From a virus, in IMG/VR virus record IMGVR_UViG_3300021511_000022, positions 1 to 34,340 of that record: DNA of 34,340 nucleotides; one strand, given 5' to 3'. Shown piece by piece: positions 1 to 34,340 of this stretch. Under the pieces are notes generated by a model, which ran no database searches, was not told where the DNA came from, and saw only the letters and a program-made list of their open reading frames with translations. A program made the position numbers and the translations under genes. Numbering within the stretch: the stretch's first letter is position 1; each line of letters begins with the position of its first letter.

Positions 1-171
1 ATCATCCGAAGTTTCAAATCCCTCTTCCTCTACGATTTCTTCTCTTAGCATTTTCAACTCGTCCATCCGCTGTTGCTCATAATCACGAAGATGATCGATG
101 TGTTTGCGGGTATGGGCAATATCCCTTTCAATGTAAGCTTCCTGCTCAAGCAGCTCATTTAGTAGTGTCAT
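1..171 (-). CDS. Hypothetical helical protein, partial (C-terminus outside window)
   Basis: Reading leftward from an ATG at 171, 57 codons stay open to the window edge. The product is highly charged and free of proline and glycine in its first part, with Leu and Glu/Arg spaced as in an alpha-helical coiled coil (starts MTLLNELLEQEAYIERD). Its start lies inside the end of the 155-406 gene, a 17-nt overlap that suggests translational coupling as the last gene of the unit from the 462-490 promoter. I do not recognise a family. Such short helical proteins are common among phage early genes, but no function can be assigned. Confidence 0.6.
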   Translation of the reverse strand, partial: MTLLNELLEQEAYIERDIAHTRKHIDHLRDYEQQRMDELKMLREEIVEEEGFETSDD

Positions 172-406
172 CGAAATCACTCCCAATAGTAACTATTACG
201 GCATCACGTTTAAAATTATAACGCAATTTTACTTGATCGCCGGGATTGGTGTCGCGGAATGAGCAGTAAGAACCAGCCCAACGATGAGCAGGATAATTTA
301 TTATCCAATCCTTACCCTTATAGAAGTGCTCCAGTGCTTCCTGTTCTGTCTTTGGGTTTGCTCCATAGGCAGGTGTCAATGTAACACCATCAAGATCCTC
401 TTTCAT
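155..406 (-). CDS. Hypothetical small protein (83 aa)
   Basis: An 83-residue protein whose ATG at 406 is preceded by a clean Shine-Dalgarno GGAGGACGAAA. It is the first gene behind the near-consensus promoter at 462-490. Visible features are an aromatic and basic middle (WIINYPAHRWAGSY) and an acidic end (FDDTTK). There are no membrane segments, and a single cysteine rules out a zinc site. The end overlaps the start of the next leftward gene by 17 nt. The family is not recognised; position and size suggest an accessory or early phage gene. Confidence 0.65.
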   Translation of the reverse strand: MKEDLDGVTLTPAYGANPKTEQEALEHFYKGKDWIINYPAHRWAGSYCSFRDTNPGDQVKLRYNFKRDAVIVTIGSDFDDTTK

Positions 407-461
407 TTTCGTCCTCCAGTTGATTTAATACGTTGGGTAAGTCCCCTCGTTATCTACCTAC

Positions 462-490
462 ATTATACCATGCGTAGATCAGGGAGTCAA
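462..490 (-). promoter_or_regulatory. Sigma70-type promoter, extended -10
   Basis: On the minus strand TTGACT (485-490) is followed after exactly 17 nt by TATAAT (462-467), with TGG just upstream of the -10, which is an extended -10 element. It shares the surroundings ACTTGAC...ATGGTATAATG with the promoters at 1298-1326 and 4012-4040. It points at the gene starting at 406. Confidence 0.9.
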
Positions 491-520
491 GTACTTGTTT
501 GACACCCTAATCTAAACACG

Positions 521-703
521 TTATATAGTCCTGGCCTTAATAATAAAATATACCTTATGATAAGGCTCCTTAACCTTTATTAAACTATCATCTCCTTTAA
601 GTTTAATAACCGTTTTACCGTCACAGGGCAATAGCCATTCTACATGATCTATATTTATCATAAATTCTTGGTTATCTTCATTTTCTGTTAATTTAATAAA
701 CAT
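521..703 (-). CDS. FlbD-like small protein (60 aa)
   Basis: A 60-residue protein starting MFIKLTENEDNQEF. The pattern (M-I/F-K-L-T, then a short polar turn, then F-x-I/L-N, then I-E/V..., then T-V-I-K-L, then V-K-E) resembles the small FlbD/SwrD family, which in bacteria is tied to flagellar function and in phages occurs as a stand-alone miniprotein of unknown role. The start at 703 has the Shine-Dalgarno AGGAGACTCA and lies 8 nt behind the preceding leftward gene (712-879), so the two are probably co-transcribed. The family call rests on remembered sequence pattern only and could be coincidental at this length. Confidence 0.6.
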   Translation of the reverse strand: MFIKLTENEDNQEFMINIDHVEWLLPCDGKTVIKLKGDDSLIKVKEPYHKVYFIIKARTI

Positions 704-711
704 TGAGTCTC

Positions 712-879
712 CTAATCTAAGATTGAATTTGACAGCATCCTGGTCGGGATAGCAGTGAGTTTAGCTAAACGCAATGATTCAGTAAGCTCTATCATTTCAT
801 CTATGCGCACCCACAACCAATCACAGGTAAAATCTGACTTTTTACCAAACTTTTTCATCCTTTTAGAATAACGTTTCAT
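712..879 (-). CDS. Hypothetical basic miniprotein (55 aa)
   Basis: An ATG at 879 with Shine-Dalgarno TAGGAGTTAAT opens a 55-codon frame ending in TAG at 712-714. The product has a strongly basic N-terminus (MKRYSKRMKKFGKKSD) followed by an amphipathic helix-like stretch around WLWVRIDEMIELTESLRLAK. Its stop and the ribosome-binding site of the 703 gene are adjacent, a typical phage operon arrangement. The basic head could bind nucleic acid, but that is inference. It is too short for most ORF callers. Confidence 0.6.
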   Translation of the reverse strand: MKRYSKRMKKFGKKSDFTCDWLWVRIDEMIELTESLRLAKLTAIPTRMLSNSILD

Positions 880-1048
880 ATTAACTCCTATTTGATTCGA
901 TTTTAGCTCGATCCAGCATCAGGACAGCGGATGACGACATAGGCCACGGTGACACGAGAAGGTATCACGGCTGGTGTCGAGCAGGGCGATGCAGGCTGAC
1001 CTACGCACAGAGGCCGAGAGGCAAGGACGAGCCGTTGAATAAAAATAA

Positions 1049-1249
1049 TTAACGCTTAACATTAGGTAGGTACCTTATTTCAATAATTAATCTTCCATTT
1101 AAAGTCCATTTATTAACAGAGGAAAAAGATTTAGCAGTAAAATTAAAATGCTCAAAGCCATCTAAACACTTAGCATATTCGTGAGCCTTATTAAAGGAGT
1201 TATACATACCAATAATTTTTCCCTTGTAAATTAACACCCAAGCTTTCAT
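1049..1249 (-). CDS. Hypothetical small protein (66 aa)
   Basis: A 66-residue protein (starts MKAWVLIYKGKIIGMY) with a very strong Shine-Dalgarno, AGGAGGACGAA, before the ATG at 1249. The N-terminal pattern of aromatic and aliphatic residues around KGKIIGMYNSFNKAHEYAK suggests a small alpha/beta fold in which a beta-hairpin precedes a helix, as in many phage early proteins. It is the first gene behind the promoter at 1298-1326. Between its stop and the next leftward gene at 879 lie about 170 nt without a clear gene or terminator. No family is recognised. Confidence 0.7.
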   Translation of the reverse strand: MKAWVLIYKGKIIGMYNSFNKAHEYAKCLDGFEHFNFTAKSFSSVNKWTLNGRLIIEIRYLPNVKR

Positions 1250-1297
1250 TTCGTCCTCCTATAATTTTTAGCAGGGGTGATCCCGGCTGTTAACTTC

Positions 1298-1326
1298 ATT
1301 ATACCATACGGGGGATATAGGGTCAA
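1298..1326 (-). promoter_or_regulatory. Sigma70-type promoter, extended -10
   Basis: On the minus strand TTGACC (1321-1326), a 17-nt spacer, then TATAAT (1298-1303) with TGG immediately before it. It is about 50 nt upstream of the start at 1249. The flanks ACTTGAC and TATGGTATAATG match those of the other leftward promoters. Confidence 0.88.
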
Positions 1327-1348
1327 GTGTCCGTTTGATATAAGATTA

Positions 1349-1708
1349 TTAAAGGTTTGGTATAGAGCGATGCAGTTCCGGGTAAATTGGATAGGCGACA
1401 CAATAACCAGCAGTTTTGCACTCAGCACGGTAGCCAAACTGTTGAAGATAAATAGCTAATTTAAAATAAACGCCGCGAATCCAAATATCGCCCTTAACAG
1501 GGGGGAGTTTAAAATCAGCATGGGAACACGCAAAGTAGTCGCCTACCATATTATGATCATCCATCGACATCCCTAAAGAGATAGAGCCTTTTGGAAAACC
1601 GACCATTTTTCCTGGACAAACGCCAGACATGTAGGGAAACCGCTTACGAATTTTGAGAGCCAATTTCATTTCCTGCTGGTCCCAAGTGAATTTTGCTACA
1701 TAACTCAT
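1349..1708 (-). CDS. Hypothetical protein (119 aa)
   Basis: The frame is open up to 1858, but the start at 1708 is chosen because GGGAGGTTGTA precedes that ATG and a promoter lies at 1800-1828, which would make the longer 5' part an untranslated leader of about 85 nt. The 119-residue product starts MSYVAKFTWDQQEMKLA. It carries four cysteines spread out (GVCPGK, FACSHA, AECKTAGYC), not in a tight zinc-ribbon pattern, and no membrane segment. The C-terminal part is rich in aromatic residues. No family is recognised. It is the only gene between this promoter and the one at 1298-1326. Confidence 0.65.
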   Translation of the reverse strand: MSYVAKFTWDQQEMKLALKIRKRFPYMSGVCPGKMVGFPKGSISLGMSMDDHNMVGDYFACSHADFKLPPVKGDIWIRGVYFKLAIYLQQFGYRAECKTAGYCVAYPIYPELHRSIPNL

Positions 1709-1799
1709 TACAACCTCCCGATTGCTACCCAAAGGAAGAGGACGGCAGGCAGTGGATAGCTGCTTTTCGGGAATGACCCTATCCGTCCATAGAAACTCC

Positions 1800-1828
1800 A
1801 TTAAAACACGGGAAGACCCGGAAGTCAA
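1800..1828 (-). promoter_or_regulatory. Sigma70-type promoter
   Basis: On the minus strand TTGACT (1823-1828), a 17-nt spacer, then TTTAAT (1800-1805). The -10 has one mismatch and lacks the TGG extension of its three relatives, but the flanks ACTTGAC and AATGGAG are shared. It serves the gene starting at 1708. Confidence 0.7.
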
Positions 1829-1858
1829 GTGCTTATTTGTACTTGTAATATTAAGCAC

Positions 1859-2874
1859 GGGAAGATAGGGCTAAAACATTTTTCTTCCGGAAAGGCGAAC
1901 GGTTACACGTGGAGAGGATCGTGTCGGATGTGTCGATTTTAAAAAGCGGCAGGGAGCGAGAAGAGCTTCCCGAACGGCTTAATATCCCATAACCCACTTT
2001 CATATTCACAACCAACAACACAGACGTTGTAAGTTTCTAAGAGTTCTTTTTTAATAAAAAATATGTAGTTTTCTTTTCTTTCCGATTTCCCCGTGTCTCC
2101 GGAGTTTTCTTAAAAAAAGACCGACCAGTGTTAGGTTACTTTGTTTTGTTACAAAATCATTTTTCTTTTAAAGAGGAGTTAATTGTGAAGGTCCTATGTT
2201 TTTACAAACATACCAAGGCGGTAGAGATAAGTAGTATAATTCGTAGGCATCTATGTTCTAGGTCGTACTTGCATGACTAGGGCCAACTGGAATATGTGAT
2301 TATTAAAAACGCAGGTTGGCTTCTCTCCGTGCATCTGTGTTAGAAAAAACTACCGGCAGGTATTCACACAAAATCCGGTCCCGGAAATAGTAGACTACTA
2401 GAACACTTCGAAGTTACCTCTAATTCACGTTTATCTTTAACAACATTTCAGACCGCTTTCCTGTGGCCCTGTAGAGCCGTCCCGTACTGAGAAAACTGGC
2501 GACACGTTATCTTCAAATCGGTTTTGAAATACAGTCGCAAGGTCTGGTTGATCAATCTCTGTCGCCTTCTTACGACAATTCATTTAACAAGAACATTAAG
2601 TTCCCGGTTACCGTCCAGAAACAGGCAACTACACAATAAAACAAATTCGATTGACCTTATTCTGGGTTTCACGTGAAGCATGGGCGAACCAATGTCGTTT
2701 TTATATTATTTGTTCTAAATAGCGTTACCTATGGTACCACAAAATTAACCCGGTTATATTATAAATAGTGTTACCTATGATATTACAAAATAGATGCCCA
2801 CGTGTTTCAAATCGGATAAGTTATATTTGCTTAAATTGGTCCGAATTAGACCGGTCGTATTTGTTCAGGCAGGT
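1859..2874. other. About 1 kb with no convincing gene
   Basis: Neither strand has a frame of 60 codons or more here. The two best short candidates are a GTG at 1921 behind GGAGAGGATC (23 residues, to 1992) and a GTG at 2185 behind AGAGGAGTTAATT (31 residues, to 2280). Both have usable ribosome-binding sites but no other support. The segment lies between the leftward terminator at 2875-2906 and the leftward promoter at 1800-1828, so it sits outside the leftward units. It contains the repeat pair at 2716-2793. No tRNA cloverleaf was found by eye. Confidence 0.6.
2716..2793. repeat. Pair of imperfect 32-nt direct repeats, 46 nt apart
   Basis: Copy 1 is at 2716-2747 and copy 2 at 2762-2793. Both read TAAATAG(C/T)GTTACCTATG followed by a diverged centre (GTACC versus ATATT) and ACAAAAT. 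The core GTTACCTATG is identical. The spacing of 46 nt is between four and five helical turns. They could be protein-binding sites (iterons) or a relic of duplication; there are only two copies. Confidence 0.7.
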
Positions 2875-2906
2875 AAAAAAGAACCCGGCCCCAGAACGGG
2901 ACCGGG
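2875..2906 (-). terminator. Rho-independent terminator
   Basis: In leftward transcripts a 9-bp GC stem (CCCGGUCCC with GGGGCCGGG, one G-U pair) closes a 5-nt loop (GUUCU) and is followed by UUC and six U. It lies 10 nt after the stop of the 23-residue membrane protein and ends the 3936-to-2916 unit. Confidence 0.92.
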
Positions 2907-2915
2907 CGGATTTGA

Positions 2916-2987
2916 TTACATCTTCTCAATAAAACCGCAGATCAAATAGATCACGACCACGGCTACTGCTACCATCCAAGGTTTCAT
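2916..2987 (-). CDS. Single-span membrane microprotein (23 aa)
   Basis: An ATG at 2987 with the Shine-Dalgarno GGAGGGTAA opens a 23-codon frame ending in TAA at 2916-2918. Residues 4-20 (WMVAVAVVVIYLICGFI) form one hydrophobic span, followed by a charged tail EKM. It is the last gene before the terminator at 2875-2906 and follows the 2996-3268 gene after 8 nt. The strong ribosome-binding site, exact operon fit and clear transmembrane stretch make it a likely real gene despite its size. Its role is unknown; small phage membrane proteins act, for example, in lysis control or superinfection exclusion, but nothing here decides that. Confidence 0.65.
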   Translation of the reverse strand: MKPWMVAVAVVVIYLICGFIEKM

Positions 2988-2995
2988 TTACCCTC

Positions 2996-3268
2996 CTATA
3001 CTATTAATTTAACTTTTTCTATACAATAGCCATATGCTGAATAATCCCTGTCCCATTTGCTATATGCCCCATAGTAGATTTTGCCATTGATTGTTTTATC
3101 TACTTCCAATTTCCATTTAGCTGTGGGATCATACCTGAATTGATCAAGGAGCATTTTGTAGATATAGCACTTTGCCATGCGTACCGTGCTAAACATACCC
3201 TCCACTGTTTCATCCCCGGGGATGAAACTGTCGTTGTTCCATACTGTTACGATTATGCAGGATTTCAT
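2996..3268 (-). CDS. Hypothetical protein (90 aa)
   Basis: A 90-residue protein starting MKSCIIVTVWNNDSF, with GGAGGCAAGAGC in front of the ATG at 3268. The start overlaps the stop of the preceding gene (ATGA), which shows translational coupling. The product alternates short beta-like segments with a central helix (VRMAKCYIYKMLLDQF) and is rich in Tyr and Trp near the C-terminus. It looks like a small soluble alpha/beta protein with no membrane segment and no metal motif. No family is recognised. Confidence 0.7.
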   Translation of the reverse strand: MKSCIIVTVWNNDSFIPGDETVEGMFSTVRMAKCYIYKMLLDQFRYDPTAKWKLEVDKTINGKIYYGAYSKWDRDYSAYGYCIEKVKLIV

Positions 3269-3399
3269 GCTCTTGCCTCCAAGATTGATTTTGCCAGATA
3301 GATTTTAAACTGCCGCAGTTCCCGTGCCGAAAACCGTACGATCGTATTTGCTACGATTTCCTTTAGCCATTTGATTTCTGTTTGTGTCAGCTTTTTCAT
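3265..3399 (-). CDS. Hypothetical helical miniprotein (44 aa)
   Basis: A 44-codon frame starts at the ATG at 3399 behind the Shine-Dalgarno GGAGGATGAA and ends in a TGA that overlaps the next start (ATGA at 3265-3268). The product begins MKKLTQTEIKWLKEIV and is basic and entirely helix-like, with residues 15-40 amphipathic. It sits between the zinc-ribbon gene and the 90-residue gene, and its ribosome-binding site directly abuts the hairpin at 3409-3430. The coupling on both sides supports it as real. Function is unknown. Confidence 0.68.
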   Translation of the reverse strand: MKKLTQTEIKWLKEIVANTIVRFSARELRQFKIYLAKSILEARA

Positions 3400-3408
3400 T
3401 TCATCCTC

Positions 3409-3430
3409 CAAAAGGGGCCTCTCGGCCCCT
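3409..3430 (-). terminator. Intergenic hairpin, weak terminator or attenuator
   Basis: In leftward transcripts AGGGGCC and GGCCCCU form a perfect 7-bp stem with loop GAGA (3413-3430), followed by only three or four U and then at once by the Shine-Dalgarno GGAGG of the gene at 3399. The short U-run suggests partial termination or RNA stabilisation rather than a full stop, because three more coupled genes follow before a strong terminator. Confidence 0.6.
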
Positions 3431-3438
3431 GGTTTAAT

Positions 3439-3936
3439 TTACGCGATTCCCTCTTCCGCTGCCCGTGCCCGTTTGCTGGCACTCCGCAGGATGTTCCCGC
3501 AGTTCATGCGGACCATTCCGGGATTCCGGCCTTCGTAGCGTTCGAAGAGCCAGTTCTGGATCGAGACCCATTCCCACTCGCCAGCTTGCTTCTTAAACTG
3601 CCGTCCGAGCTTGACCGAAAGACCGTGTTCGATAGGCATCTGAGCGAGAGCCTTTGCTACGGTACGCAGAACCTCACCCTCGTCGAGGCCGCGAAGGGCA
3701 TCTGCCGTTTCGTCCGCAATGTCGTAGGTGTCCCGGCCTGAGGCTGTTACGTCCAAACCCCGGACGTATCGTTCGTGGTCCGGGAAGAGGCGTACCTTCA
3801 GGATAAAACCACAGAAATCGCACGGCTGGTTTAGCCGTTCAACGCCGTTGGTGCCGCCGCAGTTGGGGCAGGTTAAGTGTTTGCTGGTTGGTGTCAGGTC
3901 GCGGGTCAATGCTGTTGCTGTTCTCTTTGCGCTCAT
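3439..3936 (-). CDS. Zinc-ribbon protein of unknown function (165 aa)
   Basis: The frame is open to 4182, but the ATG at 3936 is chosen because GGAGGACAAC precedes it and the promoter at 4012-4040 lies in between. Residues 23-42 carry two CxxC knuckles (CPNC and CDFC, spaced by 12 residues), a typical zinc ribbon. The rest (about 50-165) is alpha-helical and charged, with an aromatic cluster EWEWVSIQNWLFERYEGRNP and an alanine/arginine-rich end. The gene is visibly richer in G+C than its neighbours, which hints at separate origin. It opens a four-gene leftward unit. Nucleic-acid binding is plausible from the ribbon, but no specific family is recognised. Confidence 0.75.
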   Translation of the reverse strand: MSAKRTATALTRDLTPTSKHLTCPNCGGTNGVERLNQPCDFCGFILKVRLFPDHERYVRGLDVTASGRDTYDIADETADALRGLDEGEVLRTVAKALAQMPIEHGLSVKLGRQFKKQAGEWEWVSIQNWLFERYEGRNPGMVRMNCGNILRSASKRARAAEEGIA

Positions 3937-4011
3937 GTTGTCCTCCAAGACGTTGAGTGCAGCCCAATCGGGCAGTATGTGCAGTAAGAGCCATCCCCTT
4001 ACTACACTTCC

Positions 4012-4040
4012 ATTATACCATGCCTTGGTTCTCTTGTCAA
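4012..4040 (-). promoter_or_regulatory. Consensus sigma70 promoter, extended -10
   Basis: On the minus strand TTGACA (4035-4040), a 17-nt spacer, then TATAAT (4012-4017) with TGG directly upstream. Both hexamers match consensus exactly. It shares ACTTGAC and CATGGTATAATG with the other leftward promoters and serves the unit starting at 3936. Confidence 0.93.
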
Positions 4041-4338
4041 GTATCTTTTTTGTATGTGAACCGGGACGGGACGTGAAGGAGCACGGGCGAGTTTGTTGGA
4101 GGCCGTTTTCGTGAGGTGGGTCCCTTCCGGAGGCATGGTGGATTTGCGCAAGACAGAGGCGGTCAAACCGGGACGGTTGCATTTGAAAAGTGGTCCGTTC
4201 TCATTTCGAAAATTTCCGGGAATAATAATTAATTACCAAACCTTCTATCGTTAAGCCCTGATCTTATATTTCATAATATCGACCTTCTAGCCTTTGTATT
4301 TTTAAACTTCTCCGTGTCTTCTATTTGTACTTAAATAT
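4041..4338. other. Divergent intergenic region
   Basis: About 300 nt separate the leftward promoter at 4012-4040 from the rightward promoter at 4339-4367. The left half is G+C-rich and the right half AT-rich. I see no gene on either strand, no terminator and no clear operator palindrome. It is the natural place for regulators that switch between the two directions of transcription, but nothing visible proves it. Confidence 0.5.
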
Positions 4339-4367
4339 TTGACACAACCTGTCGGATGTGCTATAAT
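4339..4367 (+). promoter_or_regulatory. Consensus sigma70 promoter for the structural module
   Basis: TTGACA (4339-4344), a 17-nt spacer, then TATAAT (4362-4367), both exact consensus. The start of the terminase small subunit follows about 30 nt after the -10. Unlike the leftward promoters it lacks TGG before the -10 and continues as TATAATAAA, as does the promoter at 31152-31181. Confidence 0.92.
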
Positions 4368-4397
4368 AAAGGTAAAATAAAAGGGCTATATTAAAAG

Positions 4398-4823
4398 ATG
4401 ATCGAAGTTAATTGGGAACATATTAAGGAGATTTGGGAACAAGGTGCAGAAGACCTATCTACGGTTGCTCAGAAATATCAAGTCTCCTTAACAGATATTA
4501 CTATTAAAGCACAAGCTGAGGGATGGGACGACCGAGGTTCCAATGTGCCATTATGTGCTGACCTGTCTGGCCCTGTCCTTGACGAAAAGCAGGTGTTGCT
4601 GGCCCACAAAACTGATCTGGGCCGCTTGCGCCTGTTGGCCGCAACTGTGATGGAGTCCCTACAATACGAAACCGAAGCGGCCCCCATGCTGAAAGCATTA
4701 GAAAAACTTGCGCGTATTTACACGCAGATAATCCCGCTGGAACGCAAAACTTTTGGTCTGGATGCTGATTCATCTACTATACCTGATGGCATTATCATTA
4801 ACGTTGGAGGCAATAATGAATAG
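4398..4823 (+). CDS. terS: Terminase small subunit (probable)
   Basis: A 141-residue protein starting MIEVNWEHIKEIWEQG. Residues 7-37 form a helix-turn-helix of the type seen in phage small terminases (an acidic first helix, then LSTVAQKYQVSLTDITIKAQ, then W). The remainder holds helices suited to oligomerisation (about 70-115) and an acidic C-terminus. The small subunit binds the packaging site and recruits the large subunit. Its place just before the large-subunit gene and first behind the promoter at 4339-4367 supports the call. The ribosome-binding site is weak (AAAGGG, distant). Family assignment is by pattern and position only. Confidence 0.75.
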   Translation: MIEVNWEHIKEIWEQGAEDLSTVAQKYQVSLTDITIKAQAEGWDDRGSNVPLCADLSGPVLDEKQVLLAHKTDLGRLRLLAATVMESLQYETEAAPMLKALEKLARIYTQIIPLERKTFGLDADSSTIPDGIIINVGGNNE

Positions 4824-4848
4824 TTTATGGGATAGGGCTGCAGCCTGA
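4816..4848 (+). other. Orphan start: 10-codon frame in phase with terL
   Basis: An ATG at 4816 with an excellent Shine-Dalgarno (TGGAGG, 5 nt away) opens MNSLWDRAAA and then hits TGA at 4846. It is in the same reading phase as the terminase large subunit at 5086; the interval 4846-5085 is 240 nt, a multiple of three. It may be the original start of the large subunit, cut off by insertion of the AP2-like ORF. This is inference; it could also be a chance match inside the end of terS. Confidence 0.4.
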
Positions 4849-4850
4849 AA

Positions 4851-5102
4851 GTGAGTAACCTGCTCATTTCTCATAACACATCTGGTATTAAAGGCATTTA
4901 TTGGAATAAAGAGAAAAAGGGTAAATGGCGGGTACAAATTACAGTGAATAGAAAACATAAATATCTTAGCAGACATGATGATTTCACTGAAGCTGTTGCC
5001 CATAGATTTGCAGCTGAGCAATGCCTAAACTGGGGCGATTGTGATACTAATAGTATCTCCGGTAATTATCTTAAGGAGGTATTAAGTGGGAAGTCAGCTT
5101 AA
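4851..5102 (+). CDS. AP2-like DNA-binding domain protein, probable homing-endonuclease remnant
   Basis: An 83-residue frame starting at GTG 4851. Residues 8-60 match the AP2-like domain that follows the HNH domain in many phage HNH-AP2 homing endonucleases: NTSGIKGIYWNKEKKGKW, then VQITVNRKHKYLSRHDDFTEA, then an alanine-rich helix. No HNH motif precedes it; an in-frame stop at 4833 closes the frame just upstream, no ATG is available and no good ribosome-binding site is seen. It therefore looks like a truncated relic, or a free-standing AP2 domain. It sits between terS and terL and overlaps the terL start by 17 nt, supplying its Shine-Dalgarno (AAGGAGGT at 5073-5080). Free-standing homing endonucleases often sit beside terminase genes. 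Confidence 0.68.
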   Translation: MSNLLISHNTSGIKGIYWNKEKKGKWRVQITVNRKHKYLSRHDDFTEAVAHRFAAEQCLNWGDCDTNSISGNYLKEVLSGKSA

Positions 5103-6582
5103 CATAGAAACAGATTTAGCCGGTTTTTCGCCCCGTCAGCTAAAAGCCATAGAGGCTTTAGATGATCCAATTGTGCGATGGATCTTGTACGGCGGGGCAC
5201 TTTGACTTGGTGGCGGTAAAAGTTACCTGTTAAGATGGGCTGCAGTCAGGCAGCTTATAAAAATCGTTGGGCAATGGGGTGTTAAAAAACCTGTTGGGAT
5301 GATAGCTTGTGAAAATTACCCAGCACTTAAGGACCGACAAATACAAAAAATTGCAACAGAATTTCCACCATGGTTAGGGAAATCACATAATGACCATAAA
5401 GACTATGGTAGGTGTTATGTATTAAATCCAAAATTTGGCGGGGGCGTAATAGTTTTAAGGAACCTGGACGATCCCTCAAAATATCAATCAGCTGAGTTTG
5501 TTTTTATTTTTGTGGACGAATTAACGAAAAACAAATATGAAGTTTTTACTTTTCTGCGATCACGCTTGCGCTGCCCCGGAGTGCCGACCAACGAATTGAA
5601 ATTTATAGGTGCTACCAATCCGGGCGGTATAGGCCATGGCTGGTGCAAAGCTTTTTGGATTGATAAAATATTTGCTGATGAATGGGAAGGATTTGAAAAC
5701 GAATTTAAATATATACCTTCCAAAGCAACTGATAATCCCCATCTTGATTCTGGATATTACAAAACTCTTGATACTCTGCCGGAAGGACTACGAGAAGCGT
5801 TCAGGGATGGTTCATGGGATATCTTTATCGGACAAGCTTTTCCTGAATTTAATAGAAAAATACACGTGTTACCGGACGAAACCCCTGTTCCTATCGGTGC
5901 GCCCTGCTATATGACCTTGGATTGGGGTTTTGGAAAACCGTTTTCTATTGGCTGGTGGTATATAGACAACGAAGGCCGTATAATCAGATTTGCTGAATGG
6001 TATGGGTGGAATGGGACCCCGAATGAAGGGCTAAGAATGACCGATTCGGAAATAGCCGAAGGGATCATAGCCAGGGAAGTAGGGTTTGAAGTAAACGGAC
6101 TATCAAGAAATTTCATTCGTATATCGGGTAACGATATATTTAACAAAAAGCCAGACTATAAAGGTGGAGGACAAGGAAAATCTACTGCTGAAGTATTTTC
6201 AGAATACGGCCTGCATTTTAGCCCCGGTGACTCTCTTCGCGTACTTAAGATAAGGCAATTTAGAGAAAGATTAAAGGTTCGTGAAGACAACCAACCCATG
6301 CTGTACGTTTACGAAAACTGTGAACAGTTTATTCGGACTATACCAAATATGACAATGGACGAAAAAACATATGAGGATATAGATACGAAGGGTGAGGATC
6401 ATGTATATGATGAAGTTTGCAATTTATGTATGGCTCGTCCAATAACTCTTGAAGCACCAAGGGTAAAAACATTAGAAGTAGATGAACGATTAAACAGCCT
6501 TGAGAAAAGTCACACTGATCCTTATGATAGATTTGAAGATGAATCGGTTCGTGACTTTGGTTTAATTTCAACTATGCAGTGA
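5086..6582 (+). CDS. terL: Terminase large subunit, interrupted by an in-frame TGA in the Walker A motif
   Basis: The DNA-packaging ATPase/nuclease. A GTG at 5086 behind AAGGAGGT gives 498 codons, the usual large-terminase length. Visible are the N-terminal FSPRQLKAIEALDDP, the P-loop region at residues 36-46, Walker B FVFIFVDE (D144, E145), the coupling motif GATNPGG near 176, and the RNase H-like nuclease beginning LDWGFG (D279) with a later acidic HVYDEV segment. Codon 40 (5203-5205) is TGA: the P-loop reads GGAL-stop-LGGGKS. Removing six bases (TGACTT or CTTTGA) restores the normal GGALGGGKS. The part after the stop is intact with no other disruption; its first ATG (5299) would give a protein without Walker A. 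It may be a defective copy, a sequencing error, or a recoded or processed gene. Confidence 0.9.
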
Positions 6583-6583
6583 T

Positions 6584-6769
6584 ATGGACCTTGAAACTTT
6601 GGTAAGTTTAAATATAATCGTAAACCTTTGTTGTGTTGCCCTGCTTCTTCCTAAAAGAAAAAAGGAACAGGATGAAATAGAAAGGGTTGATAATATACGA
6701 GACGAGTATCAAGAGTGTTGGGATGGCGACCCGATCAATTCGGACAAAAGAATAAAAACCATAGGATAA
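6584..6769 (+). CDS. Small membrane protein (61 aa)
   Basis: A 61-residue protein beginning 1 nt after the terL stop. Residues 5-23 (around LVSLNIIVNLCCVALLL) form a single hydrophobic span with little before it, so the N-terminus is probably outside or embedded and the charged tail (PKRKKEQDEIERVDNIRDEY...) cytoplasmic. No recognisable family. Its role between terL and portal genes is unclear. No strong ribosome-binding site is visible, so translation is probably coupled to terL. Confidence 0.6.
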   Translation: MDLETLVSLNIIVNLCCVALLLPKRKKEQDEIERVDNIRDEYQECWDGDPINSDKRIKTIG

Positions 6770-6771
6770 TT

Positions 6772-7284
6772 ATGCTACTAATATGTCATGCATGTGGACA
6801 CGAAGTTGCGGAAATTAGTAAAGATATAAAGATACCCATACAAGGGTCTATGTTCACTTCAAAGGACCCAAAGCACGGTTTCCCTGCCCCGTGGAATCCT
6901 GTGGTTAGTTGGGAGTTTTTGTACTGCCCAATGTGCCAACTAAGAGCTTTTCCCATACCGGATTATAATGGTAATTTTCTCTTAAAAACAACTGAAGGAA
7001 TAATGCTAGTTACTTCGGAAGGAATTTTTTCCACCGAAGATGAAGTTTCGGAAGAAGAGGCCCAGGGACCTGTTGCTGATAACGCAATTCCTGCCAATAC
7101 CTCTGAGGCCGGAAACATCCTCCCAGTTGCTGATGGCAACTTCTCCGGGGTTTCTGGGCCTCTGACCTCCGGATTTGATATTGCTATGGAATCCGGGGAT
7201 ATAACTAAAAAAGGATCTTGGTACGCGTATAAAGGCAAATCATATCGTAAAGATGATCTGAAAGAGTTGTTAAATGGCCAATAG
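6772..7284 (+). CDS. Zinc-ribbon protein next to the portal gene (170 aa)
   Basis: The ATG at 6772 is chosen over the upstream in-frame one at 6715 because AGGATAATT precedes it and the protein then starts at its conserved-looking ribbon. C5/C8 (CHAC) and C52/C55 (CPMC) form a probable zinc site. Residues 75-130 are acidic and low in order (SEEEAQGPVADNAIPAN...). The last 25 residues (GSWYAYKGKSYRKDDLKELL) look like a small folded or peptide-binding tail. The stop overlaps the portal start by 11 nt. Family not recognised; the site suggests a head-assembly or packaging accessory. Confidence 0.65.
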   Translation: MLLICHACGHEVAEISKDIKIPIQGSMFTSKDPKHGFPAPWNPVVSWEFLYCPMCQLRAFPIPDYNGNFLLKTTEGIMLVTSEGIFSTEDEVSEEEAQGPVADNAIPANTSEAGNILPVADGNFSGVSGPLTSGFDIAMESGDITKKGSWYAYKGKSYRKDDLKELLNGQ

Positions 7285-9400
7285 AAATAAATACGTTGCT
7301 AAAGAATTGATTCCCCCTGCCGGTGAAGCCGGTGTTGGTAAAAGAGTATTCAGTATACTTGATCAGGTGCTTGAAGATAAAGAATCGATGGACCTAGAAA
7401 ACAAATGGTATCGATTTTATGAGTTGGGTAAAAATAAGCAGTGGCGTAAGCACAGTGAAAATTTAACATTAGTGTCTGCCAATCTTCTTTCAGTACATCG
7501 AAGAAGAACTATAAACACTCTTACAGATAACAACCCTACTTTTAATGTACGTAGAATAGTTACTAGGGATGGTACTGACGAAAAATTTAAGACAGTGTTA
7601 AGGGCCACAGAATATTGGTGGGGTGAAACTGAACAACAGTCAATTCTAGAAGAGTCAGTGCATAATGGTGAAACTTACGGAGTATGCATTGAGAAAGTAA
7701 TCTTTGACCTTGATAAAGAATATGGTATAGGTGAAGTCGATACCGTGGTAGTGGATCCCTTTTATTTTGGAATATACCCGGTTAAAGGAAAATCTATACA
7801 GAAGTCTCAAGCCGTTTTGCATTATTATCCGATGTCTGTAAGAGATATTAAAAGGATATACGGCAAAGCTGCTGAGGACGTTACACCCGATTCAGACGTG
7901 TTAAATAGCCTTAGCGATGACCGTAGGTATGTTTCCGGGGTAAAAGAAACAGTTACAGGTAGGGGTTCTTCTCAAACTACATTTGGTGGATCGGTTCGTA
8001 ATCTGATGTCATCAATTACCGGGGGGACTGTTAATAGTGACAGTGACGAAGCGGTTGTTGTTGAGTGTTGGGTAAAGGATTATACTTTAGATAAAAGTGG
8101 TTTACCACTTTATCCCGGAAATATCAGGGTAATAACAGCAGTCAATGGTAGTATTGTACTATCTGATAGAGCTAACCCTTCGATAAATCCAGATCTGCCG
8201 CAAGAAGTCGCCGCTCAGACGTATTTATATGATAAATTTCCATTTGCTAAGGCTAATTCAAATAAAGATCCGGTTAATTTCTGGGGTGAAGGTGATTTTG
8301 AACAGCTTACCGGGTTACAAATGGAGCTTAATAAGGCCCTTAGTCAATTTTCTTCATTAAAAGATAAAGTGGCCGGTGTAAAGTTTATTAATCCAAAAAC
8401 ATCAGGTGTTCATAAAAATAAAATTACAACTGGGGCTACTATCTTAGAGCCAACTAATGTTAATCATGGCATGGGCTGGGCAACTCCGCCACCTATTCCA
8501 AGGGAGTTATTAGAATCATTAAGTATGTATAAAGAGTTGTTTTTTGCTGTTGCCGGTACATTTGACCTGGAACAAGCAAACACTCCAGGTAGCCAGGTAA
8601 TTGCCTATAAAGCCATCGCTGCTCTTATTGAAAGAGCATCCACTATGCAGCGAGGTAAAATTCGTAATTATAGTAAATTAATCCGAGATCGTGGCAGGAT
8701 GTCAGTATCCATGATGCAAAATTGGTATACAGAAGCAAGGTATATTAGTTTTACTGAAGATGGTGATGAAGTAATGGGAGAGGTATATGGCCCTGATATG
8801 ATTGTGCCAATGAAGCTTACAGTTGTAAGTGGTTCAACTATGCCGGTATCAAATGTACAGAAAAGGGAAGAATCATTAACTTTATATGATAAAGGGGCTA
8901 TTGACAACGAAGAACTTTTAAAGAATATGGATTGGCCTAAATATGATGAAGTGATTACTCGTATGAATAGAGGGCCAATTGGCGATTTCCTTAGTAGGCT
9001 GGTTGAGGCAGGAATGCCTGAAGAAATGATGGAATACATGGATGAAATATCTAAATTTGATAATAAAAAACTTGAAAGAGGTCTTGAGCGCAATGAGATA
9101 CCTTACTTTAATCAAGTGTTTCAGTTTGAGGGTATGCAGCCGGATGTAAAACAGGAGATCGAAATAGCCCGTGCAAGAGCAGAAGTAACTGAATCAGATG
9201 CAAGGTCAAAGAAACTTGAAGCGGATAGAATAGAGATATTGGCCCGTGCTGACAAGGAAGCGGCTTCTATCGATCAGACTGATGAACGAATTAAAATTGA
9301 ACGAGCAAAAGTTGTTAGTAACAATAAAATTAAACAGCAAGAGCTGTCTGTAAAAGAAAAACCGGAGCTTAAAGAGGTAAAAAGTGCCGCTACACGATAA
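7274..9400 (+). CDS. Portal protein (P22-like size)
   Basis: A 708-residue protein right after the terminase genes and before scaffold and capsid genes. Phage portals form the dodecameric ring at the packaging vertex. The N-terminal half has the usual portal make-up: an early helical stretch (WYRFYELGKNKQWRK), NLLSVHRRRTINTLTDNNP, a WWGETEQQSILEESVHNG helix, and DPFYFGIYPVKG. The central part has the long stem and clip helices (EQLTGLQMELNKALSQFSS). The last about 90 residues are a Glu/Lys/Ala-rich coiled coil (EIARARAEVTESDARSKKLEA), like the barrel extension of P22-type portals, whose length of about 725 residues is close. The call rests on length, order and pattern. Confidence 0.82.
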   Translation: MANRNKYVAKELIPPAGEAGVGKRVFSILDQVLEDKESMDLENKWYRFYELGKNKQWRKHSENLTLVSANLLSVHRRRTINTLTDNNPTFNVRRIVTRDGTDEKFKTVLRATEYWWGETEQQSILEESVHNGETYGVCIEKVIFDLDKEYGIGEVDTVVVDPFYFGIYPVKGKSIQKSQAVLHYYPMSVRDIKRIYGKAAEDVTPDSDVLNSLSDDRRYVSGVKETVTGRGSSQTTFGGSVRNLMSSITGGTVNSDSDEAVVVECWVKDYTLDKSGLPLYPGNIRVITAVNGSIVLSDRANPSINPDLPQEVAAQTYLYDKFPFAKANSNKDPVNFWGEGDFEQLTGLQMELNKALSQFSSLKDKVAGVKFINPKTSGVHKNKITTGATILEPTNVNHGMGWATPPPIPRELLESLSMYKELFFAVAGTFDLEQANTPGSQVIAYKAIAALIERASTMQRGKIRNYSKLIRDRGRMSVSMMQNWYTEARYISFTEDGDEVMGEVYGPDMIVPMKLTVVSGSTMPVSNVQKREESLTLYDKGAIDNEELLKNMDWPKYDEVITRMNRGPIGDFLSRLVEAGMPEEMMEYMDEISKFDNKKLERGLERNEIPYFNQVFQFEGMQPDVKQEIEIARARAEVTESDARSKKLEADRIEILARADKEAASIDQTDERIKIERAKVVSNNKIKQQELSVKEKPELKEVKSAATR

Positions 9401-9770
9401 TTATTGTAACTCCTGTGGTTATACATTCGAAGAACTTGTAAAGTGGGATGAATATTCTGTAAAATGTCCTAATTGTAATGGTATGGCGTTTAGAGTATAT
9501 ATAAATTTTAATGGCATAGAAAAGTCTACTCCTGATTGGATGTACAGTACCCTTGAAGTAGTAGACAAAGATGGGGGGCAGCATTGCCAAGATTTTTTAA
9601 AACACCCAACTCAGGGTACATACAAAAGTTGGTTAAAAGGTGAGGGATTACGTCCTATGGAGGAAGGCGAATCGACATCTATAAACCGTAAGAAACCTGA
9701 CACTTCTGGCATCCGGAAAGCCGTACATGAGAAGTTCAGAAAAGATAACACTATTGAGGTAAAAACATGA
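9384..9770 (+). CDS. FmdB-like zinc-ribbon protein (128 aa)
   Basis: Starts at GTG 9384 behind GAGGTAAAAA, overlapping the portal end by 17 nt. C8/C11 (CNSC) and C28/C31 (CPNC) form the zinc ribbon typical of the FmdB-like family, in which an N-terminal MPLHDNYC... strand leads into the first knuckle. The rest contains an aromatic segment (TPDWMYSTLEVVDKDGG) and a basic C-terminus. Such ribbon proteins are often found between portal and scaffold genes in environmental podoviruses, where their role is not known. The end overlaps the scaffold start by ATGA. Confidence 0.72.
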   Translation: MPLHDNYCNSCGYTFEELVKWDEYSVKCPNCNGMAFRVYINFNGIEKSTPDWMYSTLEVVDKDGGQHCQDFLKHPTQGTYKSWLKGEGLRPMEEGESTSINRKKPDTSGIRKAVHEKFRKDNTIEVKT

Positions 9771-10612
9771 CAAAATTTCAAGAATATATTGAAAAGTTAC
9801 TGAAGTATGGCTCCATTGTTAATTTCAATACGCCCGATGCCCCTGGAGGGGTAGTTAGTGATAGTGGTTCCGGTGGTGTTGATAGTGATGGCTCAAGCGA
9901 TGGTATTGTTGGTACCGTTGAAGATATTCCTAATAATGATGACGAAGAGGGCGAGGGTAATAATAGTGATACCGGTGATGACGAAAATAATGATGTTGAT
10001 ACCGGTGATAATGAGAAAAGTGAGGATACTTCCAGTGTAGATGACCGAATTAGTGCACTTACTGATCAAATAAGTAAGTTAACTAGTTCTTTAGATAAAG
10101 GCCCTGATAGTGACAAAGACGGAGAAGGGGATAAGGTCGGTATCTCCTCTCTTGAGCACCAAGATTTAGTGGCTATGATGGCAGACGATCCTAAATCGTT
10201 TATTGAAAATATCACGTCAGTTATCCGTGAATCAGTTTCAAAAGACGTAAAATTAGAATCTGCTACAACTGAGTATAATAGCAAGATCGAGGAAACAATT
10301 GATAATTATGCTGAAGAAAATCCTACTTTTGAAAAAATGTGGGATAAGGGTGAACTCCAAAGATATATGGATAAACACCCCGGCCACAATGCAATATCTG
10401 CTCATATGACACTTACTATGGAGCAGCGTATTGAGGATGCAAAAAAGGAAGGTGCTGAACTTGCAGCAAAAAATTTTAGCACTAAACAAAAAAATCAGGT
10501 TTTAAGTACCGGACCAGGTATTACACCCGATCAGCGGGATGCAGCTTTAAAAAATCCAGAAAAATTTGGAGGCAAAGCCGCCGTATTAGCTGCACGGGCC
10601 GGTATTACTTAA
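9767..10612 (+). CDS. Capsid scaffolding protein (probable)
   Basis: A 281-residue, very acidic protein directly before the major capsid gene. Residues 25-90 are a Gly/Ser/Asp/Asn-rich low-complexity tract (DDEEGEGNNSDTGDDENND), followed by a helical core (about 88-235) with DRISALTDQISKLTSSLDK and TEYNSKIEETIDNYAEENPTFE, and an alanine-rich C-terminal helix ending KAAVLAARAGIT. Scaffolds guide procapsid assembly and are then removed; they are typically acidic, helical and poorly conserved, and bind the capsid protein through a C-terminal helix. Start by ATGA overlap with the preceding gene. Assignment is by composition and position. Confidence 0.78.
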   Translation: MTKFQEYIEKLLKYGSIVNFNTPDAPGGVVSDSGSGGVDSDGSSDGIVGTVEDIPNNDDEEGEGNNSDTGDDENNDVDTGDNEKSEDTSSVDDRISALTDQISKLTSSLDKGPDSDKDGEGDKVGISSLEHQDLVAMMADDPKSFIENITSVIRESVSKDVKLESATTEYNSKIEETIDNYAEENPTFEKMWDKGELQRYMDKHPGHNAISAHMTLTMEQRIEDAKKEGAELAAKNFSTKQKNQVLSTGPGITPDQRDAALKNPEKFGGKAAVLAARAGIT

Positions 10613-10627
10613 TAAGGAGAAAAAACG

Positions 10628-11602
10628 ATGTCACTCACTTTCGAACAACTTGAAAGCGTAACAAATGATTATTTTATTCTGGATGGCGGTAAAGCTACCG
10701 ACATCTATTTCGATACTTCATATCTTTTAAACCTGTTACTTAAACAGCAAAAGGGTATATGGAAAAGGCCTTCCGGTGGCCGTAAAGTTCGTATCCCGCT
10801 AAAATACGATGGTTCTGAGGCCGGTTTTTATGGTCGTGGGGATACGTTGTCCAGCGATAAACGCGACAACGTAAATGCCGCTTATTTTGAGCTTGCCCAT
10901 GCCTATGGCAATGCAACTATTTTACGTCTTGACACCCTAGAAAACTCCGGCCCTCAGGCAGTAGTTGAGCTTGCTCTTGATGAGATTGAAACCGCTCAAA
11001 TGTCCTTGACCAAAGTACTCGCTGGCTCTGTTTATGATCTTCCTGGTAGTGGTGCGGATAGGCTTACCGGTCTTCGTGCAATGTGTCATGAAACCGCTAC
11101 TACCGCTTATGGTGGTATTGCTGAAGATGATTTAGTAGCTGAAGATGGTACTAAACCTTGGGAGGGCATTGTTGATTCCACTTCCGAGGGCATCACTACT
11201 ACCGTTATTCGGGATATGGCCACTGCAGCTAAAATCCGTGATGGTGCTGGTGGTAAACCTGACATTGGCGTTATGCCGGAAGCTCTTTTTAATATTCTTG
11301 TTGATACCCTTACCGTTCAGCAACGATTTGTTAACTCTGCCGAAACAGCGAAGGCCGGTTTTACAGGGATCGAGTTTGAAGGAAAAACCCTTACTCCGGA
11401 TGATTACTGTCCGTCTGGTTGGGCATTTTTGCTCAATACTAAGTATGTTGGTTTTGCAGTACATACTAAGGGTTTCTTTACCCGTGGTCCGTGGCGAGTT
11501 GTAGAAGATTCCCCGGAAGACAAGACCATGAAGATTTATTTCGATGGTAATATTGTATGTTCCAATCGTAGGGCACATATTGCTCATTCTGGCCTGTCAT
11601 AA
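10628..11602 (+). CDS. Major capsid protein
   Basis: A 324-residue protein with a strong ribosome-binding site (AAGGAGAAAAACG) right behind the scaffold gene. Features fit an HK97-fold capsid protein: an N-terminal helix, KQQKGIWKRPSGGRKVRIPLKY leading into the E-loop-like DTLSSDKRDNVNAAYFELAHAY, a helix DEIETAQMSLTKVLAGSVYD, the segment PDIGVMPEALFNILVDTL, and a C-terminal domain with GFFTRGPWRVVEDSPEDKTMKIYFDGNIVCSNRRAHIAHSG. It forms the icosahedral shell. It is followed by a stem-loop (11613-11655) and the decoration gene. No capsid protease is visible nearby, consistent with a P22/T7-style maturation without a protease. Confidence 0.85.
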   Translation: MSLTFEQLESVTNDYFILDGGKATDIYFDTSYLLNLLLKQQKGIWKRPSGGRKVRIPLKYDGSEAGFYGRGDTLSSDKRDNVNAAYFELAHAYGNATILRLDTLENSGPQAVVELALDEIETAQMSLTKVLAGSVYDLPGSGADRLTGLRAMCHETATTAYGGIAEDDLVAEDGTKPWEGIVDSTSEGITTTVIRDMATAAKIRDGAGGKPDIGVMPEALFNILVDTLTVQQRFVNSAETAKAGFTGIEFEGKTLTPDDYCPSGWAFLLNTKYVGFAVHTKGFFTRGPWRVVEDSPEDKTMKIYFDGNIVCSNRRAHIAHSGLS

Positions 11603-11612
11603 GTCAGTAGTT

Positions 11613-11655
11613 GGGTACTCTTGTTAACCTGCAGGAGGCGCAGTAGAGAGTGCCC
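11613..11655 (+). other. Stem-loop after the major capsid gene
   Basis: GGGTACTCT (11613-11621) pairs with AGAGTGCCC (11647-11655), nine pairs including one G-U, around a 25-nt loop containing the palindrome CCTGCAGG. No U-run follows, so it is not a standard terminator. It may protect or delimit the capsid mRNA. Confidence 0.5.
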
Positions 11656-11692
11656 CAAATATTAAAGTCCTCCAAAAGGATAAGGTAAAAGT

Positions 11693-12421
11693 ATGTCTAG
11701 TCCCATGAAAAAAACAGGGTTCCGACAAGGAATCCATGTGCAGTCCGCAACACAGAGAGAAGCCATTGGTACGATTCGTATCCTACGTGATGGTAGGGTT
11801 TTTCGCTATTGTAAAAACGGGGCAGTAGCCCTGGCAGCAGGACAGTGTGTTATGCCCTCTGCCAATGATACAGATCTGCAGAATCAGGCCGCTGGAGCAG
11901 CCGGTGCTGCTTCTGTAGGTGATACTCAAGTTGTATTTACAGCCGGTGCCGCTGTTACAGCCGCTGAGGGTTTCTATAAGGGTGGTGTTCTCGGTGTCAT
12001 TGACGGTGCTGGTCAGGGCCATAGTTATGAGATCGATGGTTCTTCTGCCGTTGCTGCTGGTACTTCAATTACTCTCACATTGTCTGAGCCTCTTAGGTAT
12101 GCTATTGTTGCTGCTGACGAATGGACCTTGCATCCAAGTCCATATATGGGTGTTCTTGAAACTACCGGTGTGACTGTTCCATGTGTCGGTGTTGCCCATA
12201 TTGCTGTAACCGCAGCATATTACTTTTGGGCACAGACCAGAGGACCTGTTTCTGTACTCAATACTTCCGGTTCTGCCATTTATATTAATGTCGGTCCAAC
12301 TGCTGCTGGTTCTGTTGTATCTATCTCCACTGCTCTGGATATCGATCAGACGGTAATTGGTAAGATGATGGACGCTGCTGCTGCCGGTGACTATGGTATG
12401 GTCAATTTGTATATTGACTGA
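11693..12421 (+). CDS. Head decoration-like protein (242 aa)
   Basis: A 242-residue Ala/Gly/Thr/Val-rich protein immediately behind the major capsid gene. The segment FRYCKNGAVALAAGQCVMPS resembles the part of phage decoration proteins where a beta-strand precedes an 'added value' loop. The rest is beta-rich (TQVVFTAGAAVTAAEGFYKGGVLGVIDGAG; TSITLTLSEPLRYAIVAADEWTLHPSPYMGV). It lacks charged low-complexity tracts or coiled coils. It could be a capsid cement protein or a minor head protein. The start has AAGGATAAGG upstream. A terminator follows at 12444-12467, so it closes the capsid transcription segment. Confidence 0.68.
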   Translation: MSSPMKKTGFRQGIHVQSATQREAIGTIRILRDGRVFRYCKNGAVALAAGQCVMPSANDTDLQNQAAGAAGAASVGDTQVVFTAGAAVTAAEGFYKGGVLGVIDGAGQGHSYEIDGSSAVAAGTSITLTLSEPLRYAIVAADEWTLHPSPYMGVLETTGVTVPCVGVAHIAVTAAYYFWAQTRGPVSVLNTSGSAIYINVGPTAAGSVVSISTALDIDQTVIGKMMDAAAAGDYGMVNLYID

Positions 12422-12443
12422 TTAGAAGGCCTAACTGAATATT

Positions 12444-12467
12444 AGGGGTGGAAATTTCACCCCTTTT
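12444..12467 (+). terminator. Rho-independent terminator after the head genes
   Basis: AGGGGTG (12444-12450) and CACCCCT (12458-12464) form a perfect 7-bp stem with loop GAAATTT, followed by TTTT. The U-run is short, so some read-through into the tail genes is likely, as no promoter was seen between here and 12489. Confidence 0.8.
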
Positions 12468-12488
12468 AATTCCAAAAAGGAGTTTAAA

Positions 12489-12731
12489 ATGTCATTTGCT
12501 TATGCAATAACAAAAAAGGATGTATGGGGTTCTCATCGAGTTGTGATGGGAACATTTTCTCAAGCTAATACTGATACCGGTGGTGCGATTGCTACTGGCT
12601 TGAGATTAGTTGAAAATTTTGATATAACTTCTGAAGTTGAAAATATATCGGTATCCGGGGGAGAAGTGACTGTTACCACTGAAGATCCTGGTGGTGCTCA
12701 GGCCGGTTTTTGGAAAGCTATTGGAATGTAA
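12489..12731 (+). CDS. Small virion protein (80 aa)
   Basis: An 80-residue protein with a strong ribosome-binding site (AAGGAGTTTAAA). The order MSFAYAITKKDVWGSHRVVMGTFSQ, then TGGAIATGL, then SVSGGEVTVTTEDPGGAQAGFWKAIGM, is that of a widespread small beta-rich phage protein found near capsid genes. The pattern is an N-terminal aromatic strand, a central TGGxIATGL turn and a C-terminal glycine-aromatic end. It probably folds as a beta-sandwich and may decorate the head or belong to the head-tail joint. The function has not been established to my knowledge. Confidence 0.65.
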   Translation: MSFAYAITKKDVWGSHRVVMGTFSQANTDTGGAIATGLRLVENFDITSEVENISVSGGEVTVTTEDPGGAQAGFWKAIGM

Positions 12732-12769
12732 AACGGTTTTATTAGTATATATATTAAAAGGTAACATTA

Positions 12770-13435
12770 ATGGCTAGGTTAACGGTTAGTGACATTGTTA
12801 CACGGGTTCAAATGAAGGTAACGGATAGTCGTATTGATGGTCCGTTTATTTTATCGATTGTTAATCAGTGTAATGTTGACATTGCTTCTGTGATAGATGT
12901 TAAAGAGTTAGCCACAACTGATGATGTTACCTTTTTATCTGGGCAAAATGAGATTTCTCTACCGTCCAATTTTCATAAAAAACTTATATTTGCTAAAAAT
13001 ACTACAACCAATTACAATTTGACCGTAAAAGATGATAGACGATTGGTTGATAGACAAATGGAAAAGATAGATAGAACTGGTAATGTTATTATAATTTGTA
13101 ACGACTTTCCTAACATATATTATCAGTACGATCCGCCTTCCGATCAAGACGGAAAAATATATTATCATAAGCTTCCCACCGATTTAGAATTGGCTGATGG
13201 ATTTCCGGCGTATATACCTTCTGGCCTAGTGTTTCGATTATATTATAATTATGTTCTTTCCCAAGTTTATGATATAGGAGAAGACGGATTAGAAGGGGAA
13301 AAGATAAATACGTTATACCATGATAGTCAATATAATAAAGCTCTTGGTGATCTTAAATTATTTATAGGTCCTGACCCTGATCTACCGGATAATTTAAATA
13401 AAAATAATCATTTTTTTGATTTTAACGATTATTAG
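12770..13435 (+). CDS. Head-tail adaptor protein (P22 gp4-like)
   Basis: A 221-residue protein starting MARLTVSDIVTRVQMKVTDS, a pattern shared by the P22 gp4-type adaptors that plug the portal after packaging: an N-terminal helix, then a helix ILSIVNQCNVDIASVIDVKEL, then a beta-strand and turn TTDDVTFLSGQNEISLPSNFHKK. The middle has aromatic strands (NDFPNIYYQYDPPSDQDGKIYYHKLP), followed by a short helical C-terminus. Position after head genes and before the nozzle-like gene supports the call. The gene is AT-rich compared with its neighbours. Confidence 0.72.
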   Translation: MARLTVSDIVTRVQMKVTDSRIDGPFILSIVNQCNVDIASVIDVKELATTDDVTFLSGQNEISLPSNFHKKLIFAKNTTTNYNLTVKDDRRLVDRQMEKIDRTGNVIIICNDFPNIYYQYDPPSDQDGKIYYHKLPTDLELADGFPAYIPSGLVFRLYYNYVLSQVYDIGEDGLEGEKINTLYHDSQYNKALGDLKLFIGPDPDLPDNLNKNNHFFDFNDY

Positions 13436-13439
13436 TTGT

Positions 13440-14381
13440 ATGAACAAAAATATAGTTATATATTCAAGAAGTTTGGGCGTAAACAATCGTGTTGAGCCCT
13501 CTAGTATACCGTATGATCCGGAAACTGGGGTCACTGCTTTTGAATATGCTGAAAATGTAGTTGTAGGTCCTAATGGTAAAGCATCATCTCGCAAAGGAAT
13601 GACTTCTCGTTCTTCTGATTCATATCATTCTATATATTCAATTGGAAGTACTGGATATGTTGTAAAGGAACGAGCTACAGATGCTGCACTATATCAAATT
13701 ATTCCTTCTTCTGATGGAGTGCTTACATTTAATGGAGTACGAAGTGGTTTAAGTAAAGAAGCATATATAGATTATTACACTATTGGTGATAATACATACT
13801 ATTCTAATGGTGTAGAACACGGCATATTAAATAATAATATATCTAGTGCATGGCCCGTAAGTGAATGGAATGGCCCTGAAACCAAGACACCGTATAAAAG
13901 TACACCAGCCGGTGAGCATATAGCCTTTTTATCAGGCACTCATTATTTTTCAATTGGTAATGTGTTACATGCAACGCCTCCGGGATTATATGGAATATAT
14001 TTTCCATCATTGGCGTTTAAAAAGTTTGGAAGTAAAATTCTTTTAATTGTTCCGGCCCATGACGGATTGTACATAGGAACTGAAAGAAGAATTCATTTTT
14101 TACAAGGATTGGAAATTTTAAAAATGCAAAAGACCACTGTAGCGGACTACCCTATAATTGAATGGTCGCGCAGTGATGATTTAATTAATCCTTTTCTTTT
14201 TGGATTAAATTCTATCATGCCATCATTTATTATAGGGACTGCTAAAGGACCGGCTATTTGTTTGCCGGGAGGACAATTAGAAGATTTAATTAGTAAAAAT
14301 ATAAAGCTTCCCGCTTGTACGGGAGCCGGGGCTACGTTATGTGTAGACGAAACCTTGATATTTCAAAGTAGAGGAGATTAA
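13440..14381 (+). CDS. Tail nozzle / stabilization-type protein (probable)
   Basis: The start at 13440 is preferred over an in-frame ATG at 13416, because the conserved-looking N-terminus MNKNIVIYSRSLGVNN begins there and the upstream gene ends at 13435. The 313-residue protein has the hallmark of podoviral tail nozzle proteins: GVNNRVEPSSIPYDP, then a segment with AENVVVGPNGKASSRKGM, followed by repeated short beta-strands (GLYIGTERRIHFLQGLE) such as a beta-propeller would give. In P22 the equivalent is gp10, which sits below the adaptor. It is shorter than gp10, so it may be a reduced version. No clear ribosome-binding site. Confidence 0.62.
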   Translation: MNKNIVIYSRSLGVNNRVEPSSIPYDPETGVTAFEYAENVVVGPNGKASSRKGMTSRSSDSYHSIYSIGSTGYVVKERATDAALYQIIPSSDGVLTFNGVRSGLSKEAYIDYYTIGDNTYYSNGVEHGILNNNISSAWPVSEWNGPETKTPYKSTPAGEHIAFLSGTHYFSIGNVLHATPPGLYGIYFPSLAFKKFGSKILLIVPAHDGLYIGTERRIHFLQGLEILKMQKTTVADYPIIEWSRSDDLINPFLFGLNSIMPSFIIGTAKGPAICLPGGQLEDLISKNIKLPACTGAGATLCVDETLIFQSRGD

Positions 14382-14383
14382 AA

Positions 14384-15163
14384 ATGTGGGATTTAAGTAC
14401 TGGTTTTAAAGCTGCACTCGCGAACACTGACCCTGCTTTCGGTACACGGGTTACTGGAACCACTGGCATCACATTAGGTGATGGTGATGGAACAGTAATA
14501 AGTGGAGCAGACACTATTAATGATGGTGATAGTGGACTAGCTGCATTTGCCGTTGATGAATGGTTAACTTTTAATTATCCTGGTAATGCAAATGATGCCA
14601 AGAGAGTGAAGGCATTAGATGTTGCTGCTGGCAAAATTGAAGTTGCTGCCGGTTCTTGGGCTTCTGCCGTTACCTCTAATAGTGATTCTAAACAAATTAT
14701 GGAGGTTACTGGCGGCAATTTAAAAGCCATTATGCAGAATATGCAATTATGGCTTTATGGAGGCACCCAACCTGCTGATGCTGATGCTTCTGAAGGTGGC
14801 GCAACGGTTATTTGTAAAATTACCCTTGATGGTGGAACATTTGTTGTTGGCTCTGCAGCTAATGGATTAAATTTTGGTCAATATGCCAGCGATATGCTGC
14901 GCAGGGCCATAGACCCCGCTACCGGAAATGTTGAAAATTGGCAAGGTGAAAATCTCACCGATGGCACAATTACTTGGGCAAGACTTTATGCAAATGCTGC
15001 TGATCCAACTACCGGGGCTTCAACTACTGATGTTCGTATGGATGCGGCAGTTTCACAAACTTCAGGTGATATTATCCTATCAAATAGGACTGCAGTATCT
15101 GGAGCTACTACCGAGGTTGTGGATGTTAGATTTAAGATAGTTGGTGCTACTTACGTTGCCTAA
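14384..15163 (+). CDS. Putative tail structural protein (259 aa)
   Basis: A 259-residue Ala/Gly/Asp/Thr-rich protein with ribosome-binding site GAGGAGATTAAAA. It starts MWDLSTGFKAALANTDPAF and shows a distinctive GDGDGTVISGADTINDGDSGL stretch followed by beta-type segments (DEWLTFNYPGNANDAKRVKAL). A C-terminal half with TWARLYANAADPTTGAS and ISGATTEVVDVRFKIVG-type strands resembles tail and fibre beta-sandwich proteins. It does not resemble any named family. Its stop overlaps the next start (TAATG). It is one of the tightly packed tail-region genes and is probably a component of the short tail. Confidence 0.6.
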   Translation: MWDLSTGFKAALANTDPAFGTRVTGTTGITLGDGDGTVISGADTINDGDSGLAAFAVDEWLTFNYPGNANDAKRVKALDVAAGKIEVAAGSWASAVTSNSDSKQIMEVTGGNLKAIMQNMQLWLYGGTQPADADASEGGATVICKITLDGGTFVVGSAANGLNFGQYASDMLRRAIDPATGNVENWQGENLTDGTITWARLYANAADPTTGASTTDVRMDAAVSQTSGDIILSNRTAVSGATTEVVDVRFKIVGATYVA

Positions 15164-15663
15164 TGCTTATACTTTGGGGTGGTGCTAAAAAGGAACCTGT
15201 AACTATAACAGGGGCAATTGGTGTTGCTGGTTACGCCACAGGCTGGATCAATCCGATTGGATTAATAGTTGGTTCTATTGGTATATCTGGTCGCTGTATA
15301 TGTGCTCCCGGCAACACATTAACTGGTGCGATTGGTGTTGCCGGACAATTAACATGTGGTTTTCTTTCAACTGGTGATGCATTTGGTGCTATTGGTATCG
15401 CTGGACAAATGACTGCTTTAATAACAACCGGTATAAATGTCCGTGGATCAATTGGTGTTTCTGGTTATATGTTAGGAGGAGCTTATAAGCAAGGCAGTAT
15501 TACTGGAGCAATTGGGGTTATGGGGTGTATAACTTTTAGTGACATAGTATCAGTAGAAGTAGTAGGAGCGATAAGCGTTATGGGTCAAATGCGTACACAA
15601 GGTGAAAGTGATTGCTTACTTTCGAATATTGCTTACGATTCCGATAGTGGAGTATGGTCATGA
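15163..15663 (+). CDS. Glycine-rich repeat protein, 20-residue GAIGVAG repeats (166 aa)
   Basis: A 166-residue protein made almost entirely of repeats. The motif G-A/S-I-G/S-V/I-A/S/M-G starts at residues 17, 37, 55, 75, 95, 115 and 135, a period of 20 residues with one 18-residue unit, and is separated by Thr/Ile-rich strands and turns. There is no charge in the repeats; charged residues occur only at both ends. This regularity suggests a beta-solenoid or a fibrous glycine-zipper-like structure rather than a globular fold. The start overlaps the preceding stop (TAATG) and the stop overlaps the next start (ATGA), so it is a genuine member of the tail operon. No family is recognised. Confidence 0.7.
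   Translation: MLILWGGAKKEPVTITGAIGVAGYATGWINPIGLIVGSIGISGRCICAPGNTLTGAIGVAGQLTCGFLSTGDAFGAIGIAGQMTALITTGINVRGSIGVSGYMLGGAYKQGSITGAIGVMGCITFSDIVSVEVVGAISVMGQMRTQGESDCLLSNIAYDSDSGVWS
15211..15600 (+). repeat. Seven 60-bp in-frame repeat units
   Basis: Seven imperfect tandem units of 60 bp (one of 54 bp) inside the 15163 gene. Conservation is at protein level around G-A/S-I-G-V/I-A/S-G; codons differ between units (GGGGCAATTGGTGTT versus GGTGCGATTGGTGTT), which argues for an old expansion kept by selection. Confidence 0.8.
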
Positions 15664-16133
15664 TAACTTGTACCCAGGGAGCTATTGGGGGAACTGGTGA
15701 AAAACCCACTACTTTTTTTAGTGGTTGGGATTTTAACTCTATGGCTAAAGTAAATGGTATTCCTTTAGGAGCTAATAGTGATGGTATTTTCCAATTGAAT
15801 ACTACTGAAAAAGATGCCGGAGTAAATTATACTAGAACTATTACGTTTGCTACTTCTGATTTCAATATTGACAATAATAAATTATTAATATTTTTATACT
15901 TTGGTTTTATTACCAATTATAGTTTCACAGTAGAAGTTAAATTTGATGATGGTTCTTGGAACATATACTCAATTGTACCAGCATCATCAGGGTTACAGAG
16001 GCGTAGATTAATGCTTGATATGAATAGTCGGGGTTTTTATCACACTATACGCGTTTCTTCAACCACTGCTTTTAAATTAAATTATATAAAGGGTTTGATA
16101 ACGATCAGACCCTCTGGTTTAGTGGGTTATTAA
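15660..16133 (+). CDS. Putative tail protein with GAIG N-terminus (157 aa)
   Basis: The start at 15660 is preferred because it overlaps the preceding stop as ATGA; an ATG two codons upstream is possible. The 157-residue product begins MITCTQGAIGGTGEKPTTF, echoing the GAIG motif of the previous gene. It then turns into a beta-rich domain (FFSGWDFNSMAKVNGIPLG; FGFITNYSFTVEVKFDDGSWN; SSGLQRRRLMLDMNSRGFY) with a jelly-roll or carbohydrate-binding look. It could be a tail appendage or receptor-binding component. The family is not recognised. Confidence 0.6.
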   Translation: MITCTQGAIGGTGEKPTTFFSGWDFNSMAKVNGIPLGANSDGIFQLNTTEKDAGVNYTRTITFATSDFNIDNNKLLIFLYFGFITNYSFTVEVKFDDGSWNIYSIVPASSGLQRRRLMLDMNSRGFYHTIRVSSTTAFKLNYIKGLITIRPSGLVGY

Positions 16134-16134
16134 T

Positions 16135-17466
16135 ATGGGTGACGGCGAAAGAGTAGATATACCGGCTAAATCGGTTTATGCTGGTGCATCATATTATAGG
16201 GTAGTTGAAAATGCTGAATGGGCTAAAAAAGAAGTCGATGAACATCTTCAACGTTTAAGTGATATTATTTCTGTATTAACAGATTTAATTGAGTATTATG
16301 ATTTTACTCCAAATATTAGTCCATTTGTACCAGTAAATCCTGCCGCTGTTGCTCCTCCTACTAGACCAAATTTTGATGCTGTTGATTTTAACAACAATTG
16401 GCCGGATACAAATATTCCAGAACCTGTCCTGGCTCCGATAGAGGGGCTTGATTGGTCGTATGATGAGCCGGAACCTCCGATAACCCCAAATAATACGTTT
16501 GATTTTACTGGAGCAGATTATTCTTCAGATATGTATGTCGCCCTATTTGCTAAGATTTATAATGGTATTGTCGAAGGTGGTACTGGATTAACTGATGAAG
16601 TACATGCGGCAATTCTTGCCCGTGGTCGTGAAGCGTTTAGGGTTGTTGATGACCGGGAATATCGTAGGGCTCTGTCAGCAGCCGGGGCAAATGGTTTTGA
16701 TTTCCCTGGAGATGTACAGGCAGTCATTCAACAAGAATCGTTGCAGGAGATCGTTGCTAAGGAAACCGATCTTATCAACAACACTACGATCAAGGATTAT
16801 GATGCGGCCCTTGATATGACCAAGTATTTCATAGACAAGGGTGGGACCATAGAAGAAATGCTTCGTAACTTCTTTAGCAGTGAAGAGGACCGGCGGTTAC
16901 AGGTGGAGACAGCAGCTAATGAGTTTATTTTCAAGATTTTTGAGCAGTCGACCAAAGTTTATTTGGGGAAGTGGGAAGGTATTAAAATTAAGTTTGAAGG
17001 CAATAAGGCGCAAATTGAAGCTGCAGCAGCACAATGGGATGCAGAAATAAAAGTTTTACTTGGTAGATACCAAGGGCTTCAATCCGCAATTGATGCAATC
17101 AGGGCCGAAAACCAGGGCAGAATTGATATTCGTAATAGTGATGCATTAATATATGAAACAGATATAAAGGCGTATACCGCAGAACAAACAGCTATTCTTG
17201 AACGTACAAACGTAATTTTAGAAAGTAACAAGACGACTTCACTTATTTCTCTTGATGAAGAAAAATTAAAAGCCGGTATTTATAGCGATAAAATTAATCT
17301 TTCAGCGGAAATGTCAAAAGCAATAGGCTCTTTGTACGCGCAGGCGGCAGCTTCGGCTTATGGCATTATTAATATGTCAATGGGCTATGACTCAAGTGAA
17401 AGAACTAGTGAAAGTTGGAGCCATGGCGAGGATCTTCGTGAAATACACAGTTATCAAGATGAATAA
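16135..17466 (+). CDS. Large helical tail-region structural protein (443 aa)
   Basis: A 443-residue protein. Residues 1-55 are helical; about 60-115 are Pro/Asn/Asp-rich (PFVPVNPAAVAPPTRP; EPEPPITPNN). From about 125 it is almost purely alpha-helical with long coiled-coil-type stretches (ILARGREAFRVVDDREYRRAL; KIKFEGNKAQIEAAAAQWDAE; AIDAIRAENQGRIDIRNSDA) and the recurring turn AAGANGFDFPGDV. Proteins of this make-up (Pro-rich head, GRE helix, GFxxPG turn, long helices rich in Ala and Gln) occur in the tail module of many environmental phages, without an established function. It may form a helical sleeve or needle. It is not a tape measure of the usual length. Confidence 0.55.
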   Translation: MGDGERVDIPAKSVYAGASYYRVVENAEWAKKEVDEHLQRLSDIISVLTDLIEYYDFTPNISPFVPVNPAAVAPPTRPNFDAVDFNNNWPDTNIPEPVLAPIEGLDWSYDEPEPPITPNNTFDFTGADYSSDMYVALFAKIYNGIVEGGTGLTDEVHAAILARGREAFRVVDDREYRRALSAAGANGFDFPGDVQAVIQQESLQEIVAKETDLINNTTIKDYDAALDMTKYFIDKGGTIEEMLRNFFSSEEDRRLQVETAANEFIFKIFEQSTKVYLGKWEGIKIKFEGNKAQIEAAAAQWDAEIKVLLGRYQGLQSAIDAIRAENQGRIDIRNSDALIYETDIKAYTAEQTAILERTNVILESNKTTSLISLDEEKLKAGIYSDKINLSAEMSKAIGSLYAQAAASAYGIINMSMGYDSSERTSESWSHGEDLREIHSYQDE

Positions 17467-17480
17467 AATAGGAGAATATA

Positions 17481-18017
17481 ATGACTGAAGCAGCGATTTT
17501 AATAGCGGACCAAACGGGAGGAGATCCGATAGCAACCCGTGAAGCTTACGAAGATATTGCTGGTGCAACAAGGTATATCGAAAGAGTAGATTTTTCATCT
17601 GGTAGGGTTGATACACCATGGACAACAACTTATTTGCGTGGAGATTCAGCGGCCATAACAACCGCTGATGGTGTAAACCTTGCTTCGCTTGCCTCTGACC
17701 TAACAAGTAATTTACTCGATCCTGGTGATTGTGCAATGGTACTTGTTAGTGCGTATACTACCCTTGGCGGGGCAACAGATTACATTGATATTACTCCTAT
17801 CCTGTTTGATGCGGCAGGGACCGGAATAGCTAATATTATTGGTATCCTTGAGACAAAAAGAGCTTCCTGTTCAGCAGCATTCAGGGAAGCAGCCAGTTCA
17901 GGCCAATATCGGTGTAACTTACTTACTTGGGATGTATCGGGTGCCCATAAGATAGGGTTTCATATTACCGAGATAAGTACCAGCAATGGTATTAAACTCA
18001 AAGCAGCAGTAATCTAA
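17481..18017 (+). CDS. Putative virion protein (178 aa)
   Basis: A 178-residue protein with ribosome-binding site GGAGAATATA. It starts MTEAAILIADQTGGDP and is beta-rich with Thr/Ala/Gly (DCAMVLVSAYTTLGGATDYIDITPILFD; HKIGFHITEISTSNGIKLKAAVI). It resembles jelly-roll tail appendages in composition. The stop overlaps the next start (TAATG), so it is coupled to the 18017 gene. The family is not recognised. Confidence 0.6.
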   Translation: MTEAAILIADQTGGDPIATREAYEDIAGATRYIERVDFSSGRVDTPWTTTYLRGDSAAITTADGVNLASLASDLTSNLLDPGDCAMVLVSAYTTLGGATDYIDITPILFDAAGTGIANIIGILETKRASCSAAFREAASSGQYRCNLLTWDVSGAHKIGFHITEISTSNGIKLKAAVI

Positions 18018-18802
18018 TGCGACGTGGAAACAATCGACGGATAGCTTCAATTCACCAGGAACGTAACCCTGTGCCTATTCCAGCGGCAACCGGCGGCGAT
18101 TGGGATGCTTTTGCTGTTACGGCCAGTGGTGACTTGACACCGGACAATACCACTATTTTTAAATACGAACTATTTCACCAGTGTTATGTGACTACTCGCA
18201 AGGTAGATATATTAACCTTTGATATTAATGCCCTGGTAAATGACACTACCGAGTCAGCAAACCTTAAAATGTTGATCGTTGACGTTGATACCAGTGAATA
18301 TGTCGGGTATCGAGCAGTTATTAAAGATGACGATGCAAATGATATTGTAGAACGGTCGGCAGATTCGGACACGTACTGTCATTCTGTTAACGGTTCAAAT
18401 CTTGGTACTCATCATTGCGGGCCGGGATCTGATTTTAAATGGACCGGAGAAGTTACTGTATACCTGGATCGAACGGCACGAGTAGCATTGGTTCTTTTTG
18501 AACTGGATACTGTTGGTGCCGGTACTTCCGCATATACTCAAGATGCAGGGGATACACCGGATACTTACACTGAATTTCCAATAGATGATGTTGAGTTCGG
18601 TTGTACTTATGGCGAAGAATCGCGTATGAATGCCTATGACAATGATTTAAGTACATGGGAAGGTGTTGAATCTGGTGGAAGTATAGTACTACCGACAATG
18701 GATTCAGCAGAAGATTATTATTATAAGGTTTTTGTCGATACTTTTGGGCGAACGCCCACTCTAAGTTCCTTAATGCATTGGGACTATACCGGGGCAATAT
18801 GA
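18017..18802 (+). CDS. Putative virion protein (261 aa)
   Basis: A 261-residue protein with a basic N-terminus (MRRGNNRRIASIHQERNP) and then a beta-rich body (TRKVDILTFDINALVND; TGEVTVYLDRTARVALVLFEL), a composition usual for tail proteins. The start overlaps the previous stop (TAATG), and the stop overlaps the next start (ATGA at 18799). Five cysteines are scattered through it. It looks like a structural component of the tail, possibly a beta-sandwich appendage. No family is recognised. Confidence 0.58.
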   Translation: MRRGNNRRIASIHQERNPVPIPAATGGDWDAFAVTASGDLTPDNTTIFKYELFHQCYVTTRKVDILTFDINALVNDTTESANLKMLIVDVDTSEYVGYRAVIKDDDANDIVERSADSDTYCHSVNGSNLGTHHCGPGSDFKWTGEVTVYLDRTARVALVLFELDTVGAGTSAYTQDAGDTPDTYTEFPIDDVEFGCTYGEESRMNAYDNDLSTWEGVESGGSIVLPTMDSAEDYYYKVFVDTFGRTPTLSSLMHWDYTGAI

Positions 18803-19431
18803 TCCCTACGCGTACAGCAATAAAAGGAGATAGAGGAAGGGCAAATTTTTATAGGGGTTTTGCTAAAAAATTAATGCATGATCTGGAAACAGATATGCAA
18901 TTTAACGAAAAACGTAATACCGGGTATTTCACTCATCACTGTTCTGATGGGACAATAATTCAAGGATGGAGTAACTTTGGCACTCGGCAGATTATCATAA
19001 CCGTGCCGACAGGTGGCGAGGTAATTGAAGAAGAAGGGTGCTACTGCAACTCTTGCTTTACGGTAGGCCGGGTAATCAGAATTGATAACAGCACGCAGGA
19101 AACAGGGAGTAGAATAGCTTGTAGCCAAGAATACTCAGCATGTGATGATAATTTTCACGGGACCAGCAGGGAGACATATACAGTCGAATTATGCAGGAAT
19201 AGGGATTCATGGATAATTGTTGAAGGTTGTAGGGTTCTGGACCATGCGACGTATTGTCCCGATGAATTTGTGGCTCTGATGCGATACCCCTTTGATGCTG
19301 ACGGATTTGAACTTTTTAGTATTTGTATTACAACCTGTCCTAGTGCGAATTGTGGTGTGATTGCACCAGAAGGAATCGCGTATGTGATAGCACCGTTTAC
19401 TGTAAATAGTTTATTTTTGAATACCCAATGA
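18799..19431 (+). CDS. Cysteine-rich putative virion protein (210 aa)
   Basis: The start at 18799 is chosen because it overlaps the upstream stop (ATGA); an in-frame ATG at 18778 would overlap by 25 nt. The 210-residue product has a basic helical head (TRTAIKGDRGRANFYRGFAKK) followed by a beta-type body with twelve cysteines, including the cluster GCYCNSC and others near SQEYSACDDNF, LCRNRDSWIIVEGC, YCPDEF and ICITTCPSANCG. This is unusual for a phage tail protein and suggests a metal site or disulfide-stabilised extracellular domain. It ends ATGA over the next gene. The family is not recognised. Confidence 0.58.
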   Translation: MIPTRTAIKGDRGRANFYRGFAKKLMHDLETDMQFNEKRNTGYFTHHCSDGTIIQGWSNFGTRQIIITVPTGGEVIEEEGCYCNSCFTVGRVIRIDNSTQETGSRIACSQEYSACDDNFHGTSRETYTVELCRNRDSWIIVEGCRVLDHATYCPDEFVALMRYPFDADGFELFSICITTCPSANCGVIAPEGIAYVIAPFTVNSLFLNTQ

Positions 19432-21566
19432 TAAGAGAACTACTGACATTTACAGAAGCATCTTGCCTTGGTAAAGGTACAGTGTTATCTGTTGATTGGG
19501 TCAATAACCAGATGTCGGCAGAGATTGAAAAATACGAAGACGGTGAAGTCGTCACTGAAACAGTCACGGTTAATGGTGCCTATAATGGTTCAATAACCGG
19601 CTGGAACCTTGATCGAGAACAAACCGCTCAAGATGGAGCCAAGTATTTCTTTGAACAGAGCGCACAGGCCGGAGTAACAATTTTCAAGGTAGACGACGAA
19701 TTTCTTTATACGGCAAGAAATGTTGATGGGGTAACAACCTATTTTGCTGTATCCCTGTATCCACAAACAGGCGAGACATCAATAGAGAAACGCCCGTGCT
19801 GGCCTGCCCTGCCATCTTTAATACAAAATTCTTGGCTTGTCCGGCCAACCTCTGAAGAAGCGGAAGACGGGTACGGCACACCTTTTATTGACACCGACAA
19901 CGTTTCCCTGGTTGAAGCTTACAGTGATCAGCTCGGCCTGCAACGTGCCGGTGGCACTCCTTCTGATCCGGCCAACTTAACCTTGCTTACTAAATCTCTT
20001 TATTACGATGATTATTACACTAGATATATATGCCATCACCAATATGAGTTTGATTTTCACCATGAGATAAGTAACGCCTTTCTTTTATGGGAACAGAGCG
20101 TAACTCTCAGAGATTATATGATAAATTTTAATCTTTACACGACAGGTGTAGGGGTTAATGGAATTAAGTTTTTTACCACTCCTACGGCTGCTCACCATAA
20201 GTTTTATTTCTCCATGGGCACGATAGGCGAAGATGAAATTTCAATGCTTGTTACTGTTGGATGGGAAAGATACCACGATGGTATTGATTACGCTTTTCGG
20301 GGGCTTGTAACAGCTACAAAAATCACAGACCCTTTTCAGAATAGAGAGATAATTGAAAATGCTTTGGCGGGGACATTAGTTGGACGCACCTATAACTTTG
20401 ACAGAACATACTCAAGTGAATTGCCGGTGCCGACAGTTATTAAGTGGTTTAGAGCAGTGTATACGCCAAACAAGATGAATAAAATCTCGTTATCCCATGA
20501 GTGTGAAAACAGACAAAATGACAGTGGGCCGGAGGATTTTACATGGTATGCCCTGTTTTTAAACCTTGGGATATCAGCAATTAGGGAAATTCTCATAGAA
20601 AGAATTGATGTATCTGTTAACGCAGAGGCGGATATTACCGTAACTTATCCGTCGTATGAACAGATGGGAACTTTTGCTCAAGTACGGCTACACCCTTCAC
20701 CACCTCAAGGAACAGACGAGCTGTCCGGGACTCAACCTGTCCTGGTGTCTGAAACAGGTACAAGGTTGATGGCCACATTAACCGGCTTGACCACTTGCAC
20801 TGATTTTACAGATTATAACTGGACGAATCAAAAAATAACATATACTGGACCATCTGGTTTAATCACAACACTTGACGGAGGAAGCGGGAGTATAACCGGG
20901 TATTCAGGGGCATGGTACGGTTCGTCAACGACAAAAACACACACAAAATTAACCGACGTTCACTGGCTGCATATTGATCTTGATAAAGATTTTTATATTT
21001 TTATTGAAGCAAATTTGATCAGCGGCACGGCTTCATGGACCGGAACAACGGGAGACAGTGGAGATATAACCCTATACCTTTATGTATACTACGCTGGAGT
21101 AAAAACTTTACTTTCTACAAATGTAATAGATTCCTCATATTATAATGGTTCAAGCGTGAACAGAGGCGCAGGCATGTGGGCTCCTACTGATGACAACGAG
21201 ATTGACCTTAGGTGCCTTCAGGGGATATTTGGTAATTTTACAGCATCCACAACATACACCATATATCATGACATTTTGCCGTATATGGGAAGTGGAACTT
21301 TAAAAGTATTAGAAGCAAATAAAATTTATATAGGGCAAACATTCTTTTCCCATCCACTTGAAATAGAGCGCACCGCAGATGGTTTGATGTGGCTTGAGTG
21401 GGATTCTTTAGAGATCATAGAAGTAAATGGTTTGCTCATAGCTAAAATGGACAACCCAATCACTTGGGACCATGAGCGTATATTCTGGACCAGTGATGAT
21501 GACCTACACAGTGAAATGCTGGTAAACGCAGGAAACGAAAACCATACAAACAGGTGTTTGATATAG
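19428..21566 (+). CDS. Large putative tail protein (712 aa)
   Basis: A 712-residue protein coupled to the preceding gene (ATGA). The N-terminal 130 residues are beta-type (GKGTVLSVDWVNNQMSAEI, YFFEQSAQAG), the middle (about 190-400) aromatic and rich in His/Tyr (YDDYYTRYICHHQYEFDFHHEI), and residues 440-620 Ser/Thr/Gly-rich beta-strands (TGPSGLITTLDGGSGSITGYSG; WTGTTGDSGDITLYLYVYYAG). It is typical of large tail hub or appendage proteins and could bear receptor contacts. It precedes the two probable ejection proteins, where podoviruses usually carry tail or internal virion genes. No family is recognised. Confidence 0.58.
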   Translation: MIRELLTFTEASCLGKGTVLSVDWVNNQMSAEIEKYEDGEVVTETVTVNGAYNGSITGWNLDREQTAQDGAKYFFEQSAQAGVTIFKVDDEFLYTARNVDGVTTYFAVSLYPQTGETSIEKRPCWPALPSLIQNSWLVRPTSEEAEDGYGTPFIDTDNVSLVEAYSDQLGLQRAGGTPSDPANLTLLTKSLYYDDYYTRYICHHQYEFDFHHEISNAFLLWEQSVTLRDYMINFNLYTTGVGVNGIKFFTTPTAAHHKFYFSMGTIGEDEISMLVTVGWERYHDGIDYAFRGLVTATKITDPFQNREIIENALAGTLVGRTYNFDRTYSSELPVPTVIKWFRAVYTPNKMNKISLSHECENRQNDSGPEDFTWYALFLNLGISAIREILIERIDVSVNAEADITVTYPSYEQMGTFAQVRLHPSPPQGTDELSGTQPVLVSETGTRLMATLTGLTTCTDFTDYNWTNQKITYTGPSGLITTLDGGSGSITGYSGAWYGSSTTKTHTKLTDVHWLHIDLDKDFYIFIEANLISGTASWTGTTGDSGDITLYLYVYYAGVKTLLSTNVIDSSYYNGSSVNRGAGMWAPTDDNEIDLRCLQGIFGNFTASTTYTIYHDILPYMGSGTLKVLEANKIYIGQTFFSHPLEIERTADGLMWLEWDSLEIIEVNGLLIAKMDNPITWDHERIFWTSDDDLHSEMLVNAGNENHTNRCLI

Positions 21567-21576
21567 GAGAATTAAT

Positions 21577-22248
21577 ATGGCTGTTTCAACAATGATAAAT
21601 AGAAGAAATGAAAAAAATAAGCCGTCATCTGTATTAACGGCAGAAATTAGAGCAAGGAAGGATGCTCGTAGGCAAGCCGATCGTGATCATGATATTAAAA
21701 TGAAACAGATGGGTATTACCAGTGAAGAAAAGATTGCTAAAGGCGGTGAAATAGGGGCAACTGATCGTCGAAAAATGATGGAAACCGGTAGTACTTTAAG
21801 AGAGTCGATGTCTCAAGAGGGGCAGACCGGTAGAAAAAGGATGGGCGAAATAGGGGAGATGAATCGTAAGAGGCTTGGTGAAAGTGCTGAAAGCGGTAGA
21901 CAAATCTTAAGATCCACTACTCAGGATAAAATAAACCAACGTAGTACGGAGCAGCAAAATAGATCGCTTGGTGAAAGGATACGTCAATATGATATTGGTA
22001 GATTTGATACTGCTGTTTCATCTTTAATGGCTCCTAAAGAAACCGCTACAGGTGAAGAAATTGCCGGTATGTCTAGTTTAGAAGCTATTAATCAATATAG
22101 GAATCAGGAAGAACTTAGAAAAGCTGGATCATTAGGAGAAATGAAAAATTTGCTAATGCTACAAAAAATTGATGCATTAAGTCCAGAAGATAAGGCTTTA
22201 TTTGATGAAATGAACGATGAGCAAAAGCAAATATTCTTGGGAAATTAA
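21577..22248 (+). CDS. Coiled-coil protein with 11-residue repeats, probable internal virion protein (223 aa)
   Basis: A 223-residue, highly charged protein with ribosome-binding site AGGAGAATTAAT. Residues 58-112 consist of five tandem 11-residue units (EIGATDRRKMM, ETGSTLRESMS, QEGQTGRKRMG, EIGEMNRKRLG, ESAESGRQILR), a hendecad pattern that favours a right-handed coiled coil. The flanks are also helical (RARKDARRQADRDHDIK; PEDKALFDEMNDEQKQIF). It lies 0 nt before the giant gene, the place taken in T7-like phages by the small internal virion protein gp14. A role as partner of the giant protein during DNA ejection is inference from position. Confidence 0.62.
   Translation: MAVSTMINRRNEKNKPSSVLTAEIRARKDARRQADRDHDIKMKQMGITSEEKIAKGGEIGATDRRKMMETGSTLRESMSQEGQTGRKRMGEIGEMNRKRLGESAESGRQILRSTTQDKINQRSTEQQNRSLGERIRQYDIGRFDTAVSSLMAPKETATGEEIAGMSSLEAINQYRNQEELRKAGSLGEMKNLLMLQKIDALSPEDKALFDEMNDEQKQIFLGN
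21748..21912 (+). repeat. Five 33-bp in-frame repeats (hendecads)
   Basis: Five tandem 33-bp units in the 21577 gene encode the 11-residue repeats at residues 58-112. The shared positions are E/Q at 1, G (once A) at 3, R (usually at position 7, once 6) and M/L at 9 or 10. Confidence 0.7.
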
Positions 22249-25200
22249 TTGATGGACCCTAAAAAGTTTGAAGAAATAATGGCACAAAGGCGGGGAGCAT
22301 CCGTTGGTAAACGTATTGTTGATAATATGGAGCCGGTTGATAGTATAGGACCTATTAACGAGTTTTCCCGTGGGATTGGTCGTGGTGCCATAAAATCCGC
22401 TGCTGCTCTTGGTCCCGGTGTGATTGATTTTGCATATAACACAGCGGGTAGGGCTGGTGAAGCTTTATCTAAAAAAGTTGTTAGGGCTATGGGAGTCGAT
22501 GTACCAGACTATGTAAAACCGGAACCATCTTCATTTAGTCTTCTTGGTGTTAGTCGTAAAATTTTAGAAAAAGCTGATAAAGTTGTAGAATCGCCTACTT
22601 TAAAGGGATCAAAGTCTCTTGAAAAGGGGTGGCGTGAAGGAGTAAAGGATATTAATTGGTGGGCCGGTAATCTTGGTGAAATGGCTCCTGCAACTTTATC
22701 CATTATGGGGATAGCTAAAAAAATTATAGAAAAAGAGGGTAAAAAACATTTGGCTATATTAGCCAGTAACTCTGCTAGTAAATCCGCTAAGAAAAAAGCG
22801 AAAATAGAAATAGGAAAAATTTCAGCTAAGGCTGCTATAGGACCGTCTGTTGCATTGGAAGGATCAATGCAACATGATGAGTACCGTAAGTGGGAAAAGA
22901 AAAACCCTGAAGATGCAACCGCAATGGGTGATATTATAGCCACTATGTTTGGTGCTGCTTCCGGTGTTCTGGAAGGTGCCGGTATAGGCGGTATGATGAT
23001 GGGGCCATTTATTAAAAAATTTGGGAAGGAAGCTGGAACTAAAGCGGCTTCCGGTTTTTGGAAAGAATTTGTTAAAGCTGCTCCTAAAAATATTCTTATT
23101 GAAGGTGGGACGGAAGGTGCACAGCAATATATTCAAAATATAGGAAAAAAGATAGGTTATGCTCCAGATACTGAATTAACTGAGGGTATCATGGAATCAC
23201 TAATACTTGGTGGTGCCATGGGTGGGGCATTTAGTACTTTTGAAGCTGGTCAGGCTAAAGCACCAAGAAATCAGACTGAAAAAGATATGATGACTATACT
23301 CAAATCGCGTAAGAGATTAAGTATAGTAAAAGGAGATATTGCAAAACAGCAAGAAATTTTGGATAATACTGATCCGGAAAGCAAAGAATACGAAAAAGCA
23401 AAAAATAAACTTGAAAAAGGTATTATTGAACTTGGTAAACAAGAGGATATAGTAGGAAAAGTATCAAAAAGGTTAAAGACGGGAACAATAAAAGAGGAAG
23501 GAGTTTCTATTGCCCCTACAGATGAAGAAGCTTTTGGCACTACTATTGATCCCACTTTAACTATTAATGAAATAGCAGAAGGAATAGACAGTGGTGAAAT
23601 TACCCCTGATGATTGGGATAAGGCTCCTAAAGAAAAGTATACTGAGGAAGAAGTTGAAGTAGTTGAGCAACATGTAAGTGATATAAGAAATCAACAAGAT
23701 ATAGATACTCTTGCCAGTGGAAAAGAAGTTTCCCCGATAGTTGAGCAGGAGGTTATGGATGGTACCGGTAAAGAGTCAATTTGGTCTACTCTACCTGAAA
23801 ATTTTACTGATCAGGAGGCTGTAGATTCGTTTCAACAAGATTTAGTTACTTTTGGTGGGGATAAAGCCGCCGCCGTATCCTTATCTAAAAAACCCATTTC
23901 AGAACCTGTTCAGCAATTGGCTGATTTGTTTGGAGTAAGGATAGTTAATACTTCTATAAAGGCAAAGCCAGGTGGAATCAACCCAAATGGAATGATTCAT
24001 CCCAATAATCCTAATTTAATTTATATGAAGGACACTGCCAGTAGACCTGAAATATGGTTACTAGGCCATGAATTTAGTCATTCTTTAGGGAAAAACAATC
24101 CAGAGGCATACGACACGTTGATGAAAACAGCGATTCCTATGTTTAAACCATCCGAATTTGTTGCATATCAAAAAGCATTATCCAAAAAGATGGGTAGTAA
24201 AGTTGATAAAAAAACAGTGGCTAAAGAAATGTTAGGTGATTTTGTTGGCGATAAATTTGTTGATAAAAATTTTTGGTCTAAAGTACATAAAGAGAACCCG
24301 TCCCGATTTAAAGAAATAATCAACAGTCTTCGTGAATTTATAAGCAAAATAACAGCTAACTTTACTGGTGTATCTCCTGAGTCTAATAAATTTTTTAATG
24401 ATATACTTTCCCTTGAAAATACTCTTGTAGATGTACTTAATGAACATGTAGGGTACACCGGTGCTGTAGAAAAAGTTGTTCAAAGCAAAACACCTACTGG
24501 TGATATTGTTGATCTTAATAGAGGGAATAAGCATCTTACCCATATTCCTATTGGTGAGAATGGGCAGATTCTTATGCGAGAGGACAAGGATACTATTTAT
24601 ATAGAGCGATTTGCCCGTGCTGGTGCCCGTACTACGCAAGGAATGACCAATACTCTTACTGGTGAAGGAAAAGGTGGTCCTACAGCTGTACTTAGTGATA
24701 TAAAAGATTATGCTAAGGAAAAAGGGAAAAAGATTGTTGCTAATGTAGAGAACAATCAATACTTATCCAAGCAAGGTTTTAAGCAGACTGACAGTACCAT
24801 GACATGGGAAGCTATCAAGGAGGGTACTGGAGCGGCTCCCGTTGCAGGCGGCACGGTATCCGAGGCCACAGGTACGGCCCAGGATAAGAAGAGCAAGGAC
24901 AAGGCCGCGAGAATAGCTCGTGAGATGGAAGACAAAGAGCTTCGTGAAGCCAGACAAGAACTAAGGGGTCTTGATAAAAAGATACAAGACGAATTAGATG
25001 TGGCTAAAACTGGTACTAAAGAAGAAATTATCTTTGCCAAAGAACAACATAATAAATTCGTCAATCGTAAAAAGGAACTTGAGGCCAAAGTAACTGACAT
25101 AGTTACCAAGAGGGAAAAAGATGATCAAAAAACAGGGAAACAAGTATCTGGTGATGGACAGCCGGGGAAGAAAAAGGTTGGGGACGCACCCAAACCTACA

Positions 25201-28200
25201 AAAAGCAAGAAAGCAGATCGCGGCGATAGAGATAAACAAGGCAAAAAGAAGAAGGAAGTAAAGCCTAAAACTCTTAAAGAAAAGGTAACGGAAGTAAAGC
25301 AGGAGGCCGATTATAAAGAAATAGGAGGCGTTACCGCTGAATTTAAACGAATTACTGATTCTCTTAATAAGTCTGGTCAGCACGGGGACCCGATAGCTTT
25401 TGCTGATGCCGTTATAGAAGCAGGTATTAAAATAAATGTAAATGAAGAAGAGTTGGCTTATCAACATGCATTTAAAGTACATATGATGGGGGAGGAAAAT
25501 GTCCCCACTGCTAAAAAGGCCAAGAAACGTAAAACTAAGTATACCAAAGAAGAACAAATAAAGTTGAATGTTCTTACGGCCATGCTTAATGAAAGTAACA
25601 GGTATACAGGTATAGATCAAACCCTTACTGAAAAAGAAGTAAAAGAAGAGATAGATAGAAGGGTCAGGGACCATAAAGAGGAGACGTCATTTAACGCTGA
25701 AATATCTAATGAACCAAAATCTCTTACTGATGAATTACAATTTAGTTTAGAAAATAAAATAAAATTTGCCAAAAAAAGAGCTAATATTGTTGCTAAGGAA
25801 GCATCACAGAATAGCTCTAAGTATACTATTGAGCAGTATAAAAAATTAGCTAATAATATTATATATGAAATTGTTAGTAACCCTAAGTATTCATATATAG
25901 ATTATGATGCTAAGATGCGTAATAATATTGATAATTATGCTCCGGGTACGGATGAATTTATTAAAAAACTTAGTAATAAATTTGGATTTTCAGAAGTATT
26001 AAGGGTACCATTACGATCTAATCTTAAAAAAGTAAAAGAGGCATATAAACATGTTTATGGTAATTCTGCTACTTTAAGAAGAATAGTAAGGGGTGCCCCT
26101 AATTATAAACGTACAGCTACAGGGGTTGATGAATTACAATTTAGTCTTGCTCCTAAAGTTGGTTTAATTAAAGAATATACTGAATCCCCAAGTGATATTG
26201 TAAAAAAAATAAAAAATATATGGAAACCTACTACAAATTTAAATAATGCCAGATGGCTTACTTATGATGGTACATTTTTAAGTGACCCTAAAAATACTAC
26301 TAATGCTATTTCTCATAGTAATATATCAAAATATATCAAATTAAAAAATGGGAATAAAATACCAGTTAATGATTTACAAAATGGATGGAAACATTTTGTA
26401 GATGCCACTGGTTCAATAAGAATACATACTTTAAAAAATGGTATTATTCATGCAGTGTCGTTGGATAGACAACCAACAAAGCGCCAATGGGCAATGCTAG
26501 TTAAGAATACTGATATATCTGAACCATTAAGCGTTGAAATTAGTCTTTTACCCGATGATATATCATATCAACATAATGTAGATATACCATTAAATAAACT
26601 TAGGCCATTAATAGAAGAAGTATTAATTGAATCAAATAAATATTTAAAAGATGAAGGATTTAGTCGTAATTTCAACCCGAATGAATTGCAGTTTAATTTA
26701 GATAAAAGGGTAGATGCTAATGAGGCTTTTGTCGCTCCGATTAAGCAAAAGATAAAGGACCTTAAGCTCGATACAAAATTACCAAAAAAACTATCCACTA
26801 ACCAGTGGAATGATACTTTTACAAAGTTAACTCGTAAAGGCAAACTTAACCCGGAAGAATACGAATTTTCTTATCTTCCTGAATGGCTAGCCGAGCAGGA
26901 AGGCGATGTTTCCCGTGAGGATGTGCTTAATTACCTTACCGAAAACGCACCTAAAGTTGTAACACATAGAAAAAATGATATTGTTTCTACTGCTAATGCT
27001 GAAGTAAGAGACTTGTTTTTTGAGGGTTTTAGTAATGATGATAAACCTTTAAAAAGAGCAGTATATGTATCAGTAATGATACTAAAAAGAAAATTTAAAG
27101 ATGAAAATCTTGATATAATTAAAGGTAAATCAAAAGAAATAGCTGACAGTTTGGTTGATCGTTTTGCAAAGGGAAGGGGTACAGAGAAACAAACCGCTGA
27201 ACAAAAGTTAAATGCATTTAGGGGTGATGAACTAGGTGGTATGGTGTACGATGAAATAGTACACCGATATAAAACCGAAGAAGAACATAATATTGAAGAA
27301 CAACAACAAATAAGGGCCATCCGTGCTGAAGTATATCAAGAGGCTAAAGATGAAAATTTAAGTGATCAGGATGCAACTGATTTAGCGCAGGAAGCGGTAG
27401 AAAGATGGTACAATGATGAACATGGCGGATACTATGAACCACCTGACTATAGCTACGATAATATGGTTTTGCCTGGGGGACTTGGCAACTATAATGAAAC
27501 TTTAATATACTATAATTCCCCTAAAGGAGAGTATAAAGGAACTGGTCAATTACATTGGGGCAAAGACAATATTCTAGTTCATACGCGCTATGATGATCAT
27601 GCGGTTTCAGGAAGTAACGAAAAAGCTTTGATGTTATATGAGAATCAGTCTGATTGGCAAGCCGATATTTCTAAAAAGGGAGAGCTTAAATCCCTTACAG
27701 CTGAACAAGCGTTAAATGAATTGATCCCTAAAATTAAAAAAGATATTATTGCTTATGATAAACTTAAAACAGTAACTCCACTAATAAGTTATTTTACATC
27801 AAAGAATAAAGGAACAATAGTAAAAACTGTATTAGAAGATATGGTGAATCGTAGAAGTGTTACGATGTTTAAGGAGCGCAGTTATAATACATATAATGAT
27901 TATATCCCATCTGATGATGTTAGAAAAGCAATTATTGATGCGTATACAGAAAATAAAAGTAGTCATGAAGCAAAGAAATATAGTAATTTAACCAATAAAG
28001 AAATTATTAACACTGCTAGAGATGTCATGCAAATGGCAAAGCAAGTATCAATAACACTTAAACATTTTAATAATAGGTTTAACCGCGCTGTTGAAAATTT
28101 CCGTAATGAAAATCGATTTGCTGATTATAGGGAGGATGCAAAGGATCTTCCTTTCAACATGACTTTGGGCTATCCCAATGCCCCTTATAAGAAAACATGG

Positions 28201-31155
28201 CCATTGCTTGCGTTTAAAAATGGAATGATTGAAGCATATAATCGCGGCGATGATTATGTAGCTTGGCCTTCTACCGGCGATCAGATAGCAGAAATAGAAG
28301 GATGGGGTAACTACCAATTTAAAGGGATCATTGACAATATCACTAAAACCATGCCCCGGCAAGTTGATGAATTTGTTAAAAGGTATGGCGGTAAAGTAGA
28401 AAAGATCGATATAGAAGGCGGCGGCAAAGTAAACGCTGTTAAAATAACTCCGCAACTTAAGAAGCTTATTGAAGATAGGCAAGTGCCGCAATTTAGCCTT
28501 GACGAACCGATAGATCCTAAGGACCCAAATCCAGAAGTGCAACAGCAAATTGAAAAGCACATGCAATCTGAGAAAAAATCTTTGGGAGAAAAAATAAAAG
28601 ATAGAATATCAGCCCTATGGAAAAGTTCTACATCTATGATTCCTCAGATCCGTCCGGGGGAATTGGGCTATTTTAAAGATAGGATTCGCCTAGCCAAGGA
28701 AGTAGATAAATTTGGTTCTCAACAAGCATTTTTTAGGATTTATGCCGCCATAGGCAAATTGTCTAACGATGAGAGACAAGTGTTTACTATGAACCTTGTT
28801 CTCAACGATATGCTCAATGATACTATACCAAATGAAGACGGGGTTGCTATCCTTAAGGACGGTCATTTACCATTTAAGTACAAGACGGTTGATCAGGTAA
28901 GGGCAAGTTTACGCCATTTTAGGGAACAGGCAAAAAAATCTCCCCGCGTGATGAATGCACTAGCCAGAAGAAGAAAATCTATGTTAAAAATTCAGGGGGA
29001 ATTAATAGATGCCGGTTTCCTTAAAGAAGAATTAAGAGGCAATGATTCATATTTTCATCATGAAACTCTGCAGCATATGGTAGAGGGTGATGGTTATTTG
29101 TTTGGTATGCACCGGGGTGCAGGTGGCAAAAGTCTTAAAATGACTAAAGATAGGGGTTCTGATATAAGTGCTTATAGTCTTGATTATATTACTTCTGAAT
29201 TTGCTGTGTTGTCTGATGCTATTGCTACTTTAGAATTAAACAAAATAAAAAAACAAATTAAAGCGGTATATGATATAACTCCGAAATTAGAAAAAAAGGC
29301 TAATGGTGGAAAACTAATTCCTCTTAAAGGTTATAAAATTTTACACCCTGCACAGCTTCCCGGATGGGGCGCGACTCCTAAATTTCCTGATGTAATTGCT
29401 GCTAATATATTGGAAAAAGCAAAAATTGATCCAAAGGTAAAGGAGGAGATGCAAATAGCCTCTGGTGTTGACGAAAAATGGATTGTCCCTGAAAAAATAG
29501 CCGATGCCATGAGCACTGTTCGTGAAATAAGTCACAAAGAGATTTATAGTAAAATATCGGAATCCTTTACTCAAGCATGGAAAAAATGGACATTAATTAA
29601 TCCGTTTAGGATTATAAGATATAATATAAATAATATGTCTGGCGATGTTGACATTGCTCTTGCTTATGATTGGCGCATTATGCAATACTTACCACAGGCC
29701 ATGAAAGATATAGCCGGTGATATCAATACCATGGGCATGAAACTTCCTTTTAATATGCAGAGGTTTGGTAGTCATATGACTTCTGAAATGAAAGCCGAAA
29801 TGAAGGAAGCCCATAGATTGGGTGTTATCGGCGCCGGGTTCGTTATGCATGAAGTAACGGATATTTCTAGTGAATTTGAGGCAATTATGCGTGGACCTCA
29901 GGGTAATTTTGCTTCTAAATTTGGGCAAAAATGGTGGCAAGGGTCAAAAGACATAACTAACTACCGTGAAAACTTACTGAGATTAGCTTCTTATCGTTAT
30001 TTTAAAGACCGTATAAAATCAGGAGAAAAGAACATATACGCTGCTTCAAACCCCACTGAAATAGATGAAATTCGTAATGTCAATGAAAAGGCCGCTAAAT
30101 TATCGCGTGAGCTTATTGGTGATTATGGCAGGTTGTCAGAAGGTGGGGAATGGATGCGCAAGCATATGATTCCTTTTTATTCGTGGATGGAAATCAATGC
30201 CCCAAGATATGTTCGTATGATGCGAAACCTTTCTCATGAAGGAAAATCAAGAGGGAGGGCCGTTGCATCTAGTTTAACTTGGAAAACGTCTGTGCTTGGT
30301 GCAAAGTTTATGTTGTTTACTGCCATGGTAACGGCATGGAACAATCTTTTATTCGGGGATGATGAAGATGAATTAAAAGGATATCAAAAAAGACAGATGC
30401 ATTTATTATTTGGTAGAAGGCAAGATGGTTCTATTAGATATATACCTGTATCGGGTGCTTTTCGTGATGCCCTTTCGTGGTTTGGTGGGGATGATATATA
30501 CTATGATATTAAAGATATAACATCTGGTAAATCTACTATAGGAGAAAAGGCAAAAGAAATGGGGTTGGCCCCTGCATGGAAATTTTATCACTCTTCTCGC
30601 CCTATTTTTAGATCCGCTGGTGAAGCTATATCTGGTTTTACTATGTTTCCTACTAATAGTCCAAGGCCTATACGTGATAAAATGGATTATGTATCCAAAA
30701 CCTTTTCTATGGAGCTTGCTTATAGATTTGCTGCTGGTAAGCCTACCCGTGGTCTGGCAAAAGAATTTCAAAGCAAATTGACCAAAAATGTTGATCCTGG
30801 TGAGTTGGCTTACCATGAAATAAGAAATAAAGTTAGGGCATATAATAAAAAAGTTGGCCGTAAAGAGTTTAAATCTCAGCCTACTAATATATCTAATGCT
30901 CTATATTATTATAAAAAGTCAATTCAGTACGGAGACTTGGCCGCTGCCGAAAAATACTGGGAAAAATACCTTGAGATGGGCGGTTCTTTAAAAGGACTAC
31001 AATCAAGTATACGGTTAACTCGTCCTACCGGGGGCTTACTTAAAAAACATAGAAGTGGTTTTTATAAAACTTTATCTGATAACGATAAAATTCTATTAAA
31101 TAAAGCATCAAAGTGGTATAGACAAATATATTCAAATTTGTATAATAAGCATTGA
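22249..31155 (+). CDS. Giant polyvalent internal-virion-type protein (2968 aa)
   Basis: At 2968 residues it takes up a quarter of the window. Segments in order: Gly/Ala-rich hydrophobic stretches (about 225-260 and 312-332) that could act in membranes; a zincin-like metallopeptidase domain (about 555-690) with HEFSH at 607-611 and possible third ligands near E660; a GNAT-like segment (about 760-845, ending YLSKQGF); a Lys-rich linker (about 875-1030); modules separated by the motif QFSL/QFNL at 1164, 1297, 1481 and 2081; a module with STNQW...LPEWLAEQ (about 1510-1570) and ENQSDWQ at 1798-1804, seen in many giant phage proteins; and from about 2130 a helical C-terminus like LPD-type domains, with a hydrophobic span at about 2680-2703. 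This is the architecture of 'polyvalent' proteins (Iyer, Burroughs and Aravind). Position suggests a T7 gp16-like ejected protein; it lacks a recognisable lytic transglycosylase. Confidence 0.85.
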   Translation: MMDPKKFEEIMAQRRGASVGKRIVDNMEPVDSIGPINEFSRGIGRGAIKSAAALGPGVIDFAYNTAGRAGEALSKKVVRAMGVDVPDYVKPEPSSFSLLGVSRKILEKADKVVESPTLKGSKSLEKGWREGVKDINWWAGNLGEMAPATLSIMGIAKKIIEKEGKKHLAILASNSASKSAKKKAKIEIGKISAKAAIGPSVALEGSMQHDEYRKWEKKNPEDATAMGDIIATMFGAASGVLEGAGIGGMMMGPFIKKFGKEAGTKAASGFWKEFVKAAPKNILIEGGTEGAQQYIQNIGKKIGYAPDTELTEGIMESLILGGAMGGAFSTFEAGQAKAPRNQTEKDMMTILKSRKRLSIVKGDIAKQQEILDNTDPESKEYEKAKNKLEKGIIELGKQEDIVGKVSKRLKTGTIKEEGVSIAPTDEEAFGTTIDPTLTINEIAEGIDSGEITPDDWDKAPKEKYTEEEVEVVEQHVSDIRNQQDIDTLASGKEVSPIVEQEVMDGTGKESIWSTLPENFTDQEAVDSFQQDLVTFGGDKAAAVSLSKKPISEPVQQLADLFGVRIVNTSIKAKPGGINPNGMIHPNNPNLIYMKDTASRPEIWLLGHEFSHSLGKNNPEAYDTLMKTAIPMFKPSEFVAYQKALSKKMGSKVDKKTVAKEMLGDFVGDKFVDKNFWSKVHKENPSRFKEIINSLREFISKITANFTGVSPESNKFFNDILSLENTLVDVLNEHVGYTGAVEKVVQSKTPTGDIVDLNRGNKHLTHIPIGENGQILMREDKDTIYIERFARAGARTTQGMTNTLTGEGKGGPTAVLSDIKDYAKEKGKKIVANVENNQYLSKQGFKQTDSTMTWEAIKEGTGAAPVAGGTVSEATGTAQDKKSKDKAARIAREMEDKELREARQELRGLDKKIQDELDVAKTGTKEEIIFAKEQHNKFVNRKKELEAKVTDIVTKREKDDQKTGKQVSGDGQPGKKKVGDAPKPTKSKKADRGDRDKQGKKKKEVKPKTLKEKVTEVKQEADYKEIGGVTAEFKRITDSLNKSGQHGDPIAFADAVIEAGIKINVNEEELAYQHAFKVHMMGEENVPTAKKAKKRKTKYTKEEQIKLNVLTAMLNESNRYTGIDQTLTEKEVKEEIDRRVRDHKEETSFNAEISNEPKSLTDELQFSLENKIKFAKKRANIVAKEASQNSSKYTIEQYKKLANNIIYEIVSNPKYSYIDYDAKMRNNIDNYAPGTDEFIKKLSNKFGFSEVLRVPLRSNLKKVKEAYKHVYGNSATLRRIVRGAPNYKRTATGVDELQFSLAPKVGLIKEYTESPSDIVKKIKNIWKPTTNLNNARWLTYDGTFLSDPKNTTNAISHSNISKYIKLKNGNKIPVNDLQNGWKHFVDATGSIRIHTLKNGIIHAVSLDRQPTKRQWAMLVKNTDISEPLSVEISLLPDDISYQHNVDIPLNKLRPLIEEVLIESNKYLKDEGFSRNFNPNELQFNLDKRVDANEAFVAPIKQKIKDLKLDTKLPKKLSTNQWNDTFTKLTRKGKLNPEEYEFSYLPEWLAEQEGDVSREDVLNYLTENAPKVVTHRKNDIVSTANAEVRDLFFEGFSNDDKPLKRAVYVSVMILKRKFKDENLDIIKGKSKEIADSLVDRFAKGRGTEKQTAEQKLNAFRGDELGGMVYDEIVHRYKTEEEHNIEEQQQIRAIRAEVYQEAKDENLSDQDATDLAQEAVERWYNDEHGGYYEPPDYSYDNMVLPGGLGNYNETLIYYNSPKGEYKGTGQLHWGKDNILVHTRYDDHAVSGSNEKALMLYENQSDWQADISKKGELKSLTAEQALNELIPKIKKDIIAYDKLKTVTPLISYFTSKNKGTIVKTVLEDMVNRRSVTMFKERSYNTYNDYIPSDDVRKAIIDAYTENKSSHEAKKYSNLTNKEIINTARDVMQMAKQVSITLKHFNNRFNRAVENFRNENRFADYREDAKDLPFNMTLGYPNAPYKKTWPLLAFKNGMIEAYNRGDDYVAWPSTGDQIAEIEGWGNYQFKGIIDNITKTMPRQVDEFVKRYGGKVEKIDIEGGGKVNAVKITPQLKKLIEDRQVPQFSLDEPIDPKDPNPEVQQQIEKHMQSEKKSLGEKIKDRISALWKSSTSMIPQIRPGELGYFKDRIRLAKEVDKFGSQQAFFRIYAAIGKLSNDERQVFTMNLVLNDMLNDTIPNEDGVAILKDGHLPFKYKTVDQVRASLRHFREQAKKSPRVMNALARRRKSMLKIQGELIDAGFLKEELRGNDSYFHHETLQHMVEGDGYLFGMHRGAGGKSLKMTKDRGSDISAYSLDYITSEFAVLSDAIATLELNKIKKQIKAVYDITPKLEKKANGGKLIPLKGYKILHPAQLPGWGATPKFPDVIAANILEKAKIDPKVKEEMQIASGVDEKWIVPEKIADAMSTVREISHKEIYSKISESFTQAWKKWTLINPFRIIRYNINNMSGDVDIALAYDWRIMQYLPQAMKDIAGDINTMGMKLPFNMQRFGSHMTSEMKAEMKEAHRLGVIGAGFVMHEVTDISSEFEAIMRGPQGNFASKFGQKWWQGSKDITNYRENLLRLASYRYFKDRIKSGEKNIYAASNPTEIDEIRNVNEKAAKLSRELIGDYGRLSEGGEWMRKHMIPFYSWMEINAPRYVRMMRNLSHEGKSRGRAVASSLTWKTSVLGAKFMLFTAMVTAWNNLLFGDDEDELKGYQKRQMHLLFGRRQDGSIRYIPVSGAFRDALSWFGGDDIYYDIKDITSGKSTIGEKAKEMGLAPAWKFYHSSRPIFRSAGEAISGFTMFPTNSPRPIRDKMDYVSKTFSMELAYRFAAGKPTRGLAKEFQSKLTKNVDPGELAYHEIRNKVRAYNKKVGRKEFKSQPTNISNALYYYKKSIQYGDLAAAEKYWEKYLEMGGSLKGLQSSIRLTRPTGGLLKKHRSGFYKTLSDNDKILLNKASKWYRQIYSNLYNKH

Positions 31156-31181
31156 CAAGGCGTGTTTTTATATGTTATAAT
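31152..31181 (+). promoter_or_regulatory. Sigma70-type promoter overlapping the giant gene's stop codon
   Basis: TTGACA (31152-31157), an 18-nt spacer and TATAAT (31176-31181) followed by AAAAG. The -35 hexamer includes the TGA stop of the giant gene. It drives the receptor-binding block that begins at 31203. Confidence 0.88.
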
Positions 31182-31202
31182 AAAAGAATAAGGAGAGACA
31201 TT

Positions 31203-31484
31203 ATGAATGTCATTTTTACAAAAGATAAAGTAGCGGATTCTGTTGTACGGTTTGTAAGAGCAACAGCTACACGCCCTGTAACATTTCAAGTTGATGGAAC
31301 GTTGGGCGGTGATGTTATTACTATTAAAGGTATCGGCATTAATGGAGCGGATGAAACTGCGTTGCATACTGATATTACTTTAACTGCCGCTGCTCCGGTT
31401 ATTATTTTTACATATCCTATTAGGGTTATAATTGAAAAACCCATAACTACCAATAATGTTGGTCTAATGGAAGTTACTTCGTAA
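31203..31484 (+). CDS. Hypothetical small protein (93 aa)
   Basis: The ATG at 31203 is chosen because AAGGAGAGAC precedes it and the promoter at 31152-31181 ends just upstream; an in-frame TTG at 31152 lies within the promoter. The 93-residue protein starts MNVIFTKDKVADSVVRFV and alternates beta-strands (TRPVTFQVDGTLGGDVITIKG; APVIIFTYPIRVIIEKPI), so it is probably a small beta-sandwich. It opens the fibre block and could be a small adaptor or fibre-attachment protein. The family is not recognised. Confidence 0.65.
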   Translation: MNVIFTKDKVADSVVRFVRATATRPVTFQVDGTLGGDVITIKGIGINGADETALHTDITLTAAAPVIIFTYPIRVIIEKPITTNNVGLMEVTS

Positions 31485-31487
31485 TCT

Positions 31488-32654
31488 ATGGTAACGCGGA
31501 AGTTATCGGATGGTACCGGGCATCTTACAGATGGTACCGGGCATCTCATAGATGGGAGTACTGGGGAGACTGCGGACCTCAGTGATACCATCTCTCTGTC
31601 CGACTCTGTAACTGCGTTTGGCGGATATAGGGCTTCACCATCTGACACAGTAAGCCTGTCCGACTCTGTAACTGCGCTTGGTAACTACTCTGCAGGGCTT
31701 GCTGATACAGTAGACCTGTCCGATTCGGAAGTCTCCATCAGGCACCTGCTGGCACTTCTTCCGGACGACGTGTCGCTCTCTGATCTGTTAAACATTGTGT
31801 ATTCTGCGAAGGGAGTGTTAACTGACACCATCTCTTTGTCGGATTCTCTGGTTACTTCTGCACAGTATCAGTCAACTCTTTCCGATACCGTCACTTTTTC
31901 CGACCTTTTAACCGCTGTGGCCTTTAGTGGAGCGAATTTGATTGATACTATATCCATGTCGGATTCTCTCAGCTCGCTCGGTGGTTACTCTACCAGCTTG
32001 GAAGATACGGCTGAGTTTTCTGATTCAGTCTCGACGGTTGCTCAGTATTTGACTTCTTTGGTGGATACGGTCGAGCTGGCGGACTCTTTAAGCACTGTTG
32101 GCGGGTTTTCTACGGCTCTCAGTGATACCGTGGCGTTTTCCGATTTGCTTAATGCGGTGTCGTCCAGTGGAGCGAACCTGGTCGATACCATCTCTTTGTC
32201 GGACTCTTTAACCGGTGTGATTACCTTCAAGAGTGATTTGGCGGATACACTCTTATTTTCCGATGCTGTTGCTGCCCTTGGCAGGTACTCTGTAAGTCAT
32301 TCGGATACGCTGGCCCTGTCAGATGTGGATAGTTTGCTTGCAGGGTTTATTACAAGCTTGTCTGATACTGCGTCGTTGGCTGATGTTCTGGAGGCTCTGA
32401 TCTCCACAGGGGCAGATCTTTCTGATGTAGTGTCTCTTGTGGATGTGCTGATTGCGGAGATTTCGTACAAGCTTGATGCTTCGGATACGGTTACGCTTTC
32501 TGATAGCGTAACTACAGATATGTCCGCAGCTTTGAGTGACACGATAGCGTTTGATGACTCAATTACTTTCGGATATGTGATGGATGCGTCGTTTACTTTT
32601 AAACGGGCGTCGCAGACATCGACGTTTACAAGAGACGTTAATTTTCTTAGATAG
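31488..32654 (+). CDS. Repeat protein, seventeen ~20-residue SDTxSLSDS units (388 aa)
   Basis: A 388-residue protein. Residues 5-22 hold a short repeat (DGTGHLTDGTGHLIDG). Residues 31-330 consist of fifteen exact 20-residue units of the form L-S-D-T-V/I-S-L-S-D-S-V/L-x-A plus a variable tail with Gly/Tyr/Ser (for example YSAG, SGAN, YSTS); units 16 and 17 follow at 331-368, and the last 20 residues are basic. The acidic SD pairs and constant length suggest a fibrous beta-solenoid or a calcium-binding stalk, as in bacterial adhesins. In a phage fibre block this would be a tail-fibre shaft or host-attachment protein. Units 6-7 and 10-11 are similar to each other, pointing to duplication in blocks of four. 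Confidence 0.72.
   Translation: MVTRKLSDGTGHLTDGTGHLIDGSTGETADLSDTISLSDSVTAFGGYRASPSDTVSLSDSVTALGNYSAGLADTVDLSDSEVSIRHLLALLPDDVSLSDLLNIVYSAKGVLTDTISLSDSLVTSAQYQSTLSDTVTFSDLLTAVAFSGANLIDTISMSDSLSSLGGYSTSLEDTAEFSDSVSTVAQYLTSLVDTVELADSLSTVGGFSTALSDTVAFSDLLNAVSSSGANLVDTISLSDSLTGVITFKSDLADTLLFSDAVAALGRYSVSHSDTLALSDVDSLLAGFITSLSDTASLADVLEALISTGADLSDVVSLVDVLIAEISYKLDASDTVTLSDSVTTDMSAALSDTIAFDDSITFGYVMDASFTFKRASQTSTFTRDVNFLR
31578..32591 (+). repeat. Seventeen tandem repeats of 60 bp
   Basis: In-frame tandem units of 60 bp (one of 54) inside the 31488 gene. Most have diverged at DNA level, but two adjacent units share CTGTCCGACTCTGTAACTGC exactly and others share ACCATCTCTTTGTCGGA, which signals ongoing recombination or recent duplication. 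Confidence 0.88.
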
Positions 32655-32669
32655 CTTAAAGAGGTAGTT

Positions 32670-32972
32670 ATGGCCTTATCGCGGTTCTATAAACAGATTT
32701 CAGAAGAGTTTCCTATAGGGGCGGATTTTTCTGAGAATATGGAGTCTACTGAGACGATTTCTTCTCAAACAATAAGTGCGGTGGATACTGCCGGGGCTGA
32801 TGCTACGGCGGATATATTGGAGAATCCTACTAATGATGGGGCGCAGATGGCGCTGATAAAGGTGAAGGCCGGGACGGAGGCGTTGTCGCCGTATAAGATA
32901 ACTTTCAAGGTAACCACCAGTTTAGGGTATAAGTGGGAGCTTGATGTTGAAATGCAGATAAATGAACTTTAA
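32670..32972 (+). CDS. Small beta-sandwich fibre-block protein (100 aa)
   Basis: A 100-residue protein behind AGAGGTAGTT. It starts MALSRFYKQISEEFPIGADF and then shows ETISSQTISAVDTAGADATADI, followed by ALIKVKAGTEALSPYKITFKVTTSLGYKWELDVEMQI, an Ig-like layout. This order matches a widespread small phage protein in which a 'phase' of D-F-S-E, T-I-S-S-Q-T-V/I-S-A-V-D and a C-terminal Y-K-I-T-F-K-V-T-T-S-x-G can be seen. Such proteins occur beside tail-fibre genes but have no established function to my knowledge. The stop lies 10 nt before the next start. Confidence 0.6.
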   Translation: MALSRFYKQISEEFPIGADFSENMESTETISSQTISAVDTAGADATADILENPTNDGAQMALIKVKAGTEALSPYKITFKVTTSLGYKWELDVEMQINEL

Positions 32973-32982
32973 GGAGAGAGTG

Positions 32983-33492
32983 ATGAAGGAGAGAATGGAA
33001 GTTAAGGGCGTATGGCGACTGGTACACAAGGACGCGCAGGGGAAGGTCGTAAGTGATGAGGAGGTCGAGAACCTTGTGACGAACCAGGGGTTTAACTATA
33101 TATTTGATTCGGCCCTGCACGACACCACCAGTGTTGCCACATGGTATTTTGCACCCTATATTACTGCATTTACGGCTGCAGTGGGCAGTACGTATGCATC
33201 TCCTGGTGGCACCGAGTCTACCAACTACACTGAATCCACCCGGCAGGAGTGGGGTGAAGGGGCCAGTTCCGGACAGAGTATTACAAACGCCTCTGCTGCC
33301 ACCATTACAGCTGATTCCGGCGGTATGTCTATTCTTGGTATCGGAGTTGTTGGTGCCCCCACGGCGGGTACATCGTCTACGAAAGGGGATACAGGCACGT
33401 CAGGAGGGATACTTTTAGCTGAGGTAGCTGCTGTCAAAACACTCGCTGAAAGTGAAACTCTTGATATCACATACACACTAAGCAAGGCGTAA
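32983..33492 (+). CDS. Phage tail-fibre-type protein (169 aa)
   Basis: The ATG at 32983 is chosen because AAGGAGAGAGTG precedes it, whereas the in-frame ATG at 32962 lies inside the previous gene without a ribosome-binding site. The 169-residue protein has MEVKGVWRLVHKDAQGKVV, then ENLVTNQGFNYIFDSALH, then TWYFAPYI, YTESTRQEWGEGASSGQSIT and TLDITYTLS, a pattern found in a common phage family that is placed beside tail fibres and forms a beta-rich domain with a long apical loop. The likely place is the tail tip or fibre. Confident as a family pattern, not for the precise role. Confidence 0.68.
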   Translation: MKERMEVKGVWRLVHKDAQGKVVSDEEVENLVTNQGFNYIFDSALHDTTSVATWYFAPYITAFTAAVGSTYASPGGTESTNYTESTRQEWGEGASSGQSITNASAATITADSGGMSILGIGVVGAPTAGTSSTKGDTGTSGGILLAEVAAVKTLAESETLDITYTLSKA

Positions 33493-33493
33493 T

Positions 33494-33967
33494 GTGAAAA
33501 TTACGGCAAAAGAAATAACAGCAGAACTGCAAACCCTCTGGCCTAATCTCGTCGATGTGTGGCCGATGGACAGTGAGTTTTGGTGTCCTACATATAAGGA
33601 GTTGCAGGATTCCTTTGAAAGGATAGCTCAGTACAGAGAGGAAGCAGCTAAAATTTTACATTTGCCTTCTGGTAAAGGTTTCACACCAATGGGACATGAC
33701 TGCGACAATTATGCTCTTGAATTGCAGGCGGATATTTCCCGCTACCGTTATTTTGTTGCGAGTGAAAAAAGTATTGAGTTTGAGGATCTGCTTTCGTGGC
33801 CGTTTGGAACTGCTTTGTGTATGAGGGTGAACGGGGAAAGCATTAATCACGCGGTTAATATCTGCCGAACCCGTGATGCAGGGATTGTTTTTATAGAACC
33901 GCAGGATTTTTCCACGTGGGTTGCCAATAAAGTAAAAGATTTTCCGTATTTTGTGGAGATGAGATGA
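33494..33967 (+). CDS. Papain-fold Cys-His-Glu protein, MOA C-terminal-domain-like (157 aa)
   Basis: A 157-residue protein from GTG 33494, one base after the preceding stop. It shows GHDCDNYALELQADI (Cys70), ESINHAVNICRTRD (His119) and IVFIEPQD (Glu135). The order Cys-His-Glu, the surroundings D-C-D-x-Y/F-A, N/G-H-A and I/F-E-P-Q and the spacing (49 and 16 residues) match the C-terminal domain of the agglutinin MOA from Marasmius oreades, a papain-fold calcium-dependent cysteine protease with a Cys-His-Glu triad. In a fibre block it could process host surface proteins or fibres, or be an inactive binding fold. The stop overlaps the next start (ATGA). Confidence 0.7.
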   Translation: MKITAKEITAELQTLWPNLVDVWPMDSEFWCPTYKELQDSFERIAQYREEAAKILHLPSGKGFTPMGHDCDNYALELQADISRYRYFVASEKSIEFEDLLSWPFGTALCMRVNGESINHAVNICRTRDAGIVFIEPQDFSTWVANKVKDFPYFVEMR

Positions 33968-34340
33968 AGAATATATTTGTGGTGCTGGTTGCCGCCTTTC
34001 TCCTGTCCGGGTGTCTTGCCGGGACAAGTCTTGATGACAAGTTCATGGGTGATATCCAAACAGCATTTGAACCCGTTCCAAGAGACTTTGATCCCCGTGA
34101 GGCCGCAGCGGAAACAGGGGCAGATGTAGATATTTCCGCACTGCCTAACACCATAGGCACCGCCACTGCGAGTGACGAGCTTGTTGCCCATGATCAGAGT
34201 GCGGCTGAAGGTTCAAGGATTGTAGGGATTCATTTTTCTGCTGCTGCCGATGAATGGTTGAATGGGGTGGGGGGTTTTACTACGCCGACTGCCGCTCAGG
34301 TTGACGCTGTTTCAGCTGCTTCAGGTGGAACGTTTAAGGG
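33964..34340 (+). CDS. Lipoprotein with fibre-like C-terminal region, partial
   Basis: The ATG at 33964 overlaps the preceding stop. 125 codons stay open to the window edge. Residues 1-17 form a lipoprotein signal: MKN, then the hydrophobic core IFVVLVAAFLL, then the lipobox LSGC with Cys17 as the lipidation site. After an acidic linker the segment SALPNTIGTATASDELVAHDQSA resembles the start of fibre modules with the 'SDELVVHDQSA' type of pattern, and later residues are Ala/Gly-rich. A lipoprotein in the fibre block is unusual. It could be a superinfection-exclusion or lysis lipoprotein, or a displayed fibre. The C-terminus is missing, so the call stays open. Confidence 0.62.
   Translation, partial: MKNIFVVLVAAFLLSGCLAGTSLDDKFMGDIQTAFEPVPRDFDPREAAAETGADVDISALPNTIGTATASDELVAHDQSAAEGSRIVGIHFSAAADEWLNGVGGFTTPTAAQVDAVSAASGGTFK

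Follow-up and report, generated by a model that had tools for sequence, protein, structure and literature searches.

A putative translational stop-hop in the P-loop codons of a phage terminase gene that adjoins an endonuclease remnant

Very few natural examples of translational bypassing are known. In the constructs known so far, stop-hops that lack stimulators are inefficient. In prfB (RF2), a programmed +1 site consists of CTT TGA C preceded by a G-rich stretch, and the TGAC context is known there. In phage T4 gene 60/mobA, a stop codon directly follows the take-off codon and the landing codon matches it; an HNH homing endonuclease gene, defective in T4, adjoins the interrupted gene, and the insert, which is missing from relatives, has been proposed as a protection against cutting (PMC5009743, PMC3014915). 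Regulation of stand-alone homing endonucleases by RNA structures has also been described (PMC3014915). The mitochondria of Magnusiomyces capitatus carry byp elements, short inserts in coding sequences that the ribosome skips, with 81 reported instances, and a possible bypass has been suggested in the terminase of Streptomyces phage Hau3 (PMC5009743). A natural in-frame stop-hop was not known to the same review in 2016 (PMC5009743). No later report of one was found in the open-access literature searched; subscription papers lay mostly outside this search, and an unseen report is possible.

Here, an in-frame TGA in the terminase large subunit gene (terL) of a phage sequence was analyzed, the whole stretch (IMG/VR virus record IMGVR_UViG_3300021511_000022, 34,340 nt) being termed the window. 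From the comparisons described below, terL is probably expressed by short translational bypassing (a stop-hop), with an insert linked to the history of an HNH-AP2 endonuclease. An earlier note, made from the window alone, had the site right and overlooked both the Leu-TGA-Leu architecture of the putative hop and the endonuclease remnant just upstream. The features of the locus are collected in Table 1.

Table 1. Features of the terS-terL region of the window, with the evidence for each.
Feature	Position	Strand	Basis
terS, terminase small subunit	4398..4823	+	PHROG 1206 E 1.8e-05; directly 5' of the endonuclease cassette
Three-way-junction RNA, putative int-alpA class	4825..4876	+	descriptor match; outer helix TTATGGGA/TCTCATAA, 8/8 pairs
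HNH-AP2 homing endonuclease remnant (AP2 C-terminal part, HNH missing)	4863..5102	+	PHROG 99 E 8.6e-16
Ribosome-binding site of terL, AAGGAGG	5073..5079	+	sequence
terL, terminase large subunit	5086..6582	+	Pfam Terminase_3 E 3.5e-06; PHROG 979 E 4e-12; interrupted by TGA 5203-5205
G-rich GGCGGGG, candidate internal Shine-Dalgarno-like element	5191..5197	+	2 nt 5' of the proposed take-off codon
Proposed take-off codon CTT (Leu 39)	5200..5202	+	CTY in 4/4 TGA alleles
In-frame TGA, context TGAC	5203..5205	+	sequence
Proposed landing codon CTT	5206..5208	+	first CTY past take-off, any frame, in 4/4 alleles

The gene call from GTG 5086 with a good ribosome-binding site, as originally proposed, is borne out by the AAGGAGG motif and by the Pfam and PHROG matches. 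In this frame the window reads TTG TAC GGC GGG GCA CTT TGA CTT GGT GGC GGT AAA AGT, i.e., LYGGAL-stop-LGGGKS, with a CTT codon on either side of the TGA. The TGA is followed by 458 open codons up to the stop TGA 6580-6582, and the claim that terL contains no other disruption likewise stands. An AlphaFold model of the TerL of L024, the closest uninterrupted relative, has a pLDDT of 63 overall and is low at the loop; it shows a strand (34-38), a loop and a helix (44-64) around GGALGGGKS, and its best Foldseek matches are the D6E, Sf6 and HK97 terminases. The TGA is therefore placed by this model within the Walker A loop of TerL, where the sequence had already located it. The same model, of low confidence, and the Pfam and PHROG matches all assign the product to the terminase large subunit class (an ATPase with a Walker A motif and a nuclease domain). 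Elsewhere in the window, an ORF of 2968 residues (22249-31155), occupying about one quarter of its length, lacks a Pfam match, as do two minus-strand ORFs (1349-1858 and 3439-4182); the first ∼4.4 kb (1-4397) contain no clear long plus-strand genes.

The P-loop was read in 65 terL relatives (labelled L with a number). Most carried an uninterrupted Walker A motif. In a few (L006, L007, L038 and L065) the Ser of GKS is immediately preceded by a sequence with the terminal residues ...HN. These sequences were read as inteins and are inserted in the same loop, some four codons beyond the position of the TGA. The P-loop codons of terL attract mobile elements of several kinds. At the TGA site itself, the insert is too small to be an intron or intein.

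The earlier note had suggested comparing related phages at this site, and the comparison revealed a TGA after the same Leu codon in three further IMG/VR phage contigs from different metagenomes. The junction reads CTC TGA CTT in L026 (the same contig as L004 and L022), CTC TGAC CTT in L013 (identical to L002) and CTC TGAAAAA CTT in L029 (identical to L105). Their TerL proteins are 74-76% identical to that of the window. The net length of the insert is 6 nt in the window and in L026, 7 nt in L013 and 10 nt in L029. The 6-nt insertion described at the outset thus holds for the window but is one form among several, and a slippage duplication, proposed as its origin, fails to explain the 7- and 10-nt forms. 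All of the sequences are metagenome contigs, known here from assemblies alone, as an assembly or sequencing error would have it; the same codon junction, however, recurs in four divergent contigs with differing insert sequences, so that such an error, one of three explanations offered originally, is ruled out in practice and scarcely credible.

Additional TGA-containing P-loops in terL were sought by pattern scans of IMG/VR (the window's own record left out), allowing an insert gap of 0-12 or 3-30 nt between Leu-type codons. None were detected beyond L013, L026 and L029, the other matches not being terL, and a looser pattern scan of IMG/VR likewise yielded no additional terL case. INPHARED contained no close DNA relatives of the window, the best protein relatives there being 32-38% identical, and just two distant relatives (45%) were found in prokaryote genomes.

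The four TGA alleles fall within a well-supported clade of nine distinct terL genes, the other five of which encode an uninterrupted GGALGGGKS. The Leu codon of the five insert-free alleles is TTG, TTG, TTA, TTG and CTC. The four TGA alleles all have a CTY codon at the proposed take-off site and CTT at the proposed landing site. In all four the TGA stands immediately 3' of the take-off codon, three of them in the context TGAC, and the distance from take-off to the first downstream CTY is +6, +6, +7 and +10. The gap length therefore varies across all frames while CTY-TGA and CTT are kept, which matches the prediction for a bypassed gap. The locus accordingly has the elements expected of a bypass site: a gap of 6-10 nt with a stop, lying within one ORF with conserved coding on both sides, a stop directly after the take-off codon, and take-off and landing codons suited to the same tRNA, as judged from the codons alone. 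These gap and codon patterns derive from few events, namely four alleles.

The possible decoding routes were compared across the four alleles. Readthrough of the TGA gives a long product solely in the window and L026, and a +1 shift solely in L013 and L029; -1 and +2 shifts give a long product in none of the four. A hop from the CTY before the TGA to the first downstream CTY gives both a long product and exactly GGALGGGKS in all four. Since each of the other routes fails in some or all of the alleles, only the hop fits them all, and it would be the simplest single mechanism to cover them. Among the three explanations offered in the earlier note, recoding over the extra bases is thus the best supported.

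The stop codon usage of the window bears on the simplest form of readthrough. The 28 plus-strand ORFs taken as genes terminate in TAA (15), TGA (8) and TAG (5); because 8 of the 28 end in TGA, this codon is an ordinary and genuine stop in the window genome. It is consequently most improbable that the host reads TGA as an amino acid through reassignment or suppression; reassignment had already been judged unlikely. The frame does remain open past the TGA in the window and L026, but the sequence beyond it is in another frame in L013 and L029, and no tRNA gene is present in the window.

Alternatively, the clade might combine two kinds of recoding, UGA readthrough in the 6-nt alleles and a prfB-like +1 shift at CTY UGA in the 7- and 10-nt alleles, with the products GGAL-X-LGGGKS (6 nt), GGAL-D-LGGGKS (7 nt) and GGAL-EK-LGGGKS (10 nt). 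Each group of alleles has a long open frame by the route named for it, and the CTT TGA C of the window, following a G-rich stretch, resembles the RF2 frameshift site. Nonetheless, the +1 frame of the window and of L026 meets a stop after 9 codons, unlike that of a prfB-type site, and two mechanisms would be required within one clade. Moreover, the length of GGALGGGKS does not vary among 11 uninterrupted relatives, so that the loop cannot accommodate the two or three residues that these routes would add. Such a mixture is considered improbable. Translation starting within the gap was also rejected: L013 and L029 have an ATG in the GGGK frame, but a start there would drop the first glycine of the Walker A motif, and the window and L026 would gain nothing from it.

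In the proposed stop-hop, the ribosome would arrive at CTT 5200-5202 (Leu), so that TGA occupies its A site. The peptidyl-tRNA-Leu would leave its codon, pass the TGA and re-pair with CTT 5206-5208, and decoding would restart at GGT 5209. The nine bases CTT-TGA-CTT would thereby yield one leucine and the Walker A sequence GGALGGGKS, and the predicted junction peptide of the window allele, with its single Leu, is WILYGGALGGGK. In the relatives, the skipping of 6, 7 or 10 nt would give the same product. Both the hop and its efficiency are inferred.

No shared hairpin or conserved stem-loop was detected by RNA folding around the site, and no special nascent peptide was apparent near the TGA, where the N-terminal peptide resembles that of the insert-free alleles. 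The lack of these stimulators, which are specific to T4, argues against membership of the T4 subtype but leaves a hop as such unaffected. The GGCGGGG stretch upstream of the take-off codon is present in the insert-free relatives too and may simply represent conserved Gly-Gly codons. Since these codons are common to all relatives and no hairpin is shared, neither can be presented as a stimulator.

The terL gene of the window carries no sign of relaxed constraint, as far as its substitutions can indicate. Relative to outgroups, 18 amino-acid changes were counted on the window branch and 19 on that of its insert-free sister L024, and the differences between the two at codon positions 1, 2 and 3 are 17, 9 and 57%; dS values (NG86/YN00) were saturated in all pairs but one. 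Together with the recurrence of the TGA, this renders a lone defective copy, as suggested in the earlier note, unlikely. Unchanged constraint would exclude only an old death of the gene, and a recently dead gene would look alike.

The region between terS and terL was examined further within the clade, leaving out L013, whose contig begins at terL, and L028, for which too little upstream sequence is available. In L026 and L027 an intact gene occupies this position, encoding a free-standing HNH-AP2 homing endonuclease, HNH followed by AP2 (PHROG 99, E about 1e-61; Pfam HNH_3 above and AP2 below the cut-off). The remnant in the window is 57.7% identical to residues 103-172 of the full L026 protein, and in L029 the endonuclease is reduced to short N- and C-terminal pieces. 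No trace of an endonuclease was found in searches of L024, L025 and L030. The cassette thus accompanies all three TGA alleles for which upstream sequence is available, versus one of four alleles without TGA (Fisher, about 0.11), the exception being L027, in which the endonuclease is intact and the insert absent. By itself, this association is weak. The AP2 remnant, used as a query in IMG/VR, gave no match, and in two annotated phages with the same endonuclease family no annotated terL adjoined the gene within the stretch viewed. L027 also contains, 5' of terS, a second HNH-endonuclease-like gene (710-1042, in ORF 524-1090), which shares 33% identity with the L026 HNH-AP2 protein.

A three-way-junction RNA with compensating helices precedes the endonuclease or its remnant in the window, L026, L027 and L029, and none was found at the other terL loci examined. 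The RNA was identified by a descriptor scan, RNAalifold having missed the second hairpin when a covariance model was built. The L029 copy matches the int-alpA RNA of Rfam (RF02996) with 43.6 bits, versus a gathering cut-off of 35.8, and the window copy lies under the Rfam reporting level. By analogy with other stand-alone homing endonucleases, this RNA may regulate the endonuclease. On the minus strand of the window, a second int-alpA-like RNA (1727-1789; 30.5 bits, below the 35.8 cut-off) has no recognised endonuclease alongside.

A local replacement tract is evident between the sisters L013 (with TGA) and L027 (without TGA). They are about 98-100% identical from ∼800 nt of aligned terL onwards, whereas the initial ∼560 nt, surrounding the P-loop, reach 63-83% DNA identity, a fall from about 99% to about 70% overall. 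Because the two diverge sharply only near the 5' end of terL, TGA and TGA-free alleles appear to have been exchanged between otherwise near-identical phages, the pattern expected from homing or other local recombination. The tree requires at least three gains or losses of the TGA, and the TGA alleles are not grouped by either half of the gene. Descent, repeated origin and exchange, and with them one origin followed by movement or several origins, cannot be told apart on the present tree.

The same observations could be explained by dead alleles, in which cleavage of the P-loop codons by the endonuclease is followed by erroneous repair and short, stop-bearing inserts remain, the genomes being recently damaged and either non-viable or dependent on a helper. 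The cassette beside every TGA allele with upstream sequence, the variable insert length and the fact that recent death leaves constraint unchanged are all in keeping with this explanation. Random repair, however, is not expected to produce inserts that each open with a Leu codon and TGA and close before a Leu codon. The decay of the endonuclease in the window and L029 argues that the allele has persisted, terL is otherwise undisrupted, and the insert occurs in four of nine clade members. Dead alleles are accordingly regarded as unlikely.

Under the stop-hop, the insert probably arose or was retained in connection with the HNH-AP2 endonuclease adjoining terL. By splitting a putative conserved target in the P-loop codons, it may shield terL from cutting, as proposed for T4 mobA/gene 60. 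This link to the endonuclease is weaker than the hop itself. More tentatively, and with some doubt, the phages of this clade could be seen as carrying a natural stop-hop: within the P-loop of terL, a minimal mobile bypass insert (Leu-TGA-N0-4-Leu) whose spread or retention went together with that of the HNH-AP2 endonuclease and the structured RNA.

Bypassing itself is already known, and what would be new is a short natural stop-hop in terL. If true, the T4 mobA/gene 60 arrangement would have arisen a second time, independently, in a far shorter form and with several natural gap lengths, and bypass inserts beside homing endonucleases would be a repeated outcome. A gap of 6-10 nt in an essential phage gene, available in four versions, is small enough for full testing in reporters, and a hop that proceeds with neither the hairpin nor the nascent peptide of T4 gene 60 would show how little bypassing requires. 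For annotation, the case cautions against declaring a phage gene dead on account of a stop.

Among the known systems, the site shares with prfB a CTT TGA C preceded by a G-rich stretch, and differs from it in the early stop of its own +1 frame. Synthetic stop-hops are constructs in E. coli reporters, and the 7- and 10-nt alleles exceed their simple nine-nucleotide form. The byp elements resemble the inserts as short sequences skipped within coding regions, but they occur in many copies per genome and are handled by mitochondrial ribosomes with relaxed decoding, in contrast to one site in one phage gene here. Hau3, compared by the description in the review only, likewise concerns a terminase gene, although its possible bypass is perhaps tied to UUA decoding rather than to a harmful insert (PMC5009743). 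The closest likeness is to T4 gene 60/mobA, with its phage gene, its stop directly after the take-off codon, its matched landing codon, its insert missing from relatives and proposed as protection, and its adjoining HNH homing endonuclease, defective in T4 and found here intact in L026 and as remnants in the window and L029. T4 gene 60 differs in its gap of 50 nt (versus 6-10 nt), in its Gly rather than Leu codons, and in its take-off hairpin and special nascent peptide, neither of which was found here; the present gene is terL, represented by four alleles with different gap lengths.
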